Origin: Halomonas sp. H10-9-1
GTDB lineage: Bacteria; Pseudomonadota; Gammaproteobacteria; Pseudomonadales; Halomonadaceae
Assembly (NCBI RefSeq): GCF_040147005.1
Contig: NZ_JAMSHO010000001.1
Location: 2,666,001 to 2,730,000 of the forward strand
Direction of reading: 5' to 3'
Length of the DNA: 64,000 bases
Position numbers and translations under genes: made by a program. A model generated the notes under the pieces. It saw nothing but the letters and a program-made list of their open reading frames with translations. It did no database searches and was not told where the DNA came from. Shown piece after piece: positions 1-64,000 of this stretch (positions are counted from its first letter, which is position 1; each line of letters starts with the position of its first letter).

Positions 1-26
1 ACCCGGCACCAGGGGCGCCCCACCGA

Positions 27-116
27 CAGGGCCCGGGTGTTACCCGGGCCCTGCTGCCGTTGCCCGGGTCCCTGACGCGCGAACGCCGGGACGGTTTCCC
101 GTCCCGGCGTTCGCGC
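27..116 (-). terminator. Two strong hairpins downstream of gap
   Basis: Reading away from gap, the first hairpin has 18-base perfect arms (77-94 and 99-116) with a 4-base loop. The second has 12-base arms (27-38 and 42-53) with a 3-base loop. Neither is followed by a clear T tract, so they may stop transcription inefficiently or mainly protect the mRNA 3' end. Confidence 0.5.
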
Positions 117-147
117 CAAGGACCCGGCGACAGGCCGGGTCAGGCGA

Positions 148-1170
148 TCAGGCCGCTTCGCGTTTGGCGTCGCTCACCGCCTGCATGGCGAGTGCGGTAT
201 CCAGCATGCGGTTGGAGAAGCCCCACTCGTTGTCGTACCAGGCCATCACCTTCACCAGGCGACCGTTCACCCGGGTGTGGTTGGCATCGAAGGTGGAAGA
301 GTGGGCGTCGTGGTTGAAGTCGATGGAGACCAGCGGCTGGGCGTTGACCGCCAGCACCGGGGAGGCCTCGGCGGCCCGGGCAACGATGGCGTTGATCTCC
401 TCCCGGGTGGTGTCTCGGCCGGCGGTGAACACCAGGTCGACCAGGGAGACGTTGATCACCGGCACCCGCACCGCCAGGCCGTCGAACTTGCCGGCGAGTT
501 CCGGCAGCACCAGCCCGACGGCGGCGGCGGCCCCGGTCTTGGTCGGGATCATCGAGTGGGTGGCGCTGCGCGCCCGGTAGGGATCGCTGTGATAGACGTC
601 GGAGAGGTTCTGGTCGTTGGTGTAGGCGTGCACCGTGGTCATCAGGCCGTTCTCGATGCCCACCGCCGCGTTGAGGGCCTGAGCGATCGGCGCCAGGCAG
701 TTGGTGGTGCAGGAAGCGTTGGAGACCACCTTGTGCTCGGCGCTCAGGACCTGCTCGTTCACCCCGTAGACCACGGTGGCGTCGGCATCCGGGCTCGGCG
801 CTGAGATCAGTACCCGCCGGGCGCCGGCCGCGAGGTGCTTGGCGGCGGCGGCACGTCGGGTGAACAGCCCGGTGCACTCCATCACCAGATCGACGCCCAG
901 CGTCGCCCAGGGCAGCGCCGCCGGGTCCCGCTCGGATAGGATGGCGATGCGGTCGCCGTCAACGCAAAGGCTCTGCTCGTCGTGCTCTACCTTGAAGGGG
1001 AAGTGGCCGTGCACGGTATCGTGGCGCAGCAGATGGGCGTTGAGGGCGGGATCACCGAGATCGTTGATGGCCACCACCTGCACCCGGTGGCGATAGCCGT
1101 TCTCGTAGAGGGCCCGCAGCACGTTGCGGCCGATGCGGCCGAAGCCGTTGATGGCAATCTTGAGGGTCAT
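148..1170 (-). CDS. gap: Type I glyceraldehyde-3-phosphate dehydrogenase
   Basis: A 340-residue NAD(P)-dependent enzyme that oxidises glyceraldehyde 3-phosphate to 1,3-bisphosphoglycerate in the cytosol. The N-terminal Rossmann motif [10 protein letters not shown] (8-17) and the catalytic ASCTTNC motif with Cys154 and His181 are intact, as is the C-terminal [11 protein letters not shown]. The N-terminal half looks like erythrose-4-phosphate dehydrogenase (Epd), but the HAYTNDQ and [10 protein letters not shown] segments are those of true GAPDH, as in Pseudomonas GapA. The ATG follows a strong GGGAGGAG ribosome site. It diverges from the pyk operon across a 300-base promoter region. Identity is firm; preference for NAD or NADP cannot be read. 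Confidence 0.95.
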
Positions 1171-1315
1171 GGTTCTCTCCTCCCAGGCGGTGGCCCTGTT
1201 GTGATCTTGTCGTGGTCCGGGGGGAGCCGGTCGGCGGAGGTGGCGGCCGGTCGCCGCCCGACTTGCCCACGGGCTCGTCCTCTCCGCAATGTGCCTCAGC
1301 GGAGGGAAGGATTCA

Positions 1316-1344
1316 AGATTATTTTGGTAAGTTTACATTCGTAA
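1316..1344 (-). promoter_or_regulatory. Predicted gap promoter with embedded operator
   Basis: On the minus strand TTACGA (1344-1339) and TAATCT (1321-1316) are separated by exactly 17 bases, a plausible sigma-70 promoter for gap. The spacer holds the GTAAACTTAC palindrome, so a bound repressor would block RNA polymerase. The rest of the 300-base gap-pyk interval holds a second copy of that palindrome close to pyk and no gene. Confidence 0.5.
1325..1338. promoter_or_regulatory. HexR-like operator, gap side
   Basis: TGGTAAGTTTACAT matches 12 of 14 positions of the palindrome between zwf and hexR. The core GTAAGTTTAC is identical in reverse complement. It lies inside the predicted gap promoter spacer. 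Assignment to HexR is inferred from the shared motif and the neighbouring hexR gene; the half-sites TGTAA/TTACA match known HexR half-sites, but the spacing is shorter than the published 15-16 base consensus. Confidence 0.5.
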
Positions 1345-1409
1345 CGCTTAAAAACTAACCATTATCTGTGGGCTGATACTTACCACGAGCCAGATCTCCG
1401 CTCGATTAG

Positions 1410-1423
1410 TAGTAAACTTACAC
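1410..1423. promoter_or_regulatory. HexR-like operator, pyk side
   Basis: TAGTAAACTTACAC, 12 of 14 positions identical to the zwf-hexR palindrome, 48 bases before the pyk start codon. A possible TATTCT -10 box lies just downstream at 1433-1438, but no good -35 is visible, so the pyk promoter itself is not called. Confidence 0.5.
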
Positions 1424-1470
1424 ATAGTCCGCTATTCTGGACACCCAGCCCCTTGCCCCAGGAGACCGCG

Positions 1471-2940
1471 ATGTCGAGCCAGCCTCACCACTCCTCCATC
1501 CATGACCCCATTCGCCGCACCAAGATCGTCGCCACCCTGGGCCCGGCCAGCGACCGCGAGGGCGTGCTGGAGGCCATGATCGCGGCCGGCGTCGACGTGG
1601 TGCGCCTCAACTTCTCCCACGGCTCCCCCGACGACCACCGCCAGCGCCTGACCCGGGTGCGCGAGATCGCCGACCGCCTGGGCCGGAGCGTCGCCGCCCT
1701 CGGCGACCTCCAGGGGCCCAAGATCCGCATCGCCCGCTTCGCCGAGGGCGCCGTCGAGCTCGCCGAGGGCGCCCCCTTCGTGCTCGACATGGCCCTCGAC
1801 GGCAACGCCGGCGATGCGACCCGGGTCGGCTGCGACTACCAGCAGCTGATCGACGATGTCGCCCCGGGCGACCGCCTGCTGCTCGACGACGGCCGGCTGG
1901 TGCTCGACGTCAGCGGCGTCGAGGGGCGCGAGATCCACACCACCGTGACGGTGGGCGGCAAGCTCTCCAACAACAAGGGCATCAACAAGCAGGGCGGTGG
2001 CCTCTCGGCTCCGGCGCTCACCGACAAGGACCGCGCGGACCTCGCCACCGCCGTGGCGATCGGCGTCGACTACCTGGCGGTCTCCTTCCCGCGCAGTGCC
2101 GCCGACATGGCCGAGGCACGCGAATTGCTCGGCGAGGCCGGGGCCGAGATCGGCCTGGTGGCCAAGCTCGAGCGGGCCGAGGCGGTAGCCGACGAGGCGA
2201 CCCTGGACGGCATCATCCGCGCCTCGGAGGCGGTCATGGTGGCGCGTGGCGACCTGGGCGTGGAGATCGGCGACGCCAAGCTGATCGGTACCCAGAAGCG
2301 CATCATCAAGCGCGCCCGCACCCTCAACCGCGCGGTGATCACCGCCACCCAGATGATGGAGTCGATGATCGAATCGCCGCTGCCCACCCGGGCCGAGGTG
2401 TTCGACGTGGCCAACGCCGTGCTCGACGGCACCGACGCGGTAATGCTCTCTGCCGAGACCGCCGCGGGGCGCTTCCCGGTGGAGACCATCGAGGCGATGG
2501 ACCGGGTCTGCCTGGGCGCCGAGCGGGAGAAGGTCGCCCAGGAATCCGGCCACCGCATCCACGAGGGTTTCTCGCGCATCGACGAGACCATCGCGCTCTC
2601 CGCCATGTACGCCGCCAACCACCTCTCGGGCGTGGCGGCCATCGCCTGCATGACCTCCACCGGCTACACGCCGCTGATTGCCTCGCGGATCCGCTCGGGG
2701 CTGCCCATCGTCGGGCTGGCCCACAGCCCGGTGGCGCAGCGGCGCATGGCGCTCTACCGTGGGGTGGTGTCGCTGCCCTTCGATACCCGCGACATGGCCC
2801 CCACCGAACTCAACGACCGGGCGCTGGCGCTGCTGGTGGAGAAGGGCATCGCCGCGCCCGGCGACCACGTGATCCTGACCCGCGGCGATCACATGAACGC
2901 CCATGGCGGCACCAACACCCTGAAGATCCTGGAGGCATGA
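1471..2940 (+). CDS. pyk: Pyruvate kinase
   Basis: A 489-residue cytosolic enzyme converting phosphoenolpyruvate and ADP to pyruvate and ATP. The family opening [13 protein letters not shown] (15-27), the NFSHG segment and the [10 protein letters not shown] motif of the active-site barrel are present, and the length is normal. The ATG at 1471 is preferred to a TTG at 1453 because AGGAG lies directly before it at the right distance. mgsA starts only 4 bases after the stop, so the two are co-transcribed, followed by pgi. A HexR-like operator lies upstream. Which pyruvate kinase isoform (PykA or PykF type) cannot be decided here. Confidence 0.95.
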
Positions 2941-2944
2941 GCCC

Positions 2945-3424
2945 ATGAACGTGACCCGTCCCCGCCAGACCGTGACCCGCACCCTGCCGGCGCGCAAGCG
3001 CATTGCGCTGATCGCCCACGACGGCAAGAAGGAGGAGCTGCTGGCATGGGCGGCACGCTGGCAGGAGACACTGGCCCGCCACGAACTCACCGGCACCGGC
3101 ACCACGGCGGAGCGGGTGGCCAGGACAGTGGGGCTACCCGTCAGGGGACTGATGAGCGGCCCGCTGGGCGGCGACCAGCAGATCGGCGCCCTGATCACCG
3201 AGCAGCGGCTCGACCTGCTGATCTTCTTCTGGGATCCCTTCGCGCCCCAGCCCCATGATCCCGACGTCAAGGCGCTGCTGCGACTCGCCGCCCTGTGGAA
3301 CATCCCCGTGGCCTGCAACGCCGCCAGCGCCGATTTCCTGATCAGCTCGCCCTGGCTGGAATCGGCCTACGAGATGACCATTCCCGACGCCGGCGCCTGG
3401 ATCTCCGACCGGACCGCCGACTGA
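2945..3424 (+). CDS. mgsA: Methylglyoxal synthase
   Basis: A 159-residue cytosolic enzyme that converts dihydroxyacetone phosphate to methylglyoxal and phosphate, a bypass that relieves sugar-phosphate stress. All residues known from E. coli MgsA are present with a constant offset of six: His25-Asp26 in IAHDGKK, Asp77 in GPLGGDQQ, Asp97 in FFWDPF, His104 and Asp107 in QPHDPDVKA. It starts 4 bases after pyk and precedes pgi, an unusual partner set that ties methylglyoxal formation to the pyk/pgi transcript and possibly to HexR control. Confidence 0.93.
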   Translation: MNVTRPRQTVTRTLPARKRIALIAHDGKKEELLAWAARWQETLARHELTGTGTTAERVARTVGLPVRGLMSGPLGGDQQIGALITEQRLDLLIFFWDPFAPQPHDPDVKALLRLAALWNIPVACNAASADFLISSPWLESAYEMTIPDAGAWISDRTAD

Positions 3425-3465
3425 CCCGACCCCCACCCAACCGACAACAAGAGGCGAGGCTTCCG

Positions 3466-5130
3466 ATGTTCCAGCTGACCCGCAGCGTGACCTGGCAGGC
3501 CCTTGCGCGCCTGCATGCGCAGACCGCCAACGACCGCATCCGCGACTACTTCACCAATGACCCCCAGCGCTTCGAAAAGATGAGCCTGCGCGTCGGCGGC
3601 CTGTTTCTCGACTACTCCAAGCATCAGGTCTCCGACGCGGTGCTCGACAAGCTGATCGAGCTCGCCGAGCACTCGGCGCTGGTGCAGCGCCGCGCCCAGA
3701 TGTTCTCCGGCGACATCATCAACGTCACCGAGGACCGTCCGGTGCTGCACACCGCCCTGCGCAACCTCGGCGAGGGGCCGCTGATGGTCGATGGCCAGGA
3801 CGTGATGCCGGAGATCCAGCGCACCCGCGAGCAGATCCGGGCGTTCTCCGAGGCGGTGCGCAACGGCGAATGGAAGGGCTACAGCGGCGAGCGCATCCGC
3901 GACGTGGTCAACATCGGCATCGGCGGCTCGGACCTGGGGCCCAACATGGCCTGCCGGGCGCTGCTCAAGCACCGCCACCCGGAGCTGAACTTCCACTTCG
4001 TCTCCAACGTCGACGGCGCCCACATCCGCAAGGTGCTCAGCCGCCTCGACCCGGCCACCACCCTGTTCATCGTCTCCACCAAGACCTTCTCCACCCAGGA
4101 GACCCTGCTCAACGCCCATACCGCCCGGCGCTGGTTCCTGGAGAATGCCGGCCCGGATGCCGACGTGGGGGCGCACTTCATCGCCGCTTCCACCAACAAG
4201 AAGGCGGCCATGGCCTTCGGCATCCGCGAGGAGAACGTCTTCGAGTTCTGGGCCTGGGTGGGCGGGCGCTACTCCATGTGGTCCTCCATCGGGCTGCCCA
4301 TCGCCCTCTCCATCGGCTTCGAGGGGTTCATGGAGCTGCTGGAGGGCGCCTATGCCATGGACCAGCACTTCCTCACCGCCCCCTTCCGCGAGAACATGCC
4401 GGTACTGATGGCGCTGATCGGCATCTGGTACATCAACTTCGTCGGCGCCGAGACCCAGGCCATCGTGCCCTACGACCAGGCCCTGCATCAGCTGCCGGCC
4501 TTCCTGCAGCAGCTCGACATGGAGTCCAACGGCAAGTCGGTGGACATCTTCGGCCACCCGGTGGACTACAAGACCGGTCCCATCGTCTGGGGCCAGACCG
4601 GCTCCAACGGCCAGCACGCCTTCTTCCAGCTGCTCCACCAGGGCACCCGCTACGTGCCCATCGACTTCATCGCCTCGCTGAAGCCCGAGCCCGGCATGGA
4701 GGAGCACCACTTCGCCCTGCTCACCAACATGCTGGCCCAGGCCAACGCCTTCATGGAGGGCAGCCAGAGCGGCAGCCGGCTGGACCCCTACAGCTGCCCC
4801 GGCAACCGCCCCTCCAGCGTGCTGCTGCTCGACGAGCTGACGCCGAGGAACCTCGGCGCGCTGATCGCACTGTACGAGCACAAGGTGTTCGTCCAGGGGG
4901 TAATCTGGAACATCAACTCCTTCGACCAGTGGGGCGTGCAGCTCGGCAAGCGCATCGCCGGCGAGATCAGCGAGCGCATCGACGAGCAGAGCCAGGACTT
5001 CGACGCCTCCACCCAGGGGCTGCTGGCGCTGGTGCGTGGCCACTTCGCGGCCGACGGCGCTCCCCGGGCGAGCGCCGACGAGCCCGCGGCGAAACCCGCC
5101 GGCAAGGGCAGCAAGCGAACCCGGCGCTGA
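3466..5130 (+). CDS. pgi: Glucose-6-phosphate isomerase
   Basis: A 554-residue cytosolic enzyme interconverting glucose 6-phosphate and fructose 6-phosphate; in an Entner-Doudoroff organism it also runs backwards to recycle triose phosphates. The signature segments VNIGIGGSDLGP, VSTKTFSTQET, GGRYSMWSSIGLPIAL and the GQTGSNGQHAF region are intact. The reading frame is open further upstream, but the ATG at 3466 has GAGGCGAGG ahead of it and gives the family N-terminus. A basic, alanine-rich tail (about the last 25 residues) is an extension without known role. Third gene after pyk and mgsA. Confidence 0.95.
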   Translation: MFQLTRSVTWQALARLHAQTANDRIRDYFTNDPQRFEKMSLRVGGLFLDYSKHQVSDAVLDKLIELAEHSALVQRRAQMFSGDIINVTEDRPVLHTALRNLGEGPLMVDGQDVMPEIQRTREQIRAFSEAVRNGEWKGYSGERIRDVVNIGIGGSDLGPNMACRALLKHRHPELNFHFVSNVDGAHIRKVLSRLDPATTLFIVSTKTFSTQETLLNAHTARRWFLENAGPDADVGAHFIAASTNKKAAMAFGIREENVFEFWAWVGGRYSMWSSIGLPIALSIGFEGFMELLEGAYAMDQHFLTAPFRENMPVLMALIGIWYINFVGAETQAIVPYDQALHQLPAFLQQLDMESNGKSVDIFGHPVDYKTGPIVWGQTGSNGQHAFFQLLHQGTRYVPIDFIASLKPEPGMEEHHFALLTNMLAQANAFMEGSQSGSRLDPYSCPGNRPSSVLLLDELTPRNLGALIALYEHKVFVQGVIWNINSFDQWGVQLGKRIAGEISERIDEQSQDFDASTQGLLALVRGHFAADGAPRASADEPAAKPAGKGSKRTRR

Positions 5131-5140
5131 GGCACGCTGA

Positions 5141-5174
5141 CGCAGCGGGGCCGGCAACTGCCGGCCCCGCTGCG
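5141..5174 (+). terminator. Hairpin downstream of pgi
   Basis: Perfect 16-base arms (5141-5156 and 5159-5174) begin ten bases after the pgi stop, followed by only three Ts. Likely the 3' end of the pyk-mgsA-pgi transcript. Confidence 0.6.
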
Positions 5175-5196
5175 TTTCACGCCGGCCAGCGACAAC

Positions 5197-5222
5197 AAAA
5201 AAACCCGGCCGCGGGGGCCGGG
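5197..5222 (-). terminator. Rho-independent terminator of zwf-pgl-eda
   Basis: On the minus strand CCCGGCC, a 5-base loop and GGCCGGG (5222-5204) are followed by seven Ts (5203-5197). A textbook intrinsic terminator about 60 bases after the eda stop. Confidence 0.85.
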
Positions 5223-5283
5223 GGAAAGGACAGCGGCTGGCTGTCGAGAGAGCACAGGGGTGCGCCCTGCCGGGCGCGGGAAA

Positions 5284-5946
5284 TCAGTGGTGGAAGCGCT
5301 GGGCCGCATCGCGGGCCAGCTGGCGGATGCCGTTCCAGTCCTCGGCCTCCACCAGCGAGTTCGGCGTCAGCCAGGAGCCGCCCACGCACATCACGTTCCT
5401 GAGCGCCAGGTAGTCCTCGGCGTTGTCGAGGTTGATGCCGCCGGTGGGGCAGAAGCGCGCCTCGGGAATCGGCCCGGCGAAGGCCTTGAGCGCCTTGACG
5501 CCGCCGCTGGCCTCGGCGGGGAAGAACTTGAAGCGGCGATAGCCGTACTGCCAGCCGGTCATCAGCTCGGAGACGGTGGCCACGCCGGGGAGCATCGGCA
5601 CCGGGCTCGAGACGCCATAGCGATAGAGCGCCTCGGTGGTGCCCGGGGTGACCACGAAGTCGGCGCCGGCCTGCTCGGCCTTGCGGTACTGGGCCGGCGT
5701 GAGCACGGTGCCCACCCCGATGCTGGCCTGGGGCAGCGCGGCCTTGATGCGGCGGATCGCCTCCAGGGCACAGTCGGTGCGCAGGGTCACCTCGAGCACG
5801 GTCAGCCCCCCTTCGACCAGGGCGGTGGCCAGGGGCACGGCGTCCTCCACGCGCTGGATGGCGAGCACCGGGATCACCTCGGCCTTGAGGCAGATGCTGT
5901 CGAGCTCGGTGGTGCGGGTGGAGGGCAGCTGCTTGTCGATGGTCAT
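5284..5946 (-). CDS. eda: KDPG aldolase (2-dehydro-3-deoxyphosphogluconate aldolase)
   Basis: A 220-residue class I aldolase that splits 2-keto-3-deoxy-6-phosphogluconate into pyruvate and glyceraldehyde 3-phosphate, the last step of the Entner-Doudoroff pathway. Glu52 and Arg56 in LEVTLRT and the Schiff-base Lys140 in RFKFFPAE are present, with the phosphate-binding CPTGGI segment further on. Last gene of the zwf-pgl-eda operon, 18 bases after pgl, and followed by an intrinsic terminator. Some homologues also cleave 4-hydroxy-2-oxoglutarate. Confidence 0.95.
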   Translation of the reverse strand: MTIDKQLPSTRTTELDSICLKAEVIPVLAIQRVEDAVPLATALVEGGLTVLEVTLRTDCALEAIRRIKAALPQASIGVGTVLTPAQYRKAEQAGADFVVTPGTTEALYRYGVSSPVPMLPGVATVSELMTGWQYGYRRFKFFPAEASGGVKALKAFAGPIPEARFCPTGGINLDNAEDYLALRNVMCVGGSWLTPNSLVEAEDWNGIRQLARDAAQRFHH

Positions 5947-5964
5947 TGATGTCTCTCCATGAGA

Positions 5965-6633
5965 TCAGGGGGCCCAGTAGGTGGCCAGGGGGCAGGCGAG
6001 GAAGGCGCGGATCGGCAGTTCGCGGACGTCGTCGCCGGACAGTGCCCGGGCCAGCACGGCGCGCTTGTCGCCGCCGGTGATGTGCAGCACGTGACGGCGG
6101 GCCTGGTGCAGGCGGTCGGCGCTGAGGGTAATGCGCGGCTGGGGCTGGCTGGGGGTGCGCACCGCCACCGCCGCTGCATCGGTGGTCAGCGCCAGGTCGA
6201 GCTCGCGGCTGTCGGGGAACAGCGAGGCGGTATGGCCGTCGCCGCCCATGCCCAGCACCACCACGCTGGCCGGCCAGGCGAGCGGCGCCAGGCGGTCGGC
6301 CACCGCCTCGGCGCCCTGCTCCGGGGTGGGATCCTGGGTGGTCAGCGGCACGAAGGTCGCCTCGGCGGCGGCCCCCTGCAGCAGGTGTTCGCGCACCAGG
6401 CGGGCATTGCTGTCGTCGGCGGACTCGGGCACCCAGCGCTCGTCGGCCAGGGTCACGTCGATGCGCGACCAGGGCAGCGCCATGGCGGCCAGCGCCCGGA
6501 AGAAGGGCACCGGCGTGGAGCCACCGGAGACCACCAGCAGGGCGCGCTCCTGGCGGGCCAGGTCGGTGCGCAGCGCCTCGGCCACGGCCTCGGCCAGCTG
6601 GGTGGCCAGGCGTTCTCGGCAAAGCTCACTCAT
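5965..6633 (-). CDS. pgl: 6-phosphogluconolactonase
   Basis: A 222-residue cytosolic enzyme hydrolysing 6-phosphogluconolactone, the product of Zwf, to 6-phosphogluconate. It belongs to the DevB/SOL family: SGGSTP near residues 36-41, LADERWVP with following DSN, and VLGMGGDGHTASLFP are all visible. Its ribosome site (GAGG) sits in sequence that also encodes the stop of a leftover zwf tail copy, so the ancestral zwf stop probably lay right before pgl. Middle gene of zwf-pgl-eda. Confidence 0.93.
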   Translation of the reverse strand: MSELCRERLATQLAEAVAEALRTDLARQERALLVVSGGSTPVPFFRALAAMALPWSRIDVTLADERWVPESADDSNARLVREHLLQGAAAEATFVPLTTQDPTPEQGAEAVADRLAPLAWPASVVVLGMGGDGHTASLFPDSRELDLALTTDAAAVAVRTPSQPQPRITLSADRLHQARRHVLHITGGDKRAVLARALSGDDVRELPIRAFLACPLATYWAP

Positions 6634-6827
6634 CGTTGGGGGTCCTCAGTAGTCTTCATACCAGCTTCGTCCGTCCTGGGTGATCATGGCGGTCTTGAGA
6701 GAGGCGCCACGGGCCCGGGGGGCCGGTCGCCAGGCTCTAGTAATCTTCATACCAGCTCCGTCCGTCCCGGGTGATCATGGCGGTCTTGAGAGAGGCGCCA
6801 CGGGCCCCGGGGGCCGGTCGCCAGGCT

Positions 6828-8324
<1,497 letters not shown>

Positions 8325-8390
8325 GTGCGCCTCGCTTTTCGTTGGATTACCAAAAAAATACCCACCGAGCGGTCAAAAGGCAAGTTTTTG

Positions 8391-8404
8391 TTGTAAACTT
8401 ACAA
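8391..8404. promoter_or_regulatory. HexR-like operator between zwf and hexR
   Basis: TTGTAAACTTACAA is a perfect palindrome 66 bases upstream of zwf. Near copies lie before gap and pyk, linking the two divergent promoter pairs. HexR of Pseudomonas is known to bind TTGT...ACAA boxes at zwf, edd and gap; the spacing here is shorter than in those sites. Confidence 0.6.
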
Positions 8405-8471
8405 AACAAACGCCCGCCCGACGGGGACGGTTGGCCGCGACCCACCTCCTCGGGCTAGGATAGCCAGCATA

Positions 8472-8491
8472 ATGTAGTTAAATCACTACAT
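8472..8491. promoter_or_regulatory. Second palindrome upstream of hexR
   Basis: ATGTAGT, six bases, ACTACAT: seven-base perfect arms 61 bases before hexR. It shares the TGTA/TACA ends of HexR boxes and may serve hexR autoregulation. No other gene lies in the 228-base zwf-hexR interval. Confidence 0.45.
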
Positions 8492-8552
8492 CATCTATCC
8501 CGGCTAAATCCGCGGCCCACGCCGCCCGCTGTCATGGAGACCCCCGCCCATC

Positions 8553-9422
8553 ATGGCCAGTCACGACCTGCTCGATCGCATTCGCCAACGCCTCGAGGAA
8601 CTCAACCGCTCCGAGCGCAAGGTCGCCGACGTCATCCTCGCCGACCCCGGCGCCGCCACCAGCATGAGCATCGCCACCCTCGCCCAGGCGGCCTCGGTGA
8701 GCGAGCCCACGGTCAACCGCTTCTGCCGCAGCTTCGATGCCAAGGGCTATCCGGACTTCAAGATCAAGCTGGCCCAGAGCCTGGCCGGCGGCACCCCCTA
8801 CGTGAGCCGCGCCGTGGAGCCGGAAGACAGCGCCGCCGACTATACCCAGAAGATCTTCGGCGCCACCATCGCCGCCCTGGACGAGGCGCGCCGCCAGGCC
8901 GACCCCCAGCGCATCGAGCGGGTCGTGGACTACCTGATCCAGGCCAAGCAGGTGCACTTCTTCGGCCTGGGCGCCTCGGGGGCGGTGGCCCAGGACGCCC
9001 AGCACAAGTTCTTCCGCTTCAACCTGCCGGTCACCGCCTACGTGGACGTGCTGATGCAGCGCATGGTGGCCTCGAGCTGCCATACCGGCGACGTGGTGGT
9101 GGTGATCTCCTGGACCGGTCGCACCCGGGAGCTGGTCGACATTGCCCGGCTGGCCCGGGAGAACGGGGCCGTGGTGCTGGGCATCACCGCGCCGGGTTCG
9201 CCGCTGGCCGCCGAGTGCACCGAGACGCTGGAAGTCGCCATCGCCACCCCCGAGGACACCGACCACTACATGCCGATGACCTCGCGGATGATCCAGCTGG
9301 CACTGATCGACGTACTGGCCACCGGGGTGACCCTGCGCCGCGGCGAGGACTTCCTGGGCCACCTCAAGAAGATCAAGGACAGCCTGCTCGATACCCGCTA
9401 CCCGTCCGGCCGGCCGGACTGA
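8553..9422 (+). CDS. hexR: HexR, RpiR-family transcriptional regulator of glucose catabolism
   Basis: A 289-residue regulator with an N-terminal HTH of the RpiR type (about 1-77, including [23 protein letters not shown]) and a C-terminal SIS sugar-phosphate domain (about 128-260, with [17 protein letters not shown]). Family members with this arrangement next to zwf repress zwf, gap and Entner-Doudoroff genes and release DNA on binding 2-keto-3-deoxy-6-phosphogluconate. Here it diverges from zwf with palindromes between, supporting the same role. The effector is inferred from the family. Confidence 0.92.
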
Positions 9423-9493
9423 TCGTCCCGGACTTGCCAGGCCCGGGCCCAGCGACAACAATAGCGGCCCGATTCCCCGACCGGAGCCGCGCC

Positions 9494-10347
9494 ATGCGCC
9501 ACCTCGCCCTTGCCGCCGTCCTCGCCCTGTTCGCCCAGGGGGCGGCCGCCGAGACCTTCCGCTTCACCGCCATCCCCGACGAGGACCAGGCGCGCCTGGT
9601 GGAGCGCTTCGGCAAGGTGGCCGACTACCGGGAGGAGCGCCTGGGCGTCGAGGTGGAGTACGTGCCGGTGAAGTCCTACAGTGCCGCGGTGACCGCCTTT
9701 CGCAACGACCAGGTGCAGCTGGCCTGGTTCGGCGGCCTCTCCGGCGTACAGGCCCGCCGCCTGGTGCCGGGCTCGGTGGCCCTGGCCCAGGGCAGCGAGG
9801 ACGACGCCTTCATGAGCTACTTCATCGCCCACCACTCCACGGGCCTGGAGCGGGCCGACGCGCTGCCCGACGCGATCGAGGGCATGAGCCTCACCTTCGG
9901 CTCGCGCACCTCCACCTCCGGGCGCCTGATGCCGGAGCACTTCTTCCGCCAGCGCTTCGATGACGCCGACCCCGAGGCGTTCTTCTCCCGGGTGGGCTAC
10001 TCCGGCGACCACTCGCGCACCATCGCCCTGGTGGAGGCCGGCACCTGGGACCTGGGCGCGGTGAACTACACCGTGTGGGAGGCCGCGGTGGCCGATGGCC
10101 GCGTCGACACCGACCGGGTCGAGGTGATCTGGGCCACCCCGCCCTACCCCGACTACAACTGGACCCTGCGCGGCGACGCCGACGAGCGCTTCGGCGAGGG
10201 CTTCACCGACCGGGTGCAGGCCGCCTTCCTGGAGATGGACGACCCGGAGCTGCTGGCCAGCTTCCCCCGCGAGGCCTTCATCCCCGCCGACAACGCCCTC
10301 TATGCCCCATCGAAGAGGTGGCCGAGGAGCTCGGCCTGCTGCGCTGA
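9494..10347 (+). pseudogene. PhnD-like ABC substrate-binding protein, frameshifted near its end
   Basis: A periplasmic binding protein with a cleavable signal peptide (about 1-19, ending in AAA) and the opening FRFTAIPDEDQ of the phosphonate/selenate-type binding protein family. The DQVQLAWFGGLSGVQARR segment fits that group, often annotated as putative selenate transporter. Near 10305-10309 one base is missing in a C run: the original frame reads on to 10465 into the next gene, while the shifted frame gives IEEVAEELGLLR and stops at 10347, twelve bases before the ATPase gene, which is the expected end. Only about 13 terminal residues are affected, so the protein may still work, or the base is a sequence error. 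Confidence 0.75.
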
Positions 10348-10359
10348 GGGCCTGACACC

Positions 10360-11151
10360 ATGGAGAGCGAGCAACGCCGCCCGCTGGTCGCCTTCGCGGC
10401 CGAGGACCTCGGCCATGGCCGCGACGGTCACGGGCGGCTCGACAGCGTGGTGCTGCCCCGCCTGACGCTGGCCCTGCGCGAGGGCGAGCGCGTCGCCCTG
10501 CTGGGACAGAGCGGCTCGGGCAAGTCCACCCTGCTCGCCGAGCTGCGCGAGCTGCGCGAGCGGCTCGGCCGGCGCGCCGCCTGGTGCCCCCAGCACCATG
10601 GCCTGGTGCCGGCCCTGGCCGTCTACCACAACGTCTACATGGGGCGGCTGCCCGAGCACTCGGCGCTGGCCAACCTGTGGAACCTGGTGCGCCCCCTGCG
10701 CCAACCCTGGCGGGAGGTGGAGGCGCTGTGCGAGCAGGTGGGGCTCGCGGGCCTGCTGCGCCGCCCGGTGGGCCGGCTCTCCGGCGGCCAGCGCCAGCGG
10801 GTGGCCATCGCCCGCGCCCTCTACCAGAGCCGCGCGCTGTTCCTCGGCGACGAGCCGGTGGCCAGCGTCGACCCCCACCAGGCGCTGCGGCTGCTGGCGC
10901 TGATCGATGCCCGCCACGCCACCCAGGTGGTGGCCCTGCACCAGCGCGAGCTGGCCCTCACCCACTTCGACCGGGTCTGGGGCCTGCGCGACGGCCGCCT
11001 GGTGATCGATGCCCCGTCCCGGGAGCTGCGCCTGGCCGACCTCGACGCCCTCTATCCCGATGCCGATGCCCCCGCCGGCTCGCCCCGTGAGGCGGCCACA
11101 CCGGCCATGCCCAGCCCGGAGGCGCTGCCCTGCGCGCGGGGCCGGCCATGA
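10360..11151 (+). CDS. PhnC-like ABC transporter ATP-binding protein
   Basis: A 263-residue ATPase that would drive the neighbouring PhnE-like permease. Walker A GQSGSGKST, signature LSGGQRQR, and Walker B LFLGDEPVAS are complete. The C-terminal 30 residues are rich in Pro and Ala and lie outside the ATPase fold. The stop overlaps the permease start by four bases (ATGA), showing translational coupling. Substrate could be phosphonate, selenate or another oxyanion; sequence alone does not decide. Confidence 0.85.
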   Translation: MESEQRRPLVAFAAEDLGHGRDGHGRLDSVVLPRLTLALREGERVALLGQSGSGKSTLLAELRELRERLGRRAAWCPQHHGLVPALAVYHNVYMGRLPEHSALANLWNLVRPLRQPWREVEALCEQVGLAGLLRRPVGRLSGGQRQRVAIARALYQSRALFLGDEPVASVDPHQALRLLALIDARHATQVVALHQRELALTHFDRVWGLRDGRLVIDAPSRELRLADLDALYPDADAPAGSPREAATPAMPSPEALPCARGRP

Positions 11152-12673
11152 GCGAGACGCTCTCCCGTCATCCCCATCCGGGCCATGGCCGCCACTGGTG
11201 GCGGGGTGACAGCACCGGGCTGAAGCTGGCCCGCCATACCCTGGCGCTGGTCGCCCTGGCGGTGCTGCTGGTGCCCTTCGCCGACCTCGCCATCCACACC
11301 CGGGAGCCCTGGGCCGAGCTGGGCCGCATGGCCCTGGGCATGGCCTGGCCGGCCTGGGGCTCGCTGGAATCGCCGCTCACCGCCATCGGCCTCACCGTGG
11401 CGGTGGCGATCTGGGGCACCCTGGCCGGCGTGGTGCTGGGCTTCCCGCTGGCCCTGCTGTTCGCCCGCTCGCGGCTGGTGCGCGCCGGGTGCGCCTTCGT
11501 GCGCGCCATCCACGAGCTGTTCTGGGCGCTGCTCTTCCTGCAGGTCTTCGGGCTGTCGGCGCTGACCGCCCTGGCGGCCCTGGCGATCCCCTACGCGGGG
11601 ATCTTCGCCAAGGTCTATGCGGAGATCCTCGAGCAGGCGCCCCGCGCGCCCCGCGATGCCCTGCCCCCCGGCAGCGGGCGGCTGTCGCGCTTCGTCTACA
11701 CCGAGCTGCCGCTGGCCTGGGCGCAGCTGGTCGCCTATACCCGCTACCGCTTCGAGTGCGCCCTGCGCGCCAGCGTGCTGCTGGGCTTCGTCGGGCTGCC
11801 GACGCTGGGCTTCCACCTGGAGACCGCCTTCCGCGAGGGGCGCTACCACGAGGCCGGCGCCCTGCTCTGGCTCTTCTACCTGCTGATCGCCAGCCTGCCC
11901 TGGTGGGGGCATCGGCGGCTGGTCCCGGTACTGCTGGCGGGCGGGGCCTGGCTACTCGCCCCATGGCCCAGCGTGGATGGCGCCCTGCTGTGGCGCTTCG
12001 TCTCCGAGGACATCTGGCCGCCGGCGCTGCTCGCCGGGGACTGGGCGGGGCTCGCCGCCTGGCTGTCGCGGATTCCCGCGCTGGGGCCGGCCATCGGCAA
12101 TACCCTGCTGCTGGGGCTGCTCGGCACGGTGGGGGCGCTGGCGGTGGCGCTGCTGCTCTGGCCGCTGGCCAGTCGCCACTTCGGCAACCGCGCCAGCCGG
12201 CTGGCCGGCCGGGGTCTGCTGGTGGCGCTGCGCTCGACGCCTGAGCTGATGCTGGCCTTCCTCTCCTGCTGCTGCTCGGCCCCTCGCTGCTGCCGGCCTG
12301 GCTGGCGCTGGCCCTGCACAACGGGGCGCTGATCGCCTTCCTGGTGGCGCGCCACGCCGATGCCCTGGCCCCCGGCATGCCCGGGCTGCCGGCCTCCGGC
12401 CGCTATGCCTACGAGCTGCTGCCACGGCTCTACCCGGGAATGCTGGCGCTGCTCTACTACCGCGCCGAGGTGATCCTGCGCGAGACGGCGATCCTGGGGA
12501 TGCTGGGGGTGGCGACGCTCGGCTTCTACATCGAGGAGGGATTCGACTACCTGCTGTTCGACGTGGCCTTCTTCCTGCTGCTGGTCACCGCGGCGCTGAA
12601 CATCGCGGTGGACGCCCTCTCGCGGCGGCTGCGGCCACGAGAGGCGCCTATCGAGGATCCCTGCTCGCGCTAG
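11148..12673 (+). pseudogene. PhnE-like ABC permease with two fused membrane domains, frameshifted
   Basis: The intact product would be about 508 residues with two BPD-transport membrane domains in tandem (about 70-280 and 310-500), each with an EAA-type loop such as ETAILGMLGVATLGFYIEE in the second. At about 12261-12264 a base is missing in CTC-TCC: the first frame runs on to a stop at 12332, while the second frame continues FLLLLLGPSLLP and is then open to 12673. The second domain is therefore not made unless the frame is corrected. It is the second frameshift in this three-gene operon; decay or sequence error remain possible. Confidence 0.75.
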
Positions 12674-12681
12674 GCAGATCC

Positions 12682-13053
12682 TCAGTAGCTGTAGTCGCCG
12701 ACCACCAGGGCCGTGACGGTGATCTCCACCTTCAGCTCATCGGCGGGCATCGGGGCACAGACGCAGGTGCGCGCCGGCGCGTGGCCGGTGGGCACCCAGG
12801 CATCCCAGACCTCGTTCATGGCGGCGAAGTCGTGGCCCTCCTTCAGGTAGATCGTGGCCGAGAGCAGGTGCTCGCGGTCGGAGCCGATCTCCTTGAGGAG
12901 GTCATCGAGGCGGCCCAGCATGCTTTCGGTCTGGGCGGTGATGTCGCCATGGCGCGCCTCGGGGCCGGCCACCTGGCCGCACAGGTAGGCGACGCCGTTG
13001 TGGATCACGGCGCGGCTCATGCGCGCCTTGGTGTCGTGACGGATGATGGTCAT
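12682..13053 (-). CDS. Rid family protein (YoaB-like)
   Basis: A 123-residue small cytosolic protein of the RidA/YjgF fold. It matches the E. coli YoaB type: [20 protein letters not shown] is the family block, with the carboxylate-binding Arg (in APART) and the later KVEI present. Rid proteins hydrolyse reactive enamine/imine intermediates from PLP enzymes; many relatives outside RidA lack a proven substrate. It converges on the transporter operon with only eight bases between stops. No operon partner is evident, and the 149 bases up to malK hold no gene. Confidence 0.85.
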
Positions 13054-13202
13054 GGGCCTTCATGCTCCTGGTGGGAGGAATTCTCTCGCTGCCATGGTCC
13101 GGCAGCAGGGTGAGTATCCCGGAAGGCATGGCCGGCGTCGATGCCCTGCCGCACGCTATGCGGCGGGCCATGTCGCTGATCCACCAGCCGTGCACCACCG
13201 CC

Positions 13203-14318
13203 CTAGTGGCTGACGCCGGGGATCTCCACCTGGCGCGGACAGGCCGCGCCGTCCGGGCCGAACAGGTGGCAGCGCTCGCCGACAAGCCCCAGGGGCACCG
13301 CCTGGCCATCCTCGAGGGCGGTCAGGCCATCCAGCCGCCGGGTCAGGGTTCCCTCGACGCCCGCCACCCTCAGGTGGGCCAGGGTCTCGTAGCCCAGCTT
13401 CTCGGCCACCGTCAGCCGGGCCGACAGGGTCGCCTCGGCCTGCTCGGGGGCCACGAAGTCCTCGGCACGCACCCCCAGGGTCGCCCGCCCGCCGGGCTCG
13501 AGCCCCCGGCCATCCACCGCCACCCGCAGCGGCTCGCCGCCGGGCAGGCGCACGGTCGTGTGCTGCCGGCCCGGCTCGACCACCTCCACCTCCAGGGTAT
13601 TGATGCGCGGCGAGCCGATGAACTCGGCCACCTCCCGGGTCCGGGGGAAGTGGTAGAGCGACAGCGGCGGACCGACCTGGGCGATGCGCCCCCGGGAGAG
13701 CAGCACGATGCGGTCGGCCAGGGTCATCGCCTCCACCTGGTCGTGGGTGACGTAGATCATGGTGGCCTCGAGCCGCTTGTGCAGCTCGGCGATCTGCACC
13801 CGCATGTCCACCCGCAGGGCCGCATCCAGGTTGGAGAGCGGCTCGTCGAACAGGAACACCGCCGGCTCCTTGACCAGGGTCCGGCCGATGGCCACCCGCT
13901 GGCGCTGGCCGCCGGAGAGGTCCCTGGGCTTGCGGTCGAGCAGCTCGGTGAGGTGCAGCATCCCGGCGGCATGGTCCACCCGGCGCCGGATCTCCGCCTT
14001 GTCGGTGCGCGCCAGCTTGAGCCCGAAGGCCATGTTCTCGGCCACGCTCAGGTGCGGGTAGAGGGCGTAGGACTGGAACACCATGCCGATGTCGCGCTCC
14101 TGGGGCGGGATCTCGTTGATCCGCTCGCCGTCCAGGCACATCTCCCCCCGGGTGATCTCCTCGAGCCCCGCGATCATGCGCAGCAGGGTCGACTTGCCGC
14201 AGCCGGAGGGGCCGACGAAGACCACGAACTCCCCGTCCTCGATGGTGAGGTCGATATCGCGCGAGATCTCGATGCCGTCGAAGGCCTTGCCGATGCCTTC
14301 CAGTGTCAGACGTCCCAT
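13203..14318 (-). CDS. malK: MalK/UgpC-type ABC transporter ATP-binding protein
   Basis: A 371-residue sugar-importer ATPase. Walker A GPSGCGKST, signature LSGGQRQRVAIGR, Walker B VFLFDEPLSNLD and the switch His in YVTHDQVEAMT are all present, followed by the C-terminal regulatory OB-fold domain (about 235-370). Its start overlaps the end of the alpha-glucosidase gene by 13 bases, so both are translated from one transcript. malEFG at 28-32 kb have no ATPase of their own, so this is their likely partner, although the second ATPase at 25.6 kb could also serve. Confidence 0.85.
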   Translation of the reverse strand: MGRLTLEGIGKAFDGIEISRDIDLTIEDGEFVVFVGPSGCGKSTLLRMIAGLEEITRGEMCLDGERINEIPPQERDIGMVFQSYALYPHLSVAENMAFGLKLARTDKAEIRRRVDHAAGMLHLTELLDRKPRDLSGGQRQRVAIGRTLVKEPAVFLFDEPLSNLDAALRVDMRVQIAELHKRLEATMIYVTHDQVEAMTLADRIVLLSRGRIAQVGPPLSLYHFPRTREVAEFIGSPRINTLEVEVVEPGRQHTTVRLPGGEPLRVAVDGRGLEPGGRATLGVRAEDFVAPEQAEATLSARLTVAEKLGYETLAHLRVAGVEGTLTRRLDGLTALEDGQAVPLGLVGERCHLFGPDGAACPRQVEIPGVSH

Positions 14319-15976
14319 GTGGCGTCCTCCTCGTCGGGACAGCGCGCGATGGCGATGCCGTGTGGGGGTAGCGTGACGCGGCCCTCGGCCCAGTGGCCGT
14401 TGACCAGGGCCGGCGCCCCGGGCAGCGCCTCGGCGGCGCCAGGGGCCGGAAGGATGCGCGCCTCGCCGGTGAAGTTGAGTGCCACCAGCAGGCGGCTGCC
14501 CGGGTCGCTGGCCGGGTGGCGGCGCTCCAGGCAGAGCACGCCCTCGCGCACCGGGTGGTAGCGGATGTCGCCCCTGACCAGCGCCGGCTGCTGGCGACGA
14601 AAGGCCAGCAGGGCCCGACAGGCGTTGAGCAGCGACTCGGGATCCCGCTCCTGCTGGTCCACGGCCAGGGCGAGATGCGCCTCGGGCACCGGCAGCCAGG
14701 GCGTGGCCGATGAGAAGCCGCCGTGGCGGGCATCGGCGACCCAGGGCTGGGGCGTGCGGCAGCCGTCGCGGCCCTTGTAGGCCGGCCAGAAGGTGATGCC
14801 GGCCGGGTCCACCAGCTGGTCGAAGCCCAGTTCGGCCTCGGTGAGGCCCAGCTCCTCGCCCTGGTAGAGGCAGACGCTGCCGCGCTGGGTGAATAGGAAG
14901 GCCAGGTAGAGGCGCAGCCTGGCCTGATCGCCCCCGGCGCCCCAGCGGGTCGCCAGGCGGGTCACGTCATGGTTGCCCAGCGCCCAGCAGGGCCAGCCGT
15001 CGCCGATGCGCGCCTCCATCTCGGTGAGGGTATCACGCAGGAAGGCCGGGTCATGGCGCTCCCCCAGCAGGTCGAAGGAGTAGGCCATGTGCAGGCGCTT
15101 GCCGCCCTGGGTGTACGCCGCCATCACGCCGAGGGAGTCGTCGTCGCCCACCTCACCGACGCTGGTGGTGCCCGGGTACTCGTCGAGCAGGGCGCGCAGC
15201 TTCTCCAGGAAGGCCAGGTTCTCCGGCTGGGTCTTGTCGTGGTGGTGGAGCTGGAAGCCGTAGGGGTTGTCCGGCCGTACCCCGATAAAGCCCTCGACGA
15301 TCTCCTTCCGGGGCGGGTTGTCTTTCAACTCGCCATGGGTGCAGAAGTTGACCGCATCGAGGCGGAAACCGTCCACGCCGCGCTCCAGCCAGAAGCGCAC
15401 CTCGCCGAGGATCGCCTCCACCACCGCCGGGTTGCGGAAGTTGAGGTCCGGCTGCTCGACCAGGAAGTTGTGCAGGTAGTACTGGCAGCGGCGGGTGTCC
15501 CACTGCCAGGCGCTGCCGCCGAATACCGACTGCCAGTTGGTGGGCGGCGCGCCGTCGGGACGGGCATCGGCCCAGACGTACCAGTCGGCCTTGGGATTGT
15601 CGCGGCTGGCGCGGCTCTCGGCGAACCAGGGGTGCTGGTCCGAGGTGTGGGAGAGCACCTGGTCGATGGTCACGCGTAGGCCCCGGGCATGGGCCGCCTC
15701 CACCAGGCGGTCGAAGTCCTCGAGGCTGCCGAACATGGGGTCGACGCCGCGGTAGTCGCTGATGTCGTAGCCGAAGTCCTTCATCGGCGAGGTGAAGAAG
15801 GGCGACAGCCAGATGGCGTCGACATTCAGGGAGGCGATATAGTCGAGGCGCTCGATGACGCCCTTGAGGTCGCCGATGCCGTCGCCGTTGGTGTCCTGGA
15901 AACTGCGCGGGTAGATCTGGTAGATCACCGCGCCGCGCCACCAGTCGGCGCCCTGCCGACCCATAATCCGTGTCAT
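14306..15976 (-). CDS. GH13 alpha-glucosidase, copy 1
   Basis: A 556-residue cytosolic glycosidase hydrolysing short alpha-glucosides such as maltose. The GH13 regions are complete: nucleophile Asp in GVDGFRLDAVN, acid/base Glu in SVGEVGDDD, and the transition-state Asp in GNHDVTR; the start WWRGAVIYQIYPRSF is that of the Halomonas-type alpha-glucosidases. It overlaps malK by 13 bases and follows malT. It is a paralogue of the enzyme at 23.9 kb but clearly diverged, and has an eight-residue longer N-terminus. Exact linkage preference is not readable. Confidence 0.9.
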   Translation of the reverse strand: MTRIMGRQGADWWRGAVIYQIYPRSFQDTNGDGIGDLKGVIERLDYIASLNVDAIWLSPFFTSPMKDFGYDISDYRGVDPMFGSLEDFDRLVEAAHARGLRVTIDQVLSHTSDQHPWFAESRASRDNPKADWYVWADARPDGAPPTNWQSVFGGSAWQWDTRRCQYYLHNFLVEQPDLNFRNPAVVEAILGEVRFWLERGVDGFRLDAVNFCTHGELKDNPPRKEIVEGFIGVRPDNPYGFQLHHHDKTQPENLAFLEKLRALLDEYPGTTSVGEVGDDDSLGVMAAYTQGGKRLHMAYSFDLLGERHDPAFLRDTLTEMEARIGDGWPCWALGNHDVTRLATRWGAGGDQARLRLYLAFLFTQRGSVCLYQGEELGLTEAELGFDQLVDPAGITFWPAYKGRDGCRTPQPWVADARHGGFSSATPWLPVPEAHLALAVDQQERDPESLLNACRALLAFRRQQPALVRGDIRYHPVREGVLCLERRHPASDPGSRLLVALNFTGEARILPAPGAAEALPGAPALVNGHWAEGRVTLPPHGIAIARCPDEEDATWDV

Positions 15977-16111
15977 GCGTCCTGTCCTCCATCATGCGTG
16001 GGCCACGCGCCGGAACCCGGCCATGGCAAGGGTCAGGCTCATGGTGCGCCGCAGCGGCCAGGCGGACATCCTCCCGGGGACGGAGGGGGCGGCGTAGTCG
16101 GGGGGCGGAGG

Positions 16112-18799
16112 TTACTCCCCCTGAATGCGCGAGAGCAGGTCGGCGGCCAGCGCCACGGCCTCCTCGCGGCGACGGATGCCCTGCTTCTGGTAGAGGCTGC
16201 GGATATGCGTCTTGACCGTGGTGGGCGCCACCGACAGCTGGTCGGCGATCTGTTCGTTGGAGAGGCCGGCATGGATCAGCCCGAGGATCTGCCACTCGCG
16301 CCGGGTCAACGGCGAGACCCGGATCAGCTCGGGAACGTCGGGGCGCGCGACGATATCGGCGATCACCGACTCGTCGAGCATCAGCCGCACCGCGCTGGTG
16401 AAGTCGCGCTGGCGCCGGGCCAGCTCGAGCAGCCGCTCGGCATGGCGGCGAGCCAGCGGCTCCAGCCCGTCCCCGGCGAGCAGCTCGGTGAGCATCTCGG
16501 GCAGGGCCGATCCCAGCCTCAGGAAGCTCCCCGTCAGTCCCGTGCGGGTGGCCAGGACCAGGGCCTCGCGCAGGTGCTCGAGGCCCTCCTCACGCCCCCC
16601 GCGCTGCCAGGCCAGGGCCGCCAGGCAGAGCCGGTTGCGATTGGTGTCGGTGACCAGCCCCAGCGACTCGGCCCGGCGCTGCAGCGCCTCTAGCAGCCCG
16701 GCGGCCTCGTCATGGCGGCCGAGCAGGGTCAGCGCCCGGGCATGGTTGCGCAGGTTGCACTGGGCGAAGTGGTTGGTGGCCGCCTCGGGATCGCCGGGGG
16801 GCGCCTCCTGCCACCAGCGTGCCACGGCGTCCAGGTCACCGTTGGCCTGCCACCAGGCCAGCAGGGTGGCATGGGCATTGGCCTGCCAGTCGGCATGGTA
16901 GTCGCCCTCGGCCAGGATCTGGCGCAGGCGCCGCACGTGGTCGGCGCACTGGGCCTGGTCGCCGCGGGAGAGCGCGAGCTTGGCGAGGCTGACGTGGCAC
17001 TGCAGGGTCCAGCGCTTGCCCTGCCGGTCGAGTACCGCGATCCCGGCCAGCGCCGCCTGCTCCGACTCGTCCAGGCGCTGCCACTCCCACAGCAGCTGGC
17101 TGCGGATGCGGTAGAGGAACTCCGCCACCGGCAGCCGATCCAGGCCGCTGCGCTCGAGATGCGCCAGAGCGCGCTCCTGGACGTCATGGGCGGCCTGCAG
17201 CCGACCCTGGGCGACCAGGGTCTCCGACTGGTGACAGAGCGACCAGAGCAGCAGCCGGTCGTCGCCGATGCGGGTGGCCTCGCGCTCCACCTCGGCCACC
17301 TCCCCGAGCGAGGCCTCGAGGTGGCCCTGGACGAATCGCGCCTCGGCGCGTATCGCCGCCGCCGAGGCGGGCGTGGCCGCCAGGTAGCGCGCCGGCAGCG
17401 CCAGCGCCTGCTCGGCCAGCGGGGCAGCGCGCTCGGCGTTCCCCTCGTTGATGGCCAGCTGGGCGCGCAGGGTCGCGAACTCGGCGGCCAGCGCCTGCCA
17501 CTCGGGCGCCTCGAGCTGGGCCTCGATCCAGTCGATGACTCGCCGGGTACGCCCGAACTGGTACTGGGCATGGGAGACCCAGCCCTGCAGCAGGGCCAGT
17601 TTCGGCGCGGCGGCCAGGCACGTATCGCCCAGCCGGTCCAGGGCACGCGCCAGCAGCGAGAAGTGCCCCCCAGCCAGCAGGGAGGGCCCCTGTGCCTCGA
17701 CCTGGGCGGCCAGGGCCTCCGGGTCGTCGGCCTCGATGAGCTGGGCCAGGGCCAGCGCCGGCTCGCCCAGCGACAGCCACGCCTCACCAGCGCGCCGGTG
17801 GAGCGCCCGCTGGCGCGACAGGCTCAGCTCATGGCGACGAAAGCACAGGTAGCGGGCGAACAGCGGATGCAGGCGCAGCCAGTGATCATCGGGGTCGGGA
17901 CGCTCCAGGAACAGGCCGGCCTGCTCCAGGGCCTCGAGCCGCTGGGAGAGGCCATCCCCCTCCAGCAGCCTCGCCACCAGGGGTGGCGAGAAGCGCTCCA
18001 GCACGCCCAGCTGCAGCAGCAGCTCGCGGTCGCCGACATCGATCAGGTCATCGAACCAGGCGACGAAGTCGGGATGCGGGCCGTCGAGCCGGTCCACCAG
18101 GCGGTCGAATCCCGCCCGGGTGGTGGTCCGCTGGATCAGCCAGTCGAGCGCCATGGCCCAGCCGCCGGTGCGGCGCAGGGCGCGCTCCAGGCTGACCCGG
18201 GTCGGCGGGAAGCTCAGCTGTTCGGCACACAGGGTCTGGGCTTCCTCCAGGTCGAAGGCCAGCTCGGCCATGCCGATCTCCTCCAGTTCGCCGCGCAGCC
18301 GCAGCGCCGGCAGCCCCAGGGCCGGGCGGCGGCGAGAGATCACGGTGAGGGTCAGCCAGGGCGGCTGGTGGCGCAGCCAGGTCACCAGGGCGGCGAGGAT
18401 CGCGGGCTCGGTGAGGTGCTCGAAGCCATCGAGCACCAGCCGTGCCGGCGCCGCCACGGCGGGCAGCGCGGCAAGCCAGGCCTCCATGGCATCGTCCAGG
18501 GCGGCGTCCTCCTCGAGCGGCGCGAGGGGGGCGTCACCGAGCTCGCCGAGCATGGCCCGGAAGCCCTCGGCGAAACGCCGGGGGGCGTCATCGCGGCCGT
18601 CCAGCCTCAGCCAGGCGGCACGCTGTTCCAGGGCGGGCAGGCGCTCGGCCACCAGGGTACTCTTGCCATAGCCGGGAGGCGCCTCGACCACCAGCAGGCG
18701 GACCCGCTCGTCGAGCACGAAGTGATCGTTGAGGCGCGAACGCGCCACCAGCGACAGGGGCAGCGCCGGGGGCGCCAGCTTGTTCGGGATCAGCGTCAT
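16112..18799 (-). CDS. malT: MalT-like ATP-dependent LuxR-family activator
   Basis: An 895-residue regulator, close to the 901 of E. coli MalT. It starts MTLIPNKLAPP, has Walker A PPGYGKST (42-48), a long helical sensor region, and a C-terminal LuxR HTH (SPLTRREWQILGLIHAGLS and following). MalT binds ATP and maltotriose, then activates mal genes at GGGGAKGAGG boxes; a perfect box lies before malE. The frame is open further upstream, but the chosen ATG has AGGGAG before it and gives the family N-terminus. It sits between lamB and the alpha-glucosidase gene. Confidence 0.88.
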   Translation of the reverse strand: MTLIPNKLAPPALPLSLVARSRLNDHFVLDERVRLLVVEAPPGYGKSTLVAERLPALEQRAAWLRLDGRDDAPRRFAEGFRAMLGELGDAPLAPLEEDAALDDAMEAWLAALPAVAAPARLVLDGFEHLTEPAILAALVTWLRHQPPWLTLTVISRRRPALGLPALRLRGELEEIGMAELAFDLEEAQTLCAEQLSFPPTRVSLERALRRTGGWAMALDWLIQRTTTRAGFDRLVDRLDGPHPDFVAWFDDLIDVGDRELLLQLGVLERFSPPLVARLLEGDGLSQRLEALEQAGLFLERPDPDDHWLRLHPLFARYLCFRRHELSLSRQRALHRRAGEAWLSLGEPALALAQLIEADDPEALAAQVEAQGPSLLAGGHFSLLARALDRLGDTCLAAAPKLALLQGWVSHAQYQFGRTRRVIDWIEAQLEAPEWQALAAEFATLRAQLAINEGNAERAAPLAEQALALPARYLAATPASAAAIRAEARFVQGHLEASLGEVAEVEREATRIGDDRLLLWSLCHQSETLVAQGRLQAAHDVQERALAHLERSGLDRLPVAEFLYRIRSQLLWEWQRLDESEQAALAGIAVLDRQGKRWTLQCHVSLAKLALSRGDQAQCADHVRRLRQILAEGDYHADWQANAHATLLAWWQANGDLDAVARWWQEAPPGDPEAATNHFAQCNLRNHARALTLLGRHDEAAGLLEALQRRAESLGLVTDTNRNRLCLAALAWQRGGREEGLEHLREALVLATRTGLTGSFLRLGSALPEMLTELLAGDGLEPLARRHAERLLELARRQRDFTSAVRLMLDESVIADIVARPDVPELIRVSPLTRREWQILGLIHAGLSNEQIADQLSVAPTTVKTHIRSLYQKQGIRRREEAVALAADLLSRIQGE

Positions 18800-18829
18800 G
18801 ACGGCTCCCTGGCATCGGATGGGCCTGCG

Positions 18830-18855
18830 AAAAGCCCGCGGCCAGGGCCGCGGGC
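18830..18855 (-). terminator. Terminator downstream of lamB
   Basis: On the minus strand 10-base arms (18855-18846 and 18843-18834) with a two-base spacer are followed by TTTT. A second GC hairpin (18876-18884 with 18889-18897) precedes it. Together they separate lamB from malT. Confidence 0.7.
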
Positions 18856-18903
18856 AAGGATCGAAACAGCCGACAGGGCCCGGCCGGCGCCGGGCCCCTG
18901 CCA

Positions 18904-20448
<1,545 letters not shown>

Positions 20449-20510
20449 TCAGTCCCATGACGTGCCCGACGCGGCGGGAGTCGGGGGAGGCGGCTGGACA
20501 AGCCAATCGA

Positions 20511-20526
20511 AACTTAATCGTTTAAG
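20511..20526. promoter_or_regulatory. LacI-type operator, lamB side
   Basis: AACTTAATCGTTTAAG has CTTAA/TTAAG arms around a central CG, the hallmark of LacI/GalR-family operators. The LacI-family gene at 26.8 kb is the likely binder. Confidence 0.65.
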
Positions 20527-20728
20527 CCCACCCCCCTCAACGTCATGAGCGAAGAACGCGACCAATGTCTAATGCAGCGCCTCCCTGCCGAAGGCCTCTT
20601 AACCAGACCCTCACTCCCCTTCCCCTTCGCCGGCGAGGTAAGCAGGCGCTCACGCCAGGCCGCGCGGCCAGGCTTCGACAAAAGTCTAGGTTGATGGAGC
20701 CAGGGCCATGATCTTAACTGTCGCCACG

Positions 20729-20744
20729 AACTTAATCGTTTAAG
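20729..20744. promoter_or_regulatory. LacI-type operator, thuE side
   Basis: A second copy identical over all 16 bases, 218 bases from the first, 57 bases before the thuE start. Two distant operators allow repression by looping, as with other LacI-family proteins. Confidence 0.65.
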
Positions 20745-20774
20745 ACACGCCATCCACCGCTCGCAAGCCCCCAC

Positions 20775-20782
20775 AACAACAA
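20775..20782 (+). promoter_or_regulatory. AACAACAA motif in the thuE leader
   Basis: ACAACAACAAG ends 18 bases before the thuE ATG, just ahead of its GAGGA ribosome site. An exact match to the AANAANAA pattern, mirrored in the lamB leader. Confidence 0.4.
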
Positions 20783-20800
20783 GCCGACGAGGATTATCCC

Positions 20801-22081
<1,281 letters not shown>

Positions 22082-22095
22082 CCGGGAGCCTTCCC

Positions 22096-23076
22096 ATGAC
22101 CTCTACCGTCAACGACAGCGCGCCCGCCGCGGCGCGCCCCCTCTCCGGCCAGTACCGCAGCACCAAGGTACGCCGCCAGCGGGTGCGCGCCGCCTGGACC
22201 TTCCTGGCGCCGATGCTGGTGACCCTGGCCCTGGTGGCCGGCTGGCCGCTGATCCGCACCTTCTACTTCAGCTTCACCGATGCCTCGCTGTCGGACCTCG
22301 GCAACGTCTTCTTCATCGGGCTGGAGAACTACCTGGTCCTGGACGATGGCCGCTGGTACGGCGTGCTCGCCGACCCCGTCTGGTGGCGCTCGGTGTGGAA
22401 CACCTTCTTCTTCGCCATCGTCTCGGTGTCGCTGGAGGTGGTGTTCGGGGTGATCGTCGCGCTGATCCTCAACGCCGAGTTCAAGGGCCGCACCCTGGTG
22501 CGCGCCGCGGTGCTGATCCCCTGGGCGATCCCCACCATCGTCTCGGCGCAGATGTGGGCCTGGATGCTCAACGACCAGTTCGGGATCATCAACGAGCTGC
22601 TGATGACGCTGGGCCTCATCGCCGACCCCATCGCCTGGACGGCGGATGCCAGCTACTCCATGTGGGCGGTGATCATGGTCGACGTGTGGAAGACCACGCC
22701 CTTCGTCGCCCTGCTGGCGCTGGCCGCCATGCAGATGCTCCCCAAGGACTGCTACGAGGCCGCCGAGGTGGACGGCATCCACCCGGTCAGGGTGTTCTTC
22801 CGGGTCACCCTGCCGCTGATCACCCCGGCGCTGATGGTGGCGGTGATCTTCCGCCTGCTCGACGCCCTGCGGGTGTTCGACGTCATCTACGTGCTGACCT
22901 CGAACTCCACCAGCACCATGTCCATGTCGATCTACGCCCGCCAGCAGCTCGTCGAGTTCCAGGACGTGGGCTACGGCAGCGCCGCCTCGACCCTGCTGTT
23001 CCTGATCATCGCCCTGGCGACCATCGCCTATCTCTACTTGGGCCGCAAGCAACTCAACCTGGGAGGTGACGCATGA
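22096..23076 (+). CDS. thuF: ThuF-like sugar ABC permease (MalF family)
   Basis: A 326-residue inner-membrane permease with about six helices, the first at roughly 32-55. The EAA loop that docks the ATPase is EAAEVDGIHPVRVFFRVTLP. It lacks the long periplasmic loop of E. coli MalF, as usual for the ThuF/AglF group. It begins 14 bases after thuE and overlaps the next permease gene by four bases (ATGA), showing tight coupling. Works as a heterodimer with the following gene product. Confidence 0.88.
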   Translation: MTSTVNDSAPAAARPLSGQYRSTKVRRQRVRAAWTFLAPMLVTLALVAGWPLIRTFYFSFTDASLSDLGNVFFIGLENYLVLDDGRWYGVLADPVWWRSVWNTFFFAIVSVSLEVVFGVIVALILNAEFKGRTLVRAAVLIPWAIPTIVSAQMWAWMLNDQFGIINELLMTLGLIADPIAWTADASYSMWAVIMVDVWKTTPFVALLALAAMQMLPKDCYEAAEVDGIHPVRVFFRVTLPLITPALMVAVIFRLLDALRVFDVIYVLTSNSTSTMSMSIYARQQLVEFQDVGYGSAASTLLFLIIALATIAYLYLGRKQLNLGGDA

Positions 23077-23915
23077 CCTCGCGCTGGTTCAACAAGCTCG
23101 CCGCACGGGTCGGCTTCTGGGGGCTGGTGGCCCTGGTGGTGGTCGTCGCCGTGTTCCCCTTCTATTACGCCGTGATCACCTCCTTCAAGCCGTCCGGCGA
23201 CCTCTTCCGGGTCGAGCTGTGGCCCAGCACCTGGGATCTCGCCAACTACGTGCAGGTGTTCACCCAGCGCAGCTTCATCCAGGCGATCTTCAACTCGATC
23301 CTGGTCGCCACCAGCGTGGTGTTCATCGCCCTGCTGCTCGGCATCACCGCCTCCTACGCCCTGGGCCGGGTGCGCTTCCGCGGCCGCTCCACGGTGCTGC
23401 TGGTGATCCTGGGCGTATCGATGTTCCCCCAGGTAGCGGTGCTCTCCGGGCTCTTCGAGGTGATCCGCGCGCTCAACCTCTATAACAACCCGGGCGGCCT
23501 GATCCTGAGCTACACCATCTTCACCCTGCCCTTCACCGTCTGGGTGCTGACCACCTTCATGCGCCAGCTGCCCATGGAGCTCGAGGAGGCGGCGATTATG
23601 GACGGGGCCACCCCCTTGGTCACCATCACCAAGGTGTTCCTGCCGCTGATGTGGCCGGCCATGGCGACGACAGGGTTATTAGCCTTTATCGCCGCCTGGA
23701 ACGAGTTCCTCTTCGCTCTGACCTTCACCCTGACCGACAGCCAGCGCACCGTGCCGGTGGCCATCGCCCTGCTCTCCGGCGGCAGCGCCTACGAGCTGCC
23801 CTGGGGCCCGATCATGGCCGCCTCGGTGATCGTCACCGTGCCCCTGGTGGTGCTGGTGATCATCTTCCAGCGGCGTATCGTCTCCGGCCTCACCGCCGGC
23901 GCGGTCAAGGGGTAA
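23073..23915 (+). CDS. thuG: ThuG-like sugar ABC permease (MalG family)
   Basis: A 280-residue inner-membrane permease of six predicted helices. EAA loop: EAAIMDGATPLVTITKVFLP. The C-terminus ends SGLTAGAVKG, the conserved MalG-type tail that reaches into the translocation path. Overlaps thuF by four bases; the alpha-glucosidase gene follows after 28 bases. Partner of ThuF and of the ATPase at 25.6 kb. Confidence 0.88.
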   Translation: MTSRWFNKLAARVGFWGLVALVVVVAVFPFYYAVITSFKPSGDLFRVELWPSTWDLANYVQVFTQRSFIQAIFNSILVATSVVFIALLLGITASYALGRVRFRGRSTVLLVILGVSMFPQVAVLSGLFEVIRALNLYNNPGGLILSYTIFTLPFTVWVLTTFMRQLPMELEEAAIMDGATPLVTITKVFLPLMWPAMATTGLLAFIAAWNEFLFALTFTLTDSQRTVPVAIALLSGGSAYELPWGPIMAASVIVTVPLVVLVIIFQRRIVSGLTAGAVKG

Positions 23916-23943
23916 GCCTCTCATGTCATTCACGGAATCCAAG

Positions 23944-25566
23944 ATGCAAGACAATACCCTCTGGTGGCGCGGCGGCGTCATCTACCAGATCTACCCGCGC
24001 AGCTTCATGGACGCCAATGGTGACGGCATCGGCGACCTCACGGGCATCACCGAGAAGCTGGACTACGTGGCCTCGCTGGGCGTGGACGGCATCTGGCTGT
24101 CGCCCTTCTTCACCTCGCCGATGCTCGACTTCGGTTACGACGTCAGCGACTACCGCGACGTCGACCCGATGTTCGGCACGCTCGAGGACTTCAAGGCGCT
24201 GCTGACCCGGGCCCACGCGCTGGGCCTGAAGGTGATGATCGACCAGGTGATCAGCCACACCTCCGACCAGCACCCCTGGTTCCAGGAGAGCCGCGCCGAT
24301 CGCACCAACGCCAGGGCCGACTGGTACGTGTGGGCCGACCCCAAGCCCGACGGCACGCCCCCCAACAACTGGCTGTCGATCTTCGGCGGGCCGGCCTGGA
24401 CCTTCGACCCGCGCCGCCGCCAGTACTACCTGCACAACTTCCTGACCAGCCAGCCGGACCTCAACTTCCACCACCCGGAGGTGAGGGCCGCCCAGCTGGA
24501 CAACATGCGCTTCTGGCTGGAGCTGGGGGTGGACGGCTTCCGCCTGGACACCGTCAACTTCTACTTCCACGACGCCGAGCTGCGTGACAACCCGCCGGTC
24601 CCCGAGGGGGAGGCCAAGACCCTGGGCGCCCCGGAGGCCAACCCCTACACCTGGCAGCGCCACGTCTACGACCTGAGCCGCCCGGAGAACCTCGATTTCC
24701 TGCGCGAGCTGCGCGCGCTGATGGACGAGTACCCCGGGACCACCACGGTGGGCGAGATCGGCGACGACAATCCGCTGGAGCGCATGGCCGAGTACACCGC
24801 CGGCGGCGACAAGCTGCATATGGCCTACACCTTCGACCTGCTCAACGCGCCCCACTCGGCGGCCTATCTACGCGAAGTGATCGAGCGCTTCCAACGCCTG
24901 GCCGGCGACGCCTGGCCCTGCTGGGCGCTCTCCAACCACGACGTGGTGAGAAGCGCCACGCGCTGGGGCGCGGATGAGGACCCGCTCGCCTACCCCAAGG
25001 CGGCCCTGGCCATGCTCTTCTCGCTACGCGGCAGCGTCTGCCTCTACCAGGGCGAGGAGCTGGGCCTGCCGGAGGCGGAGGTGCCCTTCGAGCGCCTCCA
25101 GGACCCCTACGGCAAGGTGCTGTGGCCGGCGTTCAAGGGCCGCGACGGCTGCCGCACCCCCATGCCCTGGGAGAACAGCGCGAACGGCGGCTTCACCGCC
25201 CCGGGCGTCGAGCCCTGGCTGCCCGTGGAGGCGCGCCACCTGCCCCTCTCGGTGGCGCGGCAGGAGGACGACAGCGCGTCGGTGCTCAACGCCACCCGCC
25301 GCCTGCTGGCGTTCCGCGCCAGGCACCCTGCGCTGTTCGACGGCGAGCTGCGCCTGGTCGACGTGGGCGACGCGCTGCTCGGCTTCGTCCGCGAAAGGGC
25401 GGGCGAGCGGATCCTCTGCCTCTTCAACCTGACCGCCGAGCCCCGGGAGACCCGGCTGCCGCTGGCGGTCGACCACGCCCTCGAGGGCCATGGCTTCACG
25501 GCCTCCCTCGACGGCGACACCCTGCGGCTGCCGGCCTACCAGGCCGCCTGGTTCGCGGTATCCTGA
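23944..25566 (+). CDS. GH13 alpha-glucosidase, copy 2 (Halomonas H11 type)
   Basis: A 540-residue cytosolic alpha-glucosidase. It follows the known Halomonas sp. H11 enzyme closely: MQDN..WWRGGVIYQIYPRSF start, nucleophile in GVDGFRLDTVN, acid/base Glu in TTVGEIGDDN, and SNHDVVRSATRWG. That enzyme prefers alpha-1,4 disaccharides such as maltose and can transglucosylate. An ATG at 23923 would add seven residues; 23944 is chosen for the family N-terminus and a GGA ribosome site. Placed between transporter permease and ATPase genes, so imported sugar is hydrolysed at once. Confidence 0.9.
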   Translation: MQDNTLWWRGGVIYQIYPRSFMDANGDGIGDLTGITEKLDYVASLGVDGIWLSPFFTSPMLDFGYDVSDYRDVDPMFGTLEDFKALLTRAHALGLKVMIDQVISHTSDQHPWFQESRADRTNARADWYVWADPKPDGTPPNNWLSIFGGPAWTFDPRRRQYYLHNFLTSQPDLNFHHPEVRAAQLDNMRFWLELGVDGFRLDTVNFYFHDAELRDNPPVPEGEAKTLGAPEANPYTWQRHVYDLSRPENLDFLRELRALMDEYPGTTTVGEIGDDNPLERMAEYTAGGDKLHMAYTFDLLNAPHSAAYLREVIERFQRLAGDAWPCWALSNHDVVRSATRWGADEDPLAYPKAALAMLFSLRGSVCLYQGEELGLPEAEVPFERLQDPYGKVLWPAFKGRDGCRTPMPWENSANGGFTAPGVEPWLPVEARHLPLSVARQEDDSASVLNATRRLLAFRARHPALFDGELRLVDVGDALLGFVRERAGERILCLFNLTAEPRETRLPLAVDHALEGHGFTASLDGDTLRLPAYQAAWFAVS

Positions 25567-25643
25567 ACGATCGCAGCTCACCATAACAACAGGCCGGCCC
25601 CGACGAGAACGCCAAGGGCGCGGGGCCGGCAAGGAGTCATCAG

Positions 25644-26750
<1,107 letters not shown>

Positions 26751-26837
26751 AGCGGCGCATGAGCACGCACCGGCCCTGTCCCCCGCGGGCCAGGGTCGGT
26801 ATCCTTGTCAGCGGGTCGCCAACGACCAGGGAAGGCC

Positions 26838-27890
26838 ATGACCGCACCAACGCGCCGCATCACCTTGAAGGACCTGGCCCGTGAGCTCGGGGTCTCCACC
26901 GCCACCGTCTCCAACGCCTTCAACCGGCCGGACCAGCTCTCGCCCGCCCTGCGCGAGCGCATCCTCTGCGAGGCCAGCCGGCTGGGCTACCACGGCCCCG
27001 ATGCCAAGGCGCGCAGCCTGCGCACCGGGCGCTCGCGGATCATCGCGGTGATCCTCGCCGAGAGCCTCACCTACAGCCTCAACGACGCCGTGGCGAGCGA
27101 GTTCCTCTCGGGGGTGGCCGAGGTGCTCGACGCCCAGGGCCACACCCTGCTGCTGCTCTCCTCGCGCCAGACCCAGGGCCAGGTCCCGGGCTCGGCGAGC
27201 ATGGCCGACGGCTTCATCGTCTACGGCCTGATGCCGAGCCCCTCGCTGCTCGGCCGGCTGCCTGCCCAGGCTTCGCTGGTTTCGGTGGACTCCGAAATCG
27301 CCGGCCGCCCCACCGTCCACGTCGACAACGAGGCCGCCTGCCTCGCCATCGCCCGCCACGCCCTGCGGACGCCCCCGCGGCGGCCGGCCATCGTCAACCT
27401 GCGCCTCACCGCCGAGCCCTGCAACGGCCGCATCACCCCGGCCCATGCCCTGCTGGGAGCCGATCAGACCATCACCCGCTCGCGCCTGACCGCCTTCCAC
27501 CGCGCCCTGGCGGAGCACGGGATCGACCCGGCCGGGGTGCCGATGTGGAACATCGAGGAGAACACCTTCGAGGTCTGCGCCCCGGTGATCGAGGCGATCC
27601 TCGACTCGCCAGACGACGAGCGCCCCGACCTGCTGCTCTGCATGTCCGACCGCATCGCGCTGACCGCCGTCACCCTGGCCGAGCAGCGCGGCCTGCGCAT
27701 CCCCGGGGACCTGCGGATCACCGGCTTTGACGGCATCGCCGAGGGGCAGTACCGGGCCCCTCGCCTCACCACGATCCGCCAGGACAGTACCGAGAAGGGC
27801 CGCACCGCCGCCCGCATCATCCTCGGCCTCGCTCCGGCCGAACCCAGCCTGCTGCCCACCGAACTGGTGATCGGCGCCAGCTGCCCCTGA
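26838..27890 (+). CDS. LacI-family transcriptional regulator
   Basis: A 350-residue repressor with an N-terminal LacI HTH (ITLKDLARELGVSTATVSNAFNRP, read as separate halves about 7-28, plus hinge helix) and a periplasmic-binding-protein-like sugar domain (about 62-340). It is the last gene of the thu operon direction, 87 bases after the ATPase, with AGGGAAGG before its ATG. The two AACTTAATCGTTTAAG sites with central CG in the lamB-thuE region are its likely targets, making it a local sensor of an alpha-glucoside. The start at 26838 excludes an unlikely upstream extension. Confidence 0.88.
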   Translation: MTAPTRRITLKDLARELGVSTATVSNAFNRPDQLSPALRERILCEASRLGYHGPDAKARSLRTGRSRIIAVILAESLTYSLNDAVASEFLSGVAEVLDAQGHTLLLLSSRQTQGQVPGSASMADGFIVYGLMPSPSLLGRLPAQASLVSVDSEIAGRPTVHVDNEAACLAIARHALRTPPRRPAIVNLRLTAEPCNGRITPAHALLGADQTITRSRLTAFHRALAEHGIDPAGVPMWNIEENTFEVCAPVIEAILDSPDDERPDLLLCMSDRIALTAVTLAEQRGLRIPGDLRITGFDGIAEGQYRAPRLTTIRQDSTEKGRTAARIILGLAPAEPSLLPTELVIGASCP

Positions 27891-27987
27891 ACCGACGGGG
27901 CCTGCCGCCCCGCGCCTCCTCTCCTTCGCCCTCTCCCCCTTCGCCCCGTGCCCTACGCCCCACCCGTACGCCACCCCTGCGCCCCCC

Positions 27988-27997
27988 GGGGAGGAGG
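27988..27997 (+). promoter_or_regulatory. MalT box upstream of malE
   Basis: GGGGAGGAGG is a perfect match to the E. coli MalT box GGGGAKGAGG, 94 bases before the malE start. A degenerate GGGGATTGG follows 20 bases downstream (28008-28016), two helical turns away. With malT in the same island this supports MalT activation of malEFG. Confidence 0.55.
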
Positions 27998-28063
27998 ACG
28001 TCGAGCGGGGGATTGGCGACGCTGGACGCCTCCGTCATGACGCTCCACCCGGGGCGCCACCGC

Positions 28064-28073
28064 ACAACAACAG
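28064..28073 (+). promoter_or_regulatory. ACAACAACAG motif in the malE leader
   Basis: One base short of the AANAANAA pattern, immediately before the GGAGGA ribosome site of malE. Third leader in the island with this motif. Confidence 0.35.
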
Positions 28074-28091
28074 CCTGGAGGATCCAGTCCC

Positions 28092-29282
28092 ATGACGCCA
28101 TCACGCCGTGGTTTCCTGTTCCCGCTGCTGGCCGCCGCCCTGGGGAGCGGCCTCGCCCTGCCCGCCGTGGCCTTCGACGCCGACAAGCTGACCATCTGGA
28201 TGGGCGACAACAAGGGGCCGGAGGGCATCCGAGAGGTCGGCCGCCGGTTCACCGCCGATACCGGGGTCGAGGTGGAGGTCGTCCATCCCGACAACCTCAC
28301 CGACCGCTTCCAGCAGGCCGCCGGCAGCGGACAGGGCCCGGATATCGTGATCTGGGCCCATGACCGCCTGGGCGAATGGGCCCAGAGCGGGCTGCTGACG
28401 CCGCTCTCCCCGAGCGACGACTTCCGTGGCCGCTACTTCGACTTCACCTGGGACGCCACCCTGTGGAACGGCGAGACCTACGGCTACCCGATCTCCGTGG
28501 AGTCGCTGGGGCTGATCTACAACAAGGCGCTCGTCGACGAGGCCCCGGAGAGCTTCGCCGAACTGATGGCATTGGATGCCGAGCTGGCCGAGCAGGGCAG
28601 GAAGGCGATCCTCTTCGACTACAGCGAGCCCTACTACGGCTGGATCCTGCTGGCGGCCAACGGCGGCTACCCCTTCCGCCAGACCGAGACGGGCTTCGAC
28701 GTCAGCGACATCGGGGTCAACAACGCGGGGGCCCTGCAGGGCGCCGAGCTGCTGCGCGAGCTGATCGAACGGGACGTGGTGCCCCGCGGCACCGACTACA
28801 GCGTGATGGATACCCGCTTCAATCGCGGCGAGGTGGCCACCATGATCAGCGGGCCCTGGGCCTGGGGCAACCTGGAGCGCAGCGGGATCGACTACGGCGT
28901 GGCCCTGCTGCCCAGGGTGGGCGACGAGCGCGCCAGGCCGATGTTCGGCGTCATGACGGCGATGATCAACGCCGCCACGCCCAACGACTTCCTGGCCGTG
29001 GAGTTCCTCGAGAACTACCTGCTCGACGAGGCGGGGCTGCGTACCTTCAACGGCGACGGCACCCTGGGCGCGGTGGCCCATGTGGCCTACCAGCGGGAGC
29101 TGGCGGAGGACCCCGCGATCGCCGCCACCCTGGCCAACGCCGAGATCGGCATGCCGATGCCCAACATCCCCGAGATGGGCGCCTTCTGGGCCGCCATGGA
29201 GCCGGCGCTGCAGAACATCGGCAGTGGCCGCCAGACCCCGCAGGAGGCGCTGGACGCCGCCGCCCGCCGCATGCGCCAGTAA
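28092..29282 (+). CDS. malE: Maltose/maltodextrin-binding protein
   Basis: A 396-residue periplasmic receptor. Signal peptide about 1-27 (cut after AVA); the mature part opens with KLTIWMGDNKG and contains GPDIVIWAHDRLGEWAQSGLL and SGPWAWGNLERSGIDYGV, the same blocks as E. coli MalE. It delivers maltose and maltodextrins to MalFG. A MalT box lies upstream. It is more like enteric MalE than the ThuE-like receptor at 20.8 kb, so the island has two different receptors for overlapping sugars. Confidence 0.9.
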   Translation: MTPSRRGFLFPLLAAALGSGLALPAVAFDADKLTIWMGDNKGPEGIREVGRRFTADTGVEVEVVHPDNLTDRFQQAAGSGQGPDIVIWAHDRLGEWAQSGLLTPLSPSDDFRGRYFDFTWDATLWNGETYGYPISVESLGLIYNKALVDEAPESFAELMALDAELAEQGRKAILFDYSEPYYGWILLAANGGYPFRQTETGFDVSDIGVNNAGALQGAELLRELIERDVVPRGTDYSVMDTRFNRGEVATMISGPWAWGNLERSGIDYGVALLPRVGDERARPMFGVMTAMINAATPNDFLAVEFLENYLLDEAGLRTFNGDGTLGAVAHVAYQRELAEDPAIAATLANAEIGMPMPNIPEMGAFWAAMEPALQNIGSGRQTPQEALDAAARRMRQ

Positions 29283-29341
29283 GCCGACTCACCACCCCGG
29301 CCGGCGGCCCTGCCGTCGGCCGCTCCCGCAGGACACTCGCT

Positions 29342-30919
29342 ATGTACACCACCAACGCCTCCCGGGGGCTGCCGCGACACCGGTCGCGCCATCCCGCGGA
29401 ACGCTACGCCCGCTGGGCGGCCCGCGCCCTGGTCGCCGCCCTGGTCGTGGGCCTGATGTGGCTGGTCGTCGCCTTCCACCTCAACGGCCAATGGATGTTC
29501 GCGCTGCTCTTCCTGGTGCTGGGCGCCGCCCTGGCGGTGGTCTTCACCCGCCGCAGCCTGATGAGTCACCGCTACATCTTCCCCGCCGTGGCCGGCCTCG
29601 GCGTCTTCGTGATCTTCCCGCTGGTCTACACCTTCGGCATCAGCTTCAGCAACTACAGCTCGAGCAACCTGCTCAGCGAGGAGCGGGTCCGCGCGCAGCT
29701 CCTCTCGCGCACCTATCAGGAGGAGGGCGCCGCCTTCGGCTTCTCGCTGCACCGCGAGGGCGAGCTCGTCAGGCTCTACCTGGAAGCCGAGGGCGGCCCG
29801 ACCGGGGAAGGCGCCAAGCGCTTCACGAGCCCGCCGCTTAACCTGGCCAACCGGGAGGAGCGCCGGATCGGCGTCCAGCCCGCCGACCGGGCCCCGGCTG
29901 CCGAACCGCTGCCGATGCGCGAGGTGATCGCCGCCCGCGGCGCCCTGCAGGGACTGCGCCTGGTCACCCCCGAGGGCCTCGAGCTGCGCATGTCGGGGCT
30001 GCGCCATTTCGCCCCGATGCTCGACCGCTACGAGGCCCGCGACGACGGCAGCCTGTTCGACCGCCGCGACGACCGGGTGCTGACGCCGGACCAGCAGATC
30101 GGCTTCTTCGTCACCGACGACGGCGAGACCATCACCCCGGGGTGGCCGGTGGCGGTCGGCCTGGACAACTACACCCGGATCTTCGCCGACCCGGACATCC
30201 GCGGCCCCTTCCTGCAGATCTTCGTCTGGACCTTCGCCTTCGCCGGGCTGACCGTGCTGTTCACCCTGGCGGTGGGCTTCGTGCTGGCCGCCCTGCTGCA
30301 GTGGGATCAGCTGCGCGGCAAGGCGATCTACCGCACGCTGCTGATCCTGCCCTACGCGGTACCCGCCTTCATCTCGATCCTGATCTTCAAGGGGATGTTC
30401 AACCAGCACTTCGGCGAGGTGAACATGATCCTCGACGGCCTGTTCGGCATTCGCCCGGAGTGGTTCACCGACCCCTGGCTGGCCCGCACGATGCTGCTGG
30501 TGGTCAACACCTGGCTCGGCTACCCCTACATGCTGCTGCTGTGCATGGGGCTGATCCAGTCGATCCCGCGGGACCTCTTCGAGGCCTCGGCGGTGGACGG
30601 CGGCGGTCCGCTCACCAACCTGTTCCGGATCACCCTGCCGCTGATCATCAGGCCACTGACGCCCCTGCTGATCGCCGCCTTCGCCTTCAACTTCAACAAC
30701 TTCGTCCTGATCGCCCTGCTCACCGGCGGCAACCCGGACATCCTCGGCGCCAGCACGCCGGCGGGCACCACCGACCTGCTGGTCAGCTACACCTACCGCA
30801 TCGCCTTCCAGGATGCCGGCCAGAACTTCGGCCTGGCCGCCGCCATCGCCACCCTGATCTTCCTGCTGGTGGCCGGCCTGTCGCTGCTCAACCTGCGGCT
30901 GTCCAGGGTCAAGGTCTGA
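29342..30919 (+). CDS. malF: Maltose transport permease MalF
   Basis: A 525-residue inner-membrane permease. Two N-terminal helix pairs (about 28-75 and 80-105) are followed by a large periplasmic P2 domain (about 110-270), the feature of enteric MalF that contacts MalE, then six core helices with the EAA loop EASAVDGGGPLTNLFRITLP. The ATG at 29342 follows AGGA at good spacing and lies 59 bases after malE. Forms a heterodimer with MalG. The frame is open upstream but out of family homology. Confidence 0.92.
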   Translation: MYTTNASRGLPRHRSRHPAERYARWAARALVAALVVGLMWLVVAFHLNGQWMFALLFLVLGAALAVVFTRRSLMSHRYIFPAVAGLGVFVIFPLVYTFGISFSNYSSSNLLSEERVRAQLLSRTYQEEGAAFGFSLHREGELVRLYLEAEGGPTGEGAKRFTSPPLNLANREERRIGVQPADRAPAAEPLPMREVIAARGALQGLRLVTPEGLELRMSGLRHFAPMLDRYEARDDGSLFDRRDDRVLTPDQQIGFFVTDDGETITPGWPVAVGLDNYTRIFADPDIRGPFLQIFVWTFAFAGLTVLFTLAVGFVLAALLQWDQLRGKAIYRTLLILPYAVPAFISILIFKGMFNQHFGEVNMILDGLFGIRPEWFTDPWLARTMLLVVNTWLGYPYMLLLCMGLIQSIPRDLFEASAVDGGGPLTNLFRITLPLIIRPLTPLLIAAFAFNFNNFVLIALLTGGNPDILGASTPAGTTDLLVSYTYRIAFQDAGQNFGLAAAIATLIFLLVAGLSLLNLRLSRVKV

Positions 30920-30934
30920 AAAGGAGATACCGTC

Positions 30935-31825
30935 ATGGACATGGTTCAACCCCGCTCGATCCGTGCCCGGCGGCTTGCCGCCCACCTAGCGCTGCTCGGC
31001 TTCGTCTCGCTGATCGTCTTCCCGCTTCTGCTGGTGATCTCGATCTCCTTCCGCGAGGGCAACTTCGCCAGCGGCAGCCTGATTCCCGAGCGCTTCTCGC
31101 TGGAGCACTGGGCCCTGGCCTTCGGCATCCCCTGGGAGCGGGCCGACGGCAGCGTGGTCCAGCCACCCTTCCCGGTGCTGCTGTGGCTGTGGAACTCGGT
31201 GAAGGTCGCGCTGGTGTCGTCGCTGCTGATCCTGGCGCTCGCCACCACCAGCGCCTACGCCTTCGCTCGCATGCGCTTCCGCGGCAAGGCGCCGATCCTC
31301 AAGGGCATGCTGATCTTCCAGATGTTCCCGGCGGTGCTCTCGCTGGTGGCACTCTATGCGCTGTTCGATCGCCTGGGCCAGCTGGTGCCCTGGCTGGGCA
31401 TCAACACCCATGGCGCCCTGATCGTCGCCTCGCTGGGGGCGGTGGCCCTGCACATCTGGACCATCAAGGGCTACTTCGAATCCATCGACGGTTCTCTGGA
31501 GGAGGCCGCCATGGTCGACGGCGCCAGCACCTGGCAGGCCTTCCGCTACATCCTGCTGCCGCTGTCGGTGCCGATCCTGATGGTGGTCTTCATCCTCGCC
31601 TTCGTGATGAGCATCATGGAGTACCCCATGGCCTCGGTGCTGCTGGTCGACGAGCACAAGCTGACGCTCGCCGTGGGGGCCCAGCAGTACCTGGCCGACC
31701 ACAACCAGCGCTGGGGCAACTTCGCCGCCGCCGCGGTGCTCTCGGGCCTGCCCATCACCGTGGCCTTCCTGGTCTGCCAGCGCTGGATCATCGGCGGGCT
31801 CACCGCCGGCGGCGTGAAAGGCTAG
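30935..31825 (+). CDS. malG: Maltose transport permease MalG
   Basis: A 296-residue inner-membrane permease matching enteric MalG, with EAA loop [20 protein letters not shown] and the conserved end [11 protein letters not shown] strong AAAAGGAG ribosome site follows malF by a few bases. Last gene of malEFG; a clear intrinsic terminator lies 31 bases downstream. No malK follows, unlike many mal operons, so the ATPase must come from 13.2 or 25.6 kb. Confidence 0.92.
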
Positions 31826-31855
31826 TTTCCTCGTCCTGAGCGAAGCGCTGCTCGC

Positions 31856-31880
31856 CCCCGGCCATCCTGGCCGGGGTTTT
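31856..31880 (+). terminator. Intrinsic terminator of malEFG
   Basis: CCCCGGCC, loop ATCCT, GGCCGGGG, then TTTTCT. Ends the plus-strand sugar operon before the convergent usp gene. Confidence 0.85.
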
Positions 31881-31962
31881 CTCGTGACGAGGCGTGGGAG
31901 GCGACGACGCCCCGTGCGCTCTCGCGCCCGGGGCGTCGGGTCGAATCTGGGAGGGAGTCGCC

Positions 31963-32817
31963 TCAGCGCAGCAGCAGCACGGGCACCTTCGCACGGCGCA
32001 GCATCTCGGTGGTGGTGCTGCCCACCAGCAGGTGGCGGATGCGCGAGTGGCCGTAGGCGCCCATCACCAACATGTCGATCCCGTGTTCCTCCTGGTAGGT
32101 GCGCAGGGTCGCCTCTACCTCGCCGGCGCGGATGGCGCCCTCGGCCTCATGACCGGCGTCGCGCAGGGTGCCGAGCGCCCAGTCGAGCTGGGAGCGGTTG
32201 TCGCCGGTCTCGGCACCGACGATCACCACGTGCACCGGCACACCCTCGAAGAGGGGGCTTCTGGCCAGCATCTCGACCCCCTTGCGAGTGGTCTTGCTGC
32301 CGTCGAAGGCCAGCATCACCCGCTCGGGACGCCGGTAGGTGTGCGGCACCATCAGGATCGGGCGGTGCAGGGTGCGCACCACCCGCTCCAGGTTGGAGCC
32401 CAGGTGGCCGCTGTCCAGGTGGGCGGTCTCGCCGCGCTTGCCTACCACCAGCAGGCGGATCTCGTCGGCCAACTCCTCGAGGGTCTCCACCAGGGTACCG
32501 TTGCGCTGGCGGCCAGCGGGCTCGGCGACACCGCTCTCCACGGCGCGCTCCCGGGCCGCCTTGAGCATCCGCCGGCCCTGCTCCTGGGCCACCTTGGCCT
32601 GTCTCTCCTCCAGCTGGGCGAGCTCCTCCAGCAGATGCTCCCGCGCCCCCAAGCCGATGCTGCCGGAGAGGTCGGCCTCGGCGGTCTGGGGGTGGTTGTC
32701 GTTCACGTGCAGGAAGGTCAGCGGTGCATCTAGCGCCCGACTGGCCCAGGCGGCGTAGTCGCACACGCCTTCCGAGAACTTCGAGCCGTCGATGGCGGCC
32801 ATTACCTGTTCGGTCAT
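31963..32817 (-). CDS. Universal stress protein with two Usp domains
   Basis: A 284-residue cytosolic protein made of two UspA folds (about 1-150 and 160-284). The second carries the complete nucleotide-binding motif GAYGHSRIRHLLVGST (G-2X-G-9X-G-S/T); the first has a variant of it. It lies 63 bases after a SulP transporter on the same strand; SulP-Usp pairs recur in marine bacteria, and the Usp may tune bicarbonate or sulfate uptake, as TeaD does for the ectoine transporter TeaABC in Halomonas elongata. That function is inferred. Confidence 0.88.
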   Translation of the reverse strand: MTEQVMAAIDGSKFSEGVCDYAAWASRALDAPLTFLHVNDNHPQTAEADLSGSIGLGAREHLLEELAQLEERQAKVAQEQGRRMLKAARERAVESGVAEPAGRQRNGTLVETLEELADEIRLLVVGKRGETAHLDSGHLGSNLERVVRTLHRPILMVPHTYRRPERVMLAFDGSKTTRKGVEMLARSPLFEGVPVHVVIVGAETGDNRSQLDWALGTLRDAGHEAEGAIRAGEVEATLRTYQEEHGIDMLVMGAYGHSRIRHLLVGSTTTEMLRRAKVPVLLLR

Positions 32818-32880
32818 CGTCTTGTCCTGATACTGGCGTATTGGGTCATGGTGTCACGTTCTCCCCCATCGAGACGGACG

Positions 32881-34371
32881 TCAATGGCCGCCCATCAGCT
32901 TCTCCACCGCCTCGGGGTCGTCGTGCACCGCATAGCGGTCAACGATGGTGGCGCTGGCCTCGTTGAGGCCGACCAGTTCCACCTCGGTGCCCTCGCGCCG
33001 GAACTTGAGCACGATGCGGTCCAGGGCCTGGACGGCGGTGATGTCCCAGAAGTGAGCGCGCGACAGGTCGATGGTGACCTTCTCCAGGGTCTCCTTGAAG
33101 TCGAAGGCCTTGCCGAAGCGCTCGGAGGAGGCGAAGAACACCTGGCCCACCACCTGGTAGACCCGCGCGTTGCCCTCGTCATCTTCCTCGCTGCCAATGT
33201 AGAGGATATTGCCCACCTTGTTGGCGAAGTTCATCGCGGCGAGCAGCACGCCGACGAAGACACCGATCGCCAGGTTGTGGGTGCCGACGGTGACGGCCAC
33301 GGTGGCCAGCATCACCATGTTGGTGCTCATCGGGTGCTTCTTCAGGTCGCGGATCGATTCCCAGCTGAAGGTACCGATGGAGACCATGATCATCACCGCC
33401 ACCAGGGCCGCCATGGGGATCTGCGAGACCCAGTCGGCGAGGAACACCACCATCAGCAGCAGCGCCACGCCGGCGACGAGGGTAGAGAGCCGGGTGCGGC
33501 CACCCGACTTGATGTTGATCACCGACTGCCCAATCATCGCACAGCCCGCCATGCCACCGATCAGCCCGGTACCGATGTTGGCCAGCCCCTGCCCCTTGCA
33601 CTCACGGTTCTTGTCGCTCTGGGTATCGGTCAAGTCGTCGACGATGGTGGCGGTCATCATCGACTCCAGCAGGCCCACCACGGTAAGCATCACCGAATAG
33701 GGCAGGATGATCATCAACGTCTCGAGGTTCAGCGGCACCTCGGGCCACAGGAACACCGGCAGGGTGTCGGGCAGCTCGCCCATGTCGCCGACGGTGCGGA
33801 TCTCCATGCCGGTCAGCAGGTAGACCGCGGTCAGCACCAGGATGCAGACCAGCGGGGACGGTAGCAGCTTGCCCACCTTCGGCAGGTAGGGGAAGCCGTA
33901 GATGATCGCCAGGCCCGCCGCGGTCATGGCATACACATGCCAGGTCACCCCGGTCAGCTCCGGCAACTGGGCCATGAAGATCAGGATCGCCAGGGCGTTG
34001 ACGAAACCGGTAACCACCGAGCGTGACACGAAGCGCATCAGGTCGGCGAGGCGCAGGTAGCCGGCAAGGATCTGCAACACCCCGGTGAGCAGGGTGGCGG
34101 CCAGCAGGTACTGCAGGCCGTGCTCCTTGACCAGGGTGACCATCAGCAGCGCCATGGCACCGGTAGCCGCCGAGATCATCCCCGGCCGACCGCCGGCGAA
34201 GGCGATGATCACCGCCATGGAGAAGGAGGCGTAGAGGCCGACCTTGGGGTCGACGCCGGCGATGATCGAGAAGGCGATGGCCTCGGGGATCAACGCCAGG
34301 GCGACGACGATTCCCGAGAGGGTGTCGCCCTTGAGGTTGGAGAACCAGCTCTGTTTCATCTTTTCGTACAT
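32881..34371 (-). CDS. SulP-family anion transporter with STAS domain
   Basis: A 496-residue inner-membrane carrier of inorganic anions (sulfate or bicarbonate). About 10-12 helices cover residues 15-390, with GLYASF and AMIGQS-type segments, then a cytosolic STAS domain (about 400-496). The start [12 protein letters not shown] matches the family; the frame is open for 53 codons upstream, but those lack homology-like character. The ribosome site is weak. Upstream of the usp gene in a probable two-gene operon. A second, different SulP is at 57.6 kb. Confidence 0.85.
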
Positions 34372-34712
34372 GCTGCGGTCCAGTCGGGGGAATGGAGGGG
34401 CCGTGAGGCGTCGGCGTCCTGTCGCTCGCATGCCCAGCGGGCATCCGCCAGGGGCGTGTCGCCCACGGCAGGCGGCGAAGAGGCTGTGAGTCACGAGTGG
34501 GGCGGCGCGCAGGGGCACCCGAGTCATCATGATGATGTCGCGCGATGTCGCCTCGAAGACGGCGGCATCGCCGAGGGCATTAAGAGGAGTGCGCTAGGGC
34601 GGTGTGACCAGCCCTGCCAGGAGAGTCATCATGTCATGTCTATTCCCTTGCTCGACATCGAGGCGACACCGGCGACGGGGCCATGGGGTGCGTGCGACAG
34701 GAGCGCGGCATT
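34372..34712. other. Gene-free interval upstream of the SulP operon
   Basis: A 341-base stretch between the DMT transporter gene and SulP. It must hold the SulP promoter, but no convincing -35/-10 pair, palindrome or small gene was found. Confidence 0.5.
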
Positions 34713-35633
34713 CTAGCAGGGCTCGTGCTGCACTGCACCCAGCGCCCGCTGGCGACGCTCGACATGCCGGTCCACCAGCCCCTTGGCCAGCAAGCTGCCG
34801 AGCACCAGGGCGCCGCCGGCGAAGGCCGCCGTCGTCGGGCGCTCGCCGAGCAGCCACCACACCCAGAGCGTGCCGACCACCACCTCCAGCAACATCAGTA
34901 GCCCCACCTCTGCGGCAGGCAGGTAGAGGGGGCCGCGCTGGAGCAGGGTGAAGCCCAGCGGCAGCAGTCCCAGGCAGAGCAGCAGCAGCCACGCCAGGGT
35001 GGTGCCGGAGGGCAGCGCGATACCGGGGCCGGCCAGGCCATAGAGCGTTGCGGTGGCCGCCACGATCACCCCCGCCAGGGTGAGCATGGGGCTCATGTCG
35101 ACCCCCGGACGAGTGCGACAGAGCGTGAAGTTGGCCGCCATCGCCGTGGCGGCGAGCAGCGCAAAGGCGTTGCCTTGCCAGGAACCCGCCCCGGCATCGT
35201 CCATGGCGATCAGCGCGATGCCGACCAGGCAGGCGAAGATCGCCAGCCAGGTACGCCGGGGCAGGCGCTCATTCAGGCACAGCCGTGAGAGCAGTGCGGC
35301 GATCAGCGGCGCCCCGGCCAGGATCATCAACACGTTGCCGCCGCGGGTGTACTGGTTGCCCAGCACGAAGCCGAAGGTGGAGAGGCTGAAGAGCAGCGCC
35401 ACGCCGATGCCGGTCCAGCCGCAGCGCCGGTAGGCCGCGAGCGCCCCGCGCCCGTGGCGGGCGACGGCGATGGCGATGAAGCCGAGTGCCGTGAGCAGCC
35501 CACGCCAGATCAGGATCTCGGCGTCGGGCAGGCCAATCACCTTGATCAGCAAGGCGTCGGGGGAAATGATCAGGGCACCGCCGCCGGTCATCAGCAGGCC
35601 CTGCTGGCGGTACGAGAGGGAAGCGGGGCTCAA
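34713..35633 (-). CDS. EamA-family DMT transporter
   Basis: A 306-residue inner-membrane protein with ten predicted helices in two EamA repeats (about 12-145 and 155-290), the layout of drug/metabolite transporters that export amino acids or small metabolites. Substrate unknown. The basic, polar tail after about 288 (VDRHVERRQR) is cytosolic. It stands alone, separated from the slipin-nfeD pair by a hairpin. Confidence 0.85.
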   Translation of the reverse strand: MSPASLSYRQQGLLMTGGGALIISPDALLIKVIGLPDAEILIWRGLLTALGFIAIAVARHGRGALAAYRRCGWTGIGVALLFSLSTFGFVLGNQYTRGGNVLMILAGAPLIAALLSRLCLNERLPRRTWLAIFACLVGIALIAMDDAGAGSWQGNAFALLAATAMAANFTLCRTRPGVDMSPMLTLAGVIVAATATLYGLAGPGIALPSGTTLAWLLLLCLGLLPLGFTLLQRGPLYLPAAEVGLLMLLEVVVGTLWVWWLLGERPTTAAFAGGALVLGSLLAKGLVDRHVERRQRALGAVQHEPC

Positions 35634-35665
35634 GGCAACCTCGATATCGCGATGGGCCCCTCAGC

Positions 35666-35691
35666 ATGCCACGGCCAGTTGGCCGTGGCAT
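35666..35691. terminator. Hairpin between slipin and the DMT gene
   Basis: Twelve-base perfect arms (35666-35677 and 35680-35691) eight bases after the slipin stop. No T tract, so a weak terminator or mRNA end. Confidence 0.5.
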
Positions 35692-35698
35692 CAGGAGA

Positions 35699-36502
35699 TC
35701 AGGAGGCGCCGCCCTCCTCCGGCCCCTGATTGCCCGTGCGCGCCTGGGCGGCCGGGGAGGCCTTGAGATGGCGGAAGGCCTCCATGATGTCCATGGGCAG
35801 CGGGAAGACGATGGTCGAGGCGTTCTTGTTGCTCATGTCGCTCATGGTCTGCAGGTAGCGCAACTGCAGCGCCGCCGAGTTCTCGGCCATGACGTTGGCC
35901 GCCTCCACCAGCTTGCGGGAGGCCTGCAGCTCACCCTCGGCATGGATCACCTTGGCGCGCCGCTCGCGCTCCGCCTCGGCCTGGCGGGCGATGGCACGGA
36001 TCATGCTCTCGTCGAGGTCGACATGCTTGATCTCGACGTTGGCGACCTTGATGCCCCAGTTTTCAGCGGAACTGTCGATGATCTCCTGGATATCATCGTT
36101 GAGCTTGTCGCGCTCGGAGAGCATCTCGTCGAGGTCGTGCTTGCCGAGCACCGAACGCAGGGTGGTCTGGGCCAACTGGCTGGTGGCCTGGGTGAAGTTC
36201 TCCACCTGGATGATCGCCTTCTCGGGGTCCACCACCCGGAAGTAAAGCACCGCGTTGACCTTGACGGTGACGTTGTCCCGCGAGATCACGTCCTGCTCGG
36301 GCACGTCCATGGTCACCACCCGCAGGTCGACCACCTCCATCTTCTGGATGCCGGGGATGATGATGATCAGCCCAGGCCCCTTCACCGACTGGAAGCGCCC
36401 GAGGAAGAACACCACCCCGCGCCTGTACTCCGGCAGGATGCGGATCGAGGCTGCCAGCAGCATCACCAACAGCACGACGGGGACGAGATAGGAAATCAAC
36501 AT
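35699..36502 (-). CDS. Slipin (SPFH/stomatin-like) membrane protein
   Basis: A 267-residue membrane-anchored protein. One hydrophobic hairpin (about 3-22), then the SPFH/PHB domain (about 20-185) with [18 protein letters not shown] and [16 protein letters not shown], and a helical tail rich in Glu and Arg for oligomer formation. Slipins cooperate with NfeD proteases or membrane-ordering partners; nfeD lies 54 bases upstream in the same direction. The ATG at 36502 is chosen over a GTG at 36511 because AAGGAG is correctly spaced only for it. Confidence 0.88.
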
Positions 36503-36556
36503 GGTTGCCACTCCTTGATCGATCGGGAGACGGCGGCTGCCGTCTCCCCGCTTGCC

Positions 36557-38041
36557 TTACCCGGATGACGCCAGCGGCGCCACTTCCAGGGTCAGGCCGT
36601 CCACCGCGACAACCCGCACCGCCTGGTTCCGGGCCACCGGCTCGTCGCTGCGGGCGTTCCAGCGCTCGCCCATCAGGCGCACGTGGCCACTGCCGGTGAA
36701 GTCCTCCAGCGCCACCGCCGCGTGGCCGATCAGTTCTTCCTGCCCGGTGCGGGCACGCCGACGGCGCAGGCCAGTGAAGCGCAGCATGACCCATAGCATC
36801 AGCGCCGAGGCGATCAGCGCCACCCCGCCGATCAGTGGCAACGAGAGTCTCAGGTTCTCCGCGTCCATCAGTATCACCGATCCGATCACGAAGGCGGCAA
36901 TGCCGCCGATACCGAGGATGCCGAAGCTGGGCATCAGCGCCTCGCCCACGATCAGCGCCAGCCCCACCAGGATCAGCGCCAGCCCCGCATAGTTCACCGA
37001 CAGCACCTGGAAGGCAAACAGCGCCAGCAGCAGGCAGATGATGCCGATGGTACCCGGCACCAGGCTGCCCGGGTTGGAGAGCTCGAAGATCAGCCCGTAG
37101 AAGCCGATGATCATCAGGAAATAGGCGACGTTGGGGTCGGTGATCACCGCCAGCAGTTGGGTGCGCCAGTCGGGATCGAAGCGTTCGATGGCCAGCCCCG
37201 CGGTGGACAGGCTGCGCTCGCCGTCGTCCATCACCACCGTGCGCCCGTCGATCCGGGCGAGCAGTTCATCGAGGTCGCGGGCCACCACATCGATGACGTT
37301 CTCCTCGAGTGCCTCCTCGGCGGTAAGGTTGACCGCCTCGCGTACCGCCGCCTCGGCCCAGTCGGCGTTGCGGCCGTGACGCTCGGCCAGGCTGCGGATG
37401 TAGGCCACGGCGTCCTCGAGCACCTTGCGCTCCATGGCGGTCTCGCCGCGGCGCCTGGCCGGCGCCTGATCGGCCTGCTCCTCCGCCGGGGCCGCCTCGC
37501 CCTCGCCCGCCGGGTCGTCGCCATCCTCGCTGCCCGCCTCCTGTGTCTCGGGTTCGGGGTCGGCGTCACCCAGCCCCGGCAGCCCGCCGCCTCCGCCCAG
37601 CTGCACCGGGGTGGCCGAGCCGAGGTGGGTGGCCGGCGCCATGGCGGCGACATGGCTGGCGTAGAGCAGGTAGGTGCCGGCGCTGGCCGCCCGGGCACCG
37701 GCCGGCATGACGTGGATCGCCACCGGCACCGCGGAGGCGAGCATATCGCGGATCATGTCGCGCATGGCGGCGTCCAGGCCACCTGGGGTATCCATCTCTA
37801 CTACCACCAGCTCCGCCTCCGCCTCGGCGGCACGCGCCAGGCCGCGGCGAAAGTAGTCGGCGGTAGCGGGGCCGATGGCGCCCTCCAGGTGCATCACCAG
37901 CGCACTGCGTGACTCGCCCTGCTGGGCCTGCACCGCGGCCTGGCCCGCCAGCATCAACACGCCCAACGCCAGGCAGGCGAGGCTGAACAGCAGCAGGCGG
38001 TGCCCGGTGAGGGCGCTACGACTTGGCATCATGATGGTCAT
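36557..38041 (-). CDS. nfeD: NfeD-type membrane serine protease
   Basis: A 494-residue protein: signal or anchor helix (about 15-35), ClpP-like protease domain (about 45-290), four to five membrane helices (about 305-420), and a C-terminal OB-fold NfeD domain (about 430-490). The catalytic Ser lies in ARAASAGTYLLYAS, and Lys may be missing or replaced in the acidic insert at 155-205, which is a low-complexity loop of Glu, Pro and Ala. Long NfeD proteins cleave slipin near its C-terminus. Start fixed by GGGGAG eight bases before the first of three close ATGs. Confidence 0.88.
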   Translation of the reverse strand: MTIMMPSRSALTGHRLLLFSLACLALGVLMLAGQAAVQAQQGESRSALVMHLEGAIGPATADYFRRGLARAAEAEAELVVVEMDTPGGLDAAMRDMIRDMLASAVPVAIHVMPAGARAASAGTYLLYASHVAAMAPATHLGSATPVQLGGGGGLPGLGDADPEPETQEAGSEDGDDPAGEGEAAPAEEQADQAPARRRGETAMERKVLEDAVAYIRSLAERHGRNADWAEAAVREAVNLTAEEALEENVIDVVARDLDELLARIDGRTVVMDDGERSLSTAGLAIERFDPDWRTQLLAVITDPNVAYFLMIIGFYGLIFELSNPGSLVPGTIGIICLLLALFAFQVLSVNYAGLALILVGLALIVGEALMPSFGILGIGGIAAFVIGSVILMDAENLRLSLPLIGGVALIASALMLWVMLRFTGLRRRRARTGQEELIGHAAVALEDFTGSGHVRLMGERWNARSDEPVARNQAVRVVAVDGLTLEVAPLASSG

Positions 38042-38134
38042 CCCTGCGGCTCCCCTCGACGAGTGGGGGTCTCCTGACGTGAGAGTCCCGGCGCGCCGCC
38101 GGGTTCAGTGCGCGATGCACCGGCTGGCTACTCT

Positions 38135-38173
38135 CTTGCCCTGCCCACTTGCCCTGCCCACTTGCCCTGCCCA
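38135..38173. repeat. Three perfect 13-bp tandem repeats
   Basis: CTTGCCCTGCCCA occurs three times head to tail without a mismatch, in the spacer between nfeD and doeD. Only this cluster was noticed in the window. Confidence 0.9.
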
Positions 38174-38177
38174 CACA

Positions 38178-38209
38178 GAGGCCCCGCGAGCGTGAGCTCG
38201 CGGGGCCTC
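38178..38209. terminator. Hairpin between the doe cluster and nfeD
   Basis: Fourteen-base perfect arms around a GTGA loop, directly after the 13-bp repeats. A further small hairpin with a TTCG tetraloop on the minus strand (38316-38301) lies nearer to doeD. Either may end the doe transcript. Confidence 0.55.
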
Positions 38210-38333
38210 GTGTTTCCCTACCGTGCCAGCCGAGCCGCTCGACCAGGACGTCGAGGTCGGTGGCGGTGAGGTCGCCGCGGGATAGGCCCGCGGCGATGAG
38301 GCGGCCCGAAGGCCGCGTGGGGTGAGCGCCGGA

Positions 38334-39761
38334 TCAGGCGACAGGTGCGGCCACCGCCTTGAGGGCGCCCTCGCGCACCAGCTCGTCGGTGACGCGATCC
38401 ACGGCGCGGCGGGCGCGGGCGACGATCTCGTCGACCTGGTCGCGGGTGGCGATCAGCGGCGGCGCGAAGCCGAGGATGTCGCCCTGGGGCATGGCGCGGG
38501 CGATCAGGTTCTCGTCGAGAGCCGCGGCGGAGATGCGCGGGCCCACCTTGAGCGCCGGGTCGAAGTGTGCGCGTTTCTCCGGGTTGGCGGAGAACTCCAG
38601 CGCCGCCAGCATGCCCACCCCACGCACGTCGCCGACGATGGGATGGTCGCCGAAGGCGTCGGCCATGGCCTGCTGCAGGTAGGCGCCGGTATCGCGCGAG
38701 TTCTCGGTCAGCCGCTCGCGCTCGATGATCTCGAGATTGGCCAGCGCCGCGGCACAGCCCAGGGCGTGTCCGGAGTAGGTCCAGCCGTGGCCGATGGGGC
38801 CATGCTCGCCGGTGCCCTGCTCCAGCACCTGCCACACGCGGTCACCGACGATGACCCCGGAGAGCGGCTGATAGGCGCTGGTCAGGCCCTTGGCCACGGT
38901 CATCAGGTCGGGCCGGATGGCGTAGTGGTGGCTGCCGAAGTCGGCGCCGATACGCCCGAAGCCGCACACCACCTCGTCGGCGATCAACAGCACGTCGTAC
39001 TTGGTGAGCACCGCCTGGATCGCCTCCCAGTAGCCTTCCGGGGGCGGCACGATGCCGCCGGTACCCAGCACCGGCTCGCCGATGAAGGCGGCCACGGTCT
39101 CCGGGCCCTCGGCCAGGATCATCGCCTCGAGCCTGGCGGCACAGTGAGCCGAGAACTCGCGCTCGCTCATGCCCTCCAGCTCGGCGGCACGCTGGTAGTA
39201 GAACGGCGCCTCGGTGTGCAGGATACCCTCGATGGGCAGGTCGAACTGGTCGTGGAACGCCTTGAGACCGGTGAGCGAGCCGGTGGCCAGGCCCGAGCCG
39301 TGGTAGCCGCGCATGCGCGAGATCACTTTCTTCTTCTGCGGGCGACCGAGCACGTTGTTGTAGTAGCGCACGAGCTTGAGCTGGGTCTCGTTGGCGTCAC
39401 TGCCACCCAGGCCGTAATAGACCTTGGACATGCCGGGCCCGGCGAGCTCGATGATCTTCTCGGAGAGGGCGATCTGCGGCTCGTTGGAGTGGCCCACGTA
39501 GGTGTGGTAGTAGGAGAGCTCCAGGGCCTGCTGGTAGATGGCCTCCGCCACCTCGGTGCGCCCATAGCCGATGTTGACGCAGTACAGGCCTGCGAAGCCG
39601 TCGATGAACTCGCGGCCATCCTTGTCGCGGATGGTGATGCCCTGACCGCCGGTGATCACGCGGCCCGGGGCGTCGCCGTGGGCGAAATCGCGCAGGTGGC
39701 TGGAGGCGTGGAAGGTGACCTTGCGGTCGCGGTCGATCAGGTCCTGGTGCTGCTGGCTCAT
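38334..39761 (-). CDS. doeD: DoeD, diaminobutyrate transaminase
   Basis: A 475-residue class III PLP aminotransferase. It carries YYGLGGSDANETQ, DEVVCGFGRIG and the PLP lysine in TVAKGLTSAYQPLS. In Halomonas elongata DoeD converts L-2,4-diaminobutyrate to aspartate semialdehyde, which DoeC oxidises to aspartate. The frame runs 24 codons further upstream, but MSQQHQD is preferred as family-like start. It lies 213 bases after doeC; the spacer carries an inverted pair of REP-like elements. Related beta-alanine transaminases look alike, so the name rests on context. Confidence 0.88.
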   Translation of the reverse strand: MSQQHQDLIDRDRKVTFHASSHLRDFAHGDAPGRVITGGQGITIRDKDGREFIDGFAGLYCVNIGYGRTEVAEAIYQQALELSYYHTYVGHSNEPQIALSEKIIELAGPGMSKVYYGLGGSDANETQLKLVRYYNNVLGRPQKKKVISRMRGYHGSGLATGSLTGLKAFHDQFDLPIEGILHTEAPFYYQRAAELEGMSEREFSAHCAARLEAMILAEGPETVAAFIGEPVLGTGGIVPPPEGYWEAIQAVLTKYDVLLIADEVVCGFGRIGADFGSHHYAIRPDLMTVAKGLTSAYQPLSGVIVGDRVWQVLEQGTGEHGPIGHGWTYSGHALGCAAALANLEIIERERLTENSRDTGAYLQQAMADAFGDHPIVGDVRGVGMLAALEFSANPEKRAHFDPALKVGPRISAAALDENLIARAMPQGDILGFAPPLIATRDQVDEIVARARRAVDRVTDELVREGALKAVAAPVA

Positions 39762-39847
39762 ATCGTTCTCTCTGTTAGCAAGACTCCCCGGCATCCCGCC
39801 GGGGAGAAGGTACAACGAATCGGTTACAAACAACGGTGACTATCGCT

Positions 39848-39880
39848 GTAGGAGGGAGGCTCCGCCTCGCGACTGGCGCC
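39848..39880 (+). repeat. REP-like element, left copy
   Basis: Begins GTAGGAGG, contains a short hairpin GAGGCTCCGCCTC, and runs through CGCGAC to GGCGCC. The layout resembles Pseudomonas REP sequences (GTAGGAGCGGGC...CCCGCGA). Confidence 0.6.
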
Positions 39881-39932
39881 GCAGGCGCCCTGATGCACCC
39901 TCCGGCGCAGGAGGCACTGCCAGGCGCCTATC

Positions 39933-39964
39933 GGCGCCGTCGCCCGGGGAACCCGGCCTCCTAC
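39933..39964 (-). repeat. REP-like element, inverted right copy
   Basis: Read on the minus strand it starts GTAGGAGG, has a GCCGGGTTCCCCGGG hairpin and ends CGACGGCGCC. With the left copy it forms an inverted pair 52 bases apart, between doeC and doeD. Confidence 0.6.
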
Positions 39965-39974
39965 CGTATTACTC

Positions 39975-41474
39975 TCAGCTGCCGGAGACGGAGCCCAGGG
40001 CACCCAGGCAGTAGTACTTGGTCTCCAGGTACTCGTCGATGCCGGTGATGCCGCCCTCGCGGCCCAGGCCCGACTGCTTGACGCCGCCGAAGGGTACCGG
40101 GGGACCGGTCATCTTCACCGAGTTGACGCTGACCATGCCGTACTCCAGGGCCCGCAGCAGCTTCCAGATGCGGCGGATATCGTGGGTGTAGAGGTAGGCC
40201 GCCAGGCCGTACTCGGTGTCGTTGGCCATCTCGATGACCTGGTCGTCGTCGGCGTAGGCGGTGATCCCGGCCACCGGCGCGAAGCTCTCCTCGTGCCAGA
40301 TCTTCATGTCACGGGTCACCCCGGTCAACAGGGTGGGCATGAAGAAGTTCTCGCCCGGCGCCTGGCGCTGGTCGCCGGCCACCAGGGTCGCACCCTTCGC
40401 GATGGCATCATCGACGATGGCCGCGGCCTTCTCCACTGCCTGGCGGTGGATCAGCGGGCCCAGGTCGATCTCGCTGTCCAGGCCATTGCCCACGGTCAGC
40501 GCCGCCATGCGCTCGGCGAAGTGTTCGACGAAGGCGTCATGGATCGACTCGTGGACCAGGATGCGGTCCGCGGCGAGGCAGTCCTGGCCGGCGGTCTGGA
40601 ACTTGGCCGCCACCGCGGCGAAGGCCGCCTCCCGGGGATCCATATCCGGGCCGACGATAAAGGGGGCGTTGCCACCCAGCTCCAGCGAGACGCGCTTGAC
40701 GGTGTTGGCGCTCTGCTCCAGCAGCAGCCGGCCGACCCGGGTGGAGCCGGTGAAGGAGAGCGCCTTGACGCGATCCTCGGCACACAGGATCTTCGACACC
40801 TCGGCGGGCTCGCCCAGCACCACATTGAAGACCCCGGCGGGGATCCCGGCGCGCTCGGCGAGCTCGGCCAGCGCCAGCGCCGAGAACGGGGTCTCGCCGG
40901 CGGGCTTGACGATCACCGGGCAGCCGGCGGCCATGGCGGCGGCGGCCTTGCGGGTGATCATCGCCAGCGGGAAGTTCCACGGGGTGATCAGCGCGGCGAT
41001 GCCCACCGGCTCCTTGATGGTACCCAGGGCGGCGTTGGGGATGTGGCTGGGGATGGTCTCGCCGAAGGTCCGCTTGCCCTCCTCGGCGAACCAGCGCACG
41101 AAGCTGGCGCCATACTCCACCTCGCCGCGGGCGTCGGGCAGCGGCTTGCCCTGCTCCAGGGTCATGATGGTGGCCAGGTCCTCGCGGTTGGCCTGCAGCA
41201 GGTCGTACCAGGCCAGCAGGCGCTCGCAGCGCTCGTCGGCACGCAGGGCGCGCCAGTGCACGAAGGCGGCCTCGGCGGCGTCCACGGCGGCACGAATCTG
41301 GTCCGCCTCGAGCCACGGGATATGCCCGATCACCTCGCCGGTGGCGGGATCGATCACGGCCTCCTCGCGGCCACCGTCGCCGTGGGTCCACTTGCCGTCG
41401 ACATAGGCGTACTGACGGAACAGACGCGGATCGTCGAGCATGGTGGACAGCGTCCTGGACAGCTTCATGTTCAT
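39975..41474 (-). CDS. doeC: DoeC, aspartate-semialdehyde dehydrogenase (succinate-semialdehyde dehydrogenase family)
   Basis: A 499-residue NAD(P)-dependent aldehyde dehydrogenase. The glycine loop SFTGSTRVG, general-base Glu in LELGGNAP, and nucleophile Cys in TAGQDCLAADR are intact. By position among doe genes it oxidises aspartate beta-semialdehyde to aspartate at the end of ectoine catabolism; the sequence also resembles GabD. It follows the large decarboxylase gene after 209 bases with a possible attenuating hairpin, so it may have its own promoter. Confidence 0.88.
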   Translation of the reverse strand: MNMKLSRTLSTMLDDPRLFRQYAYVDGKWTHGDGGREEAVIDPATGEVIGHIPWLEADQIRAAVDAAEAAFVHWRALRADERCERLLAWYDLLQANREDLATIMTLEQGKPLPDARGEVEYGASFVRWFAEEGKRTFGETIPSHIPNAALGTIKEPVGIAALITPWNFPLAMITRKAAAAMAAGCPVIVKPAGETPFSALALAELAERAGIPAGVFNVVLGEPAEVSKILCAEDRVKALSFTGSTRVGRLLLEQSANTVKRVSLELGGNAPFIVGPDMDPREAAFAAVAAKFQTAGQDCLAADRILVHESIHDAFVEHFAERMAALTVGNGLDSEIDLGPLIHRQAVEKAAAIVDDAIAKGATLVAGDQRQAPGENFFMPTLLTGVTRDMKIWHEESFAPVAGITAYADDDQVIEMANDTEYGLAAYLYTHDIRRIWKLLRALEYGMVSVNSVKMTGPPVPFGGVKQSGLGREGGITGIDEYLETKYYCLGALGSVSGS

Positions 41475-41600
41475 GCGGCACCTCCCCTGAGCACTGGCCG
41501 GATTGACGTGGTGGGCCAGTACGAAAGAAACGGGCGAGCCGCCTGCGGGCGGCTCGATGAGGACATGGTAGGGGAGATGGCGCGGCGGGAGTTTTCGTTA

Positions 41601-41639
41601 GCCGACGAGGCGAATGGGCTTTTTTTCGTCCTCGTCGGC
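41601..41639 (-). terminator. Hairpin after the decarboxylase gene
   Basis: Ten-base arms (41601-41610 and 41630-41639) around a 19-base loop that contains seven As on the minus strand. A smaller hairpin lies at 41536-41555. Possible partial terminator between the cassette and doeC. Confidence 0.4.
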
Positions 41640-41683
41640 GTGACGCGAAGTTTTTCTGTGGCCCTCGCGCCTGGCAGGGCGGG

Positions 41684-44464
41684 TCAGCCCGCCGCGGGGT
41701 CGACCAGCGCGGCCTCGGTGAACACCAGCAAGCCCAGCTCCGGGCGGTAGCCATGGATCTCCTTGACGTCCAGGGCCTGCAGGAAGGCGAGGATCTCCTC
41801 GCTGATCACCTGGCCCGGCACCAGCACCGGGAAGCCCGGCGGATAGGGGATCACGAAGCTTGCCGAGACCACGTCGCGCCCGGCGCGCATCTCGGCCTGC
41901 AGCGCACCGTTGTCGAAGCGCAGGTATTCGGTGTTCTCCTCGTCGTAGGCGAGGAAGTAGGCGCGGCGGATGTCGCCCTGGGGCGTGTCGGCGCACTGGC
42001 GGAAGGCGTCGTGGAAGCGGCTGAAGTCGGGCAGCGGCGGCAGCTCCTGGGTCAGGGAGTGTACGCGGTGCTCGATGATCTTGCGCTCCGGCCGACTGCT
42101 CTCCTCCCAGCGCGCCTCGAACTCCTTGGCGAGCTTGATCAGCACGTCGAGCAGGTAGGCGATGGCGCCCCGGGAGGTGCCGATGTTGGTCATGAACAGC
42201 ACGGTGTTGCGCGAGGTCTTATTGATCTGGATGCCGTACTTGTTCATCAGGTACTCGTTCTTGAAGGCGTCGCCGTCCACCCCGGTGGCGCCGATGGCGA
42301 TGGTCACCCGGGTCGGGTCGACCACGAACTCGTCCCGCGCCCAGGCCTCCTCCATCTGGTTCCAGCCGGTCACCGGGTCGTAGTAGGACTCCACCCCCGA
42401 TTCACGGTACTCGGCGGGCACCATGTCGCTGTTCTTGAGCACCCGGAAGTACTTCTGCAGCAGCGGATGGGTGTAGAGCTGCTCGCGCAGCGACAGCGCC
42501 GCCTCCACCTGGGCATGGACCAGCTCGAAGCCCTCCATCTCCGCCTGCATCCGGCCCACGTCCAGCGAGGCGAGGATCTGGTAGTTGGGCGAAGTGGAGG
42601 TGTGGGTCATGTAGGCCTCGTGGAAGGGGGCCTCCACGCGCTGCCGGAAGTCCTGGTCGTAGACGTGGATCATCGAGCCCTGCCGCAGCGAGGTCAGGGT
42701 CTTGTGGGTGGAGTGGGTGGCGTAGGCGCGGATGCGCACCGCGTCGGGGTCCGGCAGCAGCCGGCGCTCCAGCCAGGTGGCGTCGTCGTCCGGGTCGAGG
42801 GCATCGAATTCCGCCTTCCAGGCGGCGTACTCTTCGCGGTAGGCCTCGCTGCGGTAGCGATCGCGCAGGGTGCGCGCGGCATGCATGGCGGTGCGCGGCC
42901 GGTAGGTGGGGTTGAAGCTGGCGAAGGCGAACCACGCCTCGTCCCACAGGAACACCAGGTCGGGCTTGATCGCCAGGCACTCCTCCATCACCCGGCGCAC
43001 GTTGTAGACCACGCCGTCGAAGGTGCAGTTGGTGAGCAGCAGCATCTTGACCTTGTCGAGCTCGCCGGCGCGCTTGTAGGCAAGCAGGGTCTTCTTGATC
43101 TCGTGCAGCGGCACCGCGCCGTACATGGAATAGTCGTTGAGCGGATAGGAGTCCAGGTAGCTGACATGGGCGCCGGCCAGCACCATGCCGTAGTGGTGCG
43201 ACTTGTGGCAGTCGCGGTCGATCAGCACGATGTCGCGGGGCTTGACCAGTGCCTGCACTACGATCTTGTTGGCGGTGGAGGTGCCGTTGGTGACGAAGAA
43301 GCTCTGGCGTGCGCCGAAGGCCCGGGCGGCATACTCCTGGGCCTTCTTGATCGGCCCGAAGGGTTGCAGCAGCGAGTCGAGCCCGCCGGAGGTGGCCGAG
43401 GTCTCGGCCAGGAAGATGTTGATGCCGTAGAAGTCGATCATGTGGCCCGCCCAGTGGGAGCGGGTCACCGACTTGCCCCGCGAGATGGGCATGGCGTGGA
43501 AGACCCCGGTGGGCTTCTTGCTGTACTCGCGCAGGGCATCGAAGAAGGGGGTGCGGTAACGGTTGTCGATGGCCCGCAGGATGGTGTGGTGCTGCTCGAT
43601 GTAGTCGGTCTCGCGGTAGAAGATCCGGTTGAAGTGGCGGATGTCGCGGCTGGCGGTGGCCTCGACGTCGCCGCTGGTGACCAGGAACTGGTCGATCTCC
43701 GGGCGCAGCTCGTGGATCATCGAGCTGAGCAGGATACTGCGGTCGGCCTCGGACTGGTTCTCCAGCTCCTGCTCGGAGAGCCCCTCGAGGTAGTTGCGCA
43801 GCGCGCTCAGGTTGTACTTCGACTTGTAGGGGAACTCGTAGCGGATCAGGCAGGCCTGGATGTTGGGGTTGACCAGCACCGCGATCAGGGCGTCCTCGAA
43901 GCTACGCACCGTGACCACGTCGTAGACGAAGCGATCCTCCGGGCGACGCATGTTGTGGAAGGCCTCGCGCACCACCTCCTCCTCCTGGGGGGAGAGGTTG
44001 TCGACGATCAGCAGCTCGAAGTAGGGCTGGGCCGAGCTGTTGGAGGCCGGGTGGCCGCGGCGCAACTGGTTGAGGGCGTCGAGGGTCTCGAGGTCCTCGG
44101 CATCACCGTCGGTCTCGCTGAGGTCGACGTGACGCCGGCGGTAGGACTCGCTGATCAGCGCCCGAACCAGGCGCTTGACCACCTTCTCCAGCAGCGAGTA
44201 CTCCTCGCGGTCGAACAGCGACCATAGATGCCGGAAGTCCTCCTTGGAGGGAAAGGCTTGGTAGTCCTCGATGATCTCCAGGCGGGTGAGCTTGACGTCG
44301 ATCGCCTTGACCAGGGTCCGCGCCCGGGCAGTGTCGGCGGGCTGCCTGATCAGTTGGCCCAGGTCACGATTCAGAGCGTTCCAGGTATCGGCACGCAGCT
44401 GGGAGATCTTGTGATAGAAGCCCAGGGCGGTGTAGGGCGTCTCGGTAGGACTCGTCTCGTGCAT
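41684..44464 (-). CDS. Large Orn/Lys/Arg-type PLP decarboxylase
   Basis: A 926-residue fold-type I decarboxylase, larger than E. coli lysine or arginine decarboxylases (about 715-755). Residues about 1-330 form an unusual N-terminal region with a wing-like segment (FELLIVDNLSPQEEEVVREAF). The catalytic part has FFVTNGTSTANKIV, DRDCHKSHHYG, DEAWFAF and the PLP Lys588 in THSTHKTLTSLRQ. It would release CO2 from a basic amino acid; ornithine, lysine, arginine or diaminobutyrate are open. It lies between doeC and the C45 gene in the doe cluster, which is not part of the known ectoine route. Confidence 0.85.
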   Translation of the reverse strand: MHETSPTETPYTALGFYHKISQLRADTWNALNRDLGQLIRQPADTARARTLVKAIDVKLTRLEIIEDYQAFPSKEDFRHLWSLFDREEYSLLEKVVKRLVRALISESYRRRHVDLSETDGDAEDLETLDALNQLRRGHPASNSSAQPYFELLIVDNLSPQEEEVVREAFHNMRRPEDRFVYDVVTVRSFEDALIAVLVNPNIQACLIRYEFPYKSKYNLSALRNYLEGLSEQELENQSEADRSILLSSMIHELRPEIDQFLVTSGDVEATASRDIRHFNRIFYRETDYIEQHHTILRAIDNRYRTPFFDALREYSKKPTGVFHAMPISRGKSVTRSHWAGHMIDFYGINIFLAETSATSGGLDSLLQPFGPIKKAQEYAARAFGARQSFFVTNGTSTANKIVVQALVKPRDIVLIDRDCHKSHHYGMVLAGAHVSYLDSYPLNDYSMYGAVPLHEIKKTLLAYKRAGELDKVKMLLLTNCTFDGVVYNVRRVMEECLAIKPDLVFLWDEAWFAFASFNPTYRPRTAMHAARTLRDRYRSEAYREEYAAWKAEFDALDPDDDATWLERRLLPDPDAVRIRAYATHSTHKTLTSLRQGSMIHVYDQDFRQRVEAPFHEAYMTHTSTSPNYQILASLDVGRMQAEMEGFELVHAQVEAALSLREQLYTHPLLQKYFRVLKNSDMVPAEYRESGVESYYDPVTGWNQMEEAWARDEFVVDPTRVTIAIGATGVDGDAFKNEYLMNKYGIQINKTSRNTVLFMTNIGTSRGAIAYLLDVLIKLAKEFEARWEESSRPERKIIEHRVHSLTQELPPLPDFSRFHDAFRQCADTPQGDIRRAYFLAYDEENTEYLRFDNGALQAEMRAGRDVVSASFVIPYPPGFPVLVPGQVISEEILAFLQALDVKEIHGYRPELGLLVFTEAALVDPAAG

Positions 44465-44518
44465 GGCAAAACCCTTGCATGATGGTTGTCGTTGTCATTA
44501 CCGGGTCATCACTGGCGG

Positions 44519-45520
44519 TCACCCGCCGAGCCGTTCGCGTACGCCGTAGCGCACGGTGACCCACTCCTCGGGGAAGTGGTCGAAGCCGAGGTCCAGGTCG
44601 AGGCCCGGCCAGTGGTAGCGCACGCGCCCCTCGGCGGGACGGTAGAACGCGGTATAGACGGTCCCCAGTCCCCGGCGATAGTCGTGGCGAAACAACGGCG
44701 GTGCCTTGAAGGCCGCCTCCAGCCGCGCCACGTCGGTGGCCTCGTCGTCCACCAGTATGGATAGCTGTCGCTCGCGGATCAGGGTCTCCGAAGCCAGGGC
44801 GTGTGCATACCACTCGATCCTCTTCTGATGGTTGGTGGCCACCGGTACCCGGCGGATACTGGCACGCCGGTCCGGGCCGATCATCGCCGTGACGTAGCGT
44901 CCCGCGGCATCGGCCACGGTGATGTTGTAGGCCATGTGGGTGGGCACCCGGGCCAGCACCTCGGCGGCCTCGGGCACCGTATCGCAGAACTCCAGCAGGT
45001 AACGCAGGATGATCGGCGCGCCGAAGCCGTCGCCCACCGCCTTGCGCCCGCCGAAGGCCAGCGACACGGCCAGCCCCCCATCGTTCATACCGTCGAGCAC
45101 CCCCCACAGGCAGTCCGTCATGGCGATCACCCGCCGTTCGTTCCAGCGGGTCAGCAGGATGGAGCCCTCGCACAGCTCCGGCGGGTAGTCGTAGTTGCGC
45201 GCCAGCAGGGTCTCCTCGGCACGCGCCAGCACCGCCTGGGAGCAACCAGTGATATAGGGGGGCGGCTGGTAGAGGCTCAGGAAGCGCGCGGCGAGGTCGC
45301 CGCCGCCCGCCAGGTCGCACAGAGTGCGATAGGTGGGCAGCAGCTCCGGCATGTGCCGCCGCAGGGCGTTGAGGCAGGCCAGGTAGCCGGGGCGCTCGCG
45401 CTCCCCCTCGGCCAGGTACCAGGCCTCGTAGGCGGGCCAGTGGGTGTCGAACAGCGACCGCCACTTGGGCCCCGGCACGGCCTCGCTCAGGCTGCGGAAG
45501 TGCAGCGTCTTGTCATCCAT
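44519..45520 (-). CDS. C45-family Ntn hydrolase (acyltransferase/peptidase)
   Basis: A 333-residue protein of the family of acyl-CoA:6-aminopenicillanate acyltransferase. Such enzymes cut themselves to free an N-terminal nucleophile; here Cys93 in ITGCSQ is the candidate. NYDYPPELCEG and TDCLWGVLDGMNDGGLAVSLAFGG are typical downstream blocks. It could hydrolyse or transfer an acyl group on an amino acid or amine. The ATG at 45520 is chosen over a GTG at 45544. It starts 31 bases after the ATP-grasp gene, between that and the decarboxylase. Substrate unknown. Confidence 0.78.
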   Translation of the reverse strand: MDDKTLHFRSLSEAVPGPKWRSLFDTHWPAYEAWYLAEGERERPGYLACLNALRRHMPELLPTYRTLCDLAGGGDLAARFLSLYQPPPYITGCSQAVLARAEETLLARNYDYPPELCEGSILLTRWNERRVIAMTDCLWGVLDGMNDGGLAVSLAFGGRKAVGDGFGAPIILRYLLEFCDTVPEAAEVLARVPTHMAYNITVADAAGRYVTAMIGPDRRASIRRVPVATNHQKRIEWYAHALASETLIRERQLSILVDDEATDVARLEAAFKAPPLFRHDYRRGLGTVYTAFYRPAEGRVRYHWPGLDLDLGFDHFPEEWVTVRYGVRERLGG

Positions 45521-45551
45521 CACGCATCCAGCCACCAAGGGCACGCCGCCC

Positions 45552-47150
45552 TCACAGGATCTTGAAGTTGCCGCCGCCCACGGCGTGGCTCACGGCGACC
45601 TCCTCCACCACCGGGTCCTGCAGCGACTGCCCGGCGTACTGGCCGCGGATGCCGTCGATCCAGGCCTTGGCGCGCTCGTTGAGCTGGAAGTCGTCGTCCA
45701 TCAGCCGGCCGCGGGTGATCAGGATGCCCAGGTCGGCGCCCTCGTAGCGGAAGTCCCCGGCGCCGCTGATGCGCAGGAAGAAGCCCTCCTGTTCACTCTC
45801 GGCGGCGTGGGGGTGGTAGCTGTAGTGGTCGTAGGTGATGCCGCCGTCGGCGCCCATCCTCCACACCCCGGTGCGCGGCGCGGCGGTCAGCAGATCGACG
45901 CTCTCGTCGGTGTGCTTGATCACCAGCTGGCTCCAGCTGTCGACACTCTCGGGGTGGGACCAGCGCTCGTTGATCTCGTCGATGTCGAGGTCGAAGTCGA
46001 CGTCGGAGAACTCCAGCAGGTGGAACAGGAACAGCGGGATATCGGAGTGGGCGAAGGCGGCCACGTTGGTCAGCGAGCTGGCCCCGGTCACCCGCGGGTT
46101 GAGCTCGCCCAGGTAGACCTCTCCGTTATCCATGTCGATCAGGAAGTCGAGCTCGAAGTAGCCGCGATAGCCCTCCTCGCGCAGCGCCTCGCCGAACTGG
46201 AAGGTGTACTCCCGGGCCTTGTCGCGGATCTCCTGGGTGAAGGCGCCGGCGAACATCTCGTTGCCGCACCAGCCGCCCTTGTAGGGGGTCAGAGACTTGA
46301 AGCCGACCAGCTCGGTCATCAGCGGCCCCACCACGGTGCCGCAGCGGGTGGCGCAGGCCTCGATGGCCGAGCCGCGGCAGTTGATGCGCTTCATGATCTT
46401 GACCTCGGCCTCGGCCTCGATCTCCTCGGCGTGCTTGTAGTAGTCCTCCTCGCTGGCGATGAAGAAGGTGGTGTGGCCGGAGTCGCCGAAGGCGGTCTGC
46501 ACCACCAGGTCGTCACCCAGCTCGCGGCTCACCTCGCAGAGCTCCTGGTAGCTGCCGACCTTCGCCAGCACGTTGGGCACGCTGGGCACGCCGGCCTTGT
46601 TGCCGATGCGCACCGTCTCGATCTTGTTGTCCATGCGGCTGCGCAGCGCCGCCGGCGGGAAGGCGATGCGCAGGCCGAGCTGCTCGCACACCTCCTCAGT
46701 GTGCTCGTCGAACATCAGGAAGGCCGCGGTGCCCGCCTTCTCGCCGTCGGCCCGGGACTGGATGAAGTCGATCACCTCCTTGTGCTCTAGGAGGTAGTTG
46801 TTGATGTCCTCGATGCTCTCGAAGTCGCGGGGAAACTTCTCCTTGGGCACGAAGACGTTGCGCTGCTGCCCCTCGAAGCAGTCGATGTAGTTGATGTGCC
46901 GGAAGTTGCCCACCCAGTCGCCGATGCCGAGCAGGTTGAAGTTGGTCGCCGAGATGAAGTAGATCGGCTCCTTGTTGTTGAGGAAGTGGCGGCGGACGTC
47001 GGCGATGCTGGTGATCTTGTTCATTGTGGTCGCTCCAACGGTGGTGTTTCGGGCGGCATCCGCCGCCACGGCATCTCGGGGGGAGGGGCGTTCCGCGGAG
47101 CCCCCGCGGCCAAGCAGCCGGCACAGGGTGCGCTTCAGGGACTCCAGCAT
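45552..47150 (-). CDS. ATP-grasp ligase (biotin carboxylase-like fold)
   Basis: A 532-residue ATP-grasp enzyme. A pre-ATP-grasp domain (about 43-190) is followed by the nucleotide-binding part with VVQTAFGDSGHTTFF and the metal-binding GELNPRVTGASS. Databases often call such proteins biotin carboxylase, but no carboxyl carrier or transcarboxylase gene is nearby, so amide or peptide-bond formation with ATP is more likely. An internal ATG at 47024 with GGAG is an alternative start; the first 42 residues are low complexity. It follows the amidase gene by 24 bases. Confidence 0.75.
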   Translation of the reverse strand: MLESLKRTLCRLLGRGGSAERPSPRDAVAADAARNTTVGATTMNKITSIADVRRHFLNNKEPIYFISATNFNLLGIGDWVGNFRHINYIDCFEGQQRNVFVPKEKFPRDFESIEDINNYLLEHKEVIDFIQSRADGEKAGTAAFLMFDEHTEEVCEQLGLRIAFPPAALRSRMDNKIETVRIGNKAGVPSVPNVLAKVGSYQELCEVSRELGDDLVVQTAFGDSGHTTFFIASEEDYYKHAEEIEAEAEVKIMKRINCRGSAIEACATRCGTVVGPLMTELVGFKSLTPYKGGWCGNEMFAGAFTQEIRDKAREYTFQFGEALREEGYRGYFELDFLIDMDNGEVYLGELNPRVTGASSLTNVAAFAHSDIPLFLFHLLEFSDVDFDLDIDEINERWSHPESVDSWSQLVIKHTDESVDLLTAAPRTGVWRMGADGGITYDHYSYHPHAAESEQEGFFLRISGAGDFRYEGADLGILITRGRLMDDDFQLNERAKAWIDGIRGQYAGQSLQDPVVEEVAVSHAVGGGNFKIL

Positions 47151-47174
47151 GGCATGGCCCTCCGGGTGGGGATG

Positions 47175-48044
47175 TCAGTACTCCTCGATATCGGCGCGCT
47201 GGGGCTTGGCCAGAGGCCCCAGGGTGTCGAGGAAGGGCGACGACCCGGTCTCGCTGCGGTAGAGCGAGAAGTCGACGGCCCGATCGCGGAAGCTCTTGAG
47301 CGGCTGGCCCAGTCCGCGCAGGCCGGTTTCGCGCTCGCGTCGCACGCGGTTCAGGTCCACCTCGATGGGCATGACCTCTTCGCCGGTGCCCGCCTGGTGG
47401 ATGACGTCCCCGGAGGGGCCGACCACGATGGAGCGGCCGTTGCCGATGGCGCCGGCACCGTTGATATCGAAGAAGTAGCACTGGTTGACCGCGGCATTGG
47501 TGCGCGCGATGGAGAGCTCGATATCGCGGTCGATGGTGTCAGTCATGGTCGGATGCAGGATCACCTCGGCGCCCATGGCAGCCAGGGTGCGGGTGGTCTC
47601 CGGGAACCACATGTCATAGCAGATCGAGACCCCGAAGCGCGCCACGTTGGGCACGTCGAAGACCACGAACTCACTGCCGCTCTCCACCCCCGCCTCATAG
47701 GGCCGGAAGGGGAACATCTTGCGGTAACGGGCCACCACCTGGCCGTGAGGGTTGATCACCGACAGGGTATTGAAGATGCCGTCGTCGGTCTGCTCGAACA
47801 TCGAGCCCGGGATCAACCAGATGCGATGCTGCTCGGCGATCTGGCAGAACAGCTGCTCGGCATGGCTGGGGAACGGCTGGGCATGGTGTGGCGAGGCCCC
47901 CATGGGCATCAGCTCGCTGAACAGGACCATCTGCACCTGGGGAAAACGGCTCATCAGCACGTCGATCCGGTGACGCATGGCCTCGGTATTGTCGCCGTGG
48001 TGGAGAGCATGCATTTGCACCCCGGCAATGGTGAAGTAGGACAT
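47175..48044 (-). CDS. Nitrilase-superfamily carbon-nitrogen hydrolase
   Basis: A 289-residue cytosolic amidase. The catalytic Glu-Lys-Cys triad is visible: Glu in LFSELMP, Lys in YRKMFPF, Cys in ICYDMWFPE. Relatives hydrolyse N-carbamoyl compounds, omega-amides or simple amides. It begins 175 bases after doeX and leads amidase, ATP-grasp, C45 and decarboxylase genes with short spacers, so it probably opens a separate transcription unit or a joint one with doeBX. The ATG at 48044 removes an unlikely 14-residue extension. Confidence 0.85.
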   Translation of the reverse strand: MSYFTIAGVQMHALHHGDNTEAMRHRIDVLMSRFPQVQMVLFSELMPMGASPHHAQPFPSHAEQLFCQIAEQHRIWLIPGSMFEQTDDGIFNTLSVINPHGQVVARYRKMFPFRPYEAGVESGSEFVVFDVPNVARFGVSICYDMWFPETTRTLAAMGAEVILHPTMTDTIDRDIELSIARTNAAVNQCYFFDINGAGAIGNGRSIVVGPSGDVIHQAGTGEEVMPIEVDLNRVRRERETGLRGLGQPLKSFRDRAVDFSLYRSETGSSPFLDTLGPLAKPQRADIEEY

Positions 48045-48219
48045 CGTCGTCTCTCTCGTCAGGCGATCCTGGTATTGCGTGGGCACTGCATCTCGTCCGG
48101 CTATTCGCGGTGCCGGATAGATCGCCCGGCCAGTGGGCTTTCGCCCACCCCATTAGTTACCAGCTTAGCCAGCAGTCGTCCAGCGCCCTTCAACGGTCTA
48201 CTCGCGCAGAGGCGCGGAT

Positions 48220-48696
48220 TCAGCCGACAAAGTCGTCGCGGGAGAAGCCCGGGACGGGGCGCTTGACGCTCTTGGTGACGATATAGGTGAAGTAGCGCTC
48301 GATGCCGGCATCGCCGGTGAGCCAGGCGTCGATCAGGCGCTGGTAGGCATCGATGGAGTCGGCCTCCACCTTGATCAGGTAATCGACGCCACCGCCCACG
48401 GCGACGCACTCGGTGACCTCGGGGGTCTCCTGGACCAGTGCCTCGAAGCGGGCGAAGCTCTCGGCGTTGTGGGCCTTGAGCTCGATCTGCACCCACACCG
48501 GGGTGCGCCGCACCAGCGCCGTGGCGTTGATGCGGGCGCTGTAGCCCTCGATGATGCCGGCCTTCTCCAGGCGGCGCACCCGCTCCCAGCAGGGGCTGAC
48601 CGAGAGGTTGATCGCCTCGGCCAGCCTGGACTTGGTGATGCGGCCGTCATGGGAGAGGATCTCGAGGATCTTCAGGTCGTAGCGGTCGAGTTTCAT
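48220..48696 (-). CDS. doeX: DoeX, Lrp/AsnC-family regulator
   Basis: A 158-residue regulator: N-terminal HTH (about 5-55, ILSHDGRITKSRLAEAINLS and CWERVRRLEKAGII) and C-terminal RAM domain (about 70-150) that binds amino-acid effectors. In Halomonas elongata DoeX binds upstream of doeA and responds to ectoine breakdown intermediates such as alpha-acetyl-diaminobutyrate or diaminobutyrate in relatives. It starts 16 bases after doeB, in one transcript. Whether it also controls the four-gene cassette downstream is open. Confidence 0.88.
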   Translation of the reverse strand: MKLDRYDLKILEILSHDGRITKSRLAEAINLSVSPCWERVRRLEKAGIIEGYSARINATALVRRTPVWVQIELKAHNAESFARFEALVQETPEVTECVAVGGGVDYLIKVEADSIDAYQRLIDAWLTGDAGIERYFTYIVTKSVKRPVPGFSRDDFVG

Positions 48697-48712
48697 CGCG
48701 TTGCCGGCCGCC

Positions 48713-49726
48713 TCAACCCAGGGAGTCGACGATATCGGCGATCACCGCGATGGTGTCGCCCATGTTGACCAGCGCCGGATGGCGCCTTGCCGCCAGCACG
48801 CCGCCGCGCGCCGCGCGGTACTCCACCGGGGCAGTGCCGCTACGGGTCATGTCGTAGACCCGGGCCACCACCTCGCCCTTCTCGACCCGCTCGCCCAGGG
48901 CGTGGCAGAGCTCCAGCACGCCGGAGTGTTCGCTCTGCACGTAGCAGCTGGCATCGGGCATGTCGAGGTAGACCTGGGGCTCGGCCGGCATCTCCACCTC
49001 GCCCTGGAGCAGGCCATAGTGGATCAGGAAGTTGCGCACGCCGCGCTCGGTGATGGCCATGCTCTCCGGGGTGGAGGTGCCGCCGCCGCCGAGCTCGGTG
49101 GCCACGAAGACCTTGCCCTGGCTCTCCACCGCGGTGTCGAACAGCGCGGCGGCGTCGAGTTCGAACATCATCATGGCGTAGGGGGCGCCGAAGGCCTTGG
49201 CGCCCTCCAGGGCCTGGCGCTGCTGCTCGGGGTCGTCGAGCACGTGGGAGGCGCCGAAGGGGATGATGTCCAGGGTGCGCCCGCCGGAGTGCAGGTCGAG
49301 CACCACGTCGCACATCGGCACCATCACCCGGGTGAAGTAGTCGGCGATCTTCTCGGTCACGCTGCCGTCGGGGTCGCCGGGGAAGCTGCGATTGAGGTTG
49401 CCACCGTCGAGCCCCGAGGTACGCTTGCCGGCCATCACCGCAGGGGTGTTCATGCAGGGCACGATGATCACCCGGCCCGTGACCTCCTCGGCCTTGAGCT
49501 CGCTCGACAGCTTGAGCAACGAGGTGATGCCCTCGTACTCGTCGCCGTGGTTGCCGCCGGTGAGCAGCGCGGTGGGGCCCTCGCCGTTCCTGACCACGGT
49601 GACCGGGATCATCACCGCCCCCCAGGCGGAGTCGTCCACCGAGATGGGCAGCTTGAGGAAGCCGTGCTGGACGCCATCGGCGTCGAAGTCGACGGTGGCG
49701 CTGATGGGGCTGGGACGCTTGGTCAT
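48713..49726 (-). CDS. doeB: DoeB, N-alpha-acetyl-L-2,4-diaminobutyrate deacetylase
   Basis: A 337-residue zinc deacylase of the AstE/AspA (M14-like) family. The metal ligands are in GGNHGDEYEG (His and Glu) and VLDLHSGGRTLD (His). It removes acetate from the N-acetyl-diaminobutyrate made by DoeA. The frame is open 68 codons upstream, but MTKRPSPIS follows AAGGAG at the right distance. doeX follows after 16 bases; upstream lies a 282-base spacer with a large inverted repeat separating it from doeA. Confidence 0.92.
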   Translation of the reverse strand: MTKRPSPISATVDFDADGVQHGFLKLPISVDDSAWGAVMIPVTVVRNGEGPTALLTGGNHGDEYEGITSLLKLSSELKAEEVTGRVIIVPCMNTPAVMAGKRTSGLDGGNLNRSFPGDPDGSVTEKIADYFTRVMVPMCDVVLDLHSGGRTLDIIPFGASHVLDDPEQQRQALEGAKAFGAPYAMMMFELDAAALFDTAVESQGKVFVATELGGGGTSTPESMAITERGVRNFLIHYGLLQGEVEMPAEPQVYLDMPDASCYVQSEHSGVLELCHALGERVEKGEVVARVYDMTRSGTAPVEYRAARGGVLAARRHPALVNMGDTIAVIADIVDSLG

Positions 49727-49790
49727 GGTGTACCACTCCTTGTTCTCATATGGCATCGGCATGGTGGGCTTGATGCCACTCGGGGCTGAT

Positions 49791-49966
49791 CTGGCGGCAG
49801 ATCTTCGAGGGGGCGCTGTTAACCCATCCATGGGCGCTACCGACGCCCTGCGGCGCTCTCGCATCCTGCTCCGCTTGCAGGACCGGTGCTGGCCATCCTT
49901 GGCCAGCCCGTTCGGAGCAGTGCTCCTCACCCCTGGCGTAGGACCCCCTCTACGATCTGCCGCCAG
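49791..49966. repeat. Nested inverted-repeat element between doeA and doeB
   Basis: CTGGCGGCAGATC (49791-49803) recurs as its exact reverse complement at 49954-49966. Inside are further matched arms CTGCTCCG (49866-49873) with CGGAGCAG (49913-49920), and GCTGGCC (49888-49894) with GGCCAGC (49901-49907). The whole can fold as a long interrupted hairpin; no coding sequence is seen in it. Confidence 0.65.
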
Positions 49967-50008
49967 CGCCCCTCGTTGTTCATTGCAGCAATCTTGGATT
50001 CTGTATGT

Positions 50009-51208
50009 TCAGCGCACGAAGAGCTGACGCGGGAAGTCGGCCAGGGTCTCGCAACCGGTCTCGGTGATCAGGATGCTCTCGGTGATCTCCAGGCCCCAGT
50101 CGTCCTCCCACAGGCCCGGCATGAAGTGGAAGGTCATGCCCGGCTGCAGGATGGTCTCGTCGGAGGGACGCAGGCTCATGGTGCGCTCGCCCCAGTCCGG
50201 CGGATAGCTGATGCCGATGGGGTAGCCGCAGCGGGCGCCGCCGCGGTCGAAGCCGTACTTGTCCATGGCGGCCCCCAGCGCCATGGCGATGTCCGCGGTG
50301 CGGTTGCCCGGCTTGGCCACCGCCAGGCCGTTCTCGATGCCCTCGAGCAGCGCCGACTCGGCGCGCACGAACTCCACCGGCGGCCGGCCCAGGAAGACCG
50401 TCCGTGACATCGGCGCATGGTAGCGCTTGTAGACTCCGGCGATCTCGAAGAAGGTCCCCTCCCCCTGGCGAAACGGCGTGTCGTCCCAGGTCAGGTGGGG
50501 CGCGGCAGCGTCCTTGCCGGTGGGCAGCATCGGTACGATGGCCGGATAGTCGCCGCCGAACACCTGGCCGCGCTCGTCGCGCCACCCCTCGATCGCCACC
50601 CGGTAGATCTCCGAGACCAGCTTGCTCTTGGGCAGACCGGGCTCGATCACCTCGAGGATCCGCGAGTGCATCCCCTCGACGATCTTCGCCGCCACGCGCA
50701 TGTACTCGATCTCCTGGGGGGACTTGATGGCACGGCACCAGTTGACCAGGCCATTGGCATCCATGAAGCGCGCGTGGGGCAGCTCGCGCAGCAGGCTCTG
50801 GTAGGCCTTGGCCGAGAAGTAGTAGTTGTCCATCTCCATGCCCACCACGCCCTGGTGCCAGCCGCGATCGGGCATGATCGACTGGGCCAGGTACTCCATG
50901 GGGTGCATGTCGGGATTCTGGACGTAATAGTCCGGGTAGTAGGTGATGTTGTCCGCATCGATCCAGCAGGTGCGCAACGCCCCGTTGGCATCCATGCGCC
51001 GGCCATACCACACCGGCTCACCCTCCAGACCGACCAGCACGCACTGGTGCACATAGAACGACCAGCCGTCATAGCCGGTGAGCCAGGCCATGTTGGAGGG
51101 GTCGCTGACGATCAGCACATCGATACCCCGACTCGCCATCTCGGCGCGGACCTTCCACAGCCGGGTGGCATATTCCTCACGAGTGAAGGGCAGGTTTACC
51201 TGGGTCAT
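50009..51208 (-). CDS. doeA: DoeA, ectoine hydrolase
   Basis: A 399-residue cytosolic hydrolase of the creatinase/Xaa-Pro peptidase (M24) family, the same length as Halomonas elongata DoeA. It opens the ectoine ring to N-acetyl-L-2,4-diaminobutyrate. The N-terminal creatinase-like domain covers about 1-150, with SDPSNMAWLTGYDGWSFYVHQ as landmark, and the pita-bread domain follows with FEIAGVYKRYHAPMSRTVF. First gene of the doe cluster; it diverges from ghrA across 276 bases. ATG at 51208 preferred to a TTG five codons upstream. Confidence 0.93.
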   Translation of the reverse strand: MTQVNLPFTREEYATRLWKVRAEMASRGIDVLIVSDPSNMAWLTGYDGWSFYVHQCVLVGLEGEPVWYGRRMDANGALRTCWIDADNITYYPDYYVQNPDMHPMEYLAQSIMPDRGWHQGVVGMEMDNYYFSAKAYQSLLRELPHARFMDANGLVNWCRAIKSPQEIEYMRVAAKIVEGMHSRILEVIEPGLPKSKLVSEIYRVAIEGWRDERGQVFGGDYPAIVPMLPTGKDAAAPHLTWDDTPFRQGEGTFFEIAGVYKRYHAPMSRTVFLGRPPVEFVRAESALLEGIENGLAVAKPGNRTADIAMALGAAMDKYGFDRGGARCGYPIGISYPPDWGERTMSLRPSDETILQPGMTFHFMPGLWEDDWGLEITESILITETGCETLADFPRQLFVR

Positions 51209-51484
51209 TGGGCCACTCGCCAAAGCAACATCAAGAAAATGGCCCTCTCGACGAGGAGAAGGCCGGGGCCAGGGTCACGATCACTGTCGAATGCCTGAAC
51301 GGCCACGAACCACGGGCCGCTCAGTTGCACCAGGCAGTGGGGAGGACTCCCATAGCGGGAGGTTACTGCCAACCCACGGTAGCTGGTCAAGCATTTCCTG
51401 ATGAGAAAGATGCCGGGGCCACGGGCTTGTTCGCGAGACCCAGGCCCGGGATGATGGATCCATCGCGCGCCCCCAGGAGGAAAC

Positions 51485-52420
51485 ATGAAGGTACTGGTCC
51501 ATATCAACGATGCCGAACGCTGGCAGGAGGCCCTCGCCACGCGCCTGCCCGAGGCCGAGATCTTCACCAGTGCAGCGCCGGCCGACAAGCGTCGCGAGGC
51601 GGATTACCTGGCCGCGTGGAAGCCCCCCGCAACACTGCTGCGCGAACCCGTGGCCCTCAAGGGCATCGTCAACCTGGGCGCCGGGGTGGACGCCCTGCTC
51701 AACAACCCCGGGCTGCCCGCGAACGTGCCCATCGTCAAGCTGCGCGATGCCGGCATGGCGCAGCCCATCGGCGACTACGTGCGCTACGGCCTGCTGCACT
51801 TCCAGCGCGACTTCGACCGCTACCGTCGCCAGCAGCACGCCCGACAGTGGCGCGAGCACGCCCCGCTGGACAAGGCCGACTGGCCGGTGGGGGTGCTGGG
51901 GCTCGGCGCCATCGGCGCCAGGGTCGCGGCCATGATCGCCGCCGATGGCTTTCCGGTGCACGGCTGGAGCCGCTCGCCCAAGACGCTGCCCGGCATCCAC
52001 TGCCACCACGGCGATGCTGGCCTCGAGGCCCTGCTCGGCCGGGTGAAGAGCCTGGTGTTGCTGCTGCCCGACACCCCGGCCACGCGCCACATCATCGACG
52101 CCGAGGCCCTGGCCCGGCTGCCCGAGGGCGCCAGCCTGATCAACCCCGGCCGCGGCACCCTGATCGACGAGGCGGCGCTGCTGGCCGCACTCGGCAACAG
52201 CGCGGCAGAGGGACGCCTGCGCGGCGCGCTGCTCGATGCCTTCCCCGAGGAGCCGTTGCCCGCGGCGAGCCCGCTGTGGTCGCATCCACGGGTCTGGGTG
52301 ACTCCGCACATGGCCGGGCCGACCCCCCTGGAGGCGGCGCTGGACCAGGTGGCCGAGGCGCTGCGCGCCTTCGAGTCTGGCGAGCCGCTGGACGCGGTGG
52401 ATCCCACGGCCGGCTACTGA
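51485..52420 (+). CDS. ghrA: Glyoxylate/hydroxypyruvate reductase A-like dehydrogenase
   Basis: A 311-residue D-2-hydroxyacid dehydrogenase. The Rossmann GLGAIG (about 138-143), substrate Arg in NPGRGTLIDE, and catalytic His in TPHMAGP fit GhrA, which reduces glyoxylate and hydroxypyruvate with NADPH. It has a strong AGGAGG ribosome site and faces away from doeA; sharing a promoter region with ectoine hydrolase may mean joint control, but a separate role is as likely. Confidence 0.88.
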   Translation: MKVLVHINDAERWQEALATRLPEAEIFTSAAPADKRREADYLAAWKPPATLLREPVALKGIVNLGAGVDALLNNPGLPANVPIVKLRDAGMAQPIGDYVRYGLLHFQRDFDRYRRQQHARQWREHAPLDKADWPVGVLGLGAIGARVAAMIAADGFPVHGWSRSPKTLPGIHCHHGDAGLEALLGRVKSLVLLLPDTPATRHIIDAEALARLPEGASLINPGRGTLIDEAALLAALGNSAAEGRLRGALLDAFPEEPLPAASPLWSHPRVWVTPHMAGPTPLEAALDQVAEALRAFESGEPLDAVDPTAGY

Positions 52421-52601
52421 AGCACGGCTCGTCTCCTCGGGTGCGCCGGCGCTCGCTCTGCCCTCGAGCGGCTGACGACCATGCCTGCCAACAGTGGGAG
52501 AAATGTGGCATCGTCGGGTAATGGGGAACCTCCGGGCAGGCACTGGCCTCACACACCACGGGCCATGTCGGTCCAACCGGTTCCCGCGACGGAGAGCGAC
52601 C

Positions 52602-53348
52602 ATGCCCAAGCGAGCCCCCCTGTGGCCTCGGCCCAGAGGCCTGATGGCCCGTTTCATTTCCTGGCTGCTCGTCTGCTTGCCGCTGATGGCAGTGGCCGAT
52701 GCACCGGCAGCGCCGGGACCCTTGCAGCGCAGCGCAGAGAACCGCGGGGCCACCGCCTCGGTTGCGCCGCGCCCTTTCACCGCGCGCTATCGCCTGGAGG
52801 TCAAGGGCTGGCCTGCGGCCTATGTCGACCATCGGCTCTCCCGCGAAGGCGACTACTGGGAGAGCCTGATGGAAACCGGCATCCGCGTCGCCAGCGGCAG
52901 TGAACGCAGCCGCTTCCTGCTGGAGAATGGGGACATCCAGGCCCTCTACTACGCCAGCGGCTATATGCTGCTCGGGGTGGGCGACAGCTACAGCCTCTCC
53001 AGTGACAACCTGACACACCTGCCGGACCGCCAGACGGCACTCTTCGCGCTCTCGCGACGCATCATCGCTGGTGACTGCGCCGCCAGCGCCTGCGATATCG
53101 GCTACCTGGATCACAAGGGGCGCGAGGAGGCCCTCAGGGTCCGAGCCCAGGGTCGCTCGCGGATCACCCTGCCCGCGGGCACCTTCGAGGCACTGACGGT
53201 GGAGGCCAGGGAGGCCGACAAGCCCGATCGTCGCCTGGTGTTCCACTTCCACCCCGAGGTGCCGGGCCTGCTGCTCGCGGTCGACTACCAGCGTGGTGAC
53301 GAACGGCGCAGCCACCTGGCACTCAGCGAACTCAGCGTGCAGGAGTAG
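52602..53348 (+). CDS. DUF3108 periplasmic protein
   Basis: A 248-residue protein with an N-terminal signal segment (hydrophobic about 18-31, cut probably after VADA) and a DUF3108 domain (about 55-240): FTARYRLEVKGWPAAYVDHRLS opens a beta-rich fold and FEALTVEARE with LVFHFHPEVPGLLLAVDY closes it. Function unknown; family members are envelope proteins. GGAG supports the ATG at 52602; a second ATG at 52644 with AGAGG is possible and would shorten the leader. Confidence 0.82.
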   Translation: MPKRAPLWPRPRGLMARFISWLLVCLPLMAVADAPAAPGPLQRSAENRGATASVAPRPFTARYRLEVKGWPAAYVDHRLSREGDYWESLMETGIRVASGSERSRFLLENGDIQALYYASGYMLLGVGDSYSLSSDNLTHLPDRQTALFALSRRIIAGDCAASACDIGYLDHKGREEALRVRAQGRSRITLPAGTFEALTVEAREADKPDRRLVFHFHPEVPGLLLAVDYQRGDERRSHLALSELSVQE

Positions 53349-53436
53349 CCAGCCGCTTGGGAAGGCCCTCGGCGGCTGCTAGAGTAACCGCTTTCCAGGC
53401 CCGCCCCACGGCGGCCACAGAGGGAAGGGAGTCTCC

Positions 53437-54363
53437 ATGCTGAGCGGCCTGCTGATCGTGCTGCTGCCCCTGGTGCTGGGTTACCTGGTGCCGGTGCGTC
53501 ACCCCGCCGTGCTGACGGCGATCAACCGAGGGGTCAACGCCTCGGTCTATCTCATCCTGCTGCTGATGGGGTTCGGCCTGGCCGGCCTCGAGAACCTCGC
53601 CGGCCAGCTGTCGCGCATGGGCGGACAGGCGCTGACGCTGTTCGTGCTGACCTCGGCCTGCAACCTGGCGGGATTGTGGTGGCTGTCATGCCGCCTGAAG
53701 CTTGCCGCCGACCCCTCGCGCGTGGTGCCCGGTGCGCCGACCAGCAAGCTCGCCGCCATGGCCGGCTCCCTGGGCCTGGTGGGGGTCGTGCTGCTCGGCG
53801 TGACGCTCGGCCTAGCCGCCGGATGGTTATCGGCGGCACCGCTCCACGCCATGGCCGAGACCCTCGCCGAATGGGTGCTCTATGTCCTGCTGGCATTGAT
53901 CGGCTGCCAGCTACGCAACTCCGGGATGCCGCTGCGCCAGATCCTGCTCAACCCTCACGGCCTGGCCATCGCCCTGACCCTGGCCGCCACCTCGCTCATC
54001 GGCGGCCTGCTTGCCGCGCCGCTGCTCGGGCTGCGCTGGAACGAGGGGCTGGCCATGGCCGCCGGCTTCGGTTGGTACTCGCTGTCGGGCATCCTGGTAG
54101 GCGATGCCCTGGGGCCGGCGCTGGGCGCCGTTGCCTTCTTCAACGACCTGACCCGTGAGCTGGTCGCCTTCGTGCTGATCCCACTGGTGATCCGGCGACA
54201 CGCGGCCCTGGCCATCGGTTACGGCGGTGCCACCTCGATGGATTTCACTCTGCCGGTGATCCAGCAGCATGGCGGAGTCGGCTGCGTGCCGGTAGCGGTG
54301 GTCTCGGGCTTCCTGCTCTCGCTGCTCTCGCCGCCCCTGATCCTCTTCCTGCTGACGTTGTGA
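53437..54363 (+). CDS. lysO: LysO-family amino-acid exporter
   Basis: A 308-residue inner-membrane protein of about eight helices. The C-terminal half carries the DUF340/LysO blocks GFGWYSLSGILVGDALGPALGAVAFFNDLTRE and GYGGATSMDFTLPVIQQHGG, here cited by landmark only. E. coli LysO (YbjE) exports lysine and thialysine. No lysine riboswitch-like leader could be recognised in the 88 bases upstream. Substrate assumed from the family. Confidence 0.85.
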   Translation: MLSGLLIVLLPLVLGYLVPVRHPAVLTAINRGVNASVYLILLLMGFGLAGLENLAGQLSRMGGQALTLFVLTSACNLAGLWWLSCRLKLAADPSRVVPGAPTSKLAAMAGSLGLVGVVLLGVTLGLAAGWLSAAPLHAMAETLAEWVLYVLLALIGCQLRNSGMPLRQILLNPHGLAIALTLAATSLIGGLLAAPLLGLRWNEGLAMAAGFGWYSLSGILVGDALGPALGAVAFFNDLTRELVAFVLIPLVIRRHAALAIGYGGATSMDFTLPVIQQHGGVGCVPVAVVSGFLLSLLSPPLILFLLTL

Positions 54364-54370
54364 GCCGCGC

Positions 54371-54414
54371 CTTGCACCCGACTTGCACATTCGCTGACCA
54401 TTGGCTGCATCGCG
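54371..54414 (+). promoter_or_regulatory. Four 11-bp phased TGCA repeats upstream of the kinase gene
   Basis: TGCA, TGCA, TGAC and TGCA begin at 54373, 54384, 54395 and 54406, exactly 11 bases apart, mostly as CTTGCAC or GCTGCA. Tandem 11-base direct repeats are the usual binding pattern of OmpR-family regulators. A TATCCT -10-like box follows at 54440. Points to autoregulation by the response regulator encoded in this operon. Confidence 0.6.
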
Positions 54415-54462
54415 ACGCGCTACGCTGGCGAACCATCCCTATCCTACCGCGGCGAGACGCCC

Positions 54463-55899
54463 ATGCGCCTGACCCTGCCCCGCCCCGCCATCTCCCGGCT
54501 GGGCATCAAGTTGTTCGCGGTGATCCTGGTGGTCAATGTGGCCATCTCCGGCCTGGTATTCTTGGCGGTATCGAGAAGTCTCGACCAGGGCTTCCTCGAC
54601 TACCTGGACAAGACCCAGACCCAGCGTGCCGAGACCCTCGCCGCGGGACTCGCCGAGGAGTGGTCGCAACGCAGCGACTGGCAGTGGCTGCGCGCCTCGC
54701 CCCGCGCCTGGCACCGTCTGGTCCGTCACCAGCTATGGCCCGGCGCCGGGCCGGCACCGATGGGCATCGAGCGCCAGCTCGGCGATCCCAAGGATTTCGT
54801 GCTTCACGATGCCCAGGGGCTGCCGGTGATCGGCCTGCCACCGGACGGTGACGAAGAGGCCGCCACCCTTCACTGGCTACCCATCGAGCACCGGGGCGAG
54901 CGCGTCGGCACCCTCGGCTATCGCCCGCCGGAACAACTGATGGCCCGCATGGAGCGGGTCTTCCTTACCCGCCAGCAGCGTAACCTGGGCATCATCATCG
55001 GTGCCCTGGGCCTGGCTTCGCTGCTGTTGGCCGGCGGTCTCTCCTGGTGGCTGGGACGACGCACCCGGGGCATGGCGCTGGCCACTCGGCGCCTTACCGA
55101 AGGCGACTACGGCACTCGCCTGCCGGAGCACGGCCGCGATGAACTGTCGCGGCTCTCGCGCGACTTCAACGTGCTGGCCGCCACCCTGGAGGCGAGCCGC
55201 GAGGCGCGCAGTCGCTGGGTCTCGGACATCGCCCATGAGCTGCGCACCCCATTGGCGGTGCTGCGCGGCGAGATCGAGGCGATGCAGGACGGCATCCGCC
55301 GCCTGGATCACGAGAGCCTGCACTCGCTCTCCCAGGAGGTGGAGCAGCTCGAGCGCCTGGTCGCCGACCTGCGGCTGCTCTCCCAGAGCGACGCCGGCGC
55401 CCTGGAGGTCCAGCTGGCGCCGCTGAACCTCGCCGACAGCCTGCGCCAGCGCCTCGACGAGGCCAGCGGCTGGCTGGACGATAGCGGCCTCACCCTGGAG
55501 GGCACGATCCCCGAGGTGGCCTGGATCCGCGGCGACGCCAGCCGCCTGCGGCAGCTGTGGAGCAACCTGCTGGACAACACCTGCGCCTATACGCGCCCCC
55601 CCGGCCGGCTGAGCGTAAGCCTTGAGAGCAGCGCCGACGGCGTCCGCATCCTCTGGGATGACAGCGCGCCGGGTGTCCCGGCGGCCCAACTGTCACGACT
55701 CACCGAACGGCTCTACCGGGTCGAGGGCTCGCGCAGCCGGGCCAGCGGTGGCAGTGGCCTGGGACTCTCCATCGCCACCGCCCTGGTCAAGGCCCACGGC
55801 GGCGAAATGACGGCTGCCGCCTCGCCGCTCGGTGGGTTACGCTGGGTCCTGCGTTTCCCACCACTCGATGACACCACGCCCTTGGAGGAGTCCGCATGA
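54463..55899 (+). CDS. baeS: BaeS-like sensor histidine kinase
   Basis: A 478-residue membrane kinase: TM1 about 15-37, periplasmic sensor 38-172, TM2 about 174-196, HAMP 197-248, HisKA with phospho-acceptor His258 in AHELRTPLAV, and a C-terminal ATPase domain with a short N box (NLLDNTCAYT) and GGSGLGLSI. The GFLDYLDKTQ and WLRASPRAWH segments in the sensor resemble BaeS-type envelope-stress kinases. Overlaps the response-regulator gene by four bases. Confidence 0.88.
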   Translation: MRLTLPRPAISRLGIKLFAVILVVNVAISGLVFLAVSRSLDQGFLDYLDKTQTQRAETLAAGLAEEWSQRSDWQWLRASPRAWHRLVRHQLWPGAGPAPMGIERQLGDPKDFVLHDAQGLPVIGLPPDGDEEAATLHWLPIEHRGERVGTLGYRPPEQLMARMERVFLTRQQRNLGIIIGALGLASLLLAGGLSWWLGRRTRGMALATRRLTEGDYGTRLPEHGRDELSRLSRDFNVLAATLEASREARSRWVSDIAHELRTPLAVLRGEIEAMQDGIRRLDHESLHSLSQEVEQLERLVADLRLLSQSDAGALEVQLAPLNLADSLRQRLDEASGWLDDSGLTLEGTIPEVAWIRGDASRLRQLWSNLLDNTCAYTRPPGRLSVSLESSADGVRILWDDSAPGVPAAQLSRLTERLYRVEGSRSRASGGSGLGLSIATALVKAHGGEMTAAASPLGGLRWVLRFPPLDDTTPLEESA

Positions 55900-56609
55900 C
55901 CCAGGCAGAGCACCCCCAGCGCATCCTGATCGTCGAGGATGAACCCAAGATCGCCCGGCTGGTGGCCGACTACCTGGCCGGCAACGGCTTCGAACCTCAC
56001 CACCTGGATCACGGTGACAGCGTGCTGCCGTGGCTGGAGGAGACCCGCCAGACCGGGAAGGGGCCGGCGCTGGTGCTGCTCGACCTGATGCTGCCCGGCA
56101 CCGACGGGCTCACCCTGTGCCGCGAGATCCGCCAGCGCTGGCCGGCCCTGCCGATGATCATGCTTACCGCCCGGGTCGAGGAAGTCGACCGCCTGCTGGG
56201 CCTCGAACTCGGCGCCGATGACTACATCTGCAAGCCGTTCAGTCCCCGCGAGGTGGTCGCCCGGGTCAAGGCGGTGCTGCGCCGCGGCCAGTTGGCCAGC
56301 AAGCCAGACGCCGCCAGCAGCGACCTGGTGCTGGACGAGGAGGGCTGGCGAGCCCTGGCCGACGGCCACGACCTGGGGCTCACCGCCGTGGAGTTCCAGT
56401 TGCTCAAGGTGATGATGCATGCCCCGGGGCGGATCTTCTCCCGCGGCCAGCTGATGGACCACATGTACCGCGACCACCGCATCGTCTCCGAGCGTACCGT
56501 CGACAGCCACGTCAAGAAGCTGCGCCGCAAGATCGCCGAAACCTGGCCGGAGCGCGAGGTGATCCGTTCCGTCTACGGGGTTGGCTACAAGTACCAGCCC
56601 GAGGAGTGA
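55896..56609 (+). CDS. baeR: BaeR-like OmpR-family response regulator
   Basis: A 237-residue DNA-binding regulator: receiver domain (about 9-125) with phospho-acceptor Asp63 in LLDLMLPGTDG and Lys in YICKPFSP, then an OmpR winged helix (about 140-234) with VSERTVDSHVKKLRRK. It overlaps the kinase gene by ATGA. Four TGCA units at 11-base spacing lie both before its operon and just after its own stop, ahead of the periplasmic chaperone-like gene, so both are probable targets. Confidence 0.9.
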   Translation: MTQAEHPQRILIVEDEPKIARLVADYLAGNGFEPHHLDHGDSVLPWLEETRQTGKGPALVLLDLMLPGTDGLTLCREIRQRWPALPMIMLTARVEEVDRLLGLELGADDYICKPFSPREVVARVKAVLRRGQLASKPDAASSDLVLDEEGWRALADGHDLGLTAVEFQLLKVMMHAPGRIFSRGQLMDHMYRDHRIVSERTVDSHVKKLRRKIAETWPEREVIRSVYGVGYKYQPEE

Positions 56610-56653
56610 ACTGCACCACCTTTGCACCTTCACTGCATGGCCCTTGCACGCCG
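56610..56653 (+). promoter_or_regulatory. Four 11-bp phased TGCA repeats upstream of the Spy-like gene
   Basis: TGCA begins at 56612, 56623, 56634 and 56645, each exactly 11 bases apart, right after the regulator stop codon. Same layout, copy number and roughly the same distance to the start codon as upstream of the kinase gene. Confidence 0.65.
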
Positions 56654-56701
56654 GCAACACACAATGGCAATCGTCCACTCATGAAGAACAGGAGTTTCCC
56701 C

Positions 56702-57394
56702 ATGCAGACCCGACTCTCTCGCCGGATCCTTGCCCCCGCCCTCCTCGCCATCGCCATCGCCCCGCTGGCGCTTCAGGCCACCGCCGCACCCGGCGACAAC
56801 GAGCGCGCCGGGCAGCGCCAGCAGTGGCAGGAGGCCCGCGCCGAACACCATGCCGAGAGGCGTGCGGCACTCTTCGAGCGCGCCGACCTCGACGCCGAGA
56901 CCCGCGAGGCGCTGGAAAACGCCTACCACGAGCATCGCGAGGCCATGGCCGAGTTGCGCGAGACGCATCGCGACCATGTCGCCGAGCTGCTCAGCGATGA
57001 CCAGCAGGCCGCCCTCGACGAGGCCCGCCGCGAGATGCGCGAGGAGTATCGCAACACGCAAAGGCCGCATCGCGCCAAGGCCCTGCAGCAACACATGACC
57101 GAGATGGTCGACGGCTGGGACCTCTCCGCTGAGGAGCGCGAGGCCCTGCGCGAGCTGCGCCAGTCCCACTACGCCGATATGACCGAACTGCGCAACCGCG
57201 ACTTCGACTCCCGCGAGGAGCGCCGCGAGGCCTACCAGGCGCTGCGCGACGAGCATCGCGAGGCCCTCGCCGAGGTGCTCAGCGTGGAGCAGATCGAGGA
57301 GATGGAGCGCATCGCCCGCGAGGCCTATGGCCAGCGCGGTGGCCACGGCGATGACCGGCGTGGCGGCAGGGGCGGCGACTGCGCCGAGGACTGA
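56702..57394 (+). CDS. Spy/CpxP-like periplasmic protein
   Basis: A 230-residue periplasmic, highly charged helical protein. Signal peptide about 1-29 (cut after ATA). The mature part has repeated LTXXQ-like turns: LSDDQQAALDEA, LSAEEREALREL and LSVEQIEEMERI, the pattern of Spy and CpxP chaperones, and ends in a Gly/Asp/Arg tail with a lone Cys. Such proteins protect envelope proteins or damp the kinase. The ATG at 56702 follows AGGAG; an upstream ATG at 56684 is less well placed. Its promoter shares the 11-base repeats with the kinase operon. Confidence 0.8.
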   Translation: MQTRLSRRILAPALLAIAIAPLALQATAAPGDNERAGQRQQWQEARAEHHAERRAALFERADLDAETREALENAYHEHREAMAELRETHRDHVAELLSDDQQAALDEARREMREEYRNTQRPHRAKALQQHMTEMVDGWDLSAEEREALRELRQSHYADMTELRNRDFDSREERREAYQALRDEHREALAEVLSVEQIEEMERIAREAYGQRGGHGDDRRGGRGGDCAED

Positions 57395-57427
57395 CCGCGC
57401 CTCGACCACCGACTGCGCCTGCGACTG

Positions 57428-57460
57428 CGACAACGCCCGGCCCCGTGCCGGGCGTTGTCG
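57428..57460 (+). terminator. Hairpin after the Spy-like gene
   Basis: Fourteen-base perfect arms (57428-57441 and 57447-57460) with a 5-base loop, followed by TGTTCG. Likely terminator though T-poor. Confidence 0.65.
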
Positions 57461-57560
57461 TGTTCGAGCGGGCTAGCCTGCGACATAAGGAGCCTTGCGG
57501 CATCGCAACACCAGGGCGTAGCGTAATACCTACCGCTCTTTAGCACGCAAAGGAGTTGTC

Positions 57561-59309
57561 ATGCCCCGCGCCTCCGACGGTTTCGGCTATCGTCTCCCGC
57601 TGCCCGGCAGTGCCCTGGTCGCCGCCTGGCGCCAGGGCTACGGCCTGGCCGAGCTGCGTCGCGACCTGCTCGCCGGACTGACCATCGGCATCGTCGCGGT
57701 GCCGCTCTCCATGGCCCTGGCCATCGCCACCGGCGTGCCACCCCAGCACGGTCTCTACACCGCCATCGTCGCCGGTGCCATCATCGCCCTGACCGGGGGC
57801 TCACGCTTCAACGTCTCCGGCCCCACCGCCGCCTTCGTGGTCATCCTGTTTCCCATCGTCGCCAACCACGGCATCGGTGGCTTGTTGATCGCCACCCTGA
57901 TGGCCGGACTGATCCTGGTGGCCCTGGGACTCGCCCGCCTGGGCAGCCTGATCCAGTTTGTGCCCTACCCGGTGGTGCTCGGCTTCACCGCCGGCATCGC
58001 CGTGGTGATCGCGCTGCTGCAACTGCCCGACTTCCTCGGCCTGGAGGTGGAACTGGGCGAAGGCACCCTCGGCAATGCGGCCACCATCGCCCGGGCGGTG
58101 CCGGGACTCGACCCCGCGGAGCTGGGGATCGGCCTGATCACCCTGGCCACCCTGATCCTCTGGCCCCGCCTGCGCCTGGCGATCCCCGCGCCGCTGGCGG
58201 GACTCGCCGTGGGCACCCTGGCGGCCCTGGCGGTCACCCCGCTCGGCGTCGAGGTCGACACCATCGCTGCGCGTTTCAGTTGGAGCCTGCAGGGGGAAAG
58301 CGGCAGCGGCATTCCCCCCTTCGCGCCGAGCCTGATGCTGCCCTGGCAGCTACCCGGACCGGACGGCATGCCGCTGGTGGTGGACTTCGCACTGATCCGC
58401 GAGCTGCTGGGCCCGGCACTGGCCATCGCCATGCTGGGGGCCATCGAGTCGCTGCTCTGCGCGGTGGTGGCCGATGGCCTCACCCGCACCCGTCACGACC
58501 CCAACGCCGAGCTGCTGGGCCAGGGACTGGGCAACCTTATCGCCCCCTTCTTCGGCGGCATCACCGCCACCGCGGCACTGGCGCGCACCGCCACCAATAT
58601 CCGTAGCGGGGCCTTCTCACCGGTGGCCGCGGTGGTCCATGCCCTGGTGGTGCTGCTGGCGGTGGTGGTGCTGGCGGGCGTGCTGGCCCTGGTGCCCATG
58701 GCAGCCCTCGCCGCACTGCTGTTCATCATCGCCTGGAACATGAGCGAGGCGCGCCACTTCGTGCATACCCTGAAGAGCGCGCCGGGCAGCGACGTGGCGA
58801 TCCTGGTGATCTGCTTCGCGCTGACGGTGGTATTCGACATGGTACTGGCGGTGGCGGTGGGCATGGCGCTGGCGGCGGCGCTGTTCATTCGCCGCATGGC
58901 CGAGGTGACCCAGACCCGTCGCCTGGACGAAGAAGACCGAGACGTGCCCGGTGAGCTTCCCCACGGCGTCGCGCTCTACGCGATCGACGGCCCGTTGTTC
59001 TTCGGCGCCGCCGAGAAGGCCATCTCGTCGCTGCGGGTGGTCGACCCGGAGATTCGGGTCGTGCTGCTCGACATGCGCGACGTCCCCAGCCTCGATGCCA
59101 CCGCCATCGTCTCGCTGCAGGCGCTGGCCGAGGAGCTGCGTTCACGCCGCATTGGCCTGATCTTCGTCGACATGGCAGCACGCCAGGTGAGCAAGCTGGG
59201 CCGCGCCGGGCTGCGACGTGAAGCCGGTTGCCTGGCCGTGGTACGGGACCTGCCCCGGGGACGGCGACTCGCCGAGCGCTGGCTGGCCGCCGCCGACGGC
59301 GCGTGCTGA
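57561..59309 (+). CDS. SulP-family transporter, DauA-like, with STAS domain
   Basis: A 582-residue inner-membrane carrier with about 12-14 helices (about 30-450) and a cytosolic STAS domain (about 470-570). GIVAVPLSMALAIATGVPPQHGLYTA and GSRFNVSGPTAAFV are family landmarks; in E. coli DauA this type carries C4-dicarboxylates, in others sulfate or bicarbonate. STAS has LLDMRDVPSLDATAI, lacking an obvious phosphorylatable Ser-Thr pair but with Ser in VPSLDAT. It is distinct from the SulP at 32.9 kb. Substrate undecided. Confidence 0.87.
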   Translation: MPRASDGFGYRLPLPGSALVAAWRQGYGLAELRRDLLAGLTIGIVAVPLSMALAIATGVPPQHGLYTAIVAGAIIALTGGSRFNVSGPTAAFVVILFPIVANHGIGGLLIATLMAGLILVALGLARLGSLIQFVPYPVVLGFTAGIAVVIALLQLPDFLGLEVELGEGTLGNAATIARAVPGLDPAELGIGLITLATLILWPRLRLAIPAPLAGLAVGTLAALAVTPLGVEVDTIAARFSWSLQGESGSGIPPFAPSLMLPWQLPGPDGMPLVVDFALIRELLGPALAIAMLGAIESLLCAVVADGLTRTRHDPNAELLGQGLGNLIAPFFGGITATAALARTATNIRSGAFSPVAAVVHALVVLLAVVVLAGVLALVPMAALAALLFIIAWNMSEARHFVHTLKSAPGSDVAILVICFALTVVFDMVLAVAVGMALAAALFIRRMAEVTQTRRLDEEDRDVPGELPHGVALYAIDGPLFFGAAEKAISSLRVVDPEIRVVLLDMRDVPSLDATAIVSLQALAEELRSRRIGLIFVDMAARQVSKLGRAGLRREAGCLAVVRDLPRGRRLAERWLAAADGAC

Positions 59310-59396
59310 CGCTGCCCGTGGGCAACACCGCATGGCGCCGGGGCGCCACCTCGTCCATAGTGAAACGAAGCTATCGATCGCTGACGAGGCGAGCCC

Positions 59397-59885
59397 ATGA
59401 CCGCACTGCCCGACTGGCAGGTAAGCCGCTGGCTCAACTGCGACACGCCGCTGACCCTGGGCATGCTGCGTGGCCGGGTGGTGATGATCCATGTCTTCCA
59501 GATGCTGTGCCCGGGCTGCGCCATGCACGGCCTGCCTCAGGCCCAGCGGGTGACGCGACTGCTGGTCGACGCCCCGCTGACGGTGATAGGGCTGCACAGC
59601 GTGTTCGAGCACCACGCGGCGATGATGCCCCTGGCGCTGGGGGCGTTTCTGGCCGAGTACCGCTATACCTTCCCGGTGGCCATCGACGCTGCCAGCGCCG
59701 ACGGTGATCCTCGGCCACGCACGATGCGCGCCTGGGCGCTGGAGGGCACCCCCACCACGCTGCTGATCGACGCCCACGGCCGGCTACGCCACCGCCTTTT
59801 CGGCGTCGAGGAGGAGCTGGCCCTGGGCGTGCGCCTGGGCCGGCTTCTGCAGGAGGTCGAGGGCGCAGCAGACGCACCGCGGTGA
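59397..59885 (+). CDS. Thioredoxin-fold protein (TlpA/peroxiredoxin-like)
   Basis: A 162-residue protein without signal peptide. It has a thioredoxin-fold active site Cys38-Pro-Gly-Cys41 in QMLCPGCAMHGLP and a cis-Pro loop in EGTPTTLLID. The central FEHHAAM segment is typical of the AhpC/TSA-TlpA-like group. It would act as a cytosolic thiol-disulfide or peroxide reductase; partners are unknown. Stands alone 87 bases after the SulP gene. Confidence 0.82.
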   Translation: MTALPDWQVSRWLNCDTPLTLGMLRGRVVMIHVFQMLCPGCAMHGLPQAQRVTRLLVDAPLTVIGLHSVFEHHAAMMPLALGAFLAEYRYTFPVAIDAASADGDPRPRTMRAWALEGTPTTLLIDAHGRLRHRLFGVEEELALGVRLGRLLQEVEGAADAPR

Positions 59886-59948
59886 AGCCCCCGGGCCTGA
59901 CAGGCGGGCGCCGTCGAGTCGCGCGGGTCGTAAACGTCGTAAACACCA

Positions 59949-59979
59949 TAAAAAGGGGCGCGACGGTCGTCGCGCCCCT
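59949..59979 (-). terminator. Intrinsic terminator of adhP
   Basis: On the minus strand 13-base arms (59979-59967 and 59964-59952) with a two-base spacer are followed by five Ts. It lies 25 bases after the adhP stop and may also stop transcription from the plus strand. Confidence 0.8.
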
Positions 59980-60003
59980 TGGCTTCCTCCCGGATGGCGT
60001 GAC

Positions 60004-61029
60004 TCAGGCCATGTCGAGCACCACGCGGCCCTCGATCTTGCCGTCGATCATGCGCTGGAAGACCGCGTTGATGTTGTCGAGGCGATCGGTGGACACCGTG
60101 GCCTTGACCTTGCCTTCGCCAGCGAAGTCCAGCGCCTCCTGCAGGTCCTGGCGGGTGCCGACGATGGAGCCGCGGACGGTGATGCCGTTGAGCACGGTGT
60201 CGAAGATCGGCAGCGGGAAGTCGCCGGGGGGCAACCCGTTGAGCACCAGGGTACCGCCGCGGCGCAGCATGCGCTGGGCCTGGTCGAAGGCCTGGGGCGA
60301 CACCGCCGTGACCAGCGCGCCGTGGGCGCCGCCGATCTCACGCTTCAGGTAGGCCGCGGGGTCGGTCTTCAAGGCGTTGACGGTGACCGCCGCCCCCAGC
60401 CGCTCGGCGTGGGCCAGCTTGGCGTCATCGACGTCCACCGCGGCCACATTGAAGCCCATGGCGCGAGCGTACTGCACCGCCATATGCCCGAGGCCACCGA
60501 TGCCTGAGATCACCACCCACTGGCCGGGACGGGCATCGGTCATCTTCAGCCCCTTGTAGACGGTGACCCCGGCGCACAACACCGGCGCGATCTCCAGGAA
60601 GCCGACGCTATCCGGCAGCCGCCCGACGTAGCCGGCATCGGCCAGGGTATAGTCGGCGAAGCCTCCGTTGACCGAGTAGCCGGTGTTCTGCTGCGATTCG
60701 CACAGGGTCTCCCAGCCGCCGAGACAGTGCTCGCAGTGGCCGCAGGCGGAATAGAGCCAGGGCACGCCGACGCGGTCACCCTCCTTGACATGGGAGACGC
60801 CCTCCCCCACTGCCACCACGTGGCCCACGCCCTCATGGCCGGGGATAAAGGGCGGGTTGGGCTTGACCGGCCAGTCCCCGTGGGCGGCGTGCAGGTCGGT
60901 ATGGCAGACGCCGGAAGCGGCCACCTTCACCAGGACCTCCCCCTGCTGCGGACGCGGCACTGCCACCTCCTCGATCACCAGCGGCTCGCCGAACTTACGT
61001 ACCACGGCGGCCTTCATCGTGTTGTCCAT
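60004..61029 (-). CDS. adhP: Zinc-dependent alcohol dehydrogenase
   Basis: A 341-residue cytosolic NAD-dependent enzyme oxidising ethanol and other primary alcohols. Catalytic zinc ligands lie in [10 protein letters not shown] (Cys, with His after) and GHEGVG; the structural zinc site is CGHCEHC followed by a fourth Cys in ETLC; the cofactor loop is SGIGGLGH. It follows the exaC gene by 144 bases on the same strand, with an intervening hairpin, so alcohol and aldehyde oxidation are linked. Confidence 0.92.
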
Positions 61030-61130
61030 GCTGTCTCTCCTCGATAGGTCGGACGACCGGATGACGTCCGTCTCACCATGTCTCGCCAGGGGGCGAAAGC
61101 GGTGGAGCCGCTCATTCTGATGCGTCCTGA

Positions 61131-61161
61131 GGGGGCAGCGGCCCGGCGCGGCGCTGCCCCC
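61131..61161 (-). terminator. Hairpin between exaC and adhP
   Basis: Ten-base arms (61131-61140 and 61152-61161) with an 11-base GC-rich loop, 12 bases after the exaC stop; no T tract. Confidence 0.45.
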
Positions 61162-61173
61162 GAAGGCCAGGGC

Positions 61174-62694
61174 CTAGAAGAAGCCCAGAGGATTGATGTC
61201 ATAGCTGACCAGCAGGTTCTTGGTCTGCTGGTAGTGCTCGAGGGCCACCTTGTGAGTCTCGCGGCCGACACCGGACTTCTTGTAGCCGCCGAAGGCGGCG
61301 TGGGCCGGGTACTGGTGGTAGCAGTTGGTCCACACGCGACCAGCCTGGATGCCACGCCCCATGCGGAAGGCGACGTTGATATCGCGACTCCACACCCCGG
61401 CGCCCAGGCCGAACTCGGTGTCGTTGGCGATGGCCAGGGCCTCCTCCTCGTCCTTGAAGGTGGTCACCGCCACCACCGGGCCGAAGATCTCCTCCTGGAA
61501 GACCCGCATCTTGTTGTGGCCCTTGAGCAGGGTCGGCTGGATATAGAAGCCGTTGTCGTAGGCGGGATCGAAGCTCGCCTTGTCGCCGCCGGTGAGCACC
61601 TCGGCACCCTCGTCGCGGGCGATCGCCATGTAGGACATGATCTTGTCGAACTGCTCCTGGGAGGCCTGGGCGCCCACCTGGACGTCGGTATCCAGCGGGT
61701 TGCCGCGCTTGATCTGCCCGACCTTCTCCATCACCTTGGCCATGAAGGCGTCGTACATCGACTCCTGGATCAGCGCCCGGGACGGGCAGGTACACACCTC
61801 GCCCTGGTTGAAGAAGGCCAGCACCAGGCCTTCCGCGGCCTTGTCGATGAACGCGGGCTCGGCGTTCATGATGTCGGCGAAGTAGATGTTGGGCGACTTG
61901 CCACCCAGCTCCACGGTGGAGGGGATGATGTTTTCCGCGGCGCACTTGAGGATATGCGCCCCTACCGGGGTCGAGCCGGTGAAGGCGATCTTGGCGATGC
62001 GCTTGCTTCCGGCCAGCGCCTGGCCCGCCTCGGCACCGTAGCCGTTGACCACGTTGACCACCCCCGGCGGCAGCAGGTCGCCGACCAGCTTCATCAGCTC
62101 CAGTATCGAGGCCGGGGTCTGCTCGGCGGGCTTGAGCACCACGCAGTTGCCGGCGGCCAGGGCCGGCGCCAGCTTCCACACCGCCATCAGCAGCGGGAAG
62201 TTCCAGGGAATGATCTGCCCCACCACGCCCAGCGGCTCGTGGAAGTGGTAGGCCACGGTATTGGCATCGATATCGGCGGCGGTGCCTTCCTGGGCGCGGA
62301 TGCAGCCAGCGAAGTAGCGGAAGTGGTCGACGGCCAGCGGCAGGTCGGCGTTGAGGGTCTCGCGCACCGCCTTGCCGTTGTCCCAGGTCTCGGCCACGGC
62401 CAGCATCTCGATATTCTGCTCGATGCGATCGGCGATCCTGAGCAGGATGTTGGAGCGCTCGGCGGCGGAGGTCTTGCCCCAGGCGGGCGCGGCGGCGTGG
62501 GCGGCATCCAGCGCCAGGTCGATATCCTCGGCACTCGAGCGCGGGATCTGGCAGAACACCTCGCCGTTGACCGGGCTGACGTTATCGAAGTACTGACCCT
62601 TCACCGGTGGCACGAACTCGCCGCCGATATAGTTGCCGTAGCGTTTCTCGAAAGCGATGACGGCGCCGGACTCGCCGGGATTGGCGTAGATCAT
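61174..62694 (-). CDS. exaC: ExaC/AldB-type aldehyde dehydrogenase
   Basis: A 506-residue NAD(P)-dependent enzyme, the same length as ExaC of Pseudomonas aeruginosa, which oxidises acetaldehyde in ethanol catabolism. The start [22 protein letters not shown], general base in [11 protein letters not shown], and nucleophile Cys in [11 protein letters not shown] match. The frame is open far upstream, but the ATG at 62694 has AGGAG before it. It diverges from a LuxR-type response regulator gene, as regulators of alcohol oxidation often do, and precedes adhP. Confidence 0.92.
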
Positions 62695-62827
62695 GGCAGG
62701 CTCCTGAACATTGTCGTTATTGAGGATGTGCCCTGTCAGTGTTGGTCGCCATCGCGATCTGCGACATACTCCGGTGGCAGGAGATGCCCTCCTCCATAAG
62801 TAGGAGGGCCCCAACCAGGAGCATGCC

Positions 62828-63499
62828 ATGACCACCCTGATGGTCGCCGACGACCACCCGCTGTTTCGCGAGGCGATCGCCGCGGTGATCGCCGCCGGCC
62901 TTCCCGAGAGCAGGCTACTGGAGGCCGACAGCCTGGCCCAGGCCATGCGCGAGGCACAGCGCCACGAGGCGAGCCTCGACCTGCTGCTGCTCGACCTGGG
63001 GCTCCCCGATGCCGCCGGGCTCGATGGCCTGGCGCGGCTCCGTGACGCCCTGCCCGACCTGCCGGTGGCGATCCTCTCCGCCGAACAGGATCGGCGCACA
63101 GTGCTCGAGGCGATCGAGCTCGGCGCGGTGGGCTACATCCCCAAGTCGACACCCCGCGACGACCTGCTGGCCGCGCTGGAGCGCATCCTTGAGGGCCATC
63201 TCTACTTGCCCCCCCAGGTGATGCGCCGCCCGCCTCTCAGCAGGCGCGATTCGCCGCCGGCACCCCTCGACGCGCCCCTGGCGAGGCTTACCGACAAGCA
63301 GCTCGAGGTACTGAAGGAGCTCGGCCACGGCGCCTCCAACAAGGCCATCGCTCGCAAGCTGGGTATCGCCGAGACCACGGTGAAGACCCACGTCTCGGCG
63401 ATCCTGCGCCGTCTCGGCGTTACCAGCCGCGTCCAGGCCGTGCTGCTCGCAGGGGAGCTCGACCTGCCCGCCTACCTGGTCTCACGGCGGGGGCGCTGA
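62828..63499 (+). CDS. LuxR/NarL-family response regulator
   Basis: A 223-residue regulator: receiver domain (about 3-120) with phospho-acceptor Asp56 in [10 protein letters not shown] and a C-terminal HTH (about 155-220, [22 protein letters not shown] then [14 protein letters not shown]). It diverges from exaC and converges on a hybrid kinase gene, overlapping its end by 28 bases, so it is the likely output of that kinase. ErdR/AgmR-type regulators of ethanol use have this build. Target genes probably include exaC and adhP; inferred from position. Confidence 0.87.
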
Positions 63500-64000
63500 G
63501 CCTCCAGCAGGGTGCCCAGCAATACCCTCAGCCGCAGTGGCTTGAGCGGCTTGTGCAGGCAGGCGTAACCCGCCTCGCGGATGCGGGCCTTGAGGGCCGC
63601 ATCGTGGTTGGCGGTGATCACCACCACCGGGAGCCCCGGGTAGCGCCGCCGCAGCCGACCGGCCACCGCCAGGCCATCCGGCTGCCCCTCGCCGAGGTGA
63701 TAGTCCACCAACAGCACCTCCGGCGGCATGCCCTCCAGCCGCTGGGGGGTGGCAGCGCTTGTCACCCGGCATCCCCAGCCACCCAGCAGGGCGACCATGC
63801 CATCGCGGATATCGGCATCATTGTCGATCACCCAGACACGCGCTCCGGCCAGTGGCCCCGGCGTCTCGTGCCCGACCGCCTGGGGAGTGGCCGGTGCTGT
63901 ACCGTAGGGCACCCGCAGCGAGAACAGCGACCCCTGCCCCGGGCGTGAGGCCAGGCCCAGCGGGTGGCCCAGCATGCCGGCGATGCGCTCGACGATCGCC
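63472..64000 (-). CDS. Hybrid sensor histidine kinase, C-terminal part (cut by window end)
   Basis: Only the last part lies in the window. It starts inside the ATPase domain (AIVERIAGMLGHPLGLASRPGQG, then a G2-like loop) and continues into a receiver domain (about the last 125 residues) with phospho-acceptor Asp in VLLVDYHLGEG and Lys in LHKPLKPLRL. The frame is open to the window edge. It overlaps the convergent response-regulator gene by 28 bases. Probably senses alcohol or acetate-related signals, judging only by neighbours. Confidence 0.82.
   Translation of the reverse strand, partial: AIVERIAGMLGHPLGLASRPGQGSLFSLRVPYGTAPATPQAVGHETPGPLAGARVWVIDNDADIRDGMVALLGGWGCRVTSAATPQRLEGMPPEVLLVDYHLGEGQPDGLAVAGRLRRRYPGLPVVVITANHDAALKARIREAGYACLHKPLKPLRLRVLLGTLLEAQRPRRETR

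Follow-up and report, generated by a model that had tools for sequence, protein, structure and literature searches.

Gene content and layout of the locus

The four enzyme genes lie on the minus strand at positions 41684-48044 of the window, a stretch of 64,000 nucleotides from the genome of Halomonas sp. H10-9-1 (contig NZ_JAMSHO010000001.1). All four, named NIT, GRASP, C45 and DEC (Table 1), are intact open reading frames with an ATG start, separated by spacers of 24, 31 and 54 bases. The cassette is located between doeX, at a distance of 175 bases, and doeC, at a distance of 209 bases, and the initial annotation, which had placed four enzymes of the same direction at this site, proved exact to the base.

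Table 1. Features of the cassette and its flanks (positions in the window)
Feature	Description	Coordinates	Strand	Family or score
NIT	Nitrilase-superfamily amidase, 289 aa	47175..48044	-	PF00795
GRASP	ATP-grasp enzyme, 532 aa	45552..47150	-	PRK06524/NF005096
C45	Autoproteolytic Ntn acyltransferase/hydrolase (by family), 333 aa	44519..45520	-	AAT PF03417, NF040521
DEC	Fold-type I PLP decarboxylase, Rv2531c-like, 926 aa	41684..44464	-	OKR_DC_1 PF01276
Terminator-like hairpin	DEC-doeC gap	41535..41556	-	9 pairs, 8 GC
doeX	Lrp/AsnC regulator, flank	48220..48696	-	
doeB	Deacetylase, flank	48713..49930	-	TIGR02994, 492 bits (cut-off 403)
doeA	Ectoine hydrolase, flank	50009..51223	-	TIGR02993, 658 bits (cut-off 613)
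doeC	SSADH-like aldehyde dehydrogenase, flank	39975..41474	-	TIGR01780, 602 bits (below cut-off 646)
doeD	Class III aminotransferase, flank	38334..39833	-	PF00202

The positions of doeC and doeD are occupied by an aldehyde dehydrogenase and a class III aminotransferase. TIGR02994 covers residues 72-398 of the doeB reading frame, and the real start of doeB probably lies inside this frame. Among relatives, a script-based test detected terminator-like elements in 35 of 69 DEC-doeC gaps versus only 2 of 70 gaps between doeX and NIT. Because so few such sites separate doeX from NIT, joint expression of the cassette with doeABX is possible.

A conserved cassette independent of ectoine degradation

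The four-gene order was sought in other genomes with and without doe genes, a check that had been proposed together with the initial annotation. A scan with the ATP-grasp protein kept 80 loci, of which 79 contained all four genes in one common order, and the sole exception (L075) stops at a contig edge. This recurrence shows that the grouping of the genes is not due to chance. Absence of the grouping from other genomes, named beforehand as a finding that would refute the initial annotation, was not observed. Wider searches yielded 35 loci, two of which coincide with L053 and L074; C45 was present in 32, DEC in 29 and NIT in 20 of them, with some of the misses representing contig ends or short loci. 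Cassettes without linked doe genes occur in Marinobacter, Rhodobacterales and Cupriavidus, while rhizobia have a three-gene form, DEC-GRASP-C45. Some loci without NIT contain an amidase-signature enzyme, and a divergent ATP-grasp gene in L152 is accompanied by neither C45, DEC nor NIT. Some cassettes have genes nearby whose products are distantly related to Doe proteins (24-33% identity). We conclude that the four genes form a self-contained, patchily distributed metabolic module, which may have moved between lineages by transfer. No description of the cassette was found in a literature search limited to open-licence papers, and the module has apparently been undescribed until now.

Across the Halomonadaceae, the ATP-grasp gene alone was scored and stands for the cassette. 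Among 121 genomes of the family, DoeA was found in 103 and the ATP-grasp gene in 30; the latter was absent from 74 of the 103 DoeA genomes and present in one genome lacking DoeA (G1039). Both genes occur in 29 genomes, and in 28 of these no more than 3.2 kb separates the ATP-grasp gene from doeA; in the remaining one the two genes are 10 kb apart and the cassette adjoins doeCD. We additionally checked seven cassette-free doe loci (L169-L174, L178): doeX and doeC are adjacent in four, in two they are separated by 1.1 and 1.6 kb that contain stop-free stretches of 302 and 342 codons, and in the last the gap measures about 7 kb. In H. elongata, doeABCD were assigned by mutants and ectoine is degraded with doeX adjoining doeC (PMC3187862). 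Its doeABX-doeCD cluster has the same flanking genes in the same order as here, but no cassette between doeX and doeC, and its route does not require the four enzymes. Genome counts and empty sites together rule out the cassette as a requirement for ectoine use, in agreement with the initial annotation, which had considered none of the four enzymes necessary for the known route. In some Halomonadaceae the cassette has become located between these two doe genes, doeX and doeC; it does not contribute a step of ectoine breakdown.

The initial annotation had also suggested that the cassette might branch off from diaminobutyrate or serve its salvage. The close neighbourhood to doeA or, in one genome, doeCD and the possible expression with doeABX would fit such a function in ectoine users. 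However, the cassettes of other lineages that have no linked doe genes, the many DoeA genomes devoid of the ATP-grasp gene and the reverse situation in G1039 make this explanation very improbable, and the rhizobial three-gene form likewise speaks against a special tie to diaminobutyrate. A diaminobutyrate branch confined to Halomonas is conceivable.

Enzyme families and active-site residues

GRASP matched NF005096 with 757 bits (cut-off 684) and contains the ATP-grasp fold and the E-x-N motif; residues E349, N351, P352, R353, K176 and K251 are invariant in all 28 aligned sequences. When the AF2 model of GRASP (mean pLDDT 86.6) was compared with known folds, biotin carboxylase, PurK, PylC and GAR synthetase were nearly tied, and deduction of the substrate class from the fold was therefore abandoned. 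At NCBI, PRK06524 carries the name biotin carboxylase. In biotin carboxylase, the Glu-His following RIQV serves the bicarbonate chemistry; in the alignment GRASP has RVTGAS instead, without Glu-His, and identity as a biotin carboxylase was rejected by this motif. That GRASP is nevertheless biotin carboxylase-like, true to its NCBI name, and that the module carboxylates some substrate is highly unlikely. GRASP is a putative amide ligase that would join an acid and an amine.

The Gly-Cys cleavage site and the Cys nucleophile of C45 are retained in 32 of 32 aligned sequences, and residue 1 of penicillin V acylases has Cys101 as its counterpart. From these residues, C45 is predicted to be self-cleaving, with an N-terminal Cys as nucleophile. 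Its nearest fold is isopenicillin N acyltransferase (2x1c), in which the Gly-Cys pair is kept but only 14% of the residues are identical; this nearness does not fix the substrate. The gene next to C45 encodes PanB in L146 and malic enzyme in L151, each a single case. In NIT, the Glu-Lys-Cys triad (E58, K123 and C156, in the numbering of the longer ORF 47175-48086) is invariant in 23 of 23 aligned sequences.

The nearest solved relative of DEC is Rv2531c from Mycobacterium (9n0n; 821 bits over DEC residues 12-921), which has the 900-residue decarboxylase architecture and the Asn of the INKTS motif in common with DEC. The PLP lysine and the core motifs of Orn/Lys/Arg decarboxylases are present in DEC, which keeps STHK, DEAW and CHKS; all 24 representative DEC sequences contain the HK of STHK/SMHK/SIHK together with CHKS and DEAW. 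The DEAW motif is that of the aligned arginine decarboxylase, whereas the aligned lysine decarboxylase has DSAW. The known substrates of OKR-family enzymes are basic amino acids. In AdiA/LdcI-type decarboxylases, the Glu of the VEKTG motif has a substrate role. This Glu, present in the aligned AdiA and LdcI, is replaced by Asn748 in DEC and by Asn in 105 of 105 DEC sequences, so that the AdiA/LdcI-type feature is absent and decarboxylation of a basic amino acid, as initially suggested, is doubtful. The more general proposal that the four genes follow the logic of a small pathway, comprising decarboxylation, formation of an amide bond at the expense of ATP, release of an acyl group and hydrolysis of an amide, is consistent with the conserved gene set and, as judged from sequence, the retained active-site residues. 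The SMa0680/SMa0682 decarboxylases of S. meliloti were set aside because their equivalence to DEC is not established.

Neighbouring genes and the proposed pathway

Across 22 further genomes with the cassette, GabT matches over the cut-off occupy 13 places, 6 of which lie within 11 kb of the cassette (0.07 expected), a limit chosen after the distances were seen, versus 0 of 44 places for weaker aminotransferases below the cut-off. At a limit of 6 kb, 2 of the 13 places remain (P about 9e-4), and counting one genome per family leaves 5 (P about 2e-8); these and the following P values assume independent, evenly placed genes. The cassette is thus linked to gabT, with no GabT over the cut-off in 11 of the 22 genomes and none within 11 kb in 5 of the 11 that possess it. 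In the H10-9-1 genome, the best GabT match (51%) is 234 kb away from the cassette. GabD adjoins GabT in L156 and L158; doeC is 47-49% identical to the cassette-side GabD of both loci, and doeD is 29% identical to GabT of L158.

Glutamate dehydrogenase is encoded nearby in L113, L114, L116 and L117, a GDH-domain ORF in L153, PutA in L155 and a member of the FMN-binding glutamate synthase family in L111 and L121; these neighbours were spotted by eye in partly annotated flanks, without a control. On three plasmids (L112, L144, L145), GRASP-C45 without DEC is part of an arginine-to-GABA operon with a racemase, a D-amino acid dehydrogenase, a 2-ketoarginine decarboxylase and a ureohydrolase. Aldehyde or semialdehyde dehydrogenases are found in the partly annotated flanks of these three loci and of L156 and L158. 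Overall, neighbours in Marinobacter, Rhodobacterales, Cupriavidus and rhizobia point to GABA, glutamate and arginine.

We tentatively favour, while considering it somewhat short of probable, that the module handles glutamate/GABA-type carbon via an amide intermediate, separately from ectoine breakdown. The substrates, step order and direction that we infer are as follows. GRASP would spend ATP to join the side-chain carboxylate of glutamate (or GABA) to an amine, and DEC would take off the alpha-carboxylate to give a 4-aminobutyryl amide. The N-terminal Cys of C45 would release or transfer the 4-aminobutyryl group, and NIT, or the amidase-signature enzyme in some loci without it, would clear a side amide. 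Freed GABA would pass to GabT/GabD; the position that these have elsewhere is taken in Halomonas by the class III aminotransferase DoeD and the GabD-like dehydrogenase DoeC. We counted against this route the basic amino acid substrates of OKR-family enzymes noted above and the ureohydrolase neighbours, which fit arginine equally.

In the Puu pathway of gamma-glutamylated putrescine, an amide made at the expense of ATP is later cut and GABA is formed. The idea of an amide made and then cut and the nearby GABA transaminase are common to Puu and the cassette, but Puu uses a glutamine-synthetase-like ligase and PuuD, whereas the cassette has ATP-grasp and Ntn C45 enzymes and a decarboxylase in a set without PuuB/PuuC. 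A Puu-style conversion of arginine (or ornithine) to GABA is a possible though rather unlikely alternative: agmatine or a diamine produced by DEC would be capped with glutamate by GRASP, host oxidases would convert the capped amine, and C45 would then take off the cap to yield GABA. Besides the GRASP-C45 pairs in the arginine operons, it draws on the OKR_DC membership and arginine decarboxylase-like DEAW of DEC, and on ureohydrolase genes, which in 3 genomes are no more than 11 kb away from GRASP (the 22 genomes have 80 such places, 7 of them picked by hand from a list for nearness to the cassette; 0.43 expected, P 0.0099). However, neither the FAD oxidase nor the aldehyde dehydrogenase characteristic of Puu is found within the cassette itself, as distinct from the dehydrogenases in the flanks of the five loci named above, Asn replaces the VEKTG Glu, and DEC is missing from the very operons devoted to arginine.

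Synthesis of the AHBA side chain of butirosin by BtrJ/BtrK/BtrH comprises ATP-grasp ligation of glutamate, PLP-dependent decarboxylation of the tethered glutamate and acyl transfer, although its decarboxylase and transferase families differ from those of the cassette. These steps resemble the ones proposed here, but the butirosin route is carrier-tethered, whereas the spacers of the cassette have no room for an acyl carrier protein gene, and the flanking gaps are the short ones to doeX and doeC given above. A specific, carrier-free version of the glutamate/GABA route, which we regard as unlikely, would be a 'tethered decarboxylation': GRASP would tie the glutamate side chain to an amine, DEC would produce the 4-aminobutyryl amide, and self-cleaving C45 would free GABA and recycle the amine. 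Production of an amide-linked small molecule (a solute, signal or secreted conjugate), with C45 as acyltransferase instead of hydrolase, is quite unlikely, given that the further genes recurring near the cassette belong to uptake-type systems (TRAP permease, peptide-type ABC) or to catabolism (gabT, gabD, PutA).

If tethered decarboxylation is true, it would provide the first substrate for the PRK06524 ATP-grasp family and for the Rv2531c-like decarboxylases of the cassette. For GRASP and DEC, the names used in databases, biotin carboxylase and ornithine/lysine/arginine decarboxylase, respectively, may be misleading. The Halomonadaceae are an industrial ectoine group, and with its position close to doeA in 28 of the 121 sampled genomes, the module could be mistaken for part of the ectoine route. 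It links PRK06524 ATP-grasp enzymes, this C45 clade and Rv2531c-like decarboxylases, groups without known substrate, into one testable pathway.

The four genes in their setting

On the minus strand of the window, doeA, doeB and doeX are followed by the four cassette genes and then by doeC and doeD. As described in the initial annotation, the four enzymes are encoded in the same direction with spacers of 24, 31 and 54 bases, flanked by doeX on one side and doeC on the other. The gap measures 175 bases to doeX and 209 bases to doeC. All four are intact open reading frames starting with ATG. According to Pfam and NCBIfam, they encode a CN_hydrolase amidase (NIT), an ATP-grasp enzyme (GRASP; NCBIfam PRK06524 'biotin carboxylase', 757 bits vs a cut-off of 684), a C45 proenzyme (C45) and an Orn/Lys/Arg decarboxylase (DEC). 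DoeA and DoeB scored above their NCBIfam cut-offs. In Gammaproteobacteria, GRASP has an extra N-terminal stretch (the first 42 residues in the window) that seems amphipathic and whose model is of low confidence; many relatives align only from residue 35–39 onward. The single ureohydrolase gene of the genome, above the agmatinase cut-off, lies about 407 kb from the cassette.

Coordinates of features in the window and in compared loci (for the cassette genes, position of the ATG)
Feature	Sequence	Position	Strand	Remark
NIT	window	48044	-	amidase
GRASP	window	47150	-	ATP-grasp enzyme
N-terminal extension of GRASP	window	47025-47150	-
C45	window	45520	-	C45 proenzyme
DEC	window	44464	-	decarboxylase
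Terminator-like hairpin	window	41556-41535	-	3' of DEC
Ureohydrolase gene	L188	9193-10143		window's genome
doeX-doeC	L173	2313-9345		ATP-grasp-free genome
Apparent partial ATP-grasp copy	L114	12001-14632		Rhizobium leguminosarum CB782 plasmid
Ketopantoate hydroxymethyltransferase gene	L146	860-1765		adjoins C45

In a script test, terminator-like elements were present in 35 of 69 DEC–doeC gaps vs 2 of 70 doeX–NIT gaps. Because such elements are frequent after DEC and rare between doeX and NIT, the sequences give a weak hint that the cassette may be read together with doeABX, ending before doeC. No promoter-like site was found in window positions 41300–48400.

Conservation of the cassette and its relation to ectoine breakdown

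Genome contigs were scanned with the ATP-grasp protein as query, and of 109 confirmed loci 80 were kept. All four genes occurred in the same order in 79 of these, the exception being L075, where the contig edge is reached before the decarboxylase. All five doe genes were also present in 66 of the 80 loci, and eight of the 79 four-gene loci were without linked doe genes (L062, L063, L065, L067, L073, L074, L076 and L072, the last being too short for judgement). The gene order that had been proposed as a search target was recovered both with and without linked doe genes. The eight unlinked loci belong to Marinobacter, Oleiphilaceae and Vreelandella massiliensis; a distant DoeA relative (24–27%) is present in four.

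A phylum-wide search gave strong matches to the ATP-grasp family in 11 of 398 genomes (8 above the cut-off) and only weak matches of at most 50.6 bits in 196 further genomes. Strong matches were also obtained in 10 of 385 genomes from the class of genome G083, in 8 of 274 from the window's class and in 32 plasmid records, 23 with one place covering at least 80% of the protein. Among 35 loci from the wider searches, two of which coincide with L053 and L074, C45 was detected in 32, DEC in 29 and NIT in 20; the misses include a contig end (L160), two short loci (L136, L143), a copy broken by insertion sequences (L113) and a lone divergent ATP-grasp gene (L152). Among open-licence papers, no description of the four-gene set was found; the individual enzyme families are known, and their combination is apparently new.

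Among 121 Halomonadaceae genomes, 103 contain DoeA, 30 the ATP-grasp gene and 29 both (one-sided Fisher P 0.03). The two genes are at most 3.2 kb apart in 28 of the 29 and 10 kb apart in the remaining one (G1105, L175/L176). In genomes lacking the ATP-grasp gene, seven doe loci were inspected; doeX and doeC were adjacent in four (L169–L172, gaps <300 bases), separated by 1.1 and 1.6 kb in L174 (G1020) and L178 (G1012), and about 7 kb apart in L173 (G050), where an AAA ATPase, a DUF6638 protein and other ORFs are inserted. In H. elongata, doeX adjoins doeC, doeABCD were assigned by mutants and RT-PCR yielded no doeX–doeC transcript (PMC3187862); in H. hydrothermalis Y2, a diguanylate cyclase gene lies next to doeX (PMC6815383). 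Considering these counts, the cassette-free junctions and the arrangement in H. elongata, the cassette looks like a passenger at the doeX–doeC junction, which seems to accept other inserts too. The earlier view that the known ectoine route does not need the four enzymes is borne out by the same gene counts and adjacent junctions.

The decarboxylase and the neighbours outside Halomonadaceae

DEC has NKT where AdiA and LdcI have VEKTG in the alignments. This holds for 105 of 105 sequences, which are mostly close relatives, as well as for 24 of 24 representatives; the Mycobacterium decarboxylase Rv2531c has INKTS. The Glu of VEKTG presumably sits at the substrate pocket. If so, DEC, with Asn instead, would not be a standard decarboxylase of basic amino acids, and the initially assumed decarboxylation of a basic amino acid becomes doubtful. 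For the active-site channel, PMC4832331 describes a negatively charged patch.

Linkage was analyzed in 22 non-Halomonadaceae genomes with the ATP-grasp gene, counting as true GABA transaminases those above the TIGR00700 cut-off (13 places in 11 genomes). Six of the 13 are at most 11 kb from the ATP-grasp gene, a limit picked after the data were seen, vs 0.07 expected (P ~2e-10; one per family, P ~2e-8); two are linked at 6 kb (P ~9e-4) and still six at 20 kb (P ~6e-9). The six genomes (G007, G568, G889, G339, G083, G995) represent five families. None of 44 places with weaker class III aminotransferases fell within 11 kb. On a Roseobacter ponti plasmid, gabT is likewise near cassette genes, and GabD accompanies gabT in L156 and L158. 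This GABA linkage appears not to have been described previously.

Further neighbours, observed without a control, were glutamate dehydrogenase genes (L113, L114, L116, L117), an ORF upstream of DEC that encodes a glutamate dehydrogenase ACT domain (L153), PutA (L155), genes of the FMN-binding glutamate synthase family (L111, L121), peptide-type ABC transporters (L111, L114, L116–L118) and TRAP-type permeases (L119, L121, L123, L151, L160; DctM in L121, the others by similarity), which we read as TAXI type. An ABC ATPase also seen in L113, L114, L117 and L118 may be an exporter. Five loci without detected NIT contain an amidase gene of another family (L116, L117, L118, L156, L177). Rhizobial plasmids (L113, L116–L118) carry DEC–GRASP–C45, close to nif genes in L113 and L118 and to a RiPP cluster in L117; in L116–L118 a peptide-type transporter, an amidase, an RpiR regulator and a serine hydrolase accompany the genes, and in L113 insertion sequences directly follow a C45 fragment. 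The L114 plasmid seemingly has a second ATP-grasp copy in tandem, and L146 stems from one incomplete genome.

A possible route to a four-carbon omega-amino acid

The simplest scheme without redox steps would run in the order GRASP, DEC, C45, NIT. GRASP would attach an amine to the side chain of glutamate, DEC would decarboxylate the tethered glutamate, C45 would release 4-aminobutyrate and NIT would clear an amide. A neutral, amide-bearing side chain of the DEC substrate fits the Asn in place of Glu.

A Puu-like route from arginine (or ornithine) to GABA remains a close rival of this glutamate scheme. Of 80 ureohydrolase places, three (G738, G490, G465) are no more than 11 kb away from the ATP-grasp gene (0.43 expected, P ~0.01). 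Plasmids from Shinella, from Sinorhizobium sp. RAC02 and from a strain labelled Roseateles carry GRASP–C45 within an operon that also has an amino acid permease, a universal stress protein, a ureohydrolase, a 2-ketoarginine decarboxylase, an aldehyde dehydrogenase, a D-amino acid dehydrogenase, a racemase and RidA; NIT and an Lrp regulator are divergent from it, and DEC is absent. Judged from this enzyme set, GABA would arise from guanidinobutyrate in the arginine operons, which would make DEC dispensable there, with GRASP–C45 kept.

DoeC is 47–49% identical to GabD, whereas DoeD is only 29% identical to GabT. We infer that the thread shared by these settings may be a four-carbon omega-amino acid, handled as GABA with GabT/GabD elsewhere and with DoeD/DoeC in Halomonas.
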